Source: Blautia sp. (GTDB taxonomy: Bacteria > Bacillota > Clostridia > Lachnospirales > Lachnospiraceae). Taken from it: DNA of 64,000 nucleotides. Shown piece by piece: positions 1 through 64,000 of this stretch (positions are counted from its first letter, which is position 1; every line of letters begins with the position of its first letter). The position numbers and the translations under genes were made by a program. The DNA lies in assembly GCA_022770365.1 (NCBI GenBank), contig JALEHU010000108.1:1-64000 (forward strand), written 5' to 3'. The notes under the pieces are model-generated. The model was given only the letters and a program-made list of their open reading frames with translations, did not search any database and was not told the DNA's origin.

Positions 1-96
1 CTGTACCCATTTAGCTTCTTCCGGGATTGGAGCGGCGCCATGATGAACGCCCTGTGCAACTGGGCACATTTCTTCTACTTCGCGTGAATAAATCAT
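1..96 (-). CDS. Iron-sulfur cluster assembly scaffold-like protein, N-terminal 32 residues (runs off the window)
   Basis: Only the first 32 codons are present; the rest lies beyond base 1. The fragment begins MIYSREVEEMCPVAQ and continues with a GVHHGAAPIPEE stretch. This resembles the N-terminus of the NifU/IscU-like scaffold proteins of Lachnospiraceae that pair with a GGGtGRT protein. That identification is from memory of the family. The ATG at 94-96 is preceded by AAAGGAG at a suitable distance, so the start is secure. The gene is separated by 147 bp from the ATP-grasp gene upstream on the same strand and probably has its own promoter. Confidence 0.6.
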   Translation of the reverse strand, partial: MIYSREVEEMCPVAQGVHHGAAPIPEEAKWVQ

Positions 97-112
97 TTTA
101 AAACTCCTTTCA

Positions 113-154
113 AGTATAGATTTACTGATAATGTTGTTAAACAGTCATAACAAC
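113..154 (-). promoter_or_regulatory. Possible promoter/hairpin upstream of the scaffold gene
   Basis: On the minus strand a TATACT -10 box lies at 118-113. Just upstream is a perfect 7-bp inverted repeat GTTGTTA/TAACAAC (133-139 and 148-154) with an 8-nt loop. The -35 match is poor. The repeat may be an operator or the end of the preceding transcript. The rest of 97-243 holds nothing else I recognise. Confidence 0.3.
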
Positions 155-243
155 CTAGCGTTATTTTCTCACAAAATCACTCATTCGTCCAGTCATAATT
201 TGTAAAAAATTGCGTAATAATTCGTCATTCTTCACAAATACGG

Positions 244-1440
244 TTATTTTCCGCACTGAAGCACATCGCTGTAAAATGTATCCATCTCTTCTTTTGTCTT
301 AAAAGTCGCAAGATACATCTCATTGCCCATTGCACCGGAGAGTACATCCGGAATGCGTTCTGCCATTTTGATATTTGCACCGTATTTGTTCATAATATCT
401 TCACGGTTCATGGAATGAGACTTGCTGTCACGAAGCCCTGCAAATGCACAGTACTGATCTTCGCCCGGTTTCATGTCCGTCTTATCAAAAGCGATCATAT
501 CCGCCCAGATTTTATATACATCGGTTCCATGGGCAAAATCCATCATATCCGGAGAAACTCCGCCGCTTGGACGCATATTGACTTCCAGTGCCATCAGATC
601 ACCCTTTCTTCCAAGGCCCTCCTGATCTTTCAGAAGACGGAAAAACTCAAAATGCACAAAACGGCTCTTTACTCCAAAGCTTTTCACCGTAGCACGTCCC
701 ATGGCACGGGTATCTGCCGGCAGATCTTTGACAATATAGAAGATGGAATCATCCTCATTGTTTACAATATCCATTATAGACATAGGGGTCACATTTCCTG
801 TCTCAAATAGCGGTCTTCCATGAGAGTCGATGATCGCATCATAGGAATTCACTTCACCATTTACGAATTCCTCCATGATATACTGAGTGTCCTCCCATTT
901 TTCCGCAAAAAATGCTCTCAGCTGATCTTCATTTTCAATTTTGAAGGTATGAGAAGCCCCCACGCCGTTGTCCGGTTTTGCCACTACCGGATAACCAACC
1001 TCCCGGATAAAAGCGACCGTATTCTCCCAGTTATCCACCAGATGATAGCGTGCAACGGTAATACCGGCTTTTTTGTAGTATTCTTTCATCTTTGATTTAA
1101 ACTTGATTCTGGGAATATCCTTTGTCCGGAATCCGCTCTTAATATTGAAGGCAGTACGGAGCTTTGCATCACGCTCCAGCCAGTACTCATTGTTTGATTC
1201 CAGCCAGTCGATCCGGCCATGTTTGTAGATCAGAAAAGCAACTGCACGATAGACCTCTTCCTCGTTTTCCAGATTGCTGACTTTATAGTACTCATTCAGG
1301 CTTTCTTTCAGTTCATTGCTCAGTTCGTTATAGAGCTGATCGCCGATTCCCAGCACATTCAGTCCGTTTTTCTTTAATTCCCGGCAGAACATCCAGTAGT
1401 TTGTCGGGAAATTCGGGGAAATAAACACAAAATTTTTCAT
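244..1440 (-). CDS. ATP-grasp domain protein (carboxylate-amine/thiol ligase-like)
   Basis: A 398-residue ATP-grasp enzyme. Visible landmarks are the N-terminal Rossmann-like start (FVFISPNFP), a lid/nucleotide segment GYPVVAKPDNGVGASH near residues 148-163, the EEF strand near 190, and the metal-binding EVNMRPSGG near 285, where E and N ligate Mg. Family members activate a carboxylate as acyl-phosphate and join it to an amine; the substrate cannot be told from sequence. The start has GAGGATGG upstream. It is the last gene of a tight three-gene operon with two alpha/beta-hydrolase esterases (gap 24 bp), so it may act on the same metabolite or peptide-like substrate. Confidence 0.75.
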   Translation of the reverse strand: MKNFVFISPNFPTNYWMFCRELKKNGLNVLGIGDQLYNELSNELKESLNEYYKVSNLENEEEVYRAVAFLIYKHGRIDWLESNNEYWLERDAKLRTAFNIKSGFRTKDIPRIKFKSKMKEYYKKAGITVARYHLVDNWENTVAFIREVGYPVVAKPDNGVGASHTFKIENEDQLRAFFAEKWEDTQYIMEEFVNGEVNSYDAIIDSHGRPLFETGNVTPMSIMDIVNNEDDSIFYIVKDLPADTRAMGRATVKSFGVKSRFVHFEFFRLLKDQEGLGRKGDLMALEVNMRPSGGVSPDMMDFAHGTDVYKIWADMIAFDKTDMKPGEDQYCAFAGLRDSKSHSMNREDIMNKYGANIKMAERIPDVLSGAMGNEMYLATFKTKEEMDTFYSDVLQCGK

Positions 1441-1464
1441 AATACCATCCTCTTTCCTCTTTTG

Positions 1465-2223
1465 TTATTCATTTTCAAGCAGATACGGCACAAAATACTC
1501 CACCTGCTTAAACCACCAGCACCAGTCATGAGAACAGTCATAACCCCAGAAATCAACCCATGCATCGATACCCTTGTCTTTCAGGATTCCCTGAAGCTGA
1601 CGGGTGGAATCAGGAAGCTCCCACGGACCCTGACCTGCGCAGATTACGGCTTTTTTCAGATTGTAGAGCGGAATATAAGGATGTGTCAGCGGCATCCCTC
1701 CCAAATAGTGGATAATGGAATTCTGATATACCACATCATCCATATAGGAACCAAAACCATATTCAGCCGAGTAAATGCCGCTCAGTGCCAGAAGGCGGTC
1801 AAAAAGGTCCGGACGGCGGAAATACAGGTTAGCTGCATGGGTAGCGCCAAGACTGCATCCAAATACCATAATACCCGGATAGCCGGTCCAGCCGTTTCGT
1901 TCATTTACCATATTTCTCATGAAAGGAACCATCTCATCTGTGATATAGGTGATCCACTGCTCATAACGGCGGATCCGCCAGTAAGGATCCCCGTTTGTGT
2001 CAGACCATGTCTCTTTATCGATGGTATCAATTGAAAAGATCATAACCTGCCCTGCATCAATAAACGGTGCCCAGACATCTGCCATCCCAAAATTTTCAAA
2101 ATCAAAAAAGCGGCCGTCCTGACACGGAATATACAAAACCGGGCGTCCTGCATGACCATATATCTTGCATTCCATATCCCGGTTCAGAGCCGGGCTGTAT
2201 TGCTTAATGTATTGTACTTCCAT
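1465..2223 (-). CDS. Esterase family protein (alpha/beta hydrolase, PF00756-like)
   Basis: 252 residues, no signal peptide. The nucleophile elbow GCSLGA (near residues 133-138) fits G-x-S-x-G with an Ala in the last position. A late HDW motif (CSHDWCWW near 231-238) supplies a likely catalytic His. The fold resembles the esterase D/antigen 85 family that hydrolyses acyl esters. AGGAGATAAAAAAAG precedes the ATG. It sits between a second esterase (32 bp upstream) and the ATP-grasp gene (24 bp downstream), implying cotranscription. The family call is good; the substrate is unknown. Confidence 0.7.
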   Translation of the reverse strand: MEVQYIKQYSPALNRDMECKIYGHAGRPVLYIPCQDGRFFDFENFGMADVWAPFIDAGQVMIFSIDTIDKETWSDTNGDPYWRIRRYEQWITYITDEMVPFMRNMVNERNGWTGYPGIMVFGCSLGATHAANLYFRRPDLFDRLLALSGIYSAEYGFGSYMDDVVYQNSIIHYLGGMPLTHPYIPLYNLKKAVICAGQGPWELPDSTRQLQGILKDKGIDAWVDFWGYDCSHDWCWWFKQVEYFVPYLLENE

Positions 2224-2254
2224 CTTTTTTTATCTCCTGTTACAGCGAAAAACA

Positions 2255-3016
2255 TCAGTTATACATAAGTGTTTCCATAAAAAACGGAATCTGCTTTTCC
2301 CAGGTTGCTTCACAATGGTTACCGCCAGGAACAATCCTGCATTCTGCCATAATCCTGTTAGTCAGAAGAAGCTCTGTTACTTTACCGAAAATTTTGGCCA
2401 TGCCGGAATGAAATGACAATTCCCTTGAACCATAATCCATATAGATCACCGTATCAGGATCCAGCCTTGCATCTTTTATCAGATTTTTGATTCTCACAGG
2501 CGCTGTCCACAGGGATGGAGAAAGTGCTGCTGCCCTGGAATATACCTGATTGTATTCCAGCACTGCATAAAGGCTCATCAGTCCGCCCATGGAGCTGCCG
2601 GCGATAAATGTATGTGCACGGTCCGGCAAAGTACGGTAATCACGGTCGATTTCCGCCTTGAATGTATGTATGAACCATTCCATGGTTTCTTTACCAAGTC
2701 CCTCAATTTCACCAAGCTTCGGATCCGAAAAGCTGTAGGGGGAATACTCTTTCAGTCTGCCGTTATCCGGACTGTGGTTGCATTCCACTGCTGCGATGAT
2801 CAGCTGTGTCTCTGTTCTATCCATAAATTCCTTCATGCCCCAGCATTTGCCGTAGGTCGCGTCCGAGTCAAAAAAAACATTATGTCCGTCAAACATATAA
2901 AGGACCGGATATCTTTTGCCGGAATCCCACTGATAGGATTCCGGCAGATAAAGATATGCCGTCCGTTCCTCCGGGCCGGTTGGGGCAGGGAACTGTACTT
3001 TCCATCTTTTTACCAT
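2255..3016 (-). CDS. Alpha/beta-hydrolase esterase (esterase D/Fes-like)
   Basis: About 253 residues. YPVLYMFDGHNVF near the N-terminus, the nucleophile elbow GSSMGG (Ser near residue 145) and a C-terminal GGNHCEATW (likely catalytic His) place it in the PF00756 esterase family. An in-frame ATG 22 codons upstream (3082) exists, but the best promoter (-10 at 3101-3096) would start the RNA only about 6 nt before it. The ATG at 3016 has GGAGG five bases upstream, so I prefer the shorter protein. It is the first gene of the esterase-esterase-ATP-grasp operon. Confidence 0.72.
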   Translation of the reverse strand: MVKRWKVQFPAPTGPEERTAYLYLPESYQWDSGKRYPVLYMFDGHNVFFDSDATYGKCWGMKEFMDRTETQLIIAAVECNHSPDNGRLKEYSPYSFSDPKLGEIEGLGKETMEWFIHTFKAEIDRDYRTLPDRAHTFIAGSSMGGLMSLYAVLEYNQVYSRAAALSPSLWTAPVRIKNLIKDARLDPDTVIYMDYGSRELSFHSGMAKIFGKVTELLLTNRIMAECRIVPGGNHCEATWEKQIPFFMETLMYN

Positions 3017-3095
3017 AGTTGCCTCCATTATTTTGTCAGATAACTGTTGTCCGTCAGAGGAACAGCAGTTATATTTTTCCATATTTTGCGTCCTT

Positions 3096-3124
3096 AATAT
3101 AGCACAGTGTTAATAGAATTTCAA
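3096..3124 (-). promoter_or_regulatory. Sigma-A promoter of the esterase/ATP-grasp operon
   Basis: TTGAAA (3124-3119), a 17-bp spacer and TATATT (3101-3096) on the minus strand. The position decides the start codon of the first esterase, as explained there. Confidence 0.7.
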
Positions 3125-3180
3125 GAAAAACACAGCCAGGGCCAGCAAATCTGTGCTTTCTGCTCATTGCGATGGAATTT

Positions 3181-3194
3181 CACAGATATCTGTG
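3181..3194. promoter_or_regulatory. Perfect 14-bp palindrome in front of the TraX-family gene
   Basis: CACAGATATCTGTG is a perfect palindrome lying just upstream of a TAAAAT -10-like box (about 3196-3201) and about 40 bp before the plus-strand start codon. Its position between the putative -35 and -10 suggests a repressor operator. This is inference from position only. Confidence 0.4.
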
Positions 3195-3232
3195 GTAAAA
3201 TATGAACGAGCAAAAAGGGGAGGTATACTACG

Positions 3233-3967
3233 ATGAAAAAGGAACTTCCGGATTCTTTTTTTCCGGAGAAAATGCGAATTTTAAGCGGAAGTGCTCTGAA
3301 AATGATCGCGATCATCACCATGCTGATCGATCATACGGCTTTTGTACTGCTTTCCAGGTATGAGCCTGCCACACAGACACTTTTTACAATGCACGGAAAG
3401 GGTTACAGTCTTTACCGGATATGCCGGGATATCGGCAGAGTGGCATTTCCGATCTTCTGTTTTCTGCTGATCGAGGGTTTTCTTCATACCCGCAGCCGTC
3501 TGAAATACGGAAGAAATCTTCTTCTGTTTGCACTGATTTCAGAGATTCCCTGGAACTTTATGCACACGGACAACTGGCGGTATGAAAAGCAGAATGTATT
3601 TTTTACCCTGCTGCTGGGCTATCTGGCCTGCTGGGCTATTGAATACTTCTGGGAAAAGCAGTATCTCATTGTCCTGTGTCTGCTGATCCTTCTGACGGCA
3701 TCTGTTTATCTGAAGGCTGATTACGGATGGAAGGGCTTTATCTTTATCGTCATTATGTACGTCCTTCGCATGGACAAGCCTGCACAGGCAATCGTCGGAA
3801 GCTGCTGGCTGTCTTATGAGTGGAAAGCATGCTTTGCCTTTATCTCCATCAACATGTACAATGGAGAGCGCGGCTTTATCCGCAGCAAATGGGCCAAATA
3901 CCTGTTTTATATTTTTTACCCGCTGCATATTACCGTGCTTGTACTGCTGAGAAGATACCTGTTTTAA
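3233..3967 (+). CDS. TraX family membrane protein
   Basis: 244 residues with about seven hydrophobic segments. The N-terminal half has the TraX-like pattern of a Lys-Met-Ile-Ala-Ile start, an ML-I-DHTA motif (residues 27-35) and a RIGRVAFPIFCFLLIEGF-type segment. The C-terminus has YIFYPLHI, as in the TraX (PF05857) family, named after the F-pilin acetylase. In Firmicutes such proteins are isolated acyltransferase-like membrane proteins of unknown substrate; no pilus genes are nearby. GGGGAGG lies 9 nt before the ATG. The gene ends at a bidirectional terminator. Confidence 0.75.
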   Translation: MKKELPDSFFPEKMRILSGSALKMIAIITMLIDHTAFVLLSRYEPATQTLFTMHGKGYSLYRICRDIGRVAFPIFCFLLIEGFLHTRSRLKYGRNLLLFALISEIPWNFMHTDNWRYEKQNVFFTLLLGYLACWAIEYFWEKQYLIVLCLLILLTASVYLKADYGWKGFIFIVIMYVLRMDKPAQAIVGSCWLSYEWKACFAFISINMYNGERGFIRSKWAKYLFYIFYPLHITVLVLLRRYLF

Positions 3968-4013
3968 TAAAATAATAATGAAGTCAAAGGATATATTGAC
4001 CCAGGTACAGCAC

Positions 4014-4061
4014 CAAAAATGGAGCCTCTATGACTTGATCCGTCATAGAGGCTCCATTTTT
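4014..4061. terminator. Bidirectional intrinsic terminator
   Basis: A perfect 16-bp stem (4019-4034 with 4042-4057) with a 7-nt loop, flanked by A5 on the left and T5 on the right. It serves the convergent TraX gene (+) and hexapeptide-repeat gene (-). Confidence 0.92.
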
Positions 4062-4065
4062 GCAG

Positions 4066-4734
4066 TTATTGAATCTCAATAATTTCGTCTTTAGTCTTAT
4101 AAATATGATTTGCCGGAACACAGCCTCTCACAGGAGAAAGAGGATAAATGTGTGCGCCCCTGCCGATGACAGTACCCGGGTTCAGTACGGAACCGCAGCC
4201 GACTTCCACATTGTCTCCCAGCATGGCACCGAATTTCTTCATGCCGGTTTCCACAGTCTCACTGCCGTCTTTTACGATCACCAGCTTCTTATCTGATTTT
4301 ACATTGGAGCAGATAGAGCCTGCGCCCATATGCGCCTTAAATCCAAGAACAGAATCTCCCACATAATTGTAATGAGGGACCTGAACTTTATTAAAGAGCA
4401 CCACATTTTTCAGTTCTGTAGAGTTCCCTACCACAGCTCCTTCGCCCACGATTGCCTTGCCGCGGATAAATGCACAGTGACGGATTTCTGCATCCTTACC
4501 GATGATCGCCGGTCCATTGATAGACGCTGTAGGAGCAATTTTGGCAGATTTCGCGATCCAGATGTCACCCTCGCGGTACTCATATTCCTCCGGACTTAAG
4601 GTCCTGCCTAATTTAACAATGAAATCCCCGATTTCCGGAAGAACTTCCCAGGGATAGGTCTTTCCTTCGAAAAGATCTTTTGCAATGGTCTCATTCAAAT
4701 CCAGAAGATTTGCAATGGTATAATCTTTCATCAT
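4066..4734 (-). CDS. Left-handed beta-helix (hexapeptide repeat) protein, GlmU/acyltransferase-like
   Basis: 222 residues. After a helical N-terminus (1-65), the chain shows imperfect hexapeptide repeats such as IAPTAS, INGPAI, IGKDAE, VGEGAV and later VEVGCG, LNPGTV, IGRGAH. These form a parallel left-handed beta-helix as in GlmU and other acyl- or nucleotidyltransferases. No N-terminal nucleotidyltransferase domain is present, so it is not a full GlmU. Its ATG overlaps the stop of topB by 4 bases (ATGA), showing translational coupling. The enzymatic function is not identified. Confidence 0.75.
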   Translation of the reverse strand: MMKDYTIANLLDLNETIAKDLFEGKTYPWEVLPEIGDFIVKLGRTLSPEEYEYREGDIWIAKSAKIAPTASINGPAIIGKDAEIRHCAFIRGKAIVGEGAVVGNSTELKNVVLFNKVQVPHYNYVGDSVLGFKAHMGAGSICSNVKSDKKLVIVKDGSETVETGMKKFGAMLGDNVEVGCGSVLNPGTVIGRGAHIYPLSPVRGCVPANHIYKTKDEIIEIQ

Positions 4735-6785
4735 GATGATTTTCCTCCTCGTTTTGATGTATCCGGTTTTTTGTAGAACTGAGCCGCAGCATCAAAATAC
4801 TGGCGCAGCATATAGGTATTGCTGCTTGCCTCCACCTGATTGGTACGTACCCGTACAAAATGCTCCAGCTTATCCATATACTCCCGGGATGTGATAGTCC
4901 CTTCTGCCACATAATTCAGTCCCTTTTCCCAGCTTGCTGTCAGTTCCGGATTCAGAAGCTGACGGATCGAGCAGTTCACCACATCAAAAATCATTTCTCC
5001 CAGAAGTGTCGGTGTGATCACCTGAGTCTTCTTATTCAGGGACAGATATTTGATAGTAAAAAGCTTCTTCAGTATTTCTGCCCTTGTAGCACTGGTGCCG
5101 ATACCGCATCCTTTGATCTGGGCACGGAGCTCCTCATCCTCAATGAGCTGTCCCGCGTTTTCCATGGCAAGAATCATGGAACCGGAATTATAACGCTTGG
5201 GAGGGGATGTTTCCCCTTCTCTGATGCTCAGACCGTCTACAGGAAGTATATCATTCTTTTTCAGTTTCTGCAATGCAGTCAGCAGAATCGTATCACATGC
5301 AACCTCTGTGTCCTCCCCGTCCTTATCGTTATCAGAAATCTTCCCCTCTGATGCCTTCTTTTTTGCAAAAGAATTGGCTGCAATTTTCAGGTATCCTTCT
5401 TCCTGAAGCACCTTAAAGGAAGAAAAGAACGATTCCTCCTGCATTTTTACCACCAGGCTCACTTTCTGATAAACAGCCGGCGGATAAAAAATACACAGAA
5501 ATCTCCTCACAATGGTCTCATAAACTCTCTGAGACGTCTGGGAAAGGCTGTTAAGAGCATTCAGTCCCTGTCCTGTAGGGATGATCGCATAATGGTCTGT
5601 GATCTGTTTATCATTGACATATCGTGTTTTTGCAATATTTTTATAAGAACCCATCTGCAGCACTTCTGCAGCTGCATCTCCTGCCTGGGCATAATTTCGA
5701 AGACCGGAAATATTCTTGTAGATTTCCTTTGCCACGGCAGTAGACAACACGCGGGCATCTGTTCTGGGATATGTCACCAGTTTTTTCTCATAAAGTTCCT
5801 GTACAATCCGCAGAGTTTCATCAGGACTGATCTTGAACAGCTTCGAGCACACATTCTGAAGCTCCGCCAGGTTGAACAGAAGCGGCGGATTTTTGTTTTC
5901 TTTTTTTCGCTCTATTTTTTCCACCCGGCATGCAAGGGGCTGGTCTGCACTCAGCATATCAATCAGTTCCTGCGCATGTTCTTTTTTCTTAAAGCCGTTT
6001 TCTTTATACAGATGAGGGGACTGGAAATATTTACTGCCGGATACGGCACGCCATTCGCCCTCAAAGTTTTCTCCTTCCAATGTAATCCCGGCAATCACAC
6101 GGTAAAAAGGTGTTTTCACAAAAGAGCGGATTTCCCGTTCTCTGCGCACCACCATTCCCAGAACGCAGGTCATCACACGCCCCACAGAAATTGCCTGGTA
6201 TTTCGTATTCAGATAGCTGGAAACACTATTTCCGTAGCGAAGAGTCAGAACCCGGGAAAAATTTATTCCCATGAGATAATCTTCCTTCGCCCTCAGATAA
6301 GCGGATGCGGAAAGATTATCATACGCGGAAAGGTCTTTGGCTTCCCGGATTCCCCGGAGGATTTCTTCTTCTGTCTGGGAATCAATCCAGACACGTTTCT
6401 GTTTTTTGTTCTTAACTCCCGCCTCCTGTGCCACAAGGCGGTAAATGTATTCTCCCTCACGTCCGGAGTCGGTACACACATAGATGGTTTCCACATCCGG
6501 CCGGTTCAGCAGTCCTTTCACAATTTCGAACTGTTTCTGAACTCCCGGAATGACTTCATACTTAAATTCGCGCGGTAAAAAAGGCAGGGTATCAAAACTC
6601 CACCTTTTGTATTTCATATCATATTTTTCCGGATAACTCATGGTGACCAGGTGCCCTACGCACCAGGTCACCACACAGTCCTCTGATTCCAGATATCCGT
6701 CCCTTCTTTGCCCATTAATTTTCAGCGCCTTCGCAAACTCCTGCGCAACACTGGGTTTTTCTGCTATGTATAAGGATTTTCCCAT
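4731..6785 (-). CDS. topB: DNA topoisomerase III (type IA)
   Basis: 684 residues. A Toprim domain opens with AEKPSVA (8-14) and continues with TDSGREGE (105-112); the Gly in place of the second Asp is also found in Bacillus TopB-type enzymes. The catalytic tyrosine is Y339 in TYPRTDAR. The zinc-finger tail of topoisomerase I is absent, which favours TopB. It relaxes and decatenates DNA by single-strand passage. Its start overlaps the stop of the channel gene (TAATG) and its stop overlaps the next start (ATGA), so three unrelated genes form one transcript. Confidence 0.92.
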   Translation of the reverse strand: MGKSLYIAEKPSVAQEFAKALKINGQRRDGYLESEDCVVTWCVGHLVTMSYPEKYDMKYKRWSFDTLPFLPREFKYEVIPGVQKQFEIVKGLLNRPDVETIYVCTDSGREGEYIYRLVAQEAGVKNKKQKRVWIDSQTEEEILRGIREAKDLSAYDNLSASAYLRAKEDYLMGINFSRVLTLRYGNSVSSYLNTKYQAISVGRVMTCVLGMVVRREREIRSFVKTPFYRVIAGITLEGENFEGEWRAVSGSKYFQSPHLYKENGFKKKEHAQELIDMLSADQPLACRVEKIERKKENKNPPLLFNLAELQNVCSKLFKISPDETLRIVQELYEKKLVTYPRTDARVLSTAVAKEIYKNISGLRNYAQAGDAAAEVLQMGSYKNIAKTRYVNDKQITDHYAIIPTGQGLNALNSLSQTSQRVYETIVRRFLCIFYPPAVYQKVSLVVKMQEESFFSSFKVLQEEGYLKIAANSFAKKKASEGKISDNDKDGEDTEVACDTILLTALQKLKKNDILPVDGLSIREGETSPPKRYNSGSMILAMENAGQLIEDEELRAQIKGCGIGTSATRAEILKKLFTIKYLSLNKKTQVITPTLLGEMIFDVVNCSIRQLLNPELTASWEKGLNYVAEGTITSREYMDKLEHFVRVRTNQVEASSNTYMLRQYFDAAAQFYKKPDTSKRGGKSS

Positions 6786-7540
6786 TATTCATCCGCACTC
6801 ATCTTTCTTAAGGGCCATGCAAGAAGAAAAGCACCGCCTATTATATTTCCTAATGTTACTACCACCATACTTTTCAGCATAGCAGTTACAGATAATCCCG
6901 GCACCAGACAATATGCAGTTACGAAAATTCCCATATTGGCAATACAGTGCTCAAATCCACTAATTACAAATCCTGCAATACAGAAAACAATCATGATAAT
7001 TTTGCCGCTTTCCGTCTTGAGCTTAATTCCGCACAAAACAGCGAGACATACAAAGAAGTTACAAAGAACTGCTCTGAAGAACATCTCAGTTAAGCTTAAG
7101 GACAACTTGTTTCCAATAAATCCGCCAAAATAATCTGCGGTTCCTGCCCCTCCAGCCCATACAAAAAGCAGAGCCAGAATAAAACAACCGACAAAATTTC
7201 CTGCGTAACTTACAAGCCACACCTTTCCAACCTGTTTCCAGCTCACCTTATGGTCATAGGCGCCAAAGGCAAGTACCATATTATTACCGGTAAAAAGTTC
7301 CCCACCTACCATAATAATTAAAAGTACTGCAATGGAGAAAACAACCGCACTCAAAAATTTTCCCATAGCCGGGTCAATCTGTGAAAAAACATTGCCGGTA
7401 ACATTGCTGAATATCATGGCTACAACAATAAAGAAACCTGCCATAATAGACCGCATAAAATACTTGAAAAAGTCTTTTTCCAGTAAATTTGCTTTATTTA
7501 CCGCAGCATTTGATATTTTTTGCACATCTTCGTAGTTCAT
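6785..7540 (-). CDS. Formate/nitrite transporter family channel
   Basis: 251 residues with six predicted membrane helices. Motifs typical of the FNT family are present: GGELFTGNN (80-88), which forms the first half-helix, and SGFEHCIANM (196-205), whose His gates substrate release in FocA. The family conducts formate, nitrite or hydrosulfide. The neighbourhood (selenocysteine genes and formate dehydrogenase within 10 kb) suggests formate. It starts at an ATG after AGGTAGG. It is transcribed away from the fdh operon from its own promoter, so any link to formate metabolism is by proximity only. Confidence 0.88.
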   Translation of the reverse strand: MNYEDVQKISNAAVNKANLLEKDFFKYFMRSIMAGFFIVVAMIFSNVTGNVFSQIDPAMGKFLSAVVFSIAVLLIIMVGGELFTGNNMVLAFGAYDHKVSWKQVGKVWLVSYAGNFVGCFILALLFVWAGGAGTADYFGGFIGNKLSLSLTEMFFRAVLCNFFVCLAVLCGIKLKTESGKIIMIVFCIAGFVISGFEHCIANMGIFVTAYCLVPGLSVTAMLKSMVVVTLGNIIGGAFLLAWPLRKMSADE

Positions 7541-7596
7541 TCTTTTACCTACCTATTCTTTTATTTTCCTTTCATAGCAGAAATTAAGACAAAATA

Positions 7597-7625
7597 ATTA
7601 TAACACTTTTATTTTTATCATACAA
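7597..7625 (-). promoter_or_regulatory. Promoter of the formate channel-topB operon
   Basis: TTGTAT (7625-7620), a 17-bp spacer and TATAAT (7602-7597) on the minus strand, about 57 bp before the channel start codon. Confidence 0.7.
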
Positions 7626-7704
7626 TATGTATTAAAAAGTTACAATGCTGCTAAAAATACTATTCATATACTATAAAACATATATTAGATATTTCAATAA
7701 TCTA

Positions 7705-7733
7705 TTGAATATTTTTACTATTTCTGCTATAAT
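7705..7733 (+). promoter_or_regulatory. Promoter of the selenocysteine tRNA gene
   Basis: TTGAAT (7705-7710), 17-bp spacer, TATAAT (7728-7733), 35 bp before the mature 5' end of tRNA-Sec. It is divergent from the channel promoter, with about 80 bp between the two -35 boxes. Confidence 0.75.
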
Positions 7734-7754
7734 AAGACAGTTTAGTGCAAGCAG

Positions 7755-9269
7755 CTAGTATGTTATATGGGCGTGGTTGGGTAACTGGTGTGCCCCCTGG
7801 TCTTCAAAACCTGTGTTGGGCGTTAATCGCGTCCTGGGTGGGTTCGATTCCCACACACGCTCGCCAGAAAATGATTCCCCAAGTAACATCGTCAATTCAC
7901 ATTTCAATTCGTGTACTTCTCCGGCTGTTACCGTTCGCATATCAAACCAGACTCTTCCATTTTTTGTATAGGCGATCACCGGTACAGACATCTTGCGCAT
8001 TCTTTCTGCCATTTCATCACATGACATCCCTGCAGGTTTTATTGTAACCGCAAAACTAGGTATTTCCTCGGCCGGAAGAGAACCTCCGCCCATCATAGAA
8101 ATACTTGGCTCCACTGCAAATTCACCGGAAACCCCTGTGTTTTTCAGTGCTGCGCAGAGTTCCTGAGCCTGCTGTTTCAGTTCATCAGACTTCCGTGAAA
8201 GCATCCACAGAACCGGTATATGCTCAATAGCATTATTTTCATTTAAATATTCCCGAAAAGTAGCTGTCAATGCTGCAATGGTACACTTATCCAGACGAAG
8301 CGCACGCATCAGGGGATGCTTCAGCATTTCATTTATATATTTCTGCTTTCCAGTTATGATACCTGCCTGTGGACCGCCAAGAAGCTTATCGCCGGAAAAA
8401 GTAACAATGTCCGCTCCCTTTTTAAGCATTTCCTGAACCGTTGGCTCATGGGCAAGACCGAACTGCTCCAGGTTTACAAGAACACCGCTGCCTGCATCCA
8501 CCAGAACCGGAAGGTGATATTTTTCTCCCAGTTCGACCAATTCTTCAATAGATGTTTCTTCTGTAAAACCAATGATTTTATAATTGCTGGTATGGACCTT
8601 CAGGAGTGCTCCCGTTTCCTCTGTTATTGCCTCCTCATAATCAGAAATTCTCGTACGGTTTGTGGTTCCAACCTCTCGAAGCCGTGCACCGCTTTGCTCC
8701 ATGACCTCCGGAATCCGAAAATGTCCGCCGATTTCTATCAGTTCCCCTCTGGATACGATTACCTCCTTGCCCTTTGTAAGTGCGCTTAACATCAGAGTAA
8801 CAGCTGCAGCATTATTATTGACCGCTGCAGCCCCTTCTGCACCAGTTACACTTGCAATTAGGTCTGCATAATGCTCCCAGCGTTTTCCTCTTTTCCCGGT
8901 CTCAGTATCATACTCCAGATTGGTATATCCTCCCATTGTTTGAAAAAGCGCCTCTCCCTGAAGATTTCCAAGAGGTGCTCTTCCAAGATTCGTATGGAGT
9001 ATAATGCCTGTCGCATTAATGACCTTTCGAAGGGGGAAACGGGAAGCTTCTTCAATTTTCCCCGGCAGTTCTTCTGTAAATCTTTCAAATTCGTCTGTAA
9101 TCTCTTCTTCTGTCCCTGTGCGAACCAGAGCGCGCAGATGATCCAGTTCTTCACGAATGGCTTCTGTCACACTCCCTTTTCCGTAGATTCTGCACAATGC
9201 CTGAATTCTCTCTTCTTTCAAAAGAGTGTCTACTTTTGGTATATTTTTAAAATAATAATTTTTATTCAT
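7755..9269 (-). CDS. selA: L-seryl-tRNA(Sec) selenium transferase
   Basis: SelA converts seryl-tRNA-Sec to selenocysteinyl-tRNA using selenophosphate and PLP. The PLP lysine motif SGDKLLGGPQAG is present near residue 295, and HTNLGRAPL and NNNAAAV occur in the N-terminal half. The frame is 504 residues, against about 463 in E. coli. The family-like part ends near ELTMLLGES; the last 38 or so residues translate the antisense of the tRNA-Sec gene, and the stop comes 14 bp beyond the tRNA. The start ATG lies 7 bp after the selD stop with only a weak Shine-Dalgarno, so coupling to selD is likely. Confidence 0.93.
   Translation of the reverse strand: MNKNYYFKNIPKVDTLLKEERIQALCRIYGKGSVTEAIREELDHLRALVRTGTEEEITDEFERFTEELPGKIEEASRFPLRKVINATGIILHTNLGRAPLGNLQGEALFQTMGGYTNLEYDTETGKRGKRWEHYADLIASVTGAEGAAAVNNNAAAVTLMLSALTKGKEVIVSRGELIEIGGHFRIPEVMEQSGARLREVGTTNRTRISDYEEAITEETGALLKVHTSNYKIIGFTEETSIEELVELGEKYHLPVLVDAGSGVLVNLEQFGLAHEPTVQEMLKKGADIVTFSGDKLLGGPQAGIITGKQKYINEMLKHPLMRALRLDKCTIAALTATFREYLNENNAIEHIPVLWMLSRKSDELKQQAQELCAALKNTGVSGEFAVEPSISMMGGGSLPAEEIPSFAVTIKPAGMSCDEMAERMRKMSVPVIAYTKNGRVWFDMRTVTAGEVHELKCELTMLLGESFSGERVWESNPPRTRLTPNTGFEDQGAHQLPNHAHITY
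7769..7866 (+). tRNA. selC: tRNA-Sec (anticodon TCA)
   Basis: 98 nt including an encoded CCA. The anticodon loop is CTTCAAA, giving anticodon UCA to read UGA. The D stem is GGGTA/TGCCC, the long variable arm pairs GGGCG with CGTCC, and the T arm is GTGGG-TTCGATT-CCCAC. G before CCA is the G73 expected of tRNA-Sec. The acceptor pairs GGGCGTG with CACGCTC (one G-U); an eighth pair would be G-A. The anticodon stem has one T-T mismatch. It lies within the 3' end of the opposite-strand selA reading frame. It serves the two UGA codons seen in selD and fdhF. Confidence 0.93.
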
Positions 9270-9276
9270 AATAATC

Positions 9277-10314
9277 TTACTTCAGCACCAGAGTTTTTTG
9301 TTGTTTTTCAGTTACTTTTCCGATTACTGTAGAGGGAAGTTCCAGAGCCGCCAGTCTCCTGAGCAGCTCTTTCCCATCATCCTGATGTACTGCCAGAAGA
9401 AGCCCTCCTGATGTCTGCGGGTCATAAATCAGATCTTCCAGCCAGTCTCCCTGAATATGACTTTCCACTTTACCTTCGGTATATTCCCGATTGCGGTACG
9501 TCCCCGCCGGAATCAGCCCCATCTGTGCATACTCACGGGCTCCTGTCATTACAGGAATTTTTTCCGACTCAATGACCAGAGTACGATCACTTCCCTCGGC
9601 CATCTCCAGAGCATGTCCGCCAAGTCCAAATCCGGTAATATCTGTACAACTGTGAATTCTGTATTCTTTTGCAATATCCCTGGCATATTTATTCAGAGTC
9701 GTCATTACTTTTATGGCATAAAAAGCTTCCGTTTCTGAGGCAAGACCGCCTTTCACAGCAGTGCTGATAATTCCGCTCCCGAGCGGTTTTGTCAGAATCA
9801 GAACATCTCCCGCCTCTGCCCCATTATTCTTCCACAGATTATCAGGATTCACAAAACCTGTAACACACAGACCGTACTTTGGCTCTTCGTCCTGAATAGT
9901 ATGACCTCCAGCCAGCACAGCGCCTGCCTCTATCACCTTATCAGCACCCCCGGCTAAAATCTCTTCAAGTATGCAGCTGTCAAGGCAGTTGGGAAATGCT
10001 GCAATATTCAGGGCAATTTTCGGATCGCCGCCCATTGCATAGACATCACTCAGCGCATTTGCTGCTGCAATCTGCCCAAAAGTATAAGGATCATCTACAA
10101 TAGGAGTAAAAAAATCTACAGTCTGAATGATTGCAATTTCATCTGTCACCCGATATACAGCCGCATCATCAGAAGTCTCTGTCCCAACGATCAGCATCGG
10201 ATCAAAAAGTTTCGGCAGCTTACTCAAAACTTGAGCAAGGGTCCCAGGACCTATTTTTGCCGCTCATCCTGCTGTATGGGATAACTGTGTCAGTTTTATT
10301 TTTTTATTCTCCAT
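9277..10314 (-). CDS. selD: Selenide, water dikinase (selenophosphate synthetase), selenocysteine-containing
   Basis: 345 residues including Sec at position 17 (TGA at 10266-10264). Translation from the ATG at 10314, behind a strong GGAGGTG, gives an N-terminus ending in HTAG-U-AAKIGPG. This is the known SelD active-site loop, where Cys or Sec is catalytic. Downstream are the ATP-binding DFFTPIVDDPYTFGQIAAANALSD region and GGHTIQDEEPK. It makes selenophosphate from selenide and ATP for SelA. An annotation that stops at UGA would start it wrongly near 10227. It lies between selB (67 bp upstream) and selA (7 bp downstream). Confidence 0.95.
10240..10266 (-). promoter_or_regulatory. Sec UGA codon and candidate bacterial SECIS of selD
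   Basis: The UGA is at 10266-10264. Twelve nucleotides after it the mRNA can form GGUC-CUGG-GACC (10251-10240) inside the coding region, a short stem with G in the loop at the distance expected for SelB binding. The stem is weaker than that of fdhF, so I am less sure of the exact fold than of the recoding. Confidence 0.55.
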
Positions 10315-10381
10315 GTAAATCACCTCCGTTGTTTTTACTTTTTTTGTTTTCTGCCTCACTATCCGGAAAAAGCAGATTAAA

Positions 10382-12286
10382 TTATCGCAGGGTTCTCAGA
10401 ACTCTTCCCTCCGCTGTCTTTCTTGTAAAACCGTTTTTGTCAAAATGCTCCAGAACAGCAACCGCCATTCTCCGTGAACATCCCAGATAATCGCGGAACT
10501 CTCCCAGAAGAACAACATTTTTTTGTTCTGCCATTTCTCTGAAAGCAATCTGCGCCTTTTCATAGTATTCACAATGAATACAATACTGACCATCCAGCCG
10601 GATTAATATTTTTTTATTCAGCAGCGATGTAAACACAGCCTGAAATTTTTTCTGAGATCGATGCTCTTTTGTATACAATTCCGTGGTCAGTGGAGCAAAC
10701 CCCACATCCTGATAATACTGAATTATTTCCCGTATAATGGCATCTTCATCTTCCTTAACTACCACTTTGAACCGGTATTTACTTATATATCCGTTCTGAT
10801 CTTTGATAAGCTTCTCCTGTTTCATAATCCTCAGAAGAGCATCTGCATAGCTGCCGGCCTTTCCTGATTTCAGCCGACTTCTGACTTCCTCTATCCCCAT
10901 CCCTTCTTTCAGGGGAAAATTCTTATGAAACTCATCAAGAAAAGATGTCACTTCTCCGGAATAAGCATCCATTTCTTCTCTATGGATATAAATCTGATCC
11001 GTAATGGCAACCAGTTTCTTTTCTTCTGCAAGTTTTTTTGCAATGTTTTTCACTTTCGAGCGATCCAGTGAGCTTCTGTCTGCCAGCTCTGCCAGAGAAT
11101 AAAAGCATCCCTGGTGTTCAAGTGCAGACAGCTCCAGCATTTCCTCCTGGCTGCCATTTTCTTTTATCTGAAAAGACTTCAGTGCTTTTTTGTCAAATCT
11201 TTTGTGCTTTCGGGGACATGCATCCAAAATAATTCCGCCGCCCAGAGTTTCCACAGGGGAATAAAAGCGAAGTACAAAATGATCTCCTTTACGGACAACT
11301 GTCTCCTCTTCCAGTCGAAGCTGTGCATAACCGCTCTCTCCGGCTCTTAATTCCTCTCTGTCCATCAGGATTACTTTTCCAAGAAGCTCCTTGGTACCAA
11401 CATATACATGCACACGGCTTCCATGCCGTATCAAACGCTCTGTATGTTTCAGCACTTCCAGTTTTACATCCAGCATCCTTGCAGGATACAGACTGTTTTT
11501 GGATGCAAGCACATCCCCTCGCAGAATCTCTTCTTTTTTACGGTCAGGAATGTTCACTGCCACACGCTGACCTGCCAATGCAGTATCTGTGTTTTCTGAA
11601 TGCACTTGAATACTGCGTACTTTCACCGAAACGTTTTCGGGATAAAGAATGACTTCCTGATCTTTTTTTATCCTTCCCTCCATAAGTGTTCCGGTGACAA
11701 TCGTTCCAAATCCTTTTAACGTAAAAATACGATCGATCGGCAGCCGGAAATGCCCTGCATCGCTCCGTTCCTCCAGAGAATCACATTGTTCCTTCAGAAC
11801 TTTTTTCAAAGTGTCAATTCCCTGGTTTTTATAAACAGAAACGGGAATCACAGGTGCTCCTTCCAAAAAAGTGCCCTCAGTCAATTCCTTTATATCCTCT
11901 TCCACCAGTTCCACAAAATCCTGATCAACAAGATCTGTTTTCGTGATAACCACAACACCTTTTTTAATTCCAAGAATCGATAAAATATCCAAATGCTCCA
12001 CTGTCTGAGGCATGATTCCTTCATCTGCAGCCACTACCAGCATAGCCAGATCCATACCTCCGGCTCCTGCAAGCATGTTTTTTACAAATTTCTCATGCCC
12101 GGGTACATCCACGATCCCCACTCTCTGACCATCCGGAAAATCCAGATAGGCAAAACCCAGTTCAATTGTAATGCCCCTTTTCTTCTCTTCTTTCAGACGA
12201 TCTGTATCGATTCCGGTCAATGCCTTGATCAAAAATGTTTTCCCATGGTCAACATGACCTGCTGTTCCAATAATTACGTGTTTCAT
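10382..12286 (-). CDS. selB: Selenocysteine-specific elongation factor
   Basis: 634 residues. SelB is the EF-Tu-like GTPase that carries Sec-tRNA to UGA codons marked by a SECIS hairpin. G1 motif [11 protein letters not shown] is at residues 6-16, G3 DVPGHEKF near 60, and G4 ITKTD near 115. Domains II/III follow, and the C-terminal 250 residues are winged-helix repeats that bind the SECIS RNA. The ATG at 12286 has GGGGTGG at good spacing; an upstream in-frame ATG at 12334 falls inside the promoter region and is unlikely. It is the first gene of selB-selD-selA. Confidence 0.95.
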
Positions 12287-12324
12287 ATAATTATCCACCC
12301 CGGAATTAGTTTTTTTGAATCTTA

Positions 12325-12353
12325 ATTGTATCACAGATTATCTCTGCGGTCAA
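12325..12353 (-). promoter_or_regulatory. Promoter of selB-selD-selA
   Basis: TTGACC (12353-12348), a 17-bp spacer and TACAAT (12330-12325) on the minus strand, about 40 bp before the selB ATG. The selenocysteine machinery is therefore transcribed separately from the upstream formate dehydrogenase operon. Confidence 0.85.
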
Positions 12354-12423
12354 AAGAACTCTCCTGATTCTCGGACATGCAAAACGCCGATAATAGAGCG
12401 GGGATCAGGCGCACATAACGAAA

Positions 12424-12457
12424 GATGCTGTAAAACCTCAGGCGACTTTACAGCATC
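12424..12457 (-). terminator. Hairpin ending the mobA-fdh-hydrogenase operon
   Basis: An 11-bp stem GATGCTGTAAA/TTTACAGCATC (12424-12434 with 12447-12457) lies 15 bp after the ferredoxin stop. On the minus strand it is followed only by TTTC, a weak U tract, so termination may be partial. On the plus strand it is followed by TTTTC. Confidence 0.6.
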
Positions 12458-12471
12458 TTTTCTGTTAACCA

Positions 12472-12642
12472 TTAAAATTCATCAATTGCCTTATTTGGAC
12501 AAACATCTATACAATTCCCGCATTCCAGACATTTTCTGTAATCAATACTGAATTTCTTTTCTTCTTCTATGATTGCCATGTTTGGACATTCAGACTCACA
12601 TGCACCACATTTTACACAGCGTTCTGTTATCACATAACCCAT
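12472..12642 (-). CDS. Small 2x[4Fe-4S] ferredoxin
   Basis: 56 residues with two complete clusters: C9-x2-C12-x2-C15-x3-C19-P and C38-x2-C41-x2-C44-x3-C48-P. This is the standard clostridial ferredoxin pattern. The start ATG (12642-12640) is preceded by AAGGTGA. It lies 37 bp after the second hydrogenase and is the last gene of the operon, so it is a natural electron carrier between the formate dehydrogenase and the hydrogenases. That pairing is inferred from position. It is easily missed because of its length. Confidence 0.92.
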   Translation of the reverse strand: MGYVITERCVKCGACESECPNMAIIEEEKKFSIDYRKCLECGNCIDVCPNKAIDEF

Positions 12643-12679
12643 ATTCTCTCACCTTGCCTTTCCGGACATTTTGCCTTTC

Positions 12680-14443
12680 CTACTCCACCTCATTAGTGCG
12701 GTCCACGTATGTGGTATGCAGCAGATGATGGGATAAATGTCCGCACGGTTCTTCCAGATAGTCCCTGTAAAGCTCCTGAACCTGTGTGTTTTCATGAGAT
12801 CTGCGAACAGGATTCTTCTCATCGCTCTCGTACATCTTTACCATACGGTCTGCCACCTGATCAGGTGAAGATAATAACGGAGCACCGCCTCCATTTAAGC
12901 ATCCGCCAGGGCACGCCATAACTTCAATAAAGTGATATGGGGATTTTCCTGCACGAACATCATCCATAACTGCTTTGACATTACCAATACCGTTTACAAT
13001 GGCAACTTTTACTTCCAATTCGCCGATGGTAAGAGATGCCTCTTTCACACCTCTGTAACCGCGGGCTGCATGATAATCCAACTGATCCACTTTACCGCCG
13101 GTCAGCTTATAGACCACAGTACGCAGAGCAGCTTCCATTACACCACCAGTGGTGCCAAAAATACGCGCAGCTCCGGTTCCTTCACCCATAAAACTATCAA
13201 ACTTTTCGTCATTCAATGTCGCGAGATTAATGCCACGTAATTTAAACAGTTTTGCTGCTTCTCTTGTGGTGAGAACGATATCTACATCCCGGCCATTTTC
13301 ACTTTCCATTTCAGGTCTGTTGTGCTCATATTTCTTTGCAACACATGGCATAATTGAAATATGACAGATTTTCTCTGCCGGCACACCGATCTTACCGGGA
13401 AGATAATTCTTCACAAGAGCACCAAACATCTGCTGAGGAGATTTACAGGAAGACAAATGATCCAACTGATCCGGATAGTTATATTCCATATATTTAATCC
13501 ATCCCGGACAACAGGATGTCATCATCGGAAGAACACCGCCATTGGTCACACGGTCGATAAACTCTGTTCCCTCTTCCATAATCGTAACGTCAGCGCTGAA
13601 ATCAGTGGTAAATGCATATCCCCCGAGTTTCTTCATAGCTGCCGCAATCTTACCGGTCACATCAGTACCAGGTGCCATACAGAATTCCTCACCTAATGTA
13701 TTCTGAATTGCCGGTGCCATCTGCCATACAACCGTTGTTTCCGGATCATCTAAAGCCGCTAAAGCTTTGTGGATACTGTCTTTTTCCGAAAGTGCCCCTA
13801 CCGGGCAGACTTTTACACACTGACCGCAGTTAATACATGCGGTTGCAGACAATCCAACATTTTTCTTTGTATTGACATAACGTTCTCCCGTTGCATCATT
13901 GCATTTCATTTCGTAAATGCCAATCTTCTGAACTTCATTACATACGGTCACGCAGCGTCCGCAGGCAATACATTTATCCATATCACGAATCATGGCAGGA
14001 CTGGAATCATCAATTCCTCTTCCAGGCATAGTGCGTTTTGCCGGATTTACTCCCAGAATCTGGGAAACAATCTGGAGCTGGCAATTTCCTCCTGTTTTCT
14101 GACAGGTAAGACAATCATTCGGATGTTTCCTGAGAATTTCTGTTAATCGGGCTTTTCTAAACTCAAGAACCTTCGGCGTATTGGTATGTATTACCATACC
14201 GTCCCTCGCACGTACGCGGCATGCCCTGCGTATAATACGTCCCTCCTCTTCTTCAATCTCAACAGCGCAGATACCGCATGCACCGGTTGGAGTAAGACCT
14301 TTAAGATAACACAGTGTAGGTATTTCAATACCTGCTGATCTGGCAGCCTCTAAAATTGTAGATTCAGGTGGACAGCAAACTTTCTGACCGTTAATTGTAC
14401 AAACAATGTCTTCTTTTAATAATCCGCCATATACTTCATACAT
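12680..14443 (-). CDS. [FeFe] hydrogenase, CpI-like (M3 type), copy 2
   Basis: 587 residues. In order: N-terminal [2Fe-2S] domain (CYLKGLTPTGACGIC), His-ligated [4Fe-4S] (HPNDCLTC...CQLQ), two [4Fe-4S] clusters (CIACGRCVTVC, CINCGQCVKVC), then the H-cluster domain with TSCCPGW, MPCVAKKYE and EVMACPGGC. All H-cluster cysteines are present, so it should be active if the HydEFG maturases are encoded elsewhere. The ATG at 14443 follows GAAGGAGG; the frame extends 9 codons further but without a ribosome site. It is a tandem paralogue of the next gene, by eye largely identical in the H-domain. Confidence 0.93.
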   Translation of the reverse strand: MYEVYGGLLKEDIVCTINGQKVCCPPESTILEAARSAGIEIPTLCYLKGLTPTGACGICAVEIEEEEGRIIRRACRVRARDGMVIHTNTPKVLEFRKARLTEILRKHPNDCLTCQKTGGNCQLQIVSQILGVNPAKRTMPGRGIDDSSPAMIRDMDKCIACGRCVTVCNEVQKIGIYEMKCNDATGERYVNTKKNVGLSATACINCGQCVKVCPVGALSEKDSIHKALAALDDPETTVVWQMAPAIQNTLGEEFCMAPGTDVTGKIAAAMKKLGGYAFTTDFSADVTIMEEGTEFIDRVTNGGVLPMMTSCCPGWIKYMEYNYPDQLDHLSSCKSPQQMFGALVKNYLPGKIGVPAEKICHISIMPCVAKKYEHNRPEMESENGRDVDIVLTTREAAKLFKLRGINLATLNDEKFDSFMGEGTGAARIFGTTGGVMEAALRTVVYKLTGGKVDQLDYHAARGYRGVKEASLTIGELEVKVAIVNGIGNVKAVMDDVRAGKSPYHFIEVMACPGGCLNGGGAPLLSSPDQVADRMVKMYESDEKNPVRRSHENTQVQELYRDYLEEPCGHLSHHLLHTTYVDRTNEVE

Positions 14444-14473
14444 AATAAACGACCTCCTTCTTATATTCACACA

Positions 14474-14504
14474 GCTGTCCCGCAGAGAAAAAATGCGGAA
14501 CAGC
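14474..14504 (-). repeat. Intergenic hairpin between the two hydrogenase genes
   Basis: GCTGTTCCGCA pairs with TGCGGGACAGC (11 bp with one G-U; 14504-14494 with 14484-14474) around a 9-nt T-rich loop. No U tract follows, so it is more likely an RNA-processing or stability element than a terminator. Confidence 0.55.
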
Positions 14505-14515
14505 CACTATATTAT

Positions 14516-16279
14516 TTATTTTACTTCTCCGCTGCGGTCCGTATAAGCTGTATGCAGCAGATGATGAGATACATGTCCGCATGGTTCTTTCAAAAATTCT
14601 TCATACAGCATCTCAATTTCTTTGTTTTCATGAGACCTGCGGACAGGATTATTGGCATCACTCGCATACATTTTCTCCATACGTTCCGCCACTTTTGCAG
14701 GTTCTTTCAAAAGAGGTGCTCCGCCGCCGTTCAGACAGCCGCCGGGACATGCCATAACCTCTATAAAATGATAGGGTGACTTTCCGGCACGGACATCTTC
14801 CATTACCGCTTTCACATTACCGATACCGTTTACAATGGCAACCCGCACCTCTAAACCATCAATATTCAGAGTGGCTTCTTTGACCCCTTTGTAGCCTCTG
14901 GCTGCTTTATAATCGATCTGGTCAAGCTTTCCTTCTGTCAGTTTCCATACAACCGTACGAATTGCCGCTTCCATAACGCCTCCGGTTGTTCCGAAAATAC
15001 GTGCGGCGCCTGTTCCCTCTCCCATAAAGGAATCAAACGGCTCTTCAGAGATTTTTGAAAGATCAATGTTTTTCAGACGGAAAAGTCTGGCTGCTTCTCT
15101 TGTTGTCAGAACTGCATCCACATCTCTTCCCTGTTCACTTTCCATCTCCGTTCTTGTTCTCTCAAATTTCTTAGCCACACAAGGCATAATAGATACATGG
15201 AAAATATTTTCTGCCGGAATTCCGATTTTCGCCGGCAGATAGTTCTTAACAATTGCTCCGAACATCTGTTGAGGTGATTTACAGGAGGACAGATGATCCA
15301 GCTGATCCGGATAATTATACTCCATGTACTTGATCCAGCCTGGACAGCAGGATGTCATCATAGGAAGCACCCCTCCATTTTTCACACGGTCAATGAACTC
15401 TGTACCCTCTTCCATAATTGTCAGGTCAGCACTGAAGTCAGTTGTAAATGCATACCCTCCAAGTCTTTTCATTGCCGCCGCAATTTTTCCGGTAACATCA
15501 GTACCCGGTGCAAATCCAAATTCCTCACCAAGTGTATTCTGAATGGCAGGTGCCATCTGCCACACAACCGTTGTATGCGGATCTTCCAGCGCATCCATTA
15601 CTTTACGGATACTGCTCTTCTCTGTAATCGCTGCAACAGGACAGACTTTTACACACTGTCCGCAGTTGATACAGGCAGTTTCTGACAAATTCACATCTTT
15701 TTTTGTATTTACATATCGGTCGCCTGTCACAGGATCGTATTTCATTTCATAAATGCCGATCTTCTGAACCTCATTACATACATTTACACATCTTCCGCAG
15801 GCAATACATTTATCCATATCACGAATCATAGCAGGACTGGAATCATCCAGACCTTTTCTCCGGACATTTCTCACCTCAGGATTGATTTCAAACAAATGTG
15901 TTACTTCCTGGAGCTGGCAGTGACCATTCGTTTTTGGACAGGTAAGGCAGTCGTTTGGATGCTTTTCAAGAATCTCTCGAATTCTTTCTTCTCTGTATGC
16001 ACGAACTGCAGGAGTATCCGTATGCACGATCATACCATCTTTTGCACGATATCGGCATGCACGCCGGATCACATTACCGCCGTCCCGTTCGATTTCAACA
16101 GCACAGACACCGCATGCTCCGGTAGGTGTTAAGCCTTTCAGATAACATAATGTAGGTATCTCAATTCCAGCTGATTTTGCTGCGTCCAGAATGGAGTAAT
16201 CCGGAGGACATACAATCTTTTTGTCATCAATGATAATACGGATTTCCTCTTTCTGCACACCACCATATACTTCATACAT
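14516..16279 (-). CDS. [FeFe] hydrogenase, CpI-like (M3 type), copy 1
   Basis: 588 residues with the same architecture as its tandem partner: [2Fe-2S], His/Cys3 [4Fe-4S] (HPNDCLTCPKTNGHC), two [4Fe-4S] and an H-cluster domain with TSCCPGW, MPCVAKKFE and EVMACPGGC. It catalyses 2H+ + 2e- = H2 with ferredoxin-type donors. No NuoE/NuoF-like diaphorase subunits lie in this operon, so electron bifurcation with NADH is not supported here. The ATG at 16279 has AAGGA 9 nt upstream; an ATG three codons earlier is too close to it. It lies 24 bp after fdhF. Confidence 0.93.
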   Translation of the reverse strand: MYEVYGGVQKEEIRIIIDDKKIVCPPDYSILDAAKSAGIEIPTLCYLKGLTPTGACGVCAVEIERDGGNVIRRACRYRAKDGMIVHTDTPAVRAYREERIREILEKHPNDCLTCPKTNGHCQLQEVTHLFEINPEVRNVRRKGLDDSSPAMIRDMDKCIACGRCVNVCNEVQKIGIYEMKYDPVTGDRYVNTKKDVNLSETACINCGQCVKVCPVAAITEKSSIRKVMDALEDPHTTVVWQMAPAIQNTLGEEFGFAPGTDVTGKIAAAMKRLGGYAFTTDFSADLTIMEEGTEFIDRVKNGGVLPMMTSCCPGWIKYMEYNYPDQLDHLSSCKSPQQMFGAIVKNYLPAKIGIPAENIFHVSIMPCVAKKFERTRTEMESEQGRDVDAVLTTREAARLFRLKNIDLSKISEEPFDSFMGEGTGAARIFGTTGGVMEAAIRTVVWKLTEGKLDQIDYKAARGYKGVKEATLNIDGLEVRVAIVNGIGNVKAVMEDVRAGKSPYHFIEVMACPGGCLNGGGAPLLKEPAKVAERMEKMYASDANNPVRRSHENKEIEMLYEEFLKEPCGHVSHHLLHTAYTDRSGEVK

Positions 16280-16303
16280 AGTTTTCATTCCTTTCGTACA
16301 GAA

Positions 16304-19174
16304 TCATTCATTCGTATATACAGAAGCTTCCTCCGCCTCCCTTGCGGCAATCAGCTCTTCCACTGTATGTTCTTTGTGACGAATGCTCTTCGGATCCTCA
16401 TTCATATAATAATCAATTTCATTTTGCTGTGCTTTTCGGGTAAGTTCTTCTGCTTTATCCGCATCTACCTTCTCAATCTTCACTCCCACCTGTTTATACC
16501 CCGGAATCTTACTGATCGGGTCGAGATGATGTGCATCTGTCAGAAGGTTGGCACCTGCCGCATAGTGGAACGGCATCCATACAACTCCATTCTGCAGGGT
16601 ATCTACAATACGCACCTCTACGTAAGTTTCACCTCTGGGTGAAGATACTTTTACCCATTCACCCTCCTGGAGTTTCATTTCCAGTGCATCCTCACGATTA
16701 ACCTCCAGCCAGTTTCTCGGAGCTGTGAAGTGAACCGCACGGGTTCTGTCTGTCTGCGTCCTTGTATGATAATGATAGAGAATACGGCAAGTGGTAAGAG
16801 TAATCGGATACTCCGGATTTCCGGCTTCAGGTGACGGTTTCCATTCCAGTGTTTTAAGAAGACCGACTCCGCCTTTTCTGGACGGTCCGTTCACATGCAG
16901 AATCGGTGTTCCCGGATGGTCTTCTGTGGGACATGGCCACTGAACTCCCTGTCCGTCTTTTTCAATTTTTGCATATGTGATACCGGCATAGGAAGGCGTA
17001 ACTGTTCTCATCTCATTAAAAATATCCTCTGCTGTATCATAATGACACTGATAACCAATACGATTCATAATCTGCATCAGAATCCACCAGTCATCTCTGC
17101 TTTCGCCTTTCACTGCTGCAATCTTTCTGACTCTCTGTACACGACGTTCTGTATTAGAGAATGTACCGTCCTTCTCCGCAAATGCAGTAGACGGAAATAC
17201 TACATCCGCAAATGCAGAAGTTTCGTTAAGGAAAATATCCTGCATTACAACAAACGCTTTCTCCAATGCATGTTCTACATGAGCAGTATCAGGATCTGAA
17301 ACAGCCGGGTTTTCACCCATGATGTACAGAAGTTTTACTTTATCTTCAAGAATTGCAGGAACAGTTTCTGTAACAGTATAACCTTTGTTCGGATTCAGCT
17401 TTACGCCCCATGCATTTTCAAATTTCTCCTGTACATTGGGATCAAATACTTTCTGATATCCGGGATAGTCTGTGGGCAGAGCTCCCATATCACAGGCACC
17501 CTGAACATTATTCTGGCCGCGAAGGGGATTCACACCATTTCCTTTTCGTCCAAGATTACCTGTAACAAGTGCCAGGTTACTTAAACTCATAACATTATCT
17601 GTACCGTTAACATGCTGAGTAATTCCCATTGCATATGCAATATAGGATTTATGGGTTCCGGCATACAGTCTTGCTGCCTCAATGATCTTTTCTTTATCCA
17701 CACCACAGATTTCAGCCACACGCTCCGGTGTATAATCTTTCACAAACTCACGAAGTTCTTCAATACCTTCTGTATGTTTTTCAATATATTCTTTATCTTC
17801 CAGACCTTCTTCAAAAATGACATTCAGCATACCATTGCTGAGAGCGACACTAGTACCAGGATTGATCTGCAGATACACATCTGCAATGTCCGCAAGAGGA
17901 ATGCGGACCGGATCGGCAACGATTATCTTCTTGCCCATCCTGTGTGCCTGACGCACATACATTCCCATAACAGGGTGTGCTTCAGACGTATTAGAGCCCG
18001 TAATGAAAATTACGTCTGCGTCTTTAATCTCTGTCACGCAGTTTGTCATAGCCCCGCTTCCTAACGTAGTTGCTAACCCGGCAACTGTGGAGCTATGTCA
18101 GAGTCGGGCGCAGTGATCGACATTGTTGGTGCCTACACCTGCGCGGAGAAACTTCTGGAACAAATAGTTATCTTCATTGACGGTACGGGCTGATGAGAAA
18201 CCGGCAATCGCATCTGGTCCATATGTATCCTTGATTTCAAGAATCTTGCCTGCAACCAGGTCCAGGGCCTCATCCCAGGAAGATTCCACAAGTTTACCAT
18301 TCTTACGGATCATTGGATATTTCAGGCGGTCTTTATGATTAATGAAATCATAGGCAAATTTGCCTTTTACACAGAGCAATCCCTGATTAGACGGGCCATT
18401 GGCTGGTTTTGCATCCACAAGTATTCCATCTTTTACAGAGAATTCAATCTGGCAGCCTACGCCGCAGTAGGCACAGGTAGTCTGAACTTTCTTTGTCTCC
18501 CATTCTCTGAAATCATTCTGAGATTTAGGCATCAGAGCACCAACCGGACAGACAGATACACAATTTCCGCAGGAAACACACGCAGTTTCTGCCATTGTCT
18601 CTCCACCGTTCGGAATCACATACGCAACATTTCCCTTCTGAGCCATTGCAAGTGCATTCACTCCCACCAGTTCGCGACATGTTCTCACACATTTTCCGCA
18701 GCGTATACATTTATCCATCTCCTGAAAATAGAAGCGGTTGGACATGTCTTTTTCACGGTGTTCATAGGGAATCACATACTGGGGATCCTTCACTCCATAC
18801 ATTTCACAATATTTCTGCAATTTGCAGGCACCCAGTTTTTTACAGTTCACGCAGTCCAGCGGATGTGTTGCAATCATCCGATTGAGAACACTGACACGGG
18901 CTTTTTTCACTTCCGGAGACTCAGTCCACACAACCATCCCCTCTTTTGCAGGGGTATTACATGCTGTCAACAGACTGACTTCCCCTTCAACCTCGCAGGA
19001 ACACATTTTGCAGTCACCATATTCATTACAGTTGCTGCAATGCTTTGCAGGCATCCTTTCCAGATCATCAAAGCAGAATGTGGGAATAAAAATTCCCAGT
19101 TTTTTCGCAGCCTGTAATATGGTGCTGCCTTCTTCCACTTCGACAACCCTGTTATTAATTTTCAGCGTTATCAT
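16304..19174 (-). CDS. fdhF: Formate dehydrogenase catalytic subunit, selenocysteine-containing, with NuoG-like N-terminus
   Basis: 956 residues read through one in-frame UGA (18100-18098) at position 359. The context CARL-U-HSSTVAGLATTLGSGAM is the Sec active site of FdhF-type enzymes. N-terminal electron-transfer module: [2Fe-2S] region, H104/C108/C111/C117 [4Fe-4S], then C156-C166 and C199-C209 clusters. The molybdopterin domain begins with C234-AYCGVGC and C268. It interconverts formate and CO2 on a Mo/W-bis-MGD cofactor. ATG is preceded by GGAGGAAAATA. Read without recoding it appears as two fragments (358 and 581 residues), which is not a real frameshift. mobA and fdhD upstream supply and sulfurate the cofactor. 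Confidence 0.96.
18068..18100 (-). promoter_or_regulatory. Sec UGA codon and SECIS hairpin of fdhF
   Basis: Eleven nucleotides after the UGA (18100-18098) the mRNA forms a perfect 6-bp stem AGUUGC/GCAACU (18086-18081 with 18073-18068) with a 7-nt loop CGGGUUA containing GGU. This is the size, distance and loop G/U content expected of a bacterial SECIS bound by SelB. Confidence 0.88.
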
Positions 19175-19211
19175 TATTTTCCTCCTTTTATATTTCAGCG
19201 CTTTTAAACGC

Positions 19212-19847
19212 TTATTCTTTTAATGAAACCAATCCTTCATGGTAAATGTTTCCGGCTCCTTTTCTGATGAAGCCTAACAGCGTAACGTTCTCCTTTTTTG
19301 CAAGAGTCACTGCACTGCCTGTCACTGCTGCCCTGGATACCACTATCTTAAAACCGGCATCAATGGCCTTCTGAAGATAGTCCTTTGATATCCTCCCGCT
19401 GCTGAAGACAACACATTTCGGAATCGGGATCTGATGCTTCAAAGCATATCCGATAACTTTATCCAATGCATTATGCCTTCCGATATCTTCAACAGAAAAA
19501 AGAACCTTTCCATCCATTACCAGAACACAACTGTGAGCGCATCCTGTATCTTTAAAAAGAGATCCCGGATTTTCAAACATGCTGCCTGCGATGCGGAAAA
19601 TATCTTCCAGCTTCACATAAGTTAATGGCACTGATTCTCCGATTCCAAGATCTTGCTTTGTCAGATCTCCAAGTGAAAAGCGGCGTCCCAGAATCATTTC
19701 TTCCAAATATGCCGGTGTACATGTTACAGAAACTCTTTTGCCATTTTTCAGATCAAAATCCATCTGATACTCAATTGCCACTTCATCTTCTTTATCTGTT
19801 ATTTTTCCATCTTTAATCTTTCGAATCGTTATTGTTTCTTTTTCCAT
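19212..19847 (-). CDS. fdhD: Formate dehydrogenase accessory sulfurtransferase
   Basis: 211 residues. FdhD passes sulfur from a cysteine desulfurase to the Mo-bis-MGD cofactor, which formate dehydrogenase needs for activity. The family motifs GCAHSC, EDIGRHNALDKVIG and SSGRISKDYLQKA are clear. The usual two-cysteine CxxC loop is represented here by one Cys in GCAHSC (two Cys three residues apart). It lies 37 bp before fdhF and 26 bp after mobA in the riboswitch-controlled operon. Confidence 0.94.
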   Translation of the reverse strand: MEKETITIRKIKDGKITDKEDEVAIEYQMDFDLKNGKRVSVTCTPAYLEEMILGRRFSLGDLTKQDLGIGESVPLTYVKLEDIFRIAGSMFENPGSLFKDTGCAHSCVLVMDGKVLFSVEDIGRHNALDKVIGYALKHQIPIPKCVVFSSGRISKDYLQKAIDAGFKIVVSRAAVTGSAVTLAKKENVTLLGFIRKGAGNIYHEGLVSLKE

Positions 19848-19873
19848 AGTATTACCATTCCTGTAATGCCTTC

Positions 19874-20488
19874 CTACGCCTTCGGTTCCTTCTCTGAGCT
19901 TCGCAAAAGGGCTTCATAGAGTTCCGGCGTATTCACATTTATGATCTGCTGTCCAGAAATTTCTTTCCGAAAGCATTCATACCCCCATCTGTCAAGCACA
20001 CGGAACACCGGTGCTGAATGTTCTCTGATCAAATTCTCAATGGTGTCTGCCATTGCCACCGGATAAACGGCAATCAAAGGCTCTTTTCTATCTCCATGCT
20101 CCCATATCAATGGTATCTCCTTCGTTCCGTTGATTCCTTCCCGATATTTTTCGTGGTAGACTAGAAGAGACTCCAGTATTTCCCGGGGAAGCTTTGGAGC
20201 ATCCACCGGAAGCACAAGACAGAATGGCGTCTTAATCACCTTCATGCAGGCATGGATACCTCCAAGAGGACCTCTGTCCGGATACTGATCCCACACGGTA
20301 TGTATATTTTCTCCACACTCCTGAAATCCGGATATATAAATCTGGTCAATTCCCAGATCTCTGGCTTTACTTATGAGAAGCTGTGTAAAGGTCTTTCCTT
20401 CATAGTAAAGCTCCGCTTTATTCTTTCCTATCCTTGAACTTTTTCCGCCGGCCAGAAGCAGAAGCGAGTAATTATTCTTTCTGATCAT
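19874..20488 (-). CDS. mobA: Molybdenum cofactor guanylyltransferase
   Basis: 204 residues. The N-terminal nucleotide loop LLAGGKSSRIGKNKAEL (15-31) and DRGPLGGIHA and PVDAPKLP motifs identify MobA, which adds GMP to molybdopterin to make the bis-MGD form used by formate dehydrogenase. AGGGGA precedes the ATG. It is the first gene after the ZTP riboswitch leader, so the switch controls cofactor assembly and enzyme together. Confidence 0.92.
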   Translation of the reverse strand: MIRKNNYSLLLLAGGKSSRIGKNKAELYYEGKTFTQLLISKARDLGIDQIYISGFQECGENIHTVWDQYPDRGPLGGIHACMKVIKTPFCLVLPVDAPKLPREILESLLVYHEKYREGINGTKEIPLIWEHGDRKEPLIAVYPVAMADTIENLIREHSAPVFRVLDRWGYECFRKEISGQQIINVNTPELYEALLRSSEKEPKA

Positions 20489-20517
20489 AGAACATCCCCT
20501 GGAATTTTCTATTATAC

Positions 20518-20555
20518 AAAAAGGGCAGCATTTGTCTTTTTCACAAATGTTGCCC
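20518..20555 (-). terminator. Intrinsic terminator of the ZTP riboswitch expression platform
   Basis: Stem GGGCAACATTTGT with ACAAATGCTGCCC (20555-20543 with 20535-20523; one A-C mismatch) followed by U5 (20522-20518). Its first strand reuses the GGGC that closes P3 of the aptamer, so ligand binding and terminator formation exclude each other. Confidence 0.9.
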
Positions 20556-20627
20556 AGACGGTCGGCTTGCCTGCAAACCTGATTTCCCTGTGGGACTCCA
20601 CATCTAACCGTCAGTTGTCAGATTTGC
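20552..20627 (-). ncRNA. ZTP (pfl) riboswitch aptamer
   Basis: RNA order: P1 5' strand GCAAAUCUGA (20627-20618); conserved ACUGACGG, whose GACGG (20612-20608) can pair with CCGUC in the P3 loop as the pseudoknot; P2 UGUGG/CCACA (20602-20589); junction GGGAAA; P1 3' strand UCAGGUUUGC (20582-20573), ten pairs with one G-U; then P3 GCC-GACCGUCU-GGGC (20566-20552). The 3' block matches the invariant part of known pfl RNAs such as that of Clostridium beijerinckii. ZTP/ZMP accumulates when 10-formyl-THF is short. The overlap with the terminator predicts ligand-induced expression. Confidence 0.9.
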
Positions 20628-20642
20628 TTTAGTTACAGTTTT

Positions 20643-20671
20643 AACATACCATTTTTTATAACTTTTGTCAA
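20643..20671 (-). promoter_or_regulatory. Promoter of the mobA-fdhD-fdhF-hydrogenase operon
   Basis: TTGACA (20671-20666), 17-bp spacer, TATGTT (20648-20643) on the minus strand. Transcription would begin about 20636, just ahead of the riboswitch P1 helix. Confidence 0.88.
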
Positions 20672-20712
20672 TCTTTAGTAACAATTAAGTTTTTTTCTAC
20701 ATAATCAACAAA

Positions 20713-20734
20713 GGATGCCGCTTATGCAGCATCC
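20713..20734 (-). terminator. Terminator after asd
   Basis: GGATGCTGC/GCGGCATCC-type hairpin spanning 20734-20713 on the minus strand, 23 bp after the asd stop, followed by TTTG. The stem is strong and the U tract short. Confidence 0.6.
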
Positions 20735-20756
20735 CTTCTTTCAATCAATTGTCAGG

Positions 20757-21842
20757 TTATTTAGGCTGGATAAATCCTTTCGCTTTCAGAGTCTCTGCGC
20801 AGAGAACAGCTCCGCCTGCAGCACCTCTGACGGTATTATGGGAAAGTCCGACAAATTTAAAATCATAAACGGTATCTTCACGAAGACGTCCGATGGAAAC
20901 GCCCATTCCTCTCTCATAGTTTACATCTTCGGTAACCTGAGGACGGTTGTCTTCCTCCAGATACTGGATAAACTGCTTCGGTGCACTTGGAAGTTCCAGT
21001 TCCTGCGGAACTCCGCGGAAATCTTTCAGTGCCTGGATCAGCTGTTCTTTTGTCGGTTTTTTACGGAATTTAACAAATACGGCTGCGGTATGTCCGTTCA
21101 GTACCGGAACACGGATACACTGGCAGGTGATCACCGGCTCTGTTGCAGGAACGATCACGCCGTCTTCAATCTTGCCCCACAGTCTCAGCGGTTCTTTCTC
21201 GCTCTTCTCTTCCTCGCCGCCGATATACGGGATGATGTTGTGTTCCATCTCCGGCCAGTCTTTGAAGGTCTTGCCTGCACCGGAAATTGCCTGATAAGTA
21301 GTTGCAACTACTTCGTACGGCTCAAATTCCTTCCATGCTGTCAGAACCGGTGCATAGCTCTGAATAGAGCAGTTCGGTTTTACAGCGATGAATCCGCGGG
21401 TAGTTCCCAGACGTTTTTTCTGATACTGGATCACATCAAAGTGCTCCGGATTGATTTCCGGCACTACCATCGGAACATCCGGTGTCCATCTGTGTGCACT
21501 GTTATTAGAAACAACCGGTGTCTCAGTCTTGGCGTATTCTTCCTCAATCGCCTTGATCTCATCCTTGGACATATCTACTGCGGAAAATACGAAATCTACA
21601 GTTGCAGCAACCTTTTCTACTTCATTGACATTCATGACAACGATTTTTTTCACTGCTTCCGGCATCGGGGTGTCCATTTTCCATCTTGCACCTACCGCTT
21701 CTTCGTAGGTCTTGCCTGCACTTCTTGCACTTGCTGCAAGAGTTACAACCTCAAACCACGGATGATTCTCAAGAAGAGAAATGAATCTCTGTCCTACCAT
21801 ACCGGTAGCTCCCAAAATACCAACTCTCAGTTTCTCACTCAT
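20757..21842 (-). CDS. asd: Aspartate-semialdehyde dehydrogenase
   Basis: 361 residues. It reduces aspartyl phosphate to the semialdehyde feeding lysine, threonine and methionine synthesis. GILGATGMVGQRF (NADP loop) opens the protein, the catalytic cysteine is in NCSIQSY, and the acid/base region RVPVLNGHTA follows. The NCSIQSY form is that of the archaeal/fungal-like Asd type also found in Clostridia. The ATG at 21842 follows GAGGAG; the frame extends 17 codons upstream but overlaps the promoter leader. It stands alone as a single-gene unit. Confidence 0.93.
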   Translation of the reverse strand: MSEKLRVGILGATGMVGQRFISLLENHPWFEVVTLAASARSAGKTYEEAVGARWKMDTPMPEAVKKIVVMNVNEVEKVAATVDFVFSAVDMSKDEIKAIEEEYAKTETPVVSNNSAHRWTPDVPMVVPEINPEHFDVIQYQKKRLGTTRGFIAVKPNCSIQSYAPVLTAWKEFEPYEVVATTYQAISGAGKTFKDWPEMEHNIIPYIGGEEEKSEKEPLRLWGKIEDGVIVPATEPVITCQCIRVPVLNGHTAAVFVKFRKKPTKEQLIQALKDFRGVPQELELPSAPKQFIQYLEEDNRPQVTEDVNYERGMGVSIGRLREDTVYDFKFVGLSHNTVRGAAGGAVLCAETLKAKGFIQPK

Positions 21843-21908
21843 AATACTTGACTCCTCACTTTTCTGTTTTATGTGTCGTTGTATGGCACACATTTGTCGT
21901 TCTTGTAA

Positions 21909-21937
21909 ATACTATACCAATTTAAATAAAAATGCAA
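21909..21937 (-). promoter_or_regulatory. Promoter of asd
   Basis: TTGCAT (21937-21932), 17-bp spacer, TAGTAT (21914-21909), with a TGGTATAGT extended -10 overlapping it. About 65 bp of leader follow; I see no riboswitch in it. Confidence 0.6.
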
Positions 21938-21999
21938 GTATTTTTTACATTTTTTGCATTTACTCAATCTTGTCTAATTTGAACTTTCAATGATAATCA

Positions 22000-23376
22000 T
22001 CAATTCTCAAGATACTCCCTGTTGGATGCAATGACCTTTTCCATCACTTCCGGACCGGGTGCGCCAGGAGTTATTCGCTTCTCCACACAGGTACGCATAC
22101 TGATGGCATCATAAATATCTTCCTCAAAAACAGGGCTGATTGCCTTATATTCCTCCAATGAAAGTTCATCGAGAGAAATCCCCTTATCAATGCAGGTAAG
22201 CACCAGACGGCCAACGATTCCGTGGGCATCACGGAAAGGCACTCCATGATTGACCAGATAATCTGCTGCATCCGTAGCATTGGTAAAACCGTTCTTCGCA
22301 CTGGCTTCCATGTTTGCCTTACGGAACTGCATAGTTGATACCATGCCTGTAAACAGGGCCAGACATCCTTTCACCGTATCAATAGCGTCAAAGGTCAGTT
22401 CCTTGTCTTCCTGCATATCCTTATTGTAGGCAAGGGGAATCCCTTTCATAGTCGTCAGAATGGACATCAGCGCCCCGTAAACCCGTCCTGTCTTGCCGCG
22501 CACAAGTTCCGCAATATCCGGATTCTTTTTCTGCGGCATAATGCTGCTTCCTGTACTGTAGGCATCATCGATTTCCACAAAACGATATTCATTGGAATTC
22601 CACAGGATGATCTCCTCGGAAAAGCGGCTCAGATGCATCATAATGGTGGAAAGAGCAGAAAGAAGCTCGATCACATAATCTCTGTCAGAAACAGAATCCA
22701 TACTGTTTCTGGTAGCCTCATCAAAGCCAAGCAGCTCTGCGGTATAAGCTCTGTCAAGAGGATAGGTTGTTCCTGCAAGAGCACCCGCACCCAGAGGACA
22801 GGTATTCATTCTCTTACGAATGTCCATAAGACGTCCTCTGTCACGGCGGAACATCTCAAAATACGCTCCCATATGATGTGCAAGTGTCACCGGCTGCGCT
22901 TTCTGCAGGTGCGTGAATCCGGGCATCCAGGTATGCACATGTTCTTCCATGATCTTCTGAAGGGCAAAAAGAAGATTTTTTACTTCTGTATCAATCTCAT
23001 CAATCTCATCTCTCACATACAGTTTCATATCAAGAGCCACCTGGTCATTACGGCTGCGTCCTGTATGAAGCTTCTTGCCTGCATCACCAATGCGGTCGAT
23101 CAGATTTGCCTCCACAAAGCTGTGAATATCTTCATATTCGGAAGTGATCTCCAGCTTACCAGAACGCACGTCCTCAAGGATTCCGTCCAGCCCCTCCAGA
23201 ATGGCATCCCGCTCAGTCTCAGTAAGGATTCCCTGCTTCGCCAGCATCCGCACATGAGCCTTGCTTCCGCGGATATCCTGTTCATAGAATTTCTGATCAA
23301 AGGAAATAGACGCATTAAAATTATATACCAGCCTGTCCGTTTCTTTTGTGAAACGTCCGCCCCAAAGTTGTGCCAT
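22000..23376 (-). CDS. argH: Argininosuccinate lyase
   Basis: 458 residues, normal family length. It splits argininosuccinate into arginine and fumarate. Visible motifs are the N-terminal LWGGRF, the TGRSRNDQVALD loop and the fumarase/lyase superfamily signature GSSIMPQKKNPD containing the catalytic serine loop. GAGGAAGAATAT precedes the ATG. No argG lies beside it; it follows queH by 91 bp in the same direction. Confidence 0.95.
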   Translation of the reverse strand: MAQLWGGRFTKETDRLVYNFNASISFDQKFYEQDIRGSKAHVRMLAKQGILTETERDAILEGLDGILEDVRSGKLEITSEYEDIHSFVEANLIDRIGDAGKKLHTGRSRNDQVALDMKLYVRDEIDEIDTEVKNLLFALQKIMEEHVHTWMPGFTHLQKAQPVTLAHHMGAYFEMFRRDRGRLMDIRKRMNTCPLGAGALAGTTYPLDRAYTAELLGFDEATRNSMDSVSDRDYVIELLSALSTIMMHLSRFSEEIILWNSNEYRFVEIDDAYSTGSSIMPQKKNPDIAELVRGKTGRVYGALMSILTTMKGIPLAYNKDMQEDKELTFDAIDTVKGCLALFTGMVSTMQFRKANMEASAKNGFTNATDAADYLVNHGVPFRDAHGIVGRLVLTCIDKGISLDELSLEEYKAISPVFEEDIYDAISMRTCVEKRITPGAPGPEVMEKVIASNREYLEN

Positions 23377-23467
23377 ATATTCTTCCTCATTTCTTCTAAA
23401 GTAGTATGTGTGTTAGTTTATCATATTTTCTGTAAAATGCAAACCTTTTATTTATTCCATTAAAGTG

Positions 23468-24082
23468 TCAAAGTCCGTTTTGTCTGGAAAAAATACACCC
23501 GCAGTAATTCTGCCGGTACAGGCAGTGTTCTGCTGACAGTTCAACAGAACGCTTATATCCGTTCTTTTTCTTAAAGTCGGAAGGTAGATGCGAAACCTGA
23601 TAGATACCGGCAAGTTCTTCTCCAATTTCATTGATCTTAGCCGCATTCTTCAGCGGACTGATGGACAGTGTAGTGGTAAAGTAATCATAACCGCCCTCCG
23701 AAGCCAGACGGGCAGCTTCCTCCATACGCATGCGGTAGCATTTGAAACATCTCTCGCCGCCCTCCGGTACTTTTTCCAGGCCTTTTGCCATGAGAAAAAA
23801 TTCTTCCGGATGATATTCCCCTTCCACAAACTCCACAGGATAACGGAAATCCATTTCCCCGATCAGCCGGCGGATTTCTTCCACACGCTTCTCATATTCC
23901 TCTTCTGGAGAAATATTGGGATTATAAAAAAAGACAGTGATCTCAAAATATTCAGAAAGATATTCCAGCACATAGCTGCTGCACGGGGCACAGCAGGCAT
24001 GAAGGAAAAGTCTCGGAACATGTGTCTCGTTATTCAGTCCTGCCAGAAGCTTTTCCAGCTCTTTTTGGTAATTTCTGTTCAC
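23468..24082 (-). CDS. queH: Epoxyqueuosine reductase QueH
   Basis: 204 residues (DUF208). QueH reduces epoxyqueuosine to queuosine in tRNA, the last step of the pathway that starts with Tgt, encoded near 59 kb. The conserved cysteine pairs are seen: HACCAPC near the N-terminus, GERCFKCYRMR in the middle and YRQNYCGC near the end, ligands of a [4Fe-4S] cluster and second metal. The start is GTG at 24082-24080 with GGGAGAGA upstream. The gene overlaps the phosphatidylserine decarboxylase frame by 53 bp. Confidence 0.9.
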   Translation of the reverse strand: MNRNYQKELEKLLAGLNNETHVPRLFLHACCAPCSSYVLEYLSEYFEITVFFYNPNISPEEEYEKRVEEIRRLIGEMDFRYPVEFVEGEYHPEEFFLMAKGLEKVPEGGERCFKCYRMRMEEAARLASEGGYDYFTTTLSISPLKNAAKINEIGEELAGIYQVSHLPSDFKKKNGYKRSVELSAEHCLYRQNYCGCIFSRQNGL

Positions 24083-24929
24083 CGATTCTCTCTCCCATCT
24101 TTACAATTGTCTCAAATCCATTTTCTGTATTTTCCATAAGGTCATAATCCAGACGCACCCTGCCATGCTGCAGAAACAGAATGACTGTAGAACCTCCGAA
24201 TTCAAAATATCCTTTCTCTTCTCCTTTATTTACTTTACGAGGACCTTTATGTATATTGCAGACTTTGCCCAGTTCCATCATAAGGATTGTTCCGAATTTC
24301 ACAGTCTGGAGAAGACAGTATTCCCGTGCATTCTCCTGATAAACCGGGAAAGTATCCTCTGCAGGAGTATGGGATGCATGATAATTTCCCTGAAGAGCGA
24401 TTCCGGACGATCTCACGCCTTCCGCCGCATAACAGAAACGATGACCATCTTCCAGTGTCAGCCGGATCACAACTGCATATCCGTCCTCATAACGCTTCGC
24501 CAGATTCTCACTTCGAAGAAGCTTTTTCAGTGAATATTCTTTTTCCTGAATGTAAAACCTGGAATCATGCCCGATACGATGGACACTCAGTCTGCCGTCA
24601 CAGGGGCTGACAAGAATCTTCTCTCCCTCTGCCGCCGGTCTCGCTTCCGGTCTGGCTTTCCTGATAAAGAATTCGCGAAACGAATAATATCGTCTTTCTT
24701 CATATTCAGACATATCAATCCTGTTTCTACGGGCAAATCCGGGAACCAGACGCGCTGAAAGTCCAGTATCCAGCACTGCTCCCGCAAGCCTGGAAAACCA
24801 CGGCTGGATCATCATCTTCAGGCAGAGCCTTCCGCCCCGGTCTGTATAAAGATGGCGCACAAGCTTATCTTCTTCGTTCTCTTCAATGGTCATATTACCT
24901 TTTCGATCAATGTATTTCATTTTACCCAC
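24030..24929 (-). CDS. psd: Phosphatidylserine decarboxylase
   Basis: 299 residues. It converts phosphatidylserine to phosphatidylethanolamine at the membrane. The proenzyme cleaves itself at the GST motif to form the pyruvoyl cofactor, and FEFGGSTV is present near residue 250. SPCDGRLS (near 109) and the GNYHASHTP loop are also typical of the family. The C-terminus after the GST site is about 48 residues, usual for the small chain. The end overlaps queH by 53 bp, suggesting coupled translation. Confidence 0.9.
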   Translation of the reverse strand: MGKMKYIDRKGNMTIEENEEDKLVRHLYTDRGGRLCLKMMIQPWFSRLAGAVLDTGLSARLVPGFARRNRIDMSEYEERRYYSFREFFIRKARPEARPAAEGEKILVSPCDGRLSVHRIGHDSRFYIQEKEYSLKKLLRSENLAKRYEDGYAVVIRLTLEDGHRFCYAAEGVRSSGIALQGNYHASHTPAEDTFPVYQENAREYCLLQTVKFGTILMMELGKVCNIHKGPRKVNKGEEKGYFEFGGSTVILFLQHGRVRLDYDLMENTENGFETIVKMGERIGEQKLPKRAGKASGRTE

Positions 24930-25026
24930 ATCCTGTTCGTATAATATGATTGCATCAGTTCCTTACATTATATCATAACCCTTCCCAAAAGCATATGATA
25001 AAATATACAAAAATGGAGGTTAAGCA

Positions 25027-25794
25027 ATGAAGCCACTGTTGGAAGTCAGAGATATTTCTCTTTCTTATCACACACTTCAGGGGGAAACAACCGCTCTTTC
25101 TCATATATCGTTTTCGTTGATGCCCGGTGAATTTCTTGCCATCGTCGGTCCTTCCGGCTGCGGCAAATCCACTCTGCTGAACGTCATCTGTGGTCTTCTT
25201 ACAGCAGAGCAGGGTGTCATCCTCATGGACGGCAGTCCCATCCGGACACAGACCGCACGCATTGGCTATATGCTTCAAAAAGATCATCTGCTGGAATGGC
25301 GCAGTATCTATAAAAATGTTGTTCTCGGTCTGGAAATCCGCGGCCGGGTCACCCCTGAAAAGAAAGCTCTCGCGCAGGAAATGCTAAGGACCTACGGGTT
25401 GGACAAATTTGCAGACGCACGTCCCTCACAGCTCTCCGGAGGCATGCGCCAACGCGCCGCACTCATCCGCACTCTGGTTCTCAAACCGGATCTGCTGCTT
25501 CTTGACGAACCTTTTTCAGCGCTTGATTATCAGACACGCCTGAATGTCAGCGATGACATTGGAAAAATCCTGAAAAAAGAACATAAACCGGCGATCCTGG
25601 TCACACATGATATTTCCGAAGCGATCAGCATGGCAGACCGGGTCATTATCCTGTCCGCCCGCCCTGCCACCGTCCGAAAAATTGTCAGCATTGACCTGGG
25701 TCTGAAGGATAAAACACCTCTTGCCTCCAGAAACGCCCCGGAATTTAAATCTTATTTCAATCTGATCTGGAAGGAGCTGAACCAGGATGCATGA
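25027..25794 (+). CDS. ABC transporter ATP-binding protein, nitrate/sulfonate/taurine (SsuB/TauB) type
   Basis: 255 residues. Walker A GPSGCGKST (near 39-47), Q-loop YMLQKDHLL, signature LSGGMRQRAAL, Walker B LLLLDEPFSALD and the switch His in VTHD are complete. The closest family pattern is the NitT/TauT group. GGAGG lies 7 nt before the ATG. It overlaps the permease by 8 bp. No substrate-binding protein gene is adjacent, so the substrate remains open. Confidence 0.85.
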   Translation: MKPLLEVRDISLSYHTLQGETTALSHISFSLMPGEFLAIVGPSGCGKSTLLNVICGLLTAEQGVILMDGSPIRTQTARIGYMLQKDHLLEWRSIYKNVVLGLEIRGRVTPEKKALAQEMLRTYGLDKFADARPSQLSGGMRQRAALIRTLVLKPDLLLLDEPFSALDYQTRLNVSDDIGKILKKEHKPAILVTHDISEAISMADRVIILSARPATVRKIVSIDLGLKDKTPLASRNAPEFKSYFNLIWKELNQDA

Positions 25795-26584
25795 ACTTTC
25801 CTCCGCCCAAAAAAAATATCTTCTGCAGCAAAAACGTGAAAAGCAGTTCATCGCAGTGATGCGTGTCCTGCTTTTTATCAGTTTTCTCCTGTTATGGGAG
25901 ATATCTGCCCGGCTTGGATGGATCGACTCATTTATTTTCAGCAGTCCTTCCCTCATAGCCAGAACATTTCTCAATATGTGTATGGACCAGTCTCTGTTCA
26001 CACATATCTGGATCACAGTAAAAGAAACACTCCTGAGTTTCTTTTTCGTGGTGATACTTGGTATCGGTACTGCAGTCCTTTTGTGGGCATGTCCAAAGCT
26101 TTCCGCGGTTCTGGAGCCGTATCTGGTCGTTTTGAACAGCCTGCCAAAATCCGCACTTGCTCCTCTGCTCATCGTCTGGCTGGGAGCCAACCAGAAGACG
26201 ATCATCGTAGCCGGAATGTCTGTGGCAATCTTCGGCTCCATTATCAGTCTTTACACCGGTTTTAAGGAAGTAGGACCGGAAAAGGGAAAACTCATCGCAA
26301 CTTTAGGCGGAACAAAAAAGGATGAACTTCTGAAAGTAGTTCTTCCTTCTTCTGTTCCATTGATCTTAAGTACCATGAAAGTCAATATCGGCCTGTGCCT
26401 GGTGGGCGTCATCATTGGAGAATTCATCGGCGCACGGGAGGGACTGGGATACCTTATCATATACGGAAGCCAGACATTCAAGCTCACATGGGTATTGATG
26501 TCCATTGTTATCCTGTGTATTATTGCCATGGTTCTTTATGGAATTCTGGGATTCATTGAAAAAAGATGCATACGAAGAATGTGA
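25787..26584 (+). CDS. ABC transporter permease, NitT/TauT type
   Basis: 265 residues with about six membrane helices. The coupling EAA loop region is seen as LIATLGGTKKDELLKVVLPSSVPLILS (about 165-191), which docks on the ATPase. It is paired with the preceding ATPase by an 8-bp overlap. A periplasmic-type binding protein, normally the third member, is missing downstream; the following 289 bp hold only a hairpin and the kdgK promoter. Confidence 0.85.
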   Translation: MHELSSAQKKYLLQQKREKQFIAVMRVLLFISFLLLWEISARLGWIDSFIFSSPSLIARTFLNMCMDQSLFTHIWITVKETLLSFFFVVILGIGTAVLLWACPKLSAVLEPYLVVLNSLPKSALAPLLIVWLGANQKTIIVAGMSVAIFGSIISLYTGFKEVGPEKGKLIATLGGTKKDELLKVVLPSSVPLILSTMKVNIGLCLVGVIIGEFIGAREGLGYLIIYGSQTFKLTWVLMSIVILCIIAMVLYGILGFIEKRCIRRM

Positions 26585-26649
26585 CAGATTTCAGGTTTCT
26601 TATAGTAACGGAATGTCTGCTGACCAGGATTTTTACAGTAAATTACCCG

Positions 26650-26671
26650 GGGACGCGCTCAGGCGCGTCCC
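26650..26671. repeat. GC-rich perfect hairpin after the permease gene
   Basis: GGGACGCGC/GCGCGTCCC, nine pairs with a 4-nt loop. There is no T tract, so it may protect the transcript end or be a weak terminator. The rest of 26585-26873 contains no gene I can support. Confidence 0.5.
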
Positions 26672-26811
26672 GATATTTCCTGCAGTCACTCAAAACGAAA
26701 ATGTCTGCCTGCTCAGACACTGCTGTTTATAAAAGTCGATTGTATCCAAAACTATACATATCTGGAAAGCTTTTTCTAGAAATATCTCTTTTTTTTCATC
26801 TTTCTCTCTGA

Positions 26812-26817
26812 TATAAT
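26812..26817 (+). promoter_or_regulatory. -10 box of the sugar kinase promoter
   Basis: TATAAT 57 bp before the kinase start. The region 17 bp upstream is T-rich with no good -35 match, so an activator may be required. This is inference. Confidence 0.45.
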
Positions 26818-26873
26818 GGCTCCATAGATGGAGGATATGTTACCCGTAAACCACATACCAAAAGGAGCCTACA

Positions 26874-27962
26874 ATGGAACATTTTAATCCTTTATTATCA
26901 GGCGGTACCGGATCGAAGAAGTTTTTTACCATCGGTGAGATCATGCTTCGCCTGACCCCTCCAAACTATGATAAAATCCGCGTTGCGACCACCTTTGAAG
27001 CCAGCTATGGCGGAAGTGAAGCCAATATTGCACTGGCACTGGCCAATCTCGGCGTGGACAGCACCTTTTTCAGCGTTGTTCCCAATAACAGCCTTGGCAA
27101 AAGCGCTGTGCGCATGCTTCGCAGCAATGATGTTCACTGCACGCCCATGATTCTCAGCACGCCGGAAGAAACGCCTTCTCACCGGCTGGGAACCTACTAT
27201 CTGGAAGCCGGATACGGAATCCGCCCAAGCAAAGTTACTTATGACCGCAAACACAGCGCATTTGCGGAATACGATTTCAGCAGGATCGACCTGGATGAAC
27301 TGCTGGATGGATATCACTGGCTGCATTTAAGCGGTATTACACCAGCCTTAAGCCCAAGCTGCCGTGCTCTGATCCTCAGCAGCCTCAAAAAAGCGAAAGA
27401 AAAAGACATCACCGTCAGCTTTGACGGCAATTTCCGCAGCACGCTCTGGTCCTGGGAGGAGGCACGCGACTTTTGTACAGAATGCCTTCCCTATGTGGAT
27501 GTTCTTCTTGGCATCGAACCATATCATCTGTGGAGAGATGAAAATGACCACAGTAAAGGAGACTGTAAGGACGCGATTCCCTTCCAGCCAACCTATGAAC
27601 AGCAGGACGAGATTTTCCATGCGTTTGCAGATCGGTATCCCAATCTGAAATGCATTGCCCGCCATGTGCGCTATGCTCACAGCGGAAGCGAGAACAGCCT
27701 GAAAGCCTATATGTGGTATGAAGGCCATACCTTTGAGAGCCGGCTTTTCACCTTCAATATTCTGGACCGTGTGGGAGGCGGAGATGCCTTTGCAAGCGGC
27801 CTGATCTACGCAATGATACACGATTACCGCCCCATGGATATGGTGAATTTCGCCGTTGCCAGCAGCGCCATCAAACACACCATTCACGGTGATGCTAATA
27901 TCACTGATGACGAAAAAACGATTCGTAACCTGATGAATATGAATTACGATATCAAACGGTAA
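26874..27962 (+). CDS. kdgK: PfkB-family sugar kinase, 2-dehydro-3-deoxygluconate kinase-like
   Basis: 362 residues. The N-terminal GEIMLRLTPP and GGSEANIALALANLG motifs and the C-terminal anion hole and base GGGDAFASG mark a ribokinase-fold kinase of the KdgK group, phosphorylating 2-keto-3-deoxygluconate from uronate breakdown. It is somewhat longer than typical KdgK (about 310-340). AAAGGAG precedes the ATG. No KDPG aldolase or uronate genes are adjacent, so the exact sugar is not certain. Confidence 0.75.
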   Translation: MEHFNPLLSGGTGSKKFFTIGEIMLRLTPPNYDKIRVATTFEASYGGSEANIALALANLGVDSTFFSVVPNNSLGKSAVRMLRSNDVHCTPMILSTPEETPSHRLGTYYLEAGYGIRPSKVTYDRKHSAFAEYDFSRIDLDELLDGYHWLHLSGITPALSPSCRALILSSLKKAKEKDITVSFDGNFRSTLWSWEEARDFCTECLPYVDVLLGIEPYHLWRDENDHSKGDCKDAIPFQPTYEQQDEIFHAFADRYPNLKCIARHVRYAHSGSENSLKAYMWYEGHTFESRLFTFNILDRVGGGDAFASGLIYAMIHDYRPMDMVNFAVASSAIKHTIHGDANITDDEKTIRNLMNMNYDIKR

Positions 27963-28123
27963 CAGACATTGTTTTACAGCCAGAAAATTCCGGGTACAAA
28001 ATTCAGCAGATCTGTAGTATAATAGCGTAAACGAAAAACCTTTTTGTGAATTAATCAATACTTTTGCATCTTATAAAGCGGATTTTCCATATCCGTCTCA
28101 CACATACTACAGGGAGTGATGAT

Positions 28124-28648
28124 ATGAAACACTTAGAAGAACTCAAAATCGGAGCAACTGCTGCTCTTTTCTGTATAGTAATGCTTCTGGTATATGCTGT
28201 TTTTCCCAAAGACGGGGTCGTGCAGACCACCAAGGCCCGCATGCCGGAAATTCCTTCTGCTGATTCTTCCTATGAAGAAGATCCTTACGGATTCCAGATT
28301 TATACAGAAGAAAGCAATTATGATGATTCCTATGAAGACAGCACATGGTATGAGAACTCATATGATCCTTCTCAGGAAAGCAGTGACACTTCCGATGTAC
28401 CGCAGGATACTCCGGATGATTCCCAAAATACTCCAGAAGATTCCAATGCGGACTGGGAACAGCCTTCCGATGATTCCTCATACGAAGATTCCGGAAACGG
28501 TGATTCTTATGTGGAAGAACCATCCATAGATGATTCTTATGAGGATACTGTTCCTGATGACACTTACAGTGACGAGACCTATCAGGAGGAAACCTATCAG
28601 GATGGCACCACCTGGAATGAAACGGAAGAGACTTATCAATTTGAATAA
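28124..28648 (+). CDS. Membrane-anchored acidic low-complexity protein
   Basis: 174 residues from the ATG at 28124 (AGGGAGTGATGAT upstream). A short cytoplasmic N-terminus (MKHLEELK) is followed by one hydrophobic segment (about 9-27), then an extracytoplasmic tail very rich in Asp, Glu, Ser, Tyr, Thr and Pro, with repeated DDSYED/SYEE-like words. No enzymatic domain is recognisable. It ends at a good terminator and is monocistronic. It may bind cations or be a wall-spanning spacer; function unknown. Confidence 0.65.
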   Translation: MKHLEELKIGATAALFCIVMLLVYAVFPKDGVVQTTKARMPEIPSADSSYEEDPYGFQIYTEESNYDDSYEDSTWYENSYDPSQESSDTSDVPQDTPDDSQNTPEDSNADWEQPSDDSSYEDSGNGDSYVEEPSIDDSYEDTVPDDTYSDETYQEETYQDGTTWNETEETYQFE

Positions 28649-28662
28649 TGTATATACAAAAG

Positions 28663-28702
28663 CAGCCTGTCCCGGAAATTCCATCCGGTTCAGGCTGTTT
28701 TT
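28663..28702 (+). terminator. Intrinsic terminator
   Basis: CAGCCTG/CAGGCTG outer stem with an inner CCGG/CCGG pairing, followed by T5. It ends the acidic-protein transcript. Confidence 0.85.
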
Positions 28703-28766
28703 CTTTTTCAGTATCTCTTTAATCAAACATAGAAAGATATTTTCTCATTCTGCATATGAATGATTC

Positions 28767-30164
28767 TCATGATTTTACAACAATATTCTGCAGCCAGACG
28801 CCTTTTTTCACCAGAATAAATCCTATCAGACATTTGATCCAGTCGCCGATCTGGACTATTGCCAGGATATAGACTACATACATATTCGTATAACGGCTCA
28901 GAATATAGGCAATCGGTACACTCACACACCAGACAAACACACTGTCAAAGAAAAATGTAACAATGGTCTTGCCGCCGGAACGAAGTGTAAAATAGGCTGC
29001 GTGCAGGAATGCATTCTGAGGCATAAATATCGCCTGCACCATGATAAATCTGGATGCAAGAACCCTTACCTCCTCTGTGGTATTATAAATTCTCGGAAAC
29101 AGAGGTGAAATCAGAAGCATCAGCGCCGCCATCATCGTACAGCAGAACACAGAAAACGCGATCATCTTATTGTCGGTATCCCGCGCTTCCTTCATCTTTC
29201 CTGCACCCAGGAGTTGTCCCACAATGATCGCAACGGAATCACCCAGCGCGATGAATACCACATTGAACACATTATTCAGTGTATTCGCAATATTCAGTCC
29301 CGCCACGACACTCAATCCTCTGACAGAATAGCACTGAGTCAGAACAGCCATCGCAGCTGCCCACAATGCTTCATTAAACAACAGCGGCGATCCCTTGATG
29401 ATAAATTTTTTCACCAGAACCAGCGGAACTTTCAAAGTTTTGTAGATGCCGACTATGTAACTGTTCTGTTCTTTGTGCGTATGTGTCCAGATTAAAACAA
29501 TCGCAGCTTCCACATATCTGGAAATAACCGTTGCCAGTGCCGCTCCCACTACACCCAGAGCCGGCAGTCCGAATTTTCCGTAAATCAACAGATAATTGAC
29601 CACCAGATTTACAAGTACCGCCGTAACCCCTGCTTTCATGGGAACAACGGTCTCTCCGCACTCTCTCAGTGTGCTGGCATAAACCTGTACCATCATAAAA
29701 GCAGGAAGACCCAGCAGCATTACCAGGAGATATTCTTTTCCGTAACGAAGAGTCGCCTGAAGATTTCCCCCGTCACTGCTTCCACTGAGATAATACTGGA
29801 TCAGAGTTTCTCCGATTCCCAGAAACAGTAACACAGTCACTACTGTAAGAAGCACCGCCATCCATATTTTGAACCGAAACGTATGACGGATTCCTTCATC
29901 ATCCTTCTGCCCGAAATACTGCGCAGTAAAAATCCCTGCTCCTGCCAGTCCTCCGAAAATACAGAGGTTGTACACAAAAAGCAGCTGATTCACAATGGCA
30001 ACTCCGGACATCTGCTCTGTCCCGATCTGTCCCACCATGATATTGTCCAGCATGCTGACAAAATTGGTAATCCCATTCTGAATCATGATCGGTACTGCAA
30101 TCGCAAGCACCATTCCATAAAATTTCCTGTCCCCCACAAATTTTTTCTTAAAAGTTTTCAGCAT
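28767..30164 (-). CDS. MATE family efflux transporter
   Basis: 465 residues with about twelve hydrophobic helices in two similar halves. IMIQNGITNFVSMLDNIMVGQIG near the N-terminus is the typical MATE opening; the family exports drugs or metabolites using Na+ or H+. The ATG at 30164 has GAGGGGA six bases upstream, better than the ATG five codons earlier. A promoter with an overlapping palindrome lies just upstream, suggesting repressor control. Confidence 0.88.
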   Translation of the reverse strand: MLKTFKKKFVGDRKFYGMVLAIAVPIMIQNGITNFVSMLDNIMVGQIGTEQMSGVAIVNQLLFVYNLCIFGGLAGAGIFTAQYFGQKDDEGIRHTFRFKIWMAVLLTVVTVLLFLGIGETLIQYYLSGSSDGGNLQATLRYGKEYLLVMLLGLPAFMMVQVYASTLRECGETVVPMKAGVTAVLVNLVVNYLLIYGKFGLPALGVVGAALATVISRYVEAAIVLIWTHTHKEQNSYIVGIYKTLKVPLVLVKKFIIKGSPLLFNEALWAAAMAVLTQCYSVRGLSVVAGLNIANTLNNVFNVVFIALGDSVAIIVGQLLGAGKMKEARDTDNKMIAFSVFCCTMMAALMLLISPLFPRIYNTTEEVRVLASRFIMVQAIFMPQNAFLHAAYFTLRSGGKTIVTFFFDSVFVWCVSVPIAYILSRYTNMYVVYILAIVQIGDWIKCLIGFILVKKGVWLQNIVVKS

Positions 30165-30183
30165 AAAAAATCCCCTCATCCTT

Positions 30184-30236
30184 ATGTATAAACAATGTAG
30201 TTATACATGTATATCACAAAGATAAGGGAATTTCAA
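30184..30236 (-). promoter_or_regulatory. Promoter with palindromic operator of the MATE gene
   Basis: TTGAAA (30236-30231), 17-bp spacer, TATACA (30213-30208). The palindrome TATACATGTATA overlaps the -10, and an 8-bp inverted repeat ATGTATAA/TTATACAT (30184-30191, 30201-30208) covers the start site. This is typical placement for a TetR/MarR-type repressor site; no regulator gene is adjacent. Confidence 0.65.
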
Positions 30237-30248
30237 GGGGTAATTCCA

Positions 30249-31061
30249 TTATTTTATTTTTATATCCATACTGCCGCTGCGAAATCCTTCCAGATCCAGT
30301 GTCACATAACAAAAGCCAAGTTTTTTCAGGGCTGAAATGATTTCATCTTTCTGTTCCAGGACACTGAAAAACTGATCTCTGTCCACTTCCAGACGCAGAA
30401 TATCCCCATGCACACGCACACGGACATTTCCAAATCCTTTTTTTCTGAGAAACATCTCGGCATTATCGATTCGTTCCAAAAGAGCCAGGTCAATCTCCGC
30501 TCCATAAGGAAGGCGTGTAGCAAGACAGGGGGCTGACGGACGGTTGGCAACAGGGATCTCGTATTCTTCTGCCAGTTCCCGTACTTCTGCTTTCGTAATA
30601 TTACATTCTGCCAGAGGGCTTTTGATTCCCAGTTCTTTCACTGCCGCAAGACCGGGACGATAAACATGGAGATCGTCCTCATTGCTCCCTTCCAACACAG
30701 TGTTCACACCATGTCCCGCTGCATAAGCAAGCATTCGGGAGTACAGTTCTTTTTTACACAGATAACAGCGGTTCACCGGATTATAACGGATTTCCGGCAC
30801 CGCCAGTTCATCCATGGTCAATACCTCATGTATTGCCGTCGTACGGGAAAGAACCTTCCTGGCAATCTCCAGATCTGCTTTTGGATGCAGCACGGTATCC
30901 AGTGTGACCGCATAAACTTTTGTATGAAATTTTTCTGCCGCCTCACATGCCAATACCAGCAGAAGGCTGGAATCCACACCTCCGGAAAAGGCAACACAGA
31001 CATCCTGCCGACAGTACAGTTCCACGACTTCCTTCAGATTCTTTTTTTTGCTCTCTTCCAT
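30249..31061 (-). CDS. larE: ATP-dependent sacrificial sulfur transferase LarE-like
   Basis: 270 residues. A PP-loop SGGVDSS (26-32) binds ATP. LarE donates sulfur to the nickel-pincer cofactor precursor of lactate racemase-type enzymes. Cysteines C99 and C102 (NRCYLCK) and C179 (SAPCLATR) are arranged as in LarE proteins that hold a [4Fe-4S] cluster rather than sacrificing a cysteine; this is inferred from pattern. It follows sufB by 41 bp, so it may be supplied by the Fe-S system. LarB/LarC are not in the window. Confidence 0.85.
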   Translation of the reverse strand: MEESKKKNLKEVVELYCRQDVCVAFSGGVDSSLLLVLACEAAEKFHTKVYAVTLDTVLHPKADLEIARKVLSRTTAIHEVLTMDELAVPEIRYNPVNRCYLCKKELYSRMLAYAAGHGVNTVLEGSNEDDLHVYRPGLAAVKELGIKSPLAECNITKAEVRELAEEYEIPVANRPSAPCLATRLPYGAEIDLALLERIDNAEMFLRKKGFGNVRVRVHGDILRLEVDRDQFFSVLEQKDEIISALKKLGFCYVTLDLEGFRSGSMDIKIK

Positions 31062-31102
31062 TATGGTCTGCTCTTTCCTCTCTCTTTCGTCAAAATCTTC
31101 CT

Positions 31103-32020
31103 CTATTTCAGGAATCCGCTTACAATCTGCTCTTCCGCTTCTGCTTCCGTCAGACCCAGTGTCATCAGCTTGATAATCTGCTCACCGGCAATCTTGCCGA
31201 TCGCAGCTTCATGAATCAGTGCCGCATCCACATGATTGGCAGAAAGCTCCGGTACTGCACTGATCTTGGCATTATCCATGATGATCGCATCACATTCCGT
31301 ATGCCCATTGCATCGGTTATTTCCATGAATATGGGATGTAAATAGCTGATAAGAATCGTCTCTTGCGACAGAACGGGAAACTACATTCGCTGCACTGTCT
31401 TCCCCGTCAAGCTGTACGTCAAAATAACTTTCCGCATGCTGAACACCGTGAGTCATCAGTCTTTCCATGACTACCAGCTTCGCACCGGCTTCCAGATGTG
31501 CCTTGTTTTCTCTTTTTGTGGAGTCCACTCCTTTGATCTGGGCAGTATCCATCTCCATAAAACTGTCTTCTCCAAGATGAATTTCTGTCACCGGATTCAT
31601 AATGCGCTCACCTTTTCCGTCTCCGCTTCCATAATGCTTTTCCACATATTTCACATGAGCATTTTTACCGATAAAGAAGCGATGAATTCCATCGTGACGG
31701 CTGGCTGCGTCACCACCATTATGGATACCGCATCCTGCAATGATGGTCACGTCCGCGTCATCTCCTACATAAAAATCATTATATACCACTTCCTGAAGAC
31801 CGGACTGACTCATAATGACCGGGATGTGTACACTTTCATGACGCGTACCCGGCTTGATATGGATTTCAATTCCTGAAGTATCTGCTTTTGGGATGATTTC
31901 AATATTTGCTGTGCTGTTACGCTCAATACTTGCACCATTGGCACGGATATTATATGCCCCTGTCGGGATTTCATGCAGTCCCGAAACTGCTTCCAGTAAC
32001 TCTCTCTGAATTGCGTCCAT
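31103..32020 (-). CDS. sufB: SufB/SufD family Fe-S assembly protein (short, SmsB-like)
   Basis: 305 residues, much shorter than E. coli SufB (about 495). The beta-helix core and C-terminal signature are present: GHTECDAIIMDNAKISAVPEL and HEAAIGKI. The N-terminal extension of full SufB is absent. With SufC alone beside it, this matches the minimal two-component SufBC/SMS type of scaffold reported from anaerobes. It assembles Fe-S clusters in the cytoplasm. The gene follows sufC by 11 bp. Confidence 0.85.
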   Translation of the reverse strand: MDAIQRELLEAVSGLHEIPTGAYNIRANGASIERNSTANIEIIPKADTSGIEIHIKPGTRHESVHIPVIMSQSGLQEVVYNDFYVGDDADVTIIAGCGIHNGGDAASRHDGIHRFFIGKNAHVKYVEKHYGSGDGKGERIMNPVTEIHLGEDSFMEMDTAQIKGVDSTKRENKAHLEAGAKLVVMERLMTHGVQHAESYFDVQLDGEDSAANVVSRSVARDDSYQLFTSHIHGNNRCNGHTECDAIIMDNAKISAVPELSANHVDAALIHEAAIGKIAGEQIIKLMTLGLTEAEAEEQIVSGFLK

Positions 32021-32031
32021 CTCTCTGCCTC

Positions 32032-32778
32032 CTATTCTCTGATCTTCACTTTATTGCAGGCACCTGCCGCATCTGCGGTTCCCAGAAGCTGCGGAAGGAT
32101 TTCCTCTTTAGAACCCTTTTTCTTCAGCTCGCCATCCGCGATCAGCAGAATCTCATCTGCAATATTCAGAATACGCTCCTGGTGGGAAATGATCAGAATA
32201 GAACCATGCAGCTGGTCATGCATTTCCTCAAATACCTGTATCAGATTCTGGAAGCTCCACAGGTCAATACCCGCCTCCGGTTCATCAAATACAGACACTC
32301 TTGTTTTTCTTGCCATAATGGTAGCGATTTCAATACGCTTGATCTCGCCTCCGGAAAGGCTGGCATTCACTTCACGCTTAATATAATCCTTTGCGCAGAG
32401 TCCTACTTTTGACAGGTATTCGCAGGCTCCTGCAATCGAAATCTCCTTACCGGCTGCGAGGCGGATGAGATCAAACACCGTTACTCCCTTAAAGCGAACC
32501 GGCTGCTGAAATGCATAACTGATTCCAAGCTTTGCCCTGTCTGTAACACTCATATCCGTAATATCCTGTCCGTCCCATAAAATCTGACCGGACGTGGGTT
32601 TTTCAATTCCTGCAATAATTTTGGCCAGAGTCGATTTACCGCCTCCATTTGGTCCTGTAATGACAACAAATTTATTGTCCTCAAGTGTAAAGCTTACATC
32701 TTTCAGTATCCCGATTTCTTTTGTATTTCTGGATTTCTCATCGGGCACCTGAAAACAGATGCTGCGTAATTCTAACAT
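32032..32778 (-). CDS. sufC: Fe-S cluster assembly ATPase SufC
   Basis: 248 residues. Walker A GPNGGGKST (near 39-47), Q-loop, signature LSGGEIKRIEIA, Walker B SVFDEPEAGID and the H-motif ISHQ are present; GGEIKR-IE and EPEAGIDL are characteristic of SufC. It drives opening of the SufB scaffold. GGAGGAGAAAGT precedes the ATG. The operon is sufC-sufB-larE. Confidence 0.92.
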   Translation of the reverse strand: MLELRSICFQVPDEKSRNTKEIGILKDVSFTLEDNKFVVITGPNGGGKSTLAKIIAGIEKPTSGQILWDGQDITDMSVTDRAKLGISYAFQQPVRFKGVTVFDLIRLAAGKEISIAGACEYLSKVGLCAKDYIKREVNASLSGGEIKRIEIATIMARKTRVSVFDEPEAGIDLWSFQNLIQVFEEMHDQLHGSILIISHQERILNIADEILLIADGELKKKGSKEEILPQLLGTADAAGACNKVKIRE

Positions 32779-32830
32779 ACTTTCTCCTCCGTCTCTGTTG
32801 TTTCTCCGTACTTTGTACTCCGAAGTTATA

Positions 32831-33820
32831 TCATATCACATTTTTATAAAAAAGAACAGTAAACCTGACACATTCCGCCATAATTCCCGTCAGAATACAA
32901 ACCAGCACCGGTGCACTCCAGACAAACCAGGGCTCACTTCCTGCTCCCAGAAAGCCTGCTGTATCTTTGCATATATCCCAGACTGCCGGATGAAGCAGAT
33001 AAATCAGAAATGCATCTTTTCTTCCCATATCCGCAAGCCATTCGGGCACAACTCTGTCCCTGTCCGAAATACACCACATAAACAGACACAATACAAAAAT
33101 CACTGACCCCATAAACAGTTCCTGTTTTCCGGCTCTGTAATACTCCATGATCGTAAGGATCATGCCGCACAGCATTCCCGGATACAGATATCCTGTGCGG
33201 ATCTTTTTTCCGATCCCCGGCTCCCATCGGTGTATCCAGTATCCCATCATAAAAAACGGCATTCCTGTAAAAAGCCAGTTACGGTATATCATTGTTCTGA
33301 ATGCTGTTCCTCTCCATGTGGCACCTTCTCCAAAATAAAAATTCCCTGCCAGCAGCAAAGGGATCAGAATCCCTGCTACAATCTGGAGCTGAAAATGTTC
33401 CACTGCCAGGAAAATCAGATAGCAATAAAGCAGCGCTGCCAGAAACCAGAGATGGAATTTCACCGGAGATGTATTATTATACAAAATAAATTCCTTCACA
33501 TATTTCTGCTGTAACAGGCTTTTCATCCACTGGAAACTGTCTTCTCCTCTCAATGACCGGCGTACACAGCCCCAGATAATATAAAAGAAAAGAGAACCCA
33601 TTGTAAGCTGCAGGATATGCCCGAACTTTCCCGGCAGCTTTTTACAGATATCTCCTTTTTCACTGTAACAAAAATATCCGGATACCATAAAAAAGAGTGG
33701 AACTGCAAACCGTGCCAGAGCATTCACAATATCCCCTGCTGTACCCGGAAAATGAATATGAAGCAATATCACAAAATAAGCGGCTGATGCTTTTGCCGCG
33801 TCCAATACACGATTTCTCAT
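32831..33820 (-). CDS. Acyltransferase family membrane protein (acyltransferase 3-like)
   Basis: 329 residues with about ten hydrophobic segments. The N-terminal RVLDAAKASAAYFVILLHIHF contains the membrane His and resembles the start of the AT3 family (OafA/WecH-like O-acetyltransferases). PLFFMVSGYF and a C-terminal FLIYLLHPAVW follow the same pattern. Such enzymes acetylate surface polysaccharides. The ATG at 33820 has GGGGA upstream; a longer frame to 33871 would start inside the promoter and is rejected. No glycan cluster is nearby. Confidence 0.78.
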   Translation of the reverse strand: MRNRVLDAAKASAAYFVILLHIHFPGTAGDIVNALARFAVPLFFMVSGYFCYSEKGDICKKLPGKFGHILQLTMGSLFFYIIWGCVRRSLRGEDSFQWMKSLLQQKYVKEFILYNNTSPVKFHLWFLAALLYCYLIFLAVEHFQLQIVAGILIPLLLAGNFYFGEGATWRGTAFRTMIYRNWLFTGMPFFMMGYWIHRWEPGIGKKIRTGYLYPGMLCGMILTIMEYYRAGKQELFMGSVIFVLCLFMWCISDRDRVVPEWLADMGRKDAFLIYLLHPAVWDICKDTAGFLGAGSEPWFVWSAPVLVCILTGIMAECVRFTVLFYKNVI

Positions 33821-33842
33821 AAGAATCCCCGCTTTCGCAGGT

Positions 33843-33871
33843 AGTATAGCAAAGCCCCCTGACAGTGTCAA
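33843..33871 (-). promoter_or_regulatory. Consensus promoter of the acyltransferase gene
   Basis: TTGACA (33871-33866), 17-bp spacer, TATACT (33848-33843), 23 bp before the ATG. Confidence 0.88.
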
Positions 33872-33946
33872 GAATAATCAGGAAGGAAATCAACTGCTCC
33901 TTAAGCAGACCCGGAACATGCCGGCATAAAGGAAACGTGCATTCAT

Positions 33947-34687
33947 TTATGGTTTCAGCCAGCAGCCGTCCAGACGGGCGATCAGTCTTGCATTATGATA
34001 AGCCATCCTTAAAGTAAGACAGGTTCTTCCCAGATATCTGGATCCGTCTGCTGTCTTTACACAGGCAAGGGCCAGATCCGGTTTGCCGGGACTTTGAAGA
34101 CAGATGGGGATCAGAAGCTGAATGGAATGATTATAATATTGCGGAATTGCATTTTTATAATCCGCTTCCAGCATCCTTCTGGTCTGACGCAGCGCTCCAT
34201 CAAAAAGCTGTACCTTCATACTGCTGTCCCGGACGTTTTCCGGCAGGCGCTGGGCATTTTCCTCTTCCCCGAAAATATGCTCATACTGCGGAATGATCTC
34301 AAGTCTGGTATCAAACACTAGATCAGAGGGATTTGTAACATATTCCGCCTTTTCCGGCAGGTTTGCAATGCCTGATTTCAGAAGGTGATATTCCGTATAA
34401 AAGCCATCCAGAAACCATTCCTGTCTGTCCGGCACCAGATTTGGAACAAAATACGCATACACCGGCTGATAATAATTATTAAAAAGTCCTGTATTAAATA
34501 TGGCGTAATCCTTATTGATCAGGATCTTGTCTTCCTCGTATACCCGTTTGAATGTATATTCCAGATATCCTTTCAGGATACCATTATCATTCGAATCTCC
34601 AAAACTCCATTTCTCCGGAACGATCCTGGAGAGATTCTGTATCTGCCTGTTATAATTACCGCAATACGTAAAATCAAATAAATTCAT
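33947..34687 (-). CDS. DUF3825 domain protein
   Basis: 246 residues, no signal or membrane segment. The C-terminal half carries the DUF3825 pattern: IQLLIPICL, ALACVKTADGSRYLGRTCLTLRMAYHNARLIARLDGCWL. In the N-terminal half, IFNTGLFNNYYQPVYAYF also fits. Members are often found with RNA-binding LOTUS/OST-HTH modules, but here the domain stands alone. The role is unknown. GGGAGGCTAAT precedes the ATG. Confidence 0.7.
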   Translation of the reverse strand: MNLFDFTYCGNYNRQIQNLSRIVPEKWSFGDSNDNGILKGYLEYTFKRVYEEDKILINKDYAIFNTGLFNNYYQPVYAYFVPNLVPDRQEWFLDGFYTEYHLLKSGIANLPEKAEYVTNPSDLVFDTRLEIIPQYEHIFGEEENAQRLPENVRDSSMKVQLFDGALRQTRRMLEADYKNAIPQYYNHSIQLLIPICLQSPGKPDLALACVKTADGSRYLGRTCLTLRMAYHNARLIARLDGCWLKP

Positions 34688-35075
34688 ATTAGCCTCCCGC
34701 CTGATTCATTTGCTGTCTTTCGTATGCTGTTTTCCCTTTACAGGTCATTTATTATATTGTATTTGGGAATTTTCACGGCAGAACTGCCGGACTTCAGATA
34801 TAATCTTATTTTGCAGAAAAAATGTGTTTAAAACAAAAATCGCTTCACAGCCAGCAATATAAATGTGCTGCAAAACGATTATCTGATACTTTCAGGATAC
34901 CATCTGTATCCTTTATCCGCAAGAAAAATCGTTCGACAAATTATTACAGAAGCAAAAATCCAAACAGGTTTTCAAACTCATCTGAAAGACTTATTCTTTT
35001 CAATTTCTTCTGTCACAGAAACTCAATATTATGTTATAATAGACCAATATAGTTTCATACAATAGGAGGAACCTC
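34688..35075. other. 388-bp intergenic region
   Basis: It holds a likely TATAAT-type promoter for the minus-strand DUF3825 gene, a perfect CGGCAG-AA-CTGCCG palindrome just upstream of it (34776-34789), a 7-bp hairpin AGGATAC/GTATCCT (34894-34912) and the plus-strand promoter of the next gene. Short reading frames here have no ribosome site or family resemblance, so I call no gene. Confidence 0.5.
35012..35040 (+). promoter_or_regulatory. Promoter of the homocysteine methyltransferase gene
   Basis: GTCACA (35012-35017), 17-bp spacer, TATAAT (35035-35040). No SAM riboswitch or T-box is visible in the 35-bp leader. Confidence 0.5.
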
Positions 35076-35951
35076 ATGACAAAAGAAGAGTTTCAAAGAC
35101 TGACTCAGCGCACCGTTCTCCTGGACGGAGCTACCGGATCCAATCTCATGGCCCAGGGAATGCCCCGGGGAATCTGTACAGAAGTCTGGATAATGGAACA
35201 TAAAGAAATCATTCAGAATCTGCAGAAAGCTTATGCAGAAGCAGGAAGCCGCATTATCTACGCCCCGACCTTCGGAGCCAACCGTTTAAGTCTCAGACAG
35301 CACGGACTGGAAGACAGGATTGAAGAACTCAACCATACCCTTGTTTCTTACGCAAGAGAAGCTGTCGGCCATCGGGCATACGTTGCAGGAGATATCACTA
35401 CCACAGGAAAAATCCTCTCTGATGACGGAGAGTACACTTATGAAATGGCATTTGAGAATTACTGTGAACAGATCCGCTTCCTTGCAGATGCAGGTGTGGA
35501 CTGCATTGTTGCAGAGACCATGATCAATATCGAAGAAACTCTGGCTGCCGTAGATGCGGCACATTCTGTCTGCTCCCTGCCCATTCTGTGTTCCATGACT
35601 GTAGAAGCGGACGGAACCATTTTCAGCGGAGGAAATTCTCTGGAAGCAGCTGTTGCCCTGGAAAGTGCAGGTGCCAGCGCTGTAGGGCTTAATTGCTCCG
35701 TTGGACCCGACCAGCTCGCCTCTGTTGTTCACAATATCTACGAAAATGTCTCCATCCCCGTTATTGCCAAGCCAAACGCCGGCATGCCGTTTATTGATAA
35801 CCAGGGCAATGCCATCTATTCCATGAAACCGGAAGAGTTTGCCCGCCATATGAAAGTCCTGGCAGAAAACGGAGCCACACTCGTGGGAGGATGCTGCGGC
35901 ACCACACCTGAATATATCCGTAAGACCGCTGAAATCCTTAATCTGTTATAA
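35076..35951 (+). CDS. Homocysteine S-methyltransferase family protein
   Basis: 291 residues, the size of MmuM or the N-terminal module of MetH. The TIM-barrel opening LLDGATGSNLM, GLNCSVGP (first zinc Cys) and GGCCGTTPEYI (other two zinc Cys) are complete. It moves a methyl group, from S-methylmethionine, methyl-THF through a partner, or a similar donor, to homocysteine. The MetH cobalamin modules are not adjacent. AATAGGAGGAACCTC precedes the ATG. Confidence 0.85.
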   Translation: MTKEEFQRLTQRTVLLDGATGSNLMAQGMPRGICTEVWIMEHKEIIQNLQKAYAEAGSRIIYAPTFGANRLSLRQHGLEDRIEELNHTLVSYAREAVGHRAYVAGDITTTGKILSDDGEYTYEMAFENYCEQIRFLADAGVDCIVAETMINIEETLAAVDAAHSVCSLPILCSMTVEADGTIFSGGNSLEAAVALESAGASAVGLNCSVGPDQLASVVHNIYENVSIPVIAKPNAGMPFIDNQGNAIYSMKPEEFARHMKVLAENGATLVGGCCGTTPEYIRKTAEILNLL

Positions 35952-35952
35952 A

Positions 35953-36025
35953 ATGATACAAGGGTCAATAGGTCATGTGTTTCATGCTTGCATGAAAAAA
36001 CATGACTTTGGAACCCTTGTATCAT
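35953..36025. terminator. Long bidirectional terminator hairpin
   Basis: ATGATACAAGGGT pairs with AACCCTTGTATCAT at the ends, with further TCATGT/ACATGA and TTCATG-type pairs inside. T-rich on both outer sides. It separates convergent genes. Confidence 0.85.
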
Positions 36026-36035
36026 TTTTATGTTT

Positions 36036-37169
36036 TTATTTTACTTTGATTGCTTTTTTGGGGCACATTTCCTGGCAGCAGAAACATCGGATACATTTCC
36101 TGTAATCATAAACAGGCGGTTTGGCTTTGCCGTTCCTGAAGTCTACTGCTTTGCCGGGAACCGGGCAGCTGTTTACACAGATGCCGCATCGCACACACAG
36201 ATTTTTCCGGATGTAAGGTTTCTTCTGAAAAATATTCAGTGCTTTGGCCATTTTTTCCCAGATACCATGTCGTACCGGTCTTCTGTCCACATTGAAAGAC
36301 GGATTTCCGTATCTCTTTACTGCTTCTTCAAGGGAAATCCTTCCATCCGGAGTATACAGTTCCATATCTTCCTCTTTCCAAACACCAAGTCCCATCTTCT
36401 CTCCATGGTAATTCGTCGGAACCATCTGCGGCTTCAGGTGAACCAGGGAACAGAAGACACTGTCCAGAGCCACCGGATCTGTTGACATCAGCAAGATATT
36501 CATCGGTACAGGATCTCCGGAGCCCGGGCCATTCCCTTCCATTGCCACAATGCCATCCATAATATAAAGACGCGGTTTCACATATTTATTCAGATCCACC
36601 AGCATCCGGGCAAAACTGTCCGCGCTGGGATATTTTGTATGCCCCATGGCTTTGTTCATACCAAAGATAAATCCATAACTGTTTTTGACTGCACCAGTAA
36701 TGCGTTCCAATGCATGGGTTTTCATTTTCGATATGGAGATCACACAGTCCGATTCCAGAAGTTCTCTTGGAATGATAAATTCTTTTGCCTGAATGCCTTC
36801 CGGGTAAGTTACATGTATTCCTTCCGAAAAGTCTACAGCCGGAATTCCAAGCTTCTCAAGAGCCGTATCCATCCCTGTGCCTTTAATAACCCTGACTGTA
36901 CTCCCTGTACCGCAGGAATCCGCAAGAATGATATTCTCATATCCCTCTTCACGAAGGATCCTGCCAAAAGCAGCAATCACTGCCGGATGCGTGATCACAG
37001 CCTTTTCCACTTCTGCTTTTTTCAGAAGATTCGGTTTCAGAAGGATTTTTTCTTCCTTCGATATCATTGATTCAAGACCTCCCAGAAGTAACAGGCCTTT
37101 TTTTAAATTCTCATAAACAAATTCTTCCCTGTAACAATCGCAGGGAAGAACAATCACTTTGCTTTTCAT
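36036..37169 (-). CDS. DUF362 protein with C-terminal 2x[4Fe-4S] ferredoxin domain
   Basis: 377 residues. The DUF362 part (about 1-300) has LLKPNLL, DSCGTG and SKMKTHALERITGAVKNSYGF motifs. The last 65 residues carry two [4Fe-4S] motifs: CVRCGICVNSCP and CIRCFCCQEMCP. Such proteins are presumed redox enzymes or electron carriers in anaerobes, with no defined reaction. It follows the PTS enzyme I gene by 77 bp. Confidence 0.85.
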   Translation of the reverse strand: MKSKVIVLPCDCYREEFVYENLKKGLLLLGGLESMISKEEKILLKPNLLKKAEVEKAVITHPAVIAAFGRILREEGYENIILADSCGTGSTVRVIKGTGMDTALEKLGIPAVDFSEGIHVTYPEGIQAKEFIIPRELLESDCVISISKMKTHALERITGAVKNSYGFIFGMNKAMGHTKYPSADSFARMLVDLNKYVKPRLYIMDGIVAMEGNGPGSGDPVPMNILLMSTDPVALDSVFCSLVHLKPQMVPTNYHGEKMGLGVWKEEDMELYTPDGRISLEEAVKRYGNPSFNVDRRPVRHGIWEKMAKALNIFQKKPYIRKNLCVRCGICVNSCPVPGKAVDFRNGKAKPPVYDYRKCIRCFCCQEMCPKKAIKVK

Positions 37170-37246
37170 ATGTCCACCTATTATTCAGTTAAAGCGTCCA
37201 GATAAAAGGATCTGTACCGGGTTATGTAAAAACACCTGACACACAG

Positions 37247-38863
37247 TTATGATAAATCCACATTTCTGATTGCCTTGCGCACAGGAAGAATACAGGCCGG
37301 CACAACTGACAGAGCGTCCACACCCATTCGCAGGAAAGTCTCTGTAAGTGCAGTGTCCGCGGCAAGCTCCCCGCAGATGCATACCTTGCAGTTTTCTTTA
37401 TGGCCTTCCTCCACCACCATCTGCACCATACGCATGATTGCAGGATGATGATCATTATATTTATTGCGCAAAAGAGGATTCTGTCGATCCATGGCAAGTG
37501 TATACTGTGTCAGGTCGTTTGTTCCCAGACTCAGAAAATCCACCCTGCTTGCAAGCTCCCGGCTGATCATCACTGCAGCAGGCGTCTCGATCATAATACC
37601 CGTCATTATATCTTTAAATGGAATCCCTTTTTGTTTCAGTCCTTCTTTTACATCGCAGATGATCTCTTCAATCTCATCCAGTTCTTCTTCTGAACTGAGC
37701 ATCGGATACATCACAGCCAGATTTCCATAGGCACTTGCCCGGTAAATAGCCCGAAGCTGAGCCTTGAACATTTTCCTGCGGTCCAGACAAAGCCGGATTC
37801 CGCGATTGCCCATAATCGGATTCACTTCATCCGGAATATCCATATAATCCGCTTTCTTGTCAGCACCAAGATCTGCTGTACGTATGACTACCGGGCGGTC
37901 ACCCATCGTCTCGGCGATTTTTTTGTACGCGAGAAAAAGTTCATTTTCTCTTGGATAATTTTCTCTGCCCAGATACTGAAATTCACTTCGCAGAAGACCA
38001 ATCCCCTCAGCACCATAGAATAACACATTATTGAGATCATCCAGACTTCCGGTATTGGCATAAAGCTTCACCTGTCTGCCGTCCAGAGTCTCATCCTTTT
38101 CGTCTCTCAGGGCAAAAAGTTCCTCCTGCTCTTTCAGATCCTCTTTCTGCCGTATCTCATACTCCTTTTTCAGTTCAGCATCCGGATGAACATATAACGT
38201 TCCTGTATAACCATCCACAATTGCCTGAGCGCCATCCCAGTCTTCACCCGGCTCAATATCCACCAGAACGGGAATCCCCATAGTCTTAGCCATAATGGCA
38301 GTGTGAGAATCACTGGACCCCTGATATGTCACAATTGCCAGCAGCTTCTCCTTTCCCATTTCCATCATCTCAGTGGGCAGAATTGACTCTGCAGCCACGA
38401 TAACCGGCTCCTTGCCAAGATCGATCTTCACAGAATCACCACCAAGCACCTCAATCAGACGATTGGAAATCTCCCGGATATTATTAATGCGTTCCCGGAT
38501 GAGCGGGTCTTCCAGATTGCGGAATGTACTGGTAAGTTCATCCCTTGTGGTCATGATGGCATAAGACGCATTGACCTTCTCAGAAGTGATAATACTCTCC
38601 ACTGCTCTCTGGAAGCTTCCCGGATTCAGAAGCTTCGACTGATTTAAAAAGGTTCTTGCCTCTGATTCCTGAACACCTTTATACTGCTCATAAAGGGCCT
38701 CCAGCTGCTCTTTAACCCGGATCCGCGCTGAACTGAAATCATCCAGTTCTTTTTTCACATTACTGATCAGGTACTGACGTATCTGATACTCTGCTCTCTG
38801 ATAAATCAGCAGTCTGCCGATCGCAATCCCCGGAAAGGTAGCCGTCCCCTTGTAGATTTCCAT
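37247..38863 (-). CDS. ptsI: Phosphoenolpyruvate-protein phosphotransferase (PTS enzyme I), divergent
   Basis: 538 residues, shorter than the usual 570-575. The phosphorylated histidine is H187 in SSDSHTAIMAKT, where typical enzyme I has G-G-x-T-S-H. The C-terminal PEP barrel is well kept: GLLRSEFQYL, MGNRGIRLCLDR, PMLSSEEEL, LGTNDLTQYTLAMDR and ICGELAAD. It should move phosphate from PEP to HPr. There is no HPr gene nearby and it sits 27 bp behind potD, an unusual place for a general PTS gene. Confidence 0.85.
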   Translation of the reverse strand: MEIYKGTATFPGIAIGRLLIYQRAEYQIRQYLISNVKKELDDFSSARIRVKEQLEALYEQYKGVQESEARTFLNQSKLLNPGSFQRAVESIITSEKVNASYAIMTTRDELTSTFRNLEDPLIRERINNIREISNRLIEVLGGDSVKIDLGKEPVIVAAESILPTEMMEMGKEKLLAIVTYQGSSDSHTAIMAKTMGIPVLVDIEPGEDWDGAQAIVDGYTGTLYVHPDAELKKEYEIRQKEDLKEQEELFALRDEKDETLDGRQVKLYANTGSLDDLNNVLFYGAEGIGLLRSEFQYLGRENYPRENELFLAYKKIAETMGDRPVVIRTADLGADKKADYMDIPDEVNPIMGNRGIRLCLDRRKMFKAQLRAIYRASAYGNLAVMYPMLSSEEELDEIEEIICDVKEGLKQKGIPFKDIMTGIMIETPAAVMISRELASRVDFLSLGTNDLTQYTLAMDRQNPLLRNKYNDHHPAIMRMVQMVVEEGHKENCKVCICGELAADTALTETFLRMGVDALSVVPACILPVRKAIRNVDLS

Positions 38864-38890
38864 TTCATCGTCCCCCTGTTAAATTCTCGC

Positions 38891-39919
38891 TTAATCGCAG
38901 GCAGCTCTGAACTCCGTCCAGTTTTTGTTATACTGTTCTTCTGCTTCCTGACTTACGTTCTGCACAATTTCACCGCCTGTTACAGAATCCGGAACAACCA
39001 GTTTCGGATCTACCAAATCATCGGCGGCTTTGTTCGTGCAGTAGTATCCCATATAATCAAAACACTGTGCTGCGATTTCCGGCCGCAGAATATAATCTAC
39101 GAACTGATAAGCAGCATCTTTATCAGGCGCGTCGCTCGCTATGAACATTCCCATAATTCCGAAGCCAAGTCCTTCTTCCGGATATACTACTTCCAGATCA
39201 GGATTCTCCGCAAGTGCTGCCATCACCTGAGAAGTATAAAGAAACGCCACGCTTGCTTCACCGCTTAACAGTGCATTCTGTGTATTATCATCCTGAATCA
39301 GGCGCACATTCGGTGCCAGTTCCAGAAGCTTCTCACCGGTTTCCTGAATAGATTCCACATCTTCCTCATTCATGCTCTTGCCAAGGGCCAGATTGGTAAT
39401 ACCGTTGATCACGCGATAATTGGCAGTCAGTGCAATACTGTCCTCCAGCTCCGGATTCCACAGATCATTGTATCCCTTAATCTCAATATCCACCATTTCC
39501 GGATCATAAACAATCAAAGGAATACCTGCGCCGTACGGTACCGTATATTCATCATCCGGATCATAAAACTGTCCCTGATAAAGAGGGTTGATATTGTCAT
39601 ATCCGGTGAGTTTTTCTTTATCCAGTTTTTCTGCAAGACCCTCCTGGACAACAGTCTCGATAATATAATCATCCGCGATGATCACATCGTAGTCACCGCC
39701 TTTCGCCATGGAAAGCTTTTCCAGCATTGTTTCATCTGTATCAAAATTCGAATAGATCAGTTTAATGCCTGTTTCTTCCTGAAATCCATCAAGGACTTCC
39801 TGCGGGAACATTCCCTCCCAGGTATACAGCACCATCTCATTATCATCGGCCAGAACCGGCACTGCCATAGAAGATGCTGCCAAAGCTGCGCACAATACAC
39901 CTGCTGCTACTTTTTTCAT
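38891..39919 (-). CDS. potD: Spermidine/putrescine-binding protein
   Basis: 342 residues. A Sec signal peptide (KKVAAGVLCAALAASS, cleavage after VLA) leads into a type II periplasmic binding fold starting VLYTWEGMFPQEVL, with DVIIADDYI and YTSQVMAAL segments typical of PotD/PotF. The ATG at 39919 follows GGAGGAAAATATT; the frame opens at a TTG inside that Shine-Dalgarno region, which is not the start. It delivers polyamines to the PotABC importer upstream. Confidence 0.9.
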   Translation of the reverse strand: MKKVAAGVLCAALAASSMAVPVLADDNEMVLYTWEGMFPQEVLDGFQEETGIKLIYSNFDTDETMLEKLSMAKGGDYDVIIADDYIIETVVQEGLAEKLDKEKLTGYDNINPLYQGQFYDPDDEYTVPYGAGIPLIVYDPEMVDIEIKGYNDLWNPELEDSIALTANYRVINGITNLALGKSMNEEDVESIQETGEKLLELAPNVRLIQDDNTQNALLSGEASVAFLYTSQVMAALAENPDLEVVYPEEGLGFGIMGMFIASDAPDKDAAYQFVDYILRPEIAAQCFDYMGYYCTNKAADDLVDPKLVVPDSVTGGEIVQNVSQEAEEQYNKNWTEFRAACD

Positions 39920-40059
39920 AATATTTTCCTCCAATATTTATTTTTAGCATCTGCAAAATAAATACGCAGACACAAATACAATTAAAAGTATATCTCACTT
40001 CTCATGTCTTGAAAAGAAAAGATTTTATTTTTCCATGATTTTCTTCCCTATATCACAAA

Positions 40060-40887
40060 TCATTGGAAATCAGCAGCAGAATCTTTTCTTTTTCTGCCTA
40101 TTCTGCCAATCCTTCTGATAAGAGAATAAAGCACAAGCACTGTCAATGTCACTGCAAGCATAATCGTACAGAGCGCATTGATCTCAGGCGTTACCCCTGT
40201 TTTCAGCTGTGTATATACTTTAATCGGCAGTGTGGATACCTTCGGACCATTAATAAAGATACTGATGACCACATCATCCATGGACATTGCAAAAGCCAGC
40301 AGTGATCCGGAAAGTACAGCCGGCATGATGAGAGGCAGGGTGATATCCCGAAAAGCCCGAAACGGACTTGCTCCCAGATCCCTTGCAGCTTCTTCCAGTG
40401 CCGGATCCATGCCTGCCAGCCGTGCCTTTACCTCCATGAGAATATAGGGAACGCAGAACACCGTATGCCCGATCAGCAGAGTCAGCATTCCAAAAGGCAG
40501 ATTCAGCATATAGAAAAATGCCATAAGAACCATACCAAGAATAATCTCCGGAGTCATTAAAGGTAAAATGGAGATATATTCCATAACCCCTTTCGTCTTC
40601 CAGTGTATCCTGGCAAGTCCCACTGCCCCCAGCGTCCCGATCACGGCAGATATCAGACAGCTTAAAACGCCGAGGATCAGACTGTTTCCAAGAGCTTCCA
40701 GCATGGCACTGTTATGAAACAGTTTTTCATACCATTGAAGCGAGAAACCGGTAAATCGTACGGGCAGCTTCGATTCATTAAATGAAAAAGCCACTACCAC
40801 ACCAATAGGAAGATACATCAAAAAGAAAATCAGCCCAAGATAAAAACCGGCAAATTTCGAATTTTTCTTCATTCTGTTCCCGTTCAT
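40060..40887 (-). CDS. potC: Spermidine/putrescine ABC transporter permease
   Basis: 275 residues with about six membrane helices. The EAA loop EEAARDLGASPFRAFRDITLPL is clear and NESKLPVRFTGFSLQWY is typical of PotC. Its ATG overlaps the potB stop (ATGA). A 140-bp gap follows before potD. Confidence 0.92.
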   Translation of the reverse strand: MNGNRMKKNSKFAGFYLGLIFFLMYLPIGVVVAFSFNESKLPVRFTGFSLQWYEKLFHNSAMLEALGNSLILGVLSCLISAVIGTLGAVGLARIHWKTKGVMEYISILPLMTPEIILGMVLMAFFYMLNLPFGMLTLLIGHTVFCVPYILMEVKARLAGMDPALEEAARDLGASPFRAFRDITLPLIMPAVLSGSLLAFAMSMDDVVISIFINGPKVSTLPIKVYTQLKTGVTPEINALCTIMLAVTLTVLVLYSLIRRIGRIGRKRKDSAADFQ

Positions 40888-41738
40888 CCGATTCCCTCCA
40901 GTTCTTTTACATTGGTGATTTTGCGATAAAGGGCAATCATTATAGTTGTAAGCACCATCATCACAACTGCCATGGCAGCGGCAAACGGCCAGTTGCCCAC
41001 TCTTGTCATCTGTTCCTGAATGAGGCTTCCAACAAGGACGATTTTATTTCCTCCCAGAATATCCGCAATAAAGAACAATCCCATAGACGGGATGAAAGTC
41101 AGGATGATACCTGATAAAAGTCCCGGAACTGTCAGACGGAATGAAATAGTCCAGAAAGCTTTCGTTCTGGATGCCCCCAGATCTCTGGCAGCTTCGATCA
41201 ATGACCAGTCCAGTTTCTCAGCGCTGGAATAAACTGACAGAATCATAAACGGCAGCAGCGCATACACCATGCCTACCACAATTGCCGGATAACTGTAGAG
41301 GATTGACAGTGGCTTATCGATGATTCCCAGGGATTGCAGAAGATAGTTCAGCAGTCCTTTTTTCTGAAGAATAATGATCCAGCCGTACAGACGTATCAGG
41401 GAATTCACCCAGAATGGCAGCATCAGAAACAGCATTGCTTTTTTCTTTCCGCTTTCTGACATTTTTGCCATAAAATAGCCAAAAGGGTATCCTACCAGAC
41501 AGTTAATGGCTGTACTGGTCAATGCAAGCTGAAAAGACTGAACAAAGGTGTCCAGATATACCGGTTCCAGTATTTTTTTATAATTATCAAGAGTAAAGAT
41601 CCAGTCCACTCCGTGTACTTCATTCGCTGTCGCAAAGCTCAGCGCCACCATATAGATCAGCGGGCCTGCCACAAATATCAGGGTAAAAATATACAGCGGA
41701 AGAATCATCCAGACGGAGCCGGACCTGCGCCTACGCAT
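40884..41738 (-). CDS. potB: Spermidine/putrescine ABC transporter permease
   Basis: 284 residues from the ATG at 41738, which has GGAGGAGCATC upstream and overlaps the potA stop by 8 bp. Six helices and the EAA loop EAARDLGASRTKAFWTISFRL are visible. The frame stays open for 35 further codons inside potA, but that part does not resemble a permease. Confidence 0.92.
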   Translation of the reverse strand: MRRRRSGSVWMILPLYIFTLIFVAGPLIYMVALSFATANEVHGVDWIFTLDNYKKILEPVYLDTFVQSFQLALTSTAINCLVGYPFGYFMAKMSESGKKKAMLFLMLPFWVNSLIRLYGWIIILQKKGLLNYLLQSLGIIDKPLSILYSYPAIVVGMVYALLPFMILSVYSSAEKLDWSLIEAARDLGASRTKAFWTISFRLTVPGLLSGIILTFIPSMGLFFIADILGGNKIVLVGSLIQEQMTRVGNWPFAAAMAVVMMVLTTIMIALYRKITNVKELEGIG

Positions 41739-42816
41739 GATGCTCCTCCGGCCGGTCAACCAGCACCGCATCCTCAGGAAAGAAATTCCAGCACACATTC
41801 TGTCCCACAGTAACATTTGCATCAATTCCATATCGGCTGGCAACTATTTCGCTGCCGTCAGGAAGAACAAGTGTGACACGAAGCTGACCTGCAGCAAAAC
41901 TTTTTTCACGGACAACTGCTTGCATTCCGATGCTTCCGCTTTCGTCAAGACGGAGATTTTCACTGCGCACAGCAAGAGTAACAGGTTCTCCGATAACCAG
42001 ACGTTCTCTCCCTGTTTCCACCATGGCGTCACCGCAGCAGAGATTTACCAGTGCTCTGGTTCCATCAACTTTCTTCACAGTTCCTTCCAGAATATTGGCA
42101 TTCCCTACAAACGTAGCCACATAGCTTGTTTTCGGATGGTTGTAGATTTCATCCGGTGTTCCCATCTGTTCAAATTTGCCCTGATTCATCACGGCGATGC
42201 GGTCAGACATGTTGATTGCCTCTTCCTGGTCATGGGTAATATAAATAAAAGTGATTCCAAGTTTTTTCTGAAGACGTTTCAGTTCCACCTGCATGGCACG
42301 GCGAAGCTGCAGATCAAGCGCGCCAAGAGGTTCATCAAGAAGCAGTACTTTAGGATTATTCACAAGCGCACGGGCAATTGCCACTCTCTGCCTCTGCCCT
42401 CCGGAAAGCTCCGATGGCCTGCGTTTCTCATATCCCGAAAGCTGTACAAGCTCCAGCATTTCGGATACTTTCCGGCGGATGTCGCTTTTAGGAACCCGTC
42501 TCAGCTTCAGTCCGTAACCAATATTATCCTCTACATTCATATGAGGAAAAAGAGCATAATTCTGAAAAACTGTGTTTACATCTCTCTGCTCCGGCTCCAG
42601 GTTCGTAACATCCCTGCCGTCCAGAAAAACCTGCCCCGCATCCGGCACTTCCAGACCTGCGATAATGCGCAGCGTGGTCGTCTTTCCGCAGCCGGAAGCT
42701 CCGAGAAGAGTGATAAATTCTCCCTTTGCCACTGACAGACTGATTCCTTTCAGAACACCCTTTTCTTCCGTAAAACGTTTCTTAATACTTTTTAATTCCA
42801 AACAAATTTCTGTCAT
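41731..42816 (-). CDS. potA: Spermidine/putrescine ABC transporter ATP-binding protein
   Basis: 361 residues. Walker A GASGCGKTT (near 37-45), signature LSGGQRQRVAIARAL, Walker B VLLLDEPLGALD and switch ITHDQEEA are present, with a C-terminal TOBE-like regulatory domain (LVNLCCGDAMVETGRERLVIGEPV). First gene of potABCD. The M20 amidohydrolase gene lies 101 bp upstream on the same strand. Confidence 0.93.
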   Translation of the reverse strand: MTEICLELKSIKKRFTEEKGVLKGISLSVAKGEFITLLGASGCGKTTTLRIIAGLEVPDAGQVFLDGRDVTNLEPEQRDVNTVFQNYALFPHMNVEDNIGYGLKLRRVPKSDIRRKVSEMLELVQLSGYEKRRPSELSGGQRQRVAIARALVNNPKVLLLDEPLGALDLQLRRAMQVELKRLQKKLGITFIYITHDQEEAINMSDRIAVMNQGKFEQMGTPDEIYNHPKTSYVATFVGNANILEGTVKKVDGTRALVNLCCGDAMVETGRERLVIGEPVTLAVRSENLRLDESGSIGMQAVVREKSFAAGQLRVTLVLPDGSEIVASRYGIDANVTVGQNVCWNFFPEDAVLVDRPEEHHA

Positions 42817-42917
42817 CCCATGCTCCTATATTTCCATCGATTGTATGTTGTTGATAAGTACTATCTCATAATTAATTCCACTGATTCATTAATGTTTCTT
42901 TTCTTCACTCCATGTTT

Positions 42918-44261
42918 TTATTCTGTCGTTTTCTGCACATAACGGATATAACTTTCTTTGTCAAATACCGGCTGAAAATCATCTATGATTTTTCCGGCTT
43001 CCACAGCTTTGTTTTTCAGAAGTTTGTATACTGTCAGAGCAAGAAGCTTGGCCGGAAGAATATATGCTTTTTCCTCATTGACTATACGAAAATCTGCTCC
43101 GTGAAGTTTTCCCTCAAATCCTGAAAATGTAAAATTCAGTACAGGAAAAAGATGGGTCAGATCACCAACATCTGTGCACGCATTGTTGAAATCAGATTCC
43201 CTCACTTCACGCCAGGATAAATTTCTTTCTGCACTGTCGGGGTTTCTCTTCTGCTCACTTTCCGTCAGATCCTGCATGGCCTCGATCATGACTTTGTCAG
43301 CCCCTCGAGGAAGGATGGGCATATAACCCTGCAGAACTTCCCTTTCAATCATTCCGCCAAATGCATACGCCGCACCGTCATAAGCCCGGTCGATCATTTC
43401 CCGTATCTCCTGGATACGCTGCAGGGAAGAAGCACGGATTTTTGTTTCCACAATGGCTTCATCCGGAACACTGTTCAGTACATCTCCGGCTTTGCGTATG
43501 ACATTATGCAGACGGGCATGATCTTCTTCCCGGAAAGTTTCTCTCATAAGCCCCATCATCTGAATGGCACTTGTGGTAATGCTCAGGGCATTGACTCCGT
43601 TCCACGGATCAATTGCTGCATGGGCAGCCTTGCCGCAAACAGTTACTTTTTCTGCGGTAAAGCCATTGCAGGCGGGATTGCCCAGATAAAAATCTTCTTT
43701 TACCGGAACCATATGTACATGCGTTGTCAGCACAACATCTGTATCATCAAAAGCCCCCAGACGGATCAGTTCACTTTTCCCGGAACCGGCAAAAACCACA
43801 CCTTCTTTTTTAAGATTTTCCCGCCTCCCTGCATCAATATATTCTTCTGCAGGTACAGCAAAAAAAGATACGGACCCCGACAGAGAAGCCCTGATTTCTT
43901 CATCGGCAAGTGCCAGTGAAGCCCCGATCATGGCCGCAAGCTGTGCGTGGTGTCCGCATGCATGTGCTGTTCCATTCACCGGGTCCGCCTCCGGATGTGT
44001 CTTACATCCGATCGCGTCCATTTCCCCGATAATGGTCACGTTTGGTCCGTCTTTCTCCTTCCAGTCTCCTCTGACTCCGGTACAGGCAAGCCCGGCATGT
44101 ATATCATAACCAAGAGAGCGCAAAAAACCTGCCGTTTTTTCTGCAGTCCTCTTCTCTTCAAATCCCGGCTCCGGATGCTGCTCAATATCCTGCGCAAAAG
44201 AAAGGATTTCTGCACGGCGACTGTCGATAATATCAATGATTTTCTTCTCTATCAGGTCCAT
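42918..44261 (-). CDS. M20 family metallo-amidohydrolase
   Basis: About 447 residues. Metal-binding motifs of the M20 fold are seen: GEMDAIGC (first Asp), AHACGHHAQLA (His), PAEEYID (Glu-Glu) and a C-terminal GADFRI segment. An inserted dimerisation domain follows GKAAHAAIDPWNG. Family members cleave N-acyl amino acids or small amides. Several in-frame starts exist (44285, 44279, 44261); I chose the ATG with AGGTGA seven bases upstream. Its place ahead of potABCD suggests a polyamine- or amide-related substrate, but this is inference. Confidence 0.82.
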   Translation of the reverse strand: MDLIEKKIIDIIDSRRAEILSFAQDIEQHPEPGFEEKRTAEKTAGFLRSLGYDIHAGLACTGVRGDWKEKDGPNVTIIGEMDAIGCKTHPEADPVNGTAHACGHHAQLAAMIGASLALADEEIRASLSGSVSFFAVPAEEYIDAGRRENLKKEGVVFAGSGKSELIRLGAFDDTDVVLTTHVHMVPVKEDFYLGNPACNGFTAEKVTVCGKAAHAAIDPWNGVNALSITTSAIQMMGLMRETFREEDHARLHNVIRKAGDVLNSVPDEAIVETKIRASSLQRIQEIREMIDRAYDGAAYAFGGMIEREVLQGYMPILPRGADKVMIEAMQDLTESEQKRNPDSAERNLSWREVRESDFNNACTDVGDLTHLFPVLNFTFSGFEGKLHGADFRIVNEEKAYILPAKLLALTVYKLLKNKAVEAGKIIDDFQPVFDKESYIRYVQKTTE

Positions 44262-44445
44262 TTCCGATTCACCTCTCATTAACATCCTCTATACTATCAT
44301 AAATTTGTCTGAAATGCACGTTTTTTCGTTATTTGCTGTTTTGTACGCTAATGGACATGAATTCCACAGGGAATGTGGATGGTTTTGAATATATTTGAAG
44401 TTCGGCAGTACTTTGATTAAAATACGTAGTTGGACAAAGGGTGTA

Positions 44446-44491
44446 TAAAAACAGCCGGAAGTCCATACAAAATACTGAGACCTCCGGCTGT
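44446..44491 (-). terminator. Terminator after tRNA-Thr
   Basis: ACAGCCGGA/TCCGGCTGT, nine pairs at 44491-44483 and 44459-44451, with a 23-nt loop and a minus-strand U5 tract. It lies 10 bp beyond the tRNA. The remaining 44286-44445 shows no gene. Confidence 0.8.
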
Positions 44492-44500
44492 TTACAAGTA

Positions 44501-44573
44501 AGCTGAAAATGAGACTCGAACTCACGACCCCTTCATTACGAGTGAAGTGCTCTACCGACTGAGCTATTTCAGC
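44501..44573 (-). tRNA. tRNA-Thr (anticodon CGT)
   Basis: 73 nt, CCA not encoded. Acceptor GCTGAAA/TTTCAGC, D arm GCTCAGTCGGTAGAGC, anticodon stem CTTCA/TGAAG around loop CTCGTAA, T arm GTGAG-TTCGAGT-CTCAT. The anticodon CGT reads ACG threonine codons. Confidence 0.95.
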
Positions 44574-44593
44574 TTGTGTTTGACACAAAAGAT

Positions 44594-44621
44594 ATTATAC
44601 CGTATTTTGAAAAAAAAGCAA
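44594..44621 (-). promoter_or_regulatory. Promoter of tRNA-Thr
   Basis: TTGCTT (44621-44616), 16-bp spacer, TATAAT (44599-44594), 20 bp before the tRNA. Confidence 0.75.
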
Positions 44622-44695
44622 GAGATTTTTTGCTTTTAATGGAATAAAAGTGGTTAATCAAATGGAAATAATAGAAAAAGCCGAATATAAGAATG

Positions 44696-44713
44696 CCCCG
44701 GCATAAGCCGGGG
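44696..44713 (-). terminator. Hairpin after the YmaF-like gene
   Basis: CCCCGGC-TTAT-GCCGGGG, seven GC-rich pairs with a tight loop, 9 bp beyond the stop; a T-rich stretch (TTCTTATATTC) follows on the minus strand. Confidence 0.7.
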
Positions 44714-44721
44714 TCCAAAAT

Positions 44722-45072
44722 CTATTTACATTTGAAATCGATTGGACTGTCAATCTGTGTTGCAGCCTGAAATTCATGACGGTGGTGGTCCTGTTCCTCA
44801 GTGAAGTCTTTTATAAAGTGCACATGTTTTCCATTGCCTACATTAATGGCACCGGTTGTTTTTCCGCAAAATTCATGAAAATGCTCATCATCAAAATCTG
44901 TGTGGAATTTTACTTCATGGAAATGATCGGATTTATCAGGTGTATATTTTGCTTCACCTGTAACGGTGCAAAATCTATGGTTATGGCATCCATTACATTC
45001 ATGAAATATCTTGGTGCTTCCTGATAATTCATGAACATGTTTTTGTATTCTGCAATTCATATCTTCGGACAT
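44722..45072 (-). CDS. YmaF family protein
   Basis: 116 residues, histidine-rich. Repeating H-x-H words (KHVHELSG, HFHEVKFHT, HFHEFCGKT, KHVHFI, DHHRHEF) and C-N-G-C-H-N-H fit the YmaF family (PF12788) of Firmicutes, whose function is unknown; the His/Cys content suggests metal binding. AGGAGATTTGTC precedes the ATG. Single-gene unit. Confidence 0.8.
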   Translation of the reverse strand: MSEDMNCRIQKHVHELSGSTKIFHECNGCHNHRFCTVTGEAKYTPDKSDHFHEVKFHTDFDDEHFHEFCGKTTGAINVGNGKHVHFIKDFTEEQDHHRHEFQAATQIDSPIDFKCK

Positions 45073-45189
45073 GACAAATCTCCTATTATTAGATTACACA
45101 ATATAATGTGCACAACTTTATGATGTGACAGGAAGTTATTTATGCAGACAGACTTTTTACAGGCATAATAAAGAGGTAGTCAGGCAATT

Positions 45190-45336
45190 CTAACGTTTTT
45201 GATTAATCGGTGCAATGCCTTCTTTCCGGACATTGTGGGTCTGATTCTGGTTTTCTACAGTTACTTTATTAGTTACACTATTAAATTTTTCGTTGGATTT
45301 CTTTCGCTGAAGCTTTTCTATCTCTTTCTTATTCAC
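45190..45336 (-). CDS. Small hydrophilic protein, 48 residues
   Basis: Starts with GTG at 45336-45334, with GAGGTGAT six bases upstream, giving NKKEIEKLQRKKSNEKF... and ending APINQKR. Composition (Lys, Asn, Gln, Glu; no Cys or Trp) and the THNVRKEGIAP ending resemble small conserved clostridial proteins of the CPC_1213 type; this resemblance is from memory. The function is unknown. It is divergent from the membrane-protein gene at 45439, whose promoter region it overlaps. Confidence 0.6.
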   Translation of the reverse strand: MNKKEIEKLQRKKSNEKFNSVTNKVTVENQNQTHNVRKEGIAPINQKR

Positions 45337-45438
45337 TATTATCACCTCAACAATAGCATTACCAAAATTCAACAAAATATACATATTCCATGTATTGATC
45401 ATCGCATAACCACATATACTATACCTGAGGTGACTGTT

Positions 45439-45951
45439 TTGAATAAATTAAAAATTTATATAATTGCAGGGACATTATTTGTTCTTACGTTGGGAACGTT
45501 TTCTCATTTTTTCTATGAATGGTCAAATAACAATTTCATTGTTGGCTTATTTTCGCCTGTTAACGAATCCATCTGGGAGCATATGAAACTTGTCTTTTTT
45601 CCAATGCTGTTGTATGCACTTGCTGTGATTCCCAGACTCAACAAAAGTTACCCTTGTATTATCTCTGCATTTTCAGCCGGCATTTTACTCGGAACACTCC
45701 TGATTCCTGTTATTTTTTACACATATACAGGAATACTCGGATACCACTTGCCAGCACTGGATATCGGTACTTTTATTTTCAGTGTTATCATTTCGTTTCT
45801 TTCTGTCTATTGGCTTGCTTCAAACTGCAGAATGCAGAAACATACATTTCTTTTATGCGCTGTAATATGTTTTCTGGCAATCAGTTTCATGATATTTACC
45901 TGCTGTCCTCCGGAGATTGCATTATTTGCTGATCCTGCCGCATCCCGGTGA
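45439..45951 (+). CDS. DUF6512-like small integral membrane protein
   Basis: 170 residues with about five hydrophobic helices. The segment HFFYEWSNNNFIVGLFSPVNESIWEHMKLVFFP is characteristic of a conserved Firmicutes membrane family (DUF6512, recalled). Start is TTG at 45439 with GAGGTGA five bases upstream; an ORF reading back to 45199 has no ribosome site and a non-membrane N-terminus, and is opposed by a better gene. No substrate known. Confidence 0.7.
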   Translation: MNKLKIYIIAGTLFVLTLGTFSHFFYEWSNNNFIVGLFSPVNESIWEHMKLVFFPMLLYALAVIPRLNKSYPCIISAFSAGILLGTLLIPVIFYTYTGILGYHLPALDIGTFIFSVIISFLSVYWLASNCRMQKHTFLLCAVICFLAISFMIFTCCPPEIALFADPAASR

Positions 45952-46033
45952 GATCTCAGGCAAGACATCTTTATTGATTATTAACCGTCCTGACAGCTCA
46001 AGCATATCCTAAACTAAAAAAGGAGATTTTATT

Positions 46034-46291
46034 ATGCCTGATAACTTCGATTCTTTCTTCCAGGATCGCAGATGGCGCGGATGCCCTTCATGTCCGCCGT
46101 GTCATTGCGACTGTGATCGGCACGATGATCGATGGGATAACCGCAGGGATGACAGACGAGATGATCGCAGGTATGACCGCAGAGACGATCGCAGAGACGA
46201 TCGCAGAGATGATCGCAGAGACGATCGCAGAGATGATCGCAGAGACGATCGCAGAGACGATCGCAGAAATGACCGCAGAAACCGTTATTAG
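46034..46291 (+). CDS. DDRR tandem-repeat protein with Cys-rich head
   Basis: 85 residues. Head: MPDNFDSFFQDRRWRG followed by CPSCPPCHCDC, five cysteines in eleven residues. Tail: about 12 copies of Asp-Asp-Arg-Arg with small variations (DNRR, YDRR, NDRR). AAAGGAGATTTTATT precedes the ATG. The alternating charge suggests a disordered or nucleic-acid/phosphate-binding tail; the head could hold metal. I do not recognise a family. The other open frame over the same repeats lacks a ribosome site. Confidence 0.65.
   Translation: MPDNFDSFFQDRRWRGCPSCPPCHCDCDRHDDRWDNRRDDRRDDRRYDRRDDRRDDRRDDRRDDRRDDRRDDRRDDRRNDRRNRY
46140..46282 (+). repeat. 12-bp coding minisatellite
   Basis: Tandem units of GATCGCAGAGAC with a third-position C/T alternation, encoding Asp-Arg-Arg-Asp. 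The near-identical DNA of neighbouring units suggests recent slippage, so copy number probably varies between strains. Confidence 0.85.
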
Positions 46292-46434
46292 ATATAAATA
46301 TGGAGGTTGCTTCTGCAGCCTCCTGATTTACTTATCCGGATACCTTGTTCTGAGTAGCCCGGCAACATTTTCTTCCAGGAATGAATAAATCCCGACATTC
46401 CGCACATCCTATCTCCGAAAGGATGGTGTTGAAT

Positions 46435-46623
46435 ATGAATCTGGACAAAATTGTATGTGAATGCCTGCAGGTAACAAATGGTGATATCAAATCAGCCGTT
46501 GAAAATGGAGCAAGTACGCTGGAAGAAATAAGAGAAGCAACCGGTGCAACCGACGGATGTGGTGCCTGTGCAGATGAAGTACAGCATGTTCTTGATTATT
46601 TTACTGCTGAACGGGACAATTGA
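46435..46623 (+). CDS. BFD-like [2Fe-2S]-binding protein
   Basis: 62 residues. C8-x-C10 near the start (VCECLQVT) and C42-x2-C45 (DGCGACAD) are the four ligands of the BFD/NirB-type [2Fe-2S] domain, with the short helices NGDIKSAVENG and STLEEIREATGA between them. The family includes bacterioferritin-associated ferredoxin. Several starts are possible (46381, 46423, 46435); the homologous part starts at MNLDK. No bacterioferritin or reductase is adjacent, so the partner is unknown. Confidence 0.8.
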   Translation: MNLDKIVCECLQVTNGDIKSAVENGASTLEEIREATGATDGCGACADEVQHVLDYFTAERDN

Positions 46624-46694
46624 TACAGCTGCTCATTATTAATAGTGCCTGAACGAATATTCTATTCAAATTATGATATATCAGAGGTGATCAC

Positions 46695-46847
46695 ATGGCA
46701 TCTTATATTGCTCCGGAAATCCGGGATAAATTTGAAACACTTTCGATTGATCTGAAAAATGTCATTTTACAGCGGAATGTACAGATTCGGTCACTTCCTG
46801 ATCTGATTCATATACTGGAACAGATTGTCGCAGAAGCAGAAGCATAA
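46695..46847 (+). CDS. Small protein, 50 residues, unknown
   Basis: ATG at 46695 with AGAGGTGATCAC in front. The chain opens MASYIAPEIRDKFETLS and ends LEQIVAEAEA; it looks like two amphipathic helices. No Cys, no membrane segment. Good ribosome site, normal codon use and position in a run of small genes argue that it is real. Function unknown. Confidence 0.65.
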   Translation: MASYIAPEIRDKFETLSIDLKNVILQRNVQIRSLPDLIHILEQIVAEAEA

Positions 46848-46912
46848 TTCCCGGAATATCATTTTGGCAATTTCCTGCATATTTTAATAAAAAGCCATAA
46901 AGGATCCAGGCA

Positions 46913-47074
46913 ATGAACCAATGCTCTGATCTGATTTTTTTATCCACAATCGCATGTAAACTGTTCCAGTGTTTTGATGAACAGGAAATAGCCGTTTTAT
47001 CAGCTGATTTCATGACTCTCGGTGATATGCTGGCTTCTTTAGCAGCCCGCAGATCGGCATGCAGGGATGATTGA
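46913..47074 (+). CDS. DUF6774-like small protein, 53 residues
   Basis: ATG at 46913 with AAGGA eight bases upstream. The pattern FLSTIACKLFQCFDEQEIAVLSADFMTLGDMLASLAARR fits the DUF6774 family of tiny clostridial proteins: Ala-Cys, Cys-x-x-x-E-I, then F-x-x-L-G-D-x-L-A (recalled). Function unknown. A competing minus-strand frame (47115-46762) covers the same DNA but has no family resemblance. Confidence 0.7.
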   Translation: MNQCSDLIFLSTIACKLFQCFDEQEIAVLSADFMTLGDMLASLAARRSACRDD

Positions 47075-47126
47075 ATGTTCGGTTGATCCGAATCTCCGGC
47101 TTCTTTACAGATCATTGATTAATAAG

Positions 47127-47180
47127 CCAAGGTGCCGGCATATCCATGCTTCTCAAGCATCCTGCATGCCGGCACCTTGG
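47127..47180. terminator. Strong bidirectional hairpin between small genes and glgB
   Basis: CCAAGGTGCCGGCAT pairs with ATGCCGGCACCTTGG (15 bp), and the loop itself contains ATGCTT/AAGCAT. It ends 2 bp from the glgB stop. U tracts are short on both sides. Confidence 0.8.
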
Positions 47181-47181
47181 T

Positions 47182-49338
47182 TTATGCTGTTTTTTTCACT
47201 TTGTCAGTCTCTTCTTTCGGTTCTTCTATCGGCTCTTCCATCGGCGTACAGGAAAAAATCACAACGCCAAGCGCCGGAAGATTCAGCTTTATGGAGTATT
47301 TGCGTTCATCACATTCCTCCGCTCTGCAGGTTTTGCCTCTGGCGTTGACCACGCCTTCTCCTCCATAAGTCTTCTGATCAGAATTAAAAATCTCTTTATA
47401 CTTTCCGTAGAACGGAACACCTACCTGATAATTCTCATATGGAATCGCGGCAAAATTGCACAATGCCAGAAGGGTCTCTTCCGGTTTGTCCGTCCTTCTC
47501 TCGAAAACAAGCACATTTTCTTCATATTTCATCAGCTGAACCCACTCAAAACCTTCATAATCGTCATCCTTCTCCCAGAGTGCCGGCTGTGCTTTATAAA
47601 GAGCATTCAGATCCCGAAGAAATGTTTTGATCTGTTCAGGTGCATCCTTGTCAGGTGCAGTCATCATGCAGCCGGGATGAAGCATCTGATATGCATAAGC
47701 AGCACGGATCTGTGCAGCCTTCTGTTTTTCATCCCCCGGCATTCTCTCCATAAAGGATACAAGGCTTCCCACATCTCTGCCTGCAAGTGTCAGCACATAG
47801 TGTTCGCAATAAGTATACAGCATGGAAAGCGTCAGTTCATCATGATGATTTTTCCGTTCGATGGGATCAACGGAAAGATATTTCAAAAAGTCCTGTGTCC
47901 AGGAAGTATTCCATTTATAGTCAAATCCAAGATGATCATTCTCCACGCTGTCCGTCAGCTCCGGCCACAGTCCGTCCTCCTGAGCAATCAGAAGAACGCC
48001 CGGAAGCTTTCTTTTCACTACAGAATTCAGATGTTTCAAAAATTCCATGGCATAAAGGTTTTCGTTAGTTCCGTAAAGATTCGGTGTCCATTGTCCCGGA
48101 GCCCGTCCATAATCCAGATAAAGCATCGCATCCACGTCATCCATGCGAAGTCCGTCTGCATGGAAAAACTCCAGCCAGTAAAACGCATTGGAAATCAGGA
48201 AATCTCTGACCATGGGACTTGCATAATTATACAGCAACGTACCCCATTTGGGATGTACTGCTTCTGCAGGATTCTGTACCTCATAAAGAGGTGTTCCGTC
48301 AAAACTTTCCAGCCCCGCTTCCACTCGCGGAAACTGTGCAGGTGTCCAGTCAAGAATCACACCGATTCCTTCCTGATGAAGCTTCTCTACCAGCGCTTTA
48401 AAATCCTGTGCTGTACCAAAACGTGCAGTAGGAGCAAAATAAGCAAACGTCGAATATGGTCCGGCATTCTCATCCAGATATTCCATAACCGGCTTCAGTT
48501 CCACATGAGTATATCCCAGATTTTTCACAAAAGCAGCCAGTTCATCCGGGCCATCCCAGTCTGTAAGACTTGTCTCATAGATAGATAGAGGCTGTCTGCG
48601 GTCAGCAAATATACTCCTGTTTTTCATCCATTCCCCATCATTCCATGCAGCCGGATCTGCTGCGCTGCCAAGATCCGCCACCACGGAATTATCAGACAAA
48701 GGTGCCGCAGCCGAGGCGGCATAAGGATCTGCTTTTAACTGAATTGCTCCATGTTTCAGCTTCATCTCATATTTATAGGCATTTCCGGCTTTCACTCCCG
48801 GAATAAACAGTTCAAAAATACCGGACATAGGCATCCGGTGCATCATATGACAGCGTCCGTCCCAGTTATTAAAATCGCCCACAGCACTCACGCGCATGGC
48901 GTTAGGCGCCCATACTGCAAATAATGTACCTTCCACACCATTAACCGTCATGGGATGTGCCCCAAGCTTTTCATATGCATGATAATAAACACCGGCACAG
49001 AATGCCTTCTCTTCCTCCTCTGTGATCTGGCATGGAAATGCATAGGGATCTTCGAATTCTTCCATCTGCTCTCCCCGCGTCACCGAAAAACGATACCCGG
49101 GGATTTTCCTTCCCGGAATCATGGCGGCAAAATATCCTGCTTCATCTTCCTGTTCCATCGGATAGGTGGTTCCATCTATGATTACATCTGCGGATCCTGC
49201 TTCCGGAAAAAAGCCCTGAATCAAAATACCGTCAGGAGTGATTCTCGGACTCATAACATCTCTCGGAGATGCTTCTTCTGCATAGACAATTGCTTCAATC
49301 CGCGGCCAGTCCATATAATCATAACATTTCTCGTTCAT
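47182..49338 (-). CDS. glgB: Glycogen branching enzyme homologue, probably catalytically inactive
   Basis: 718 residues with GlgB layout: N-terminal domain, CBM48 (GTLFAVWAPNAMRVSAVGDFNNWDGR, about 140-165), GH13 barrel and C-terminal beta domain. The nucleophile Asp is kept (D400 in GLRMDDV). The acid/base Glu of region III (AEE in GlgB) is Gln (Q453 in IAQED). Region IV SHDE reads AGRD (519-522), removing the His and third catalytic Asp. The region I His is Q335 (DWTPAQF). The fold and CBM48 seem intact and no frameshift is present, so it is kept by selection, perhaps as a glycogen-binding or regulatory protein. CAGGAGGAAGAT precedes the ATG. Confidence 0.85.
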   Translation of the reverse strand: MNEKCYDYMDWPRIEAIVYAEEASPRDVMSPRITPDGILIQGFFPEAGSADVIIDGTTYPMEQEDEAGYFAAMIPGRKIPGYRFSVTRGEQMEEFEDPYAFPCQITEEEEKAFCAGVYYHAYEKLGAHPMTVNGVEGTLFAVWAPNAMRVSAVGDFNNWDGRCHMMHRMPMSGIFELFIPGVKAGNAYKYEMKLKHGAIQLKADPYAASAAAPLSDNSVVADLGSAADPAAWNDGEWMKNRSIFADRRQPLSIYETSLTDWDGPDELAAFVKNLGYTHVELKPVMEYLDENAGPYSTFAYFAPTARFGTAQDFKALVEKLHQEGIGVILDWTPAQFPRVEAGLESFDGTPLYEVQNPAEAVHPKWGTLLYNYASPMVRDFLISNAFYWLEFFHADGLRMDDVDAMLYLDYGRAPGQWTPNLYGTNENLYAMEFLKHLNSVVKRKLPGVLLIAQEDGLWPELTDSVENDHLGFDYKWNTSWTQDFLKYLSVDPIERKNHHDELTLSMLYTYCEHYVLTLAGRDVGSLVSFMERMPGDEKQKAAQIRAAYAYQMLHPGCMMTAPDKDAPEQIKTFLRDLNALYKAQPALWEKDDDYEGFEWVQLMKYEENVLVFERRTDKPEETLLALCNFAAIPYENYQVGVPFYGKYKEIFNSDQKTYGGEGVVNARGKTCRAEECDERKYSIKLNLPALGVVIFSCTPMEEPIEEPKEETDKVKKTA

Positions 49339-49485
49339 ATCTTCCTCCTGAATCCTGTTGTATATTTATTATTTCATCCGTATATCGCATGGGATTCATG
49401 AATCGGTGGAAAAATCCTCCGGTCATCATCCCCGCATCTTTATTTACAGTTTATCATTTTTGTATATAAAAATAAAGGAATTAAT

Positions 49486-49514
49486 TTGACAAACGACTGC
49501 TCCTGCGATAAATT
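49486..49514 (+). promoter_or_regulatory. Promoter of the fructokinase gene
   Basis: TTGACA (49486-49491), 17-bp spacer, TAAATT (49509-49514). A leader of about 80 nt follows. Confidence 0.82.
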
Positions 49515-49525
49515 GGATATAGCAC

Positions 49526-49566
49526 TAACTGTTCAGAGGATAATCTTTGAAGATTCAGAACAGTTA
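49526..49566 (+). promoter_or_regulatory. Hairpin in the fructokinase leader
   Basis: Outer 9-bp perfect stem TAACTGTTC/GAACAGTTA (49526-49534, 49558-49566) and inner perfect stem AATCTT-TG-AAGATT (49542-49555). No U tract follows, so it is not a terminator. It starts near the expected transcription start and may stabilise the mRNA or be a target site; it matches no riboswitch I know. Confidence 0.6.
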
Positions 49567-49599
49567 CTTATCACACTTGTTTCAAGGAGGATTTTTGCA

Positions 49600-50574
49600 A
49601 TGGAAAACAGATTATATGATGTAACCGCCCTCGGCGAGTTATTAATTGATTTTACGGAGAATGGAAACAGTTCTCAGGGGAATCCGATGCTGGAAGCCAA
49701 TCCGGGTGGTGCTCCCTGCAATGTACTGGCCATGCTGGAACGCCTTGGCAAAAAAACTGCTTTCATCGGCAAAGTCGGCAAGGACATGTTCGGAACCCAG
49801 TTAAAAAATGCCGTTGAGGAAGTGGGCATTGACACCCGTAATCTGATCATGGACGAAGAAGTCCACACCACACTCGCTTTTGTACATACTTACCCGGACG
49901 GAGACAGAGATTTCTCTTTCTACCGTAACCCGGGTGCAGATATGATGCTGAATAAATCCGAAGTTCAGGAAGACCTGATCCGTAATTCCCGCATTTTCCA
50001 TTTCGGAACACTTTCTTCCACTCATGAGGGTGTTAGAGAAGCTACCCGCCATGCAATTGAAGTGGCCAAAGATGCCGGCTGCATCATCACATTTGACCCG
50101 AATCTCCGCCCGCCTCTGTGGAAATCCCTGGAGGATGCCAGAACCGAGATTGAATACGGCATGACCAAATGTGATGTTCTGAAGATTTCCGACAATGAAG
50201 TGGAATTTCTTTTCGGCACCACTGATTACGACAAGGGCGCTGCACTGATCCGTGAGAAATACAATATTCCTCTTGTTCTCATTACCATGGGAAAAGAAGG
50301 AAGCCGCGCTTACTACAAAGATCTCCGCGTCGAGGCAGCCCCATTCCTTCAGGAAAACACCATCGAAACAACAGGAGCCGGAGATACCTTCTGCGCAAGT
50401 GCACTGAATTATGTCCTTGAGCACGGACTTGACAACCTTACGGAAGAAAATCTCATGGAGCTTCTTACCTTCGCCAATGCTGCAGCATCTCTGATCACCA
50501 CACGCAAGGGCGCACTCCGTGTAATGCCGTCCCGCCAGAATGTACTTGATTTCATCGCAGAAAGCGGACGCTGA
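49600..50574 (+). CDS. Fructokinase (PfkB family)
   Basis: 324 residues. GELLIDF and NPGGAPCNVLAMLERLG at the N-terminus and TTGAGDTFCAS at the C-terminus (catalytic Asp in GAGD) define the ScrK/fructokinase branch, phosphorylating fructose at C6. The ATG at 49600 has AAGGAGG in front; the frame begins 38 codons earlier inside the promoter and is not the start. It is monocistronic with a terminator. Confidence 0.87.
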   Translation: MENRLYDVTALGELLIDFTENGNSSQGNPMLEANPGGAPCNVLAMLERLGKKTAFIGKVGKDMFGTQLKNAVEEVGIDTRNLIMDEEVHTTLAFVHTYPDGDRDFSFYRNPGADMMLNKSEVQEDLIRNSRIFHFGTLSSTHEGVREATRHAIEVAKDAGCIITFDPNLRPPLWKSLEDARTEIEYGMTKCDVLKISDNEVEFLFGTTDYDKGAALIREKYNIPLVLITMGKEGSRAYYKDLRVEAAPFLQENTIETTGAGDTFCASALNYVLEHGLDNLTEENLMELLTFANAAASLITTRKGALRVMPSRQNVLDFIAESGR

Positions 50575-50588
50575 AAAAACACAAAAAA

Positions 50589-50624
50589 AGCAGGTTTCCC
50601 ATTTTCCGGGAGCCTGCTCTTTTT
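50589..50624 (+). terminator. Intrinsic terminator of the fructokinase gene
   Basis: AGCAGG/CCTGCT outer stem with inner CCC/GGG pairs, followed by TCT5A. Confidence 0.85.
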
Positions 50625-50670
50625 ATTTGCAAGTTTTTAAGTCCGGCCTGACTGAACTGCCGACTGTTTA

Positions 50671-50868
50671 TCAATTGTCATTTTTCTTAAAATTGGCCGC
50701 AAGATACATCGCACTGTAAATGGCATTCCCGACGCGTTTTCTTTTATGATATAACTTCGGAAGCCATTTGGCATGTCTGATTCTCTTCTTCCATTTCTTT
50801 GCTTTTTTATTCCATTTCGGATTCCATTTCATTTTTATTTCCAGTTTACCGATTTTTCCTGATTTCAT
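50671..50868 (-). CDS. Small very basic protein, 65 residues
   Basis: Starts MKSGKIGKLEIK and is dominated by Lys, Arg and Trp (KMKWNPKWNKKAKKWKKR), with a C-terminal NAIYSAMYLAANFKK. GGGAGG lies 10 nt before the ATG at 50868; an upstream TTG (50892) is less likely. It follows serA by 26 bp and would be the last gene of that operon. The charge suggests nucleic-acid or membrane-surface binding; I recognise no family. Confidence 0.5.
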   Translation of the reverse strand: MKSGKIGKLEIKMKWNPKWNKKAKKWKKRIRHAKWLPKLYHKRKRVGNAIYSAMYLAANFKKNDN

Positions 50869-50894
50869 CTGGCTGAATCCTCCCGGAATCAAGT

Positions 50895-52058
50895 TTATTT
50901 GATCACACGTACCCTGGAAACACCTTCCACAGCCTGCAGCGCATCAAGAGCGCCTCTGGAAGCGGCACTTTCCAGGTCGATCAGAGTATAGGCAAACTCA
51001 CCTTTGCTCTTATTGGTCATATCAGCGATATTGATGTTCTCCTCACCCAGAATCTTGGTGAACTGGCTGATCATGTTCGGAATATTCTTATGTGTGATGG
51101 AAATTCTTCCCACTGTCACACAGGTACCCATATCACAGTTCGGGAAGTTTACAGAGTTTTTAATATTGCCATTCTCCAGGAAATCACGAAGTTCTTTTAC
51201 TGCCATTTCTGCACAGTTTTCTTCGGATTCCTCTGTGGATGCGCCAAGATGAGGAGTTACAAGAATTCCCTCTCTTCCGGCTACCAGCGGATTGGCAAAA
51301 TCGGTCACATATTTTTTCACCTTGCCGCTCTCCAGAGCTTCGATCAGAGCTTCCTCATCTACCAGAAGATCCCGGGCAAAGTTCAGAAGAACTACACCGT
51401 CTTTCATTTTTGTGAAAGCTTCTTTATTGATCATCTTTCTGGTACTGTCCAGCAGCGGAACATGAATGGTAATGTAGTCACACTGTGTATAAATCTCATC
51501 CAGAGTTTTGCTGTGTCTGATAGTACGGCTTAAATTCCATGCCGCATCAATGGAAATATACGGATCATATCCATAAACTTCCATGCCGAGAAGAGAAGCA
51601 GAATTGGCAACCATAGCACCAATCGCACCAAGACCGATGATACCCAGTTTCTTTCCGCTGATCTCACATCCGGCAAACTGTTTTTTCTGTTTTTCCGCAC
51701 GCTTGTCAATATCTGTTTTGTCTTCCTGCTGAGCAACCCATTCGATACCGCCCACGATATCACGGGAAGCAAGGAGCATGCCCGCAAGAACAAGCTCCTT
51801 TACACCATTTGCATTCGCTCCCGGCGTATTAAAAACAACAATTCCCTTGTCTGCACATTCTCTGATGGGAATATTATTCACTCCCGCACCTGCACGTGCA
51901 ATGGCTTTGACACTGTCCGGAAGCTCCATATCATGCATCTTGGCACTTCTTACCAGGATGGCATCCGCACCTTCCAGTGTGTCTGCTTTTTTGTAATTCT
52001 CACTAAAAATATTTAATCCTTTATCTGCAATGGGATTCAGGCAATGATACTGGAACAT
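50895..52058 (-). CDS. serA: D-3-phosphoglycerate dehydrogenase
   Basis: 387 residues. NAD loop GLGAIGAMVANSA, substrate/catalytic RAGAGVNNI, FARDLLVDE and HLGASTEE (catalytic His-Glu relay) are present, and a C-terminal ACT domain (ITHKNIPNMISQFTKILGEENINIADM) offers serine feedback control. It opens serine synthesis. Its ATG shares one base with the serC stop (TAATG). Confidence 0.94.
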   Translation of the reverse strand: MFQYHCLNPIADKGLNIFSENYKKADTLEGADAILVRSAKMHDMELPDSVKAIARAGAGVNNIPIRECADKGIVVFNTPGANANGVKELVLAGMLLASRDIVGGIEWVAQQEDKTDIDKRAEKQKKQFAGCEISGKKLGIIGLGAIGAMVANSASLLGMEVYGYDPYISIDAAWNLSRTIRHSKTLDEIYTQCDYITIHVPLLDSTRKMINKEAFTKMKDGVVLLNFARDLLVDEEALIEALESGKVKKYVTDFANPLVAGREGILVTPHLGASTEESEENCAEMAVKELRDFLENGNIKNSVNFPNCDMGTCVTVGRISITHKNIPNMISQFTKILGEENINIADMTNKSKGEFAYTLIDLESAASRGALDALQAVEGVSRVRVIK

Positions 52059-53140
52059 TACGCATTCTCCTCCTCAAATTTTTTCATAAAAGCAACCAGA
52101 GCTTCTACACCTGCTTTCGGCATGGCATTATAAATGCTGGCACGCATACCGCCTACGCTGCGATGTCCTTTCAAATTGACAAGACCTGCTGCGGCTGCTT
52201 CTTTCACAAATTTAGCATCCATTTCCTTGTCGCCGGTGACAAACGGCACATTCATAAGAGAACGGTCTTTTGCCACAACAGTTCCATGGAAAAGCTTGCT
52301 CTGATCAAGATAATCATAAAGGATCTTTGCTTTTTCTTCATTTCTTCTCTTCATTTCTTCAAGGCCGCCCATAGCTTTGAGCCACTTGAATACCTTTCCG
52401 CAGACATAGATGCAGTATGCATTCGGAGTGTTATAGAGAGAACCTGCATCTGAATGAGTCTTGTAAGTCAGCATGGTAGGTGTTCCAGGAAGGACATCCT
52501 CTGTGATCAGGTCTTCGCGTATGATCACAATGACCATACCTGCAGGCCCGATGTTTTTCTGGACACCGCCATAGATAATGCCGTATTTTGTCACATCCAC
52601 AGGCTCGGAAAGGAAGCAGGAAGAAACATCTGCTACCAGAGTTTTGCCTTTTGTATTGGGAAGTTCTTTATATTTTGTTCCGTAAATCGTATTGTTTTCG
52701 CAGATGTAAACATAATCCGCATCCGGGCTGACAGGAAGATCGCTGCAGTCCGGAATATAGGAAAAGGTCTCATCTTCGGAAGAAGCGATTTTGTTCGCTT
52801 TGCCGTATTTCTGTGCTTCCTGATATGCTTTCTTTGCCCACTGTCCGGTTACGATATAGTCTGCCACTTTATTTTTCATAAGGTTCATCGGAATCATGGC
52901 AAACTGCTGAGAAGCACCGCCCTGCAGGAACAGAACTTTGTAATTGTCCGGAATGTTCATCAGCTCGCGGAGATCCTTTTCAGCTTCATCAATGATTGAC
53001 TGAAAAGCAGCGCTTCTGTGGCTCATTTCCATAACAGACATTCCTGTTCCATTATAATCCATCATCTCATCTGCAACTTCTTTTAATACCTCTTCCGGCA
53101 AAACAGCCGGTCCTGCGGAAAAATTATATACTCTGCTCAT
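52058..53140 (-). CDS. serC: Phosphoserine aminotransferase
   Basis: 360 residues. N-terminal YNFSAGPAVLPEEVL, PLP lysine in YGGVQKNIGPAG, and C-terminal GHRSVGGMRASIYNA are the SerC signatures. It transaminates 3-phosphohydroxypyruvate to phosphoserine. The gene overlaps ilvB by 17 bp and serA by 1 bp, so the pair is coupled. No serB is adjacent. Confidence 0.95.
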   Translation of the reverse strand: MSRVYNFSAGPAVLPEEVLKEVADEMMDYNGTGMSVMEMSHRSAAFQSIIDEAEKDLRELMNIPDNYKVLFLQGGASQQFAMIPMNLMKNKVADYIVTGQWAKKAYQEAQKYGKANKIASSEDETFSYIPDCSDLPVSPDADYVYICENNTIYGTKYKELPNTKGKTLVADVSSCFLSEPVDVTKYGIIYGGVQKNIGPAGMVIVIIREDLITEDVLPGTPTMLTYKTHSDAGSLYNTPNAYCIYVCGKVFKWLKAMGGLEEMKRRNEEKAKILYDYLDQSKLFHGTVVAKDRSLMNVPFVTGDKEMDAKFVKEAAAAGLVNLKGHRSVGGMRASIYNAMPKAGVEALVAFMKKFEEENA

Positions 53141-54815
53141 CTTTCTTCATATCCTCCTCGTCGAATACATCGTCAATATTTGCTCCTGCCGGAACCATCG
53201 GGAATACACTGAGATCCTGGTCGATCCAGCAATCCAGCACCACTGGTCCGTCGGATGCAAGAGCTTCTTTCAGTGCAGGCTCCACATCTTCCATTTTTGT
53301 AACGCGAATAGCCTTTGCTCCCATACCTTCTGAAATCTTCACAAAATCCACTGCGTCGTTCAGAATGGTATGAGAATATCTCTTCTCATAGAACAGAGTC
53401 TGCCACTGGCGTACCATACCAAGCACATGATTGTTCAGAACAATCTGGATCAGCGGTCTGCCGCAGCGCACTGCTGTAGCAATTTCATTCATGTTCATAC
53501 GGAAACAGCCGTCACCAGCAATATTGACAACCGGTTTGTCCGGTCTTCCCATCTTGGCTCCGATAGCCGCACCAAGGCCATAGCCCATGGTTCCGAGACC
53601 GCCGGATGTCAAAAAGGTGTGCGGCTCTTTATACTTATAATACTGTGCAGCCCACATCTGATGCTGACCAACATCTGTGGTGATAATCGCATCACCATTT
53701 GTCAGTTCATACAGTTTTTCAATAATATATGGACCTGTCAGCTGTGTATGATCATATCTCAGCGGGTATTTTTCTTTCATTTCCTGAATGTGAGAAACCC
53801 ACTCTGTATGCTTCTTCTCCGGAATATCTGCAAGTATTCTCTTCAGAATCTCTTTGACATCGCCGACAATAGAAGCATCAACCACTACGTTTTTATTGAT
53901 TTCGGCAGCATCAACATCAATCTGGAGAATTTTGGCATTTTTTGCAAAAGTCCGGGCATTTCCGGTTACACGGTCACTGAAACGGGAACCCAGTACAATA
54001 AGAAGATCACACTGGCTGACACCAAGGTTGGATGTCTTGGTTCCGTGCATTCCAAGCATACCGGTATACAGAGGATCTTCTCCACTGAATGCACCCTTGC
54101 CCATCAGACTGTCGCATACGGGAGCATCAATTCTGTGTGCCAGTTCCGTAACTTCCTCGGAGGCATCTGATATGACAGCTCCGCCGCCCACGAAAATAAA
54201 CGGCTTTCTTGCGCTGCAGATCATCTGCACTGCAGCATCAATATCAGATTTATGAACCTCACTTGTTTCTCTGTGAATGGTCGCCGGACGGCGGGGAGAA
54301 TACTCATATGTAGCTCCTGTCACATCCTTCGTCACATCCACCAGTACAGGACCGGGACGTCCGCTTTTTGCAATATAGAATGCTTTGCGGATCGTATCCG
54401 CAAGCTGATGAATATCTTTAACGATATAACTGTGTTTGGTGATCGGCATTACGATTCCGGCAATATCAACCTCCTGGAAAGAGTCCTTGCCAAGAAGAGA
54501 TTTGCCGACATTTGCTGTAATGGCTACCATTGGGACTGAGTCCATATATGCGGTCGCGATCCCGGTTACAAGGTTCGTTGCACCAGGTCCGGAAGTTGCC
54601 AGGCAGACGCCCACTTTGCCGGTCGCACGGGCATAACCGTCTGCAGCATGGGAAGCTCCCTGCTCATGAGAAGTCAGCACATGCGTGATCTCATCTTTGT
54701 ATTCATAAAGTGCATCATAAACGTTCAGAATCGCTCCGCCCGGATATCCGAAAACAGTATCAACACCCTGTTCCTTAAGACATTCTACGATGATTTCTGC
54801 ACCTGTAAGCTGCAT
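53124..54815 (-). CDS. ilvB: Acetolactate synthase, large (catalytic) subunit
   Basis: 563 residues. FGYPGGAILNVYDAL, the TPP-activating Glu in THEQGASHAADGYAR, and GDGCFRMNMNE (TPP/Mg) mark a biosynthetic AHAS rather than a catabolic AlsS. It condenses pyruvate (or 2-ketobutyrate) for valine, leucine and isoleucine. No small regulatory subunit gene (ilvN) or ilvC is adjacent. It follows ilvD by 12 bp. Confidence 0.93.
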   Translation of the reverse strand: MQLTGAEIIVECLKEQGVDTVFGYPGGAILNVYDALYEYKDEITHVLTSHEQGASHAADGYARATGKVGVCLATSGPGATNLVTGIATAYMDSVPMVAITANVGKSLLGKDSFQEVDIAGIVMPITKHSYIVKDIHQLADTIRKAFYIAKSGRPGPVLVDVTKDVTGATYEYSPRRPATIHRETSEVHKSDIDAAVQMICSARKPFIFVGGGAVISDASEEVTELAHRIDAPVCDSLMGKGAFSGEDPLYTGMLGMHGTKTSNLGVSQCDLLIVLGSRFSDRVTGNARTFAKNAKILQIDVDAAEINKNVVVDASIVGDVKEILKRILADIPEKKHTEWVSHIQEMKEKYPLRYDHTQLTGPYIIEKLYELTNGDAIITTDVGQHQMWAAQYYKYKEPHTFLTSGGLGTMGYGLGAAIGAKMGRPDKPVVNIAGDGCFRMNMNEIATAVRCGRPLIQIVLNNHVLGMVRQWQTLFYEKRYSHTILNDAVDFVKISEGMGAKAIRVTKMEDVEPALKEALASDGPVVLDCWIDQDLSVFPMVPAGANIDDVFDEEDMKKDEQSI

Positions 54816-54827
54816 TTTATTACCTCC

Positions 54828-56501
54828 TTATTTCGCCTTTGGTATTTCCAGAATGGCACCTCTGTTGCCGGAAGTTACCATTGCTGCGTATCTAGCAAGA
54901 TAACCGGTTGTAACCTTTGGCTCACGAGGCTGCCATTTTTCTTTTCTTGCCTGCATCTCTTCGTCAGAAACTTTTATTTCCAGTTTCATTTCCGGAATAT
55001 TAATGCTGATAATGTCGCCCTCTTCCACCAGGGCAATCGGGCCGCCTACTGCTGCTTCCGGAGAAACGTGTCCGATGGATGCGCCTCTGGATGCTCCGCT
55101 GAAACGTCCGTCTGTGATCAGGGCTACGGAAGATCCAAGTCCCATACCTGCGATTGCTGAAGTCGGGTTCAGCATTTCTCTCATACCCGGACCGCCTTTT
55201 GGTCCCTCGTAACGGATGACTACAACGTCACCTGCCACGATCCTGCCGCCTTTGATGGCTTCGATCGCGTCTTCTTCACAGTCAAATACCCGTGCAGGGC
55301 CTTCATGTACCATCATTTCCGGAACTACTGCGGAACGTTTTACAACACCGCCGTCCGGAGCAAGATTTCCTTTCAGTACGGCAAGTCCGCCAGTTTTGCT
55401 GTATGGATTATCAAGAGGACGAATGACCTGCGGATTCAGATTCACGCAGTTTCTGATATTCTCGCCAATGGTTTTTCCGGTAACTGTCATGCAGTCTGTA
55501 TGCAGAAGCCCGGCTTCTGCCAGTTCATTCATAACAGCGTATACACCGCCTGCCTCATTCAGGTCTTCCATGTAGGTCGGGCCTGCAGGTGCCAGATGAC
55601 AGAGGTTCGGGGTCTTCTCGCTGATTTCATTTGCAAAACTGATGTCAAAATCCATACCGATCTCATGGGCAATAGCCGGAAGATGCAGCATACTGTTGGT
55701 GGAACAGCCAAGTGCCATATCCACAGTCAGAGCATTGAGGATTGCCTCTTTTGTCATGATATCTCTCGGACGGATGTTCTGACGGTAAAGTTCCATTACC
55801 TGCATTCCTGCATGTTTTGCAAGACGGATTCTCTCGGAATAAACTGCAGGGATTGTTCCATTGCCCCGAAGGCCCATACCAAGAGCTTCTGTCAGACAGT
55901 TCATGCTGTTGGCGGTATACATACCGGAACAGGATCCGCAGGTAGGACAGGTTTTGTTTTCCCACTCTGTCAGTTTCTCTTCATCGATTGTTCCTGCCGC
56001 ATAAGCTCCGACAGCTTCAAACATACTGGAAAGACTGGTTTTATGTCCGTCAATATGTCCTGCCATCATCGGACCACCGCTTACGAATACAGTAGGTACA
56101 TTGATTCTGGCTGCTGCCATCAGAAGTCCTGGAACATTCTTGTCGCAGTTCGGCACCATGACCAGTGCGTCAAACTGATGCGCAAGAGCCATAGATTCCG
56201 TGGAATCCGCGATCAGATCACGGGTGACCAGAGAATATTTCATTCCGATGTGTCCCATTGCAATACCGTCACAAACAGCAATTGCCGGGAAAACAACCGG
56301 TGTTCCTCCTGCCATGGCAACGCCCTGTTTAACAGCATTTACGATTTTATCAAGATTCATATGTCCCGGAACGATCTCATTGTAAGAGCTGACGATTCCT
56401 ACCAGAGGACGTTCCATTTCTTCTTTTGTCATTCCAAGAGCATTGAACAGAGACCTGTGCGGCGCCTGCTGTGAGCCCTTTTTTACTGCATCACTTCTCA
56501 T
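54828..56501 (-). CDS. ilvD: Dihydroxy-acid dehydratase
   Basis: 557 residues, normal length. Fe-S ligands are visible in [10 protein letters not shown] and [17 protein letters not shown]; the C-terminal [20 protein letters not shown] is diagnostic. It dehydrates dihydroxyvalerate and dihydroxymethylvalerate. The gene lies between leuB (52 bp upstream) and ilvB (12 bp downstream). Confidence 0.96.
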
Positions 56502-56553
56502 ATATTTCCACTCCTTTTATTATAAAAAATCAGATCCTTATATAGAATCAAAA

Positions 56554-57636
56554 TCAGACTGCGGCTGCGATCAGATCGCCCATTTCTTTTGTACCAACAA
56601 GTGTGCAGCCTTCAGACATAATATCACCGGTGCGGTACCCATCAGTCAGGACCTTCTGGACTGCTGCCTCCACTGCGTCTGCTTCCGCATCAAGATCCAG
56701 AGAATAACGAAGCATCATGGCAGCTGAAAGAATGGTCGCAATGGGGTTGGCTTTGTTCTGGCCTGCGATGTCAGGTGCAGAACCATGGCTCGGTTCATAA
56801 AGACCGAATTTTGTCTCGTTCAGGCTCGCGGAAGAAAGCATTCCGATAGAACCTGTTACCATACTTGCCTCATCAGAAAGAATATCTCCGAACATGTTCT
56901 CTGTCAGAATGACATCAAACTGTTTCGGATCACGAACCAGCTGCATTGCACAGTTATCAACCAGCATATGTTCCAGAGTAACCTCCGGATAATCTCTGGC
57001 AACTTCCTCTACCACTTTTCTCCAGAGATGGGAAGAATCCAGTACATTTGCCTTATCTACACTTGTTACTTTTCGTGAACGCTTCATGGCGATCTCAAAA
57101 GCTTTTACCGCAATACGGCGAATCTCGTTTTCATTATAGGAAAGCGTATCAATGGCCTTCATTACGCCATTCTCCTCTACAGTCTTACGTTCTCCGAAAT
57201 AAAGACCTCCAGTAAGCTCACGGACAATGATCATGTCAAATCCATCACCGATAATGTCCTCACGCAGAGGGCATGCTGCTTTTAATTCATTATATAAATA
57301 TGCCGGACGGAGATTTGCAAACAGATTCAAAGCTTTACGGATAGCCAGAAGACCTGCCTCCGGCCGCTTAGACGGTTCCAGCTGATACCACGGGGATGTC
57401 TTCGCGTCCCCGCCGATAGATCCCATCAGAACTGCGTCAGACGCTTTTGACTCTGCAATTGCTTCTTCTGTAAGGGGAACACCGTGTACATCAATGGATG
57501 CACCTCCCAGAAGAACTTCCGAGTATGTAAATGTATGGTGATATTTTTTGCAGACCTGATCCAGAACTTTTTTGGCTTCTCTCACAATCTCAGGTCCGAT
57601 TCCATCACCGGGAATCAATGCAATCTTACATTCCAT
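56554..57636 (-). CDS. leuB: 3-isopropylmalate dehydrogenase
   Basis: 360 residues. [13 protein letters not shown] opens the protein, [12 protein letters not shown] and [33 protein letters not shown] carry the substrate and metal residues, and [13 protein letters not shown] the NAD site. The ATG at 57636 has GAGAGGAAATTATT upstream. The frame is open for 37 more codons, but the promoter lies within that stretch, so they are leader. leuA, leuC and leuD are not in the window. First gene of the leuB-ilvDB-serCA operon. Confidence 0.95.
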
Positions 57637-57726
57637 AATAATTTCCTCTCCTTCTATGGCGCCATTATGCGTCAGGCTTCCTGCACGGTCCGAGCCTGCT
57701 TTCGCTCCCGCCAGAGTATTGTTATT

Positions 57727-57755
57727 ATAATAACGCACTTTTTCCATGATTTCAA
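57727..57755 (-). promoter_or_regulatory. Promoter of the leuB-ilvD-ilvB-serC-serA operon
   Basis: TTGAAA (57755-57750), 17-bp spacer, TATTAT (57732-57727). The roughly 85-nt leader contains a CAGGCT/AGCCTG hairpin but no T-box and no Leu/Val/Ile-rich leader peptide. The stretch 57756-57853 shows nothing else. Confidence 0.72.
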
Positions 57756-57853
57756 CCTATTAAAGTGAAAAAACATCCGGATTTATACAAAATATGACAG
57801 GAAATATGCCCAAAAATACTGTAAATAGTGTCTGTGCAGGACTTCCCGTAAGC

Positions 57854-57892
57854 AAAAATAAAAAGTAAGCACCACATCATGCAGTACTTACT
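57854..57892 (-). terminator. Terminator after yajC
   Basis: AGTAAGTAC/GTGCTTACT (nine pairs, one G-U), loop of 11 nt, followed on the minus strand by T5AT5. Confidence 0.88.
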
Positions 57893-57919
57893 TTCTTCTC
57901 CATCACAATCTGCGGAAAC

Positions 57920-58219
57920 TCAGGCAGATGCCTGCTCAGCTTTCTCCACTTCTGCAATAGCCTGTTTTCTCATTGGGATACGGCAGTTCTTATTATTACC
58001 GAATTCAACAATGACATCTTCATCTGTCATGTCGATTACAACTCCATAAAATCCACTGGTGGTTACAATACTGTCGCCCACTTCCATACTGTTCAGCATG
58101 GCCTGCAGTCTTTTCTGCTCTTTTTTCTGGGGACGGATCGTCAGAAAGTACATCATACCAAAGATAATAACCATCCAGATAATCAACATTCCCAAACTTG
58201 CTCCGGTCTGTGCGTCCAT
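57920..58219 (-). CDS. yajC: Preprotein translocase subunit YajC
   Basis: 99 residues. A short N-terminus, one membrane helix (LGMLIIWMVIIFGMMYFLTI), then RPQKKEQKRLQAMLNSMEVGDSIVTTSGFYG, the conserved YajC region. It assists SecDF at the Sec translocon. The ATG at 58219 has GGAGGAAATAAC in front; a longer frame to 58267 starts inside the leader. It follows tgt by 129 bp but has its own promoter. Confidence 0.93.
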   Translation of the reverse strand: MDAQTGASLGMLIIWMVIIFGMMYFLTIRPQKKEQKRLQAMLNSMEVGDSIVTTSGFYGVVIDMTDEDVIVEFGNNKNCRIPMRKQAIAEVEKAEQASA

Positions 58220-58275
58220 GTTATTTCCTCCTGTTTCAGTCATTCTCATTCCAATTTTCAGGAACACTATAGGAT

Positions 58276-58304
58276 ATCATACACAAAAATGTTTGATACT
58301 TCAA
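58276..58304 (-). promoter_or_regulatory. Promoter of yajC
   Basis: TTGAAG (58304-58299), 17-bp spacer, TATGAT (58281-58276). Confidence 0.75.
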
Positions 58305-58348
58305 GTAGTTTTCACATTTTTTCTCAATAATTATAAAAGAACCGACTA

Positions 58349-59500
58349 TTACCGGCTGCTGTTTATTTTTCCCTGTTCAAAACCTTCCAGGCGCATTTTC
58401 TTATACTCTGCAAAATTACCGGCATCCAGGGCATCTCTGATTTCTTCCATCATATGATTATAAAAATACAGATTATGGAGCACACAAAGACGCATTCCAA
58501 GCATTTCCCTGGCCTTCAGAAGATGACGGATATAGGCTCTGCTGTAATGACGGCAGGCCGGGCACTGGCATCCCTCTTCAATCGGGCGGGAATCCAGCTC
58601 ATACTGAGCATTAAAAAGATTCAGCTTGCCCTGATTCGTATACACATGTCCATGACGGCCGTTTCTGCTTGGATATACGCAGTCAAAGAAGTCAACACCC
58701 CGTTCCACGCCTTCCAGAATATTTGCCGGAGTTCCCACTCCCATTAGATAGGTAGGCTTGTTCTGGGGAAGATAAGGAACCACTTCATCCAGGATTCTGT
58801 ACATTTCCGCATGCGTCTCTCCCACTGCAAGACCGCCGATGGCATAACCGTCGAGATTCATCTCAGAAATCTGCTGCGCGTGGGCAATACGGATATCTTC
58901 ATAAACTGCGCCCTGATTGATTCCAAAAAGCAGCTGTTCTTTGTTGATCGTATCAGGAAGGCTGTTCAGTCTTGCCATTTCATCCTTGCATCTGGCCAGC
59001 CAGCGGGTCGTGCGGTCAACGGATTTCTGCACATAATCCCTGTCCGCCACACTGCTGGGACACTCATCAAATGCCATTGCAATAGTAGAGGCAAGATTTG
59101 ACTGGATCTGCATGCTCTCTTCCGGTCCCATGAAAATCTTATGTCCGTCAATATGAGAACGGAAATAAACCCCTTCTTCCTTGATCTTGCGCAGGCCGGA
59201 AAGAGAAAACACCTGAAAACCGCCGGAATCTGTCAGGATCGGCTTGTCCCAGACCATAAATTTGTGAAGGCCGCCCAGCTGTTTGACAATTTTATCTCCC
59301 GGACGCACGTGAAGATGATAGGTATTGGAAAGCTCCACCTGAGTCCCGATTTCCTGCAGATCGGTCGTGGAAACCGCGCCTTTGATCGCTGCGATCGTTC
59401 CGACATTCATAAAAACAGGCGTCTGAATTGTTCCGTGTACAGTGTGAAACTCCGCACGTTTCGCCCGTCCCTCTGTCTTTATCAGTTTATATTCTGCCAT
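58349..59500 (-). CDS. tgt: Queuine/preQ1 tRNA-ribosyltransferase
   Basis: 383 residues. It exchanges guanine-34 for preQ1 in GUN-anticodon tRNAs. TDSGGFQVFSL carries the base-binding Asp, DCVYPSRNGRHG the nucleophile region, and CQCPACRHYSRAYIRHL with a later His the zinc site. QueH for the last step of the pathway is encoded near 24 kb. tgt followed by yajC is a common bacterial order. Confidence 0.96.
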   Translation of the reverse strand: MAEYKLIKTEGRAKRAEFHTVHGTIQTPVFMNVGTIAAIKGAVSTTDLQEIGTQVELSNTYHLHVRPGDKIVKQLGGLHKFMVWDKPILTDSGGFQVFSLSGLRKIKEEGVYFRSHIDGHKIFMGPEESMQIQSNLASTIAMAFDECPSSVADRDYVQKSVDRTTRWLARCKDEMARLNSLPDTINKEQLLFGINQGAVYEDIRIAHAQQISEMNLDGYAIGGLAVGETHAEMYRILDEVVPYLPQNKPTYLMGVGTPANILEGVERGVDFFDCVYPSRNGRHGHVYTNQGKLNLFNAQYELDSRPIEEGCQCPACRHYSRAYIRHLLKAREMLGMRLCVLHNLYFYNHMMEEIRDALDAGNFAEYKKMRLEGFEQGKINSSR

Positions 59501-59611
59501 TTCTGCTCCTCTTTTTTCTCAATCTTTTTCTCAGTGAATCATGTATCAGTATATCTTGATTTATCCTAAATTTCAACTGTCAGTATGAAGAATCCTTGTG
59601 GAACTTTAACA

Positions 59612-59640
59612 TTGTCATTTCGCAAACTTTGTCGTATAAT
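59612..59640 (+). promoter_or_regulatory. Promoter of the BadF-type activase gene
   Basis: TTGTCA (59612-59617), 17-bp spacer, TATAAT (59635-59640), about 95 bp before the start codon. Confidence 0.85.
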
Positions 59641-59735
59641 GTTACGGAATATCTGTAAATCTGCATATATTTTAATAAGAAATAATTTACAGTCTACCGT
59701 TAGTGTTATTAGATGAGGAGGCAATACTGATTCAT

Positions 59736-62700
59736 ATGAGTACTTATACATTGGGAATTGATATCGGATCCACAACCGTCAAGATTGCGATCCTGGATGA
59801 ACAGGAACATCTGATGTTTGCGGACTACGAAAGACACTTTGCCAATATTCAGGAAACTCTGGCAGACCTGTTGGAGAAGGCGTACACAAGACTCGGGGAG
59901 CTTTCCCTGAGCCCCGTGATCACCGGTTCCGGCGGTCTGACGCTTGCAACACATCTGGAAGTGCCCTTTGTCCAGGAAGTGATCGCAGTTTCCACTTCGC
60001 TTGAGAAGATGGCACCAAAGACAGATGTCGCTATTGAGCTGGGCGGAGAAGACGCAAAAATCATATATTTTGAAGGCGGCAATATTGAACAGCGTATGAA
60101 CGGCATCTGCGCCGGAGGAACCGGTTCTTTCATTGACCAGATGGCATCTCTGCTCCAGACAGACGCTTCCGGACTGAATGAATACGCAAAGAACTACAAA
60201 GCGCTTTACCCCATTGCCGCACGCTGCGGTGTTTTTGCCAAAACAGATATCCAGCCGCTGATCAATGAAGGTGCTACCAAAGAAGACCTGTCCGCTTCTA
60301 TCTTCCAGGCTGTTGTGAACCAGACTATTTCAGGCCTGGCATGCGGCAAGCCCATCCGTGGACATGTGGCATTTCTTGGCGGACCTCTTCACTTTTTATC
60401 CGAATTAAAAACCGCATTTATCCGTACCCTGAAGCTTGATGAGGAACACACCATTGTTCCGGAGAATTCCCATCTGTTCGCAGCCATCGGTTCCGCTTTG
60501 AACTCCAGAAAAGAAACCATTGTATCACTGACCGACTTAAAAAACCGCCTCAGAAATTCCATCAAACTTGATTTCGAGGTGGCACGTATGGAGCCGCTGT
60601 TCGCCTCAGACGAAGAGTACGAAGCATTCCGCACACGTCAGGACAGCTACAAAGTTACCACAGGTGACCTTTCTTCCTACAAAGGCAACTGCTACCTTGG
60701 TATTGACGCAGGTTCCACTACAACAAAAACCGCACTTGTGGGAGAAGACGGAAGCCTTCTCTATTCTTTCTACAGCAACAACAACGGAAGTCCCTTAAAA
60801 ACCGCCATCCGTTCTATCCAGGAAATTTATTCCCTGCTGCCGGAAGATGCGCATATCGCCTACTCCTGTTCCACCGGTTACGGCGAAGCTCTTATCAAAG
60901 CTGCTCTGCTTCTTGACGAAGGAGAGGTAGAAACCGTTTCCCATTATTATGCCGCAGCTTTCTTTGATCCGGAAGTAGATTGTATTCTGGATATCGGCGG
61001 TCAGGATATGAAATGTATCAAGATCAAAAACCAGACTGTTGACAGCGTACAGCTGAATGAAGCATGCTCTTCCGGCTGTGGATCCTTTATTGAAACCTTC
61101 GCAAAATCCCTGAATTACAGCGTGCAGGATTTCGCAAAGGCAGCACTCTTTGCCCGGCATCCCATTGATCTTGGAACACGCTGTACCGTATTCATGAACT
61201 CAAAAGTCAAGCAGGCCCAGAAAGAAGGCGCTGAAGTATCAGATATCTCCGCCGGACTTGCTTATTCTGTTATCAAAAATGCGCTTTATAAGGTAATAAA
61301 AGTATCCGATGCCGCAGAGCTCGGAAGGCATATCGTAGTACAGGGCGGTACCTTCTACAATGATGCGGTTCTGCGAAGCTTTGAGCGAATTGCCAACTGC
61401 GAAGCAATCCGTCCGGATATTGCCGGAATCATGGGAGCTTTCGGAGCAGCACTGATTGCAAGAGAGCGGTATGAAGAAGGCAAAGAAACTACCATGCTCT
61501 CCATCAATAAGGTCAATGAACTGAAATATACCACATCCATGGCAAACTGCCGCGGATGTACCAATAACTGCCGTCTTACCATCAACAAATTCACAGGTGG
61601 ACGCCAGTTTATCAGCGGCAACCGCTGCGAGCGCGGTATCGGCAAAGAAAAAAATAAAGACCATGTGCCGAATCTTTTTGAATACAAATACAAACGGCTG
61701 TTTTCCTATGAACCGCTGACTGCAGATAAAGCAGAAAGAGGCCGTGTAGGTATCCCCCGTGTTCTGAATATGTTTGAGAACTATCCTTTCTGGTTCACGT
61801 TCTTCACAGAATTAAAATATGAAGTGGTTCTTTCTCCTACTTCCACCAGAAAGATTTATGAACTTGGTATTGAATCCATCCCGAGCGAGTCGGAATGCTA
61901 TCCTGCCAAACTGGCACATGGTCATATCAGCTGGCTTTTGCAGAAAGGTGTCAAATTCATTTTCTATCCGTGTATTCCATACGAAAGAAATGAATTCCCG
62001 GACGCAGTCAACCACTATAACTGCCCGATTGTCACCTCCTATGCAGAGAATATCAAGAACAACGTGGACGAGCTTCATGATCCGTCCATCGATTTCCGCA
62101 ATCCGTTCCTGGCATTTACCTCCGAAGCAATTCTGACTGACCGCCTGGTACAGGTATTCCCGGAAATCCCTGCTGATGAAGTGAAAGCTGCTGCTCACAA
62201 AGCCTGGGCAGAACTGGATCTGGTACATAAAGATGTTCAGAAAAAAGGCGAAGAAACACTCTCCTACCTGAAAGAAACCGGCCGCAGAGGAATCGTTCTC
62301 GCCGGACGTCCCTACCACATTGACCCGGAAATCCATCACGGTATTCCGGATCTCATCAACAGCTACGGCATAGCAGTACTCACGGAAGATTCCGTCTCCC
62401 ATCTGGCACAGGTGGAACGTCCCATCCGTGTCAACGACCAGTGGATGTATCACTCTCGTCTGTATGCTGCAGCAAACTTCGTAAAGACAAGAGATGACCT
62501 GGATCTTATTCAGCTGAACTCCTTCGGCTGCGGTCTGGATGCTGTTACTACAGATGAGGTTTATGAAATTCTGGACGGAAGCGGCAAGATCTACACCTGC
62601 CTGAAAATTGATGAAGTCAACAACCTCGGTGCTGCCCGTATCCGTGTGCGCTCTCTGCTTGCTGCCATCCGTGCCAAAGAATCACAGAACAAACCAAGGG

Positions 62701-63965
62701 AGATTCAGCCTTCTTCCATCGAAAAAGTGGTATTTACCAAAGAAATGCGTAAGGATTACACGATCCTCTGCCCGCAGATGTCACCTTTCCACTTTACGAT
62801 CATTCAGGCAGCACTCAATACCTGCGGCTATCATCTGGAAGTCCTTCCGAACGATAACAAGCACGCCGTAGATGTGGGGCTGAAATACGTCAACAATGAT
62901 GCCTGCTATCCATCCCTGATCGTTGTCGGTCAGATTATGGATGCACTGCTTTCCGGCAAGTATGACCTGAACAAAACAGCTGTCATCATGTCCCAGACAG
63001 GAGGCGGATGCCGTGCTTCCAACTATATTGCCTTTATACGCCGAGCATTAAAGAAGGCCGGTATGGAACAGGTTCCGGTTATTTCCGCCAACTTAAGCGG
63101 CCTTGAGAGCAATCCGGGATTTAAGATCACACTTCCTCTGGCGAAACGCATGGTGTACGGTGCCGTGTTCGGTGATATTCTGATGAAATGCGTTTACCGC
63201 ATGCGTCCTTATGAAGTGGAAAAAGGGATCGTCAACCGTAAGCACAAAATCTGGGAGCAGCGTGTCATTTCCTTTCTTCAGGGAGGCAGTGTCAGCCACA
63301 GCCAGTTTAAGAAGCTCTGCAGGGAGATGGTCCATGATTTTGATACCATTCCCATCACAGATGAGAAAAAGCCAAGAGTCGGTATTGTAGGCGAAATTCT
63401 TGTAAAATTTCTGCCAGCAGCCAACAACCACCTGGCAGAGCTTCTGGAAGCAGAGGGCGCCGAAGCTGTCTGCCCGGACCTGATTGATTTCTTCAATTAC
63501 TGCTTCTATAACCAGAATTTCAAGTCCGAATACCTTGGTTTCAAGAAATCCAAAGCGACTATGGGTAATCTGGGAATCAAGGGGATTGAATGGATCAGAA
63601 AAACCGCAAACGATGCCTTCACTGAAAGCCGTCATTTTACTCCTTCCGCAGATATCCGTGATCTGGCAGAAATGGCATTACCAATTGTATCTCCGGGCAA
63701 CCAGACAGGTGAAGGATGGTTCCTTACCGGCGAAATGATGGAACTGATCCACGGAGGTGTACCAAATATCGTATGTATCCAGCCATTTGCCTGCCTGCCC
63801 AACCACATTGTAGGAAAAGGCGTTATCAAGGAAATACGCAGGACGCATCCCCAGGCCAATATCGTTGCTATCGACTATGATCCGGGTGCCAGCGAAGTAA
63901 ATCAGCTGAACCGTATCAAACTGATGCTGTCCACGGCAGTAAAGAATCTGAATAAGAATCCGTGA
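59736..63965 (+). CDS. Acyl-CoA dehydratase activase-related protein (two BadF ASKHA domains plus DUF2229)
   Basis: 1,409 residues. Two ASKHA ATPase units open with [15 protein letters not shown] (6-20) and [16 protein letters not shown] (about 320), each followed by a Cys/Gly cluster loop ([26 protein letters not shown]) that in the 2-hydroxyacyl-CoA dehydratase activator holds a bridging [4Fe-4S]. NCRGCTNNC and GNRCERG follow, then the DUF2229 region ([26 protein letters not shown]) and a C-terminal dehydratase-like part ([26 protein letters not shown]). The dehydratase partner is not adjacent. GAGGAGG lies 14 nt before the ATG, unusually far. Confidence 0.88.
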
Positions 63966-64000
63966 TTAATATAATATAAGACGCTGAACTGTGTTGTATC

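Follow-up and report, generated by a model that had tools for sequence, protein, structure and literature searches.

We analyzed a stretch of 64,000 nucleotides from a Blautia sp. contig, called the window below; its source genome comprises 3.0 Mb in 130 contigs and is 85% complete. Between positions 12472 and 20488, all on the minus strand, lie six genes in the order mobA, fdhD, formate dehydrogenase (FDH), hydA, hydA, and ferredoxin, preceded by a leader of the ZTP riboswitch class. The features of the leader and operon are as follows.

20643-20671, minus strand: sigma-70-type promoter-like site, TTGACA-17-TATGTT with TG before the second hexamer (consensus scan)
20545-20628, minus strand: ZMP-ZTP (pfl) riboswitch aptamer (full RF01750 model, cores, P1)
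20518-20555, minus strand: predicted intrinsic terminator, the transcriptional expression platform (sequence and fold)
19874-20488, minus strand: MobA-like molybdenum cofactor guanylyltransferase, 204 aa (TIGR02665, PF12804)
19212-19847, minus strand: FdhD sulfurtransferase, 211 aa, with a divergent N-terminal half (TIGR00129, PF02634)
16304-19174, minus strand: selenocysteine FDH with a NuoG-like N-terminal Fe-S region (TIGR01591)
14516-16288, minus strand: [FeFe] hydrogenase group A, copy 1, 590 aa (TIGR02512, 498.9 bits)
12680-14470, minus strand: [FeFe] hydrogenase group A, copy 2, 596 aa (TIGR02512, 492.9 bits)
12472-12642, minus strand: ferredoxin, 56 aa, two 4Fe-4S motifs, final gene (NF058577, 72.4 bits; cut-off, 65)
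12421-12460, minus strand: long inverted repeat 3' of the ferredoxin gene (found by eye; unlisted by the terminator scan)

The leader RNA and its operon

Rfam cmscan of the 64-kb window placed RF01750 at 20545-20628 (minus strand) with 58.4 bits over model positions 1 to 86 of 86 (gathering cut-off, 39 bits). The E value was 6.5e-7 for the window against all 4227 Rfam families and 7.2e-9 for RF01750 alone against the whole source genome. An earlier note, made from the sequence alone, had proposed a complete pfl/ZTP aptamer with P1, a GACGG-CCGUC pseudoknot, and P3, to be checked by an Infernal search with the Rfam model; the significant, full-length match confirms it. The core motifs ACUGACGG and CCGACCGUCUGGGC were both found in the leader, and in a 31-row alignment most columns of the cores (ACTGACGG and CCGACCGTCTGGGC) were invariant, the rest being mostly conserved at 90% or above. 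P1 is a 10-bp helix (20627-20618 with 20582-20573), and, as read from the sequence, GACGG of junction 1/2 is complementary to CCGTC (CCGUC) in the P3 loop. The aptamer lies 56 bases upstream of the mobA-like gene.

The 5' foot of the terminator hairpin is the GGGC of P3 (20555-20552), the T run lies at 20522-20518, and the 74-base stretch holding the terminator had a predicted fold of -17.6 kcal/mol. A simple terminator scan missed this hairpin (20518-20555), probably owing to an internal mismatch in the stem. Because the terminator overlaps P3, the leader is supported as a transcriptional ON switch in which the predicted terminator would compete with P3. This layout is that of ZTP ON switches in the portions consulted of two studies: in C. 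beijerinckii, P3 and the pseudoknot withstand an invader strand only when ligand is bound (PMC10085676), and the switch of T. carboxydivorans turns genes on (PMC7337938). The ZTP switches on pfl and fhs have the same aptamer, cores, pseudoknot complement, and P3-overlapping terminator as the window leader; the RNA is thus an ordinary member of its class, and the novelty lies in the target operon.

The promoter-like site is weak taken alone, because such sites were common in the 13.5-kb stretch scanned (39, versus 26.4 in shuffles); the leaders of two genomes of the genus, G010 and G002 (Blautia sp. An249), hold a block resembling it. A terminator-like hairpin at 20737-20710 lies beyond the end of the upstream gene, aspartate-semialdehyde dehydrogenase (20757-21893, 491.8 bits), so that the leader seems to start its own unit. 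The coordinates and leader anatomy given in the earlier note were correct, including the promoter (with the reservation just given) and the terminator sharing GGGC with P3, which agrees with both sequence and fold prediction. Its assignment of a ZTP-class, ON-type platform ahead of an FDH-hydrogenase operon is likewise supported by the RF01750 match, the promoter and terminator scan, and the fold.

Profile matches also bore out the described gene content of mobA, fdhD, selenocysteine FDH, two hydrogenases, and a ferredoxin. The FDH alpha subunit scored 848 bits with TIGR01591 (cut-off, 666.25) and has an in-frame UGA at 18100-18098, where the FDHs of G002, G010, G012 (Candidatus Blautia intestinigallinarum), and G824 (a gut metagenome-assembled genome [MAG]) have Cys. 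FdhD scored 143.3 bits with TIGR00129 (cut-off, 140.9), and its PF02634 match begins at profile position 106. The MobA-like protein scored 70.9 bits with TIGR02665, below the equivalog cut-off of 151.85, and 90.2 bits with the domain model PF12804 (cut-off, 27). The TIGR02512 cut-off for the two hydrogenases was 405.95 bits; with the group A6 model they scored 756.6 and 751.3 bits (cut-off, 765), and the PDB relatives of copy 1 were HydA1 and CpI. The inverted repeat at 12460-12421 is probably the end of the unit, and a separate promoter-like site (12353-12325) precedes selB beyond it; together these give a unit of ∼8.1 kb, the length claimed earlier.

Outside the operon and adjoining it are selB, selD, selA, tRNA-Sec (plus strand), and an FNT-family channel gene. 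The channel gene (6785-7540, minus strand) lies just past the selenium genes and has no ZTP match before it. The tRNA-Sec (7769-7866, plus strand) lies antisense within the 3' end of the selA frame (7755-9269, minus strand), and selA extends ∼45 codons beyond its profile-matching part, through the tRNA-Sec complement.

Hydrogen-dependent CO2 reductase (HDCR) comprises FdhF, HycB-type electron-transfer subunits, and HydA2 in one gene set. The window operon resembles it in that FDH and [FeFe] hydrogenase share an operon and the FDH domain matches HDCR FdhF (7qv7_S, E 2e-207), but the window FDH has a NuoG-like N-terminal extension, and hydrogenase copy 1 (590 aa), the copy compared, scored 547 bits with the bifurcating HydA1 (571 aa) versus 379 with HydA2 (461 aa). 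Within the operon (12421-20488), there was no HycB-like gene, only the 56-aa ferredoxin, and no HydB or HydC of the electron-bifurcating HydABC. We therefore rejected HDCR membership on operon composition (no HycB-like gene; copy 1 nearer HydA1/CpI than HydA2). In other Blautia and Lachnospiraceae, operons with an N-extended FDH encode enzymes of ∼900 aa that are 47 to 50% identical to the window's; unlike the window, several have NuoE/NuoF-like genes beside FDH, as judged by eye, and those scanned had no ZTP leader.

ZTP targets in the genome, the genus, and wider samples

The source genome has three ZTP matches, ahead of fhs, of the IMP cyclohydrolase and AICAR formyltransferase pair, and of the mobA-FDH operon. 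Across the genus, 52 of 64 genomes had RF01750 matches, 94 altogether. We called the target of all 94 as the first of nine reference proteins within ≤1.2 kb from the match onward. The IMP cyclohydrolase/AICAR formyltransferase pair came first after 46 matches (46 of the 52 match-bearing genomes have it as a target) and fhs after 43; the remaining five led an FNT channel (G002, G012, and G061) or mobA or mobA-fdhD (the source genome and G010).

Since FNT genes occur in 52 of the 64 genus genomes and are ZTP led in three, a ZTP-led FNT gene is an exception. The three ZTP-led channels, which differ in this leader from the window's own channel at 6785-7540, belong to PF01226. They scored 160.4, 149.4, and 144.4 bits against a FocA cut-off of 290.1 and also fell under the cut-off of the FNT subfamily model, so formate is no more than a putative substrate for them. 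The window FDH was matched in 24 of 64 genus genomes at E 1e-100, which makes FDH an optional module in the genus. All four genus genomes with a close FDH (82 to 100% identical) have a ZTP match on the FDH operon or on an FNT channel, compared with 1 of the 60 others (Fisher P = 7.9e-6, uncorrected for relatedness). That one genome, G061, has a ZTP-led FNT channel without a close FDH, and we rejected the idea that the third kind of ZTP site is restricted to FDH genomes.

ZTP switches are reported to answer ZMP/ZTP, a sign of 10-formyl-tetrahydrofolate (10-formyl-THF) shortage (PMC7266159, in part). The targets named in the excerpts consulted of PMC2864571 are purH, fhs, pfl, glyA, folD, other purine steps, and metH, and an FDH-hydrogenase operon with cofactor genes is unlike them. 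In the literature searched, mostly titles and the beginnings of abstracts, neither a ZTP-led FDH-hydrogenase operon nor a ZTP-led FNT channel was described; the target list of the 2015 paper on the class (Kim et al., Mol Cell) might include such cases. The parts consulted of papers on riboswitches of acetogens and FDH, supplements aside, name cobalamin, Moco, FMN, c-di-GMP, and glycine riboswitches and not ZTP.

Beyond the genus, the link is rare. In a sample of 392 genomes of the order, 22 had an FDH match at E 1e-230, and the 20 FDH regions taken (excluding those of the source genome and G313) contained no convincing ZTP match, the best being a partial one of 17.3 bits. In a sample of 391 genomes of the class, 44 had FdhD at E 1e-20. 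We ran RF01750 with stricter filters on the 43 of these other than the source genome plus four added FDH genomes (47 in total). Nine of the 47, or 6 of the 43 from the class sample, had a ZTP match anywhere in the genome. None of the 43 had one near fdhD, though contig breaks could hide a few. In G156, G815, and G246, a ZTP match was on the same contig as fdhD or FDH yet >600 kb apart. Both samples thus led us to reject a broad ZTP-FDH association.

Conservation, decay, and absence of the leader

The ZTP-mobA-fdhD-FDH arrangement was also found in G010, of the same genus, and in two other gut MAGs. G010 has the ZTP match, a fused mobA-fdhD, a Cys-FDH, and hydA. G824 (L086, "Bacillota bacterium" from water deer rectum) has ZTP, mobA, fdhD, FDH, and hydA, and its second ZTP match tops fhs. 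In G826 (L149/L089, "Oscillospiraceae bacterium" from sheep colon), selB (by eye), tRNA-Sec, ZTP, and a fused mobA-fdhD share one contig, and a selenocysteine FDH and hydA lie on a separate contig that begins inside FDH; we infer that the two contigs meet. The fusion of mobA and fdhD was seen in G010 (L062 8641-9903), G012 (L064 15012-16283), and G826 (L149 1627-2847), with Pfam confirmation in G826 only; the two genes are separate in the window, G002, and G824.

In two relatives the leader is altered or missing. The FDH-operon leader of G002 aligns with that of G010 across promoter, aptamer, and terminator, with the aptamer part 67% identical (score of 28.5 versus ≤7.0 in 1000 letter shuffles). 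However, its core residues are altered: the Rfam search gave no RF01750 match in this leader, and it reached only 15.4 bits with R1, a model built here that we used as a detector only because its RNAalifold structure was poor (13 pairs). Judging by these alignments, the G002 aptamer is decayed and its putative promoter and terminator are kept. In G012, nine bases separate mobA from the preceding frame, so the operon has no leader there. A side match in G012 was to the molybdenum riboswitch RF01055, on its FDH contig (L082); we rejected adjacency to this riboswitch, as the window has no RF01055 match. The leaderless operon of G012 and the decayed leader of G002 indicate that the switch is dispensable.

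Such decay and absence are what one would expect of a relic that travels with the operon and has no regulatory effect. Against this, four separate genomes (the window's, G010, G824, and G826) keep intact cores, the pseudoknot complement, and a P1 whose sequence differs between them and still pairs in all, and a terminator hairpin formed from the P3 strand was predicted in all three leaders folded (window, G010, and G824). We consider a relic very unlikely.

A switch serving the molybdenum cofactor gene mobA rather than formate would be consistent with mobA opening the operon in each of the four intact cases. In all four, however, fdhD (separate or fused) and then FDH follow, in G826 to the extent visible from its fragmented contigs. 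No cofactor gene other than mobA was present among the 94 genus targets, and raising GTP use during a purine shortage would be illogical. On these grounds a mobA-directed switch is scarcely credible.

In a tree of 13 FDHs, those of the window, L081, G012, G824, G010, and G002 clustered (support, 93/96) next to three FDHs without ZTP, with G826 and L087 outside; G824 is a long branch and G826 a partial sequence in this tree. Two histories would fit: an old leader with occasional losses, or a leader that moves together with the operon. L084, L085, and G445 have no mobA directly 5' of FDH, and their genomes have no ZTP match; the L081 and L087 contigs are too short to show a leader. In G445 (L127 1-16676), several membrane proteins that by eye resemble antiporter/Nuo-type subunits precede a selenocysteine FDH and two hydrogenases, an arrangement that suggests a putative membrane-linked FDH-hydrogenase complex.

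The genomes of L081 and L087 carry ZTP matches elsewhere. G821, the genome of L081, whose FDH is the closest to the window's (91% identical), has a sole ZTP match found (L147 1495-1574, plus strand), and it tops purC (124.8 bits, below the cut-off of 189.9). A MAG with a related FDH, G825 (the genome of L087), has its sole ZTP match found ahead of a partial pyruvate formate-lyase gene (TIGR01255, 713.9 bits over 500 residues).

Probable formate supply under one-carbon shortage

We put at about 0.7 the probability that a standard transcriptional ZTP-class ON riboswitch controls a formate-supply operon here. When 10-formyl-THF runs short, ZMP/ZTP would rise and bind the aptamer, a ligand response expected of the class. 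The bound aptamer would keep P3 and the pseudoknot and block the terminator, and RNA polymerase would then transcribe mobA-fdhD-FDH-hydA-hydA-ferredoxin. The selenocysteine FDH would be matured by the products of the cofactor genes and may, together with the hydrogenases and ferredoxin, reduce CO2 to formate; both this direction and the physical coupling are presumed, and the gene content suggests H2 as the donor and ferredoxin as the link. Fhs, under its own ZTP switch, would load the formate onto THF, and AICAR formyltransferase, under the third, would consume 10-formyl-THF along with ZMP.

Because FDHs are reversible, the direction is a deduction, and the FDH operon counts as one-carbon supply only if the enzyme runs toward formate. 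That direction fits ZTP control, since formate oxidation would worsen a 10-formyl-THF shortage and CO2 reduction would relieve it. FDH and hydrogenase pairs can, however, run either way, and the opposite direction would serve formate venting: with THF short, uncharged formate would build up, and ZTP would switch on FDH and hydrogenase to turn it into CO2 and H2, while the relatives' FNT channel would export it. In this regard, E. coli FocA is reported to carry formate both ways (PMC8914244, in part). Other ZTP targets, in contrast, produce formate or put it to use and do not dispose of it: fhs follows 43 of the 94 genus matches, pyruvate formate-lyase is the target in G825, and both belong to the known ZTP regulon in the portions consulted of PMC2864571. 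Further, we found no pyruvate formate-lyase that could yield excess formate in G010 (98% complete), nor one in G012 (75% complete), only 4-hydroxyphenylacetate decarboxylases. With no such match, FDH is the only nameable formate source in G010. We regard venting as improbable.

The source genome encodes an acetyl-CoA synthase homologue (PF03598), as do G002, G010, and G012. It also encodes a split pyruvate formate-lyase, with the glycyl-radical part in a small ORF of its own. This split was seen in the source genome and G002 (L097 950-1195 and 1279-3408; L104 3959-4201 and 1847-3931): the large ORF matches to position 665 to 670 of the 744-position profile, and the neighboring ORF of 80 to 81 aa is the glycyl-radical domain. 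Given both enzymes, the FDH probably also serves in acetogenesis and is not the sole formate source, and since pyruvate formate-lyase is encoded, formate in the source genome need not derive from CO2.

The operon could also be read as serving mainly acetogenic catabolism, with the ZTP leader tuning Wood-Ljungdahl capacity and purine supply as a secondary matter. The acetyl-CoA synthase genes fit such a reading, as does fhs, also a Wood-Ljungdahl enzyme, after 43 of the 94 matches; in the FDH-less Blautia luti, pyruvate formate-lyase is reported to supply the formate for this pathway (PMC12773636, in part). Yet 18 of the 20 genus genomes with both FDH (E 1e-100) and acetyl-CoA synthase matches have no ZTP match on the FDH unit, and the AICAR formyltransferase pair is a target in 46 of 52 genomes. 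A mainly catabolic role of the operon appears unlikely to us.

Returning to formate supply, the earlier note's reading that the enzyme set runs toward formate is partly supported, by indirect evidence: the ZTP sites on fhs and AICAR formyltransferase, the ZTP-led FNT channels, the pyruvate formate-lyase of G825, and the lack of that enzyme in G010. Because ZTP in relatives leads an FNT channel or pyruvate formate-lyase instead, the formate sources seem exchangeable. A broader proposal, to which we give even odds, is that ZTP governs a formate-supply regulon with exchangeable members (pyruvate formate-lyase, a CO2-reducing FDH/[FeFe]-hydrogenase, and a formate channel), in which the energy-linked conversion of CO2 to formate by some gut acetogens would be switched on by a biosynthetic one-carbon shortage. 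In An249, whose sensor is decayed and whose terminator is kept, the FDH operon would then be locked mostly off and a ZTP-led channel would have replaced it.

These results suggest that a gut acetogen, a relative of Blautia, makes extra formate from CO2 when purine building blocks are scarce. If true, the first step of acetogenic CO2 reduction would be tied to an anabolic alarmone, and the timing of formate production from CO2 and H2 by gut acetogens would become accessible to simple genetics. The relatives form a natural series (leader intact, leader decayed, with a ZTP-led channel, and with ZTP on pyruvate formate-lyase), which makes the hypothesis directly testable in isolates.
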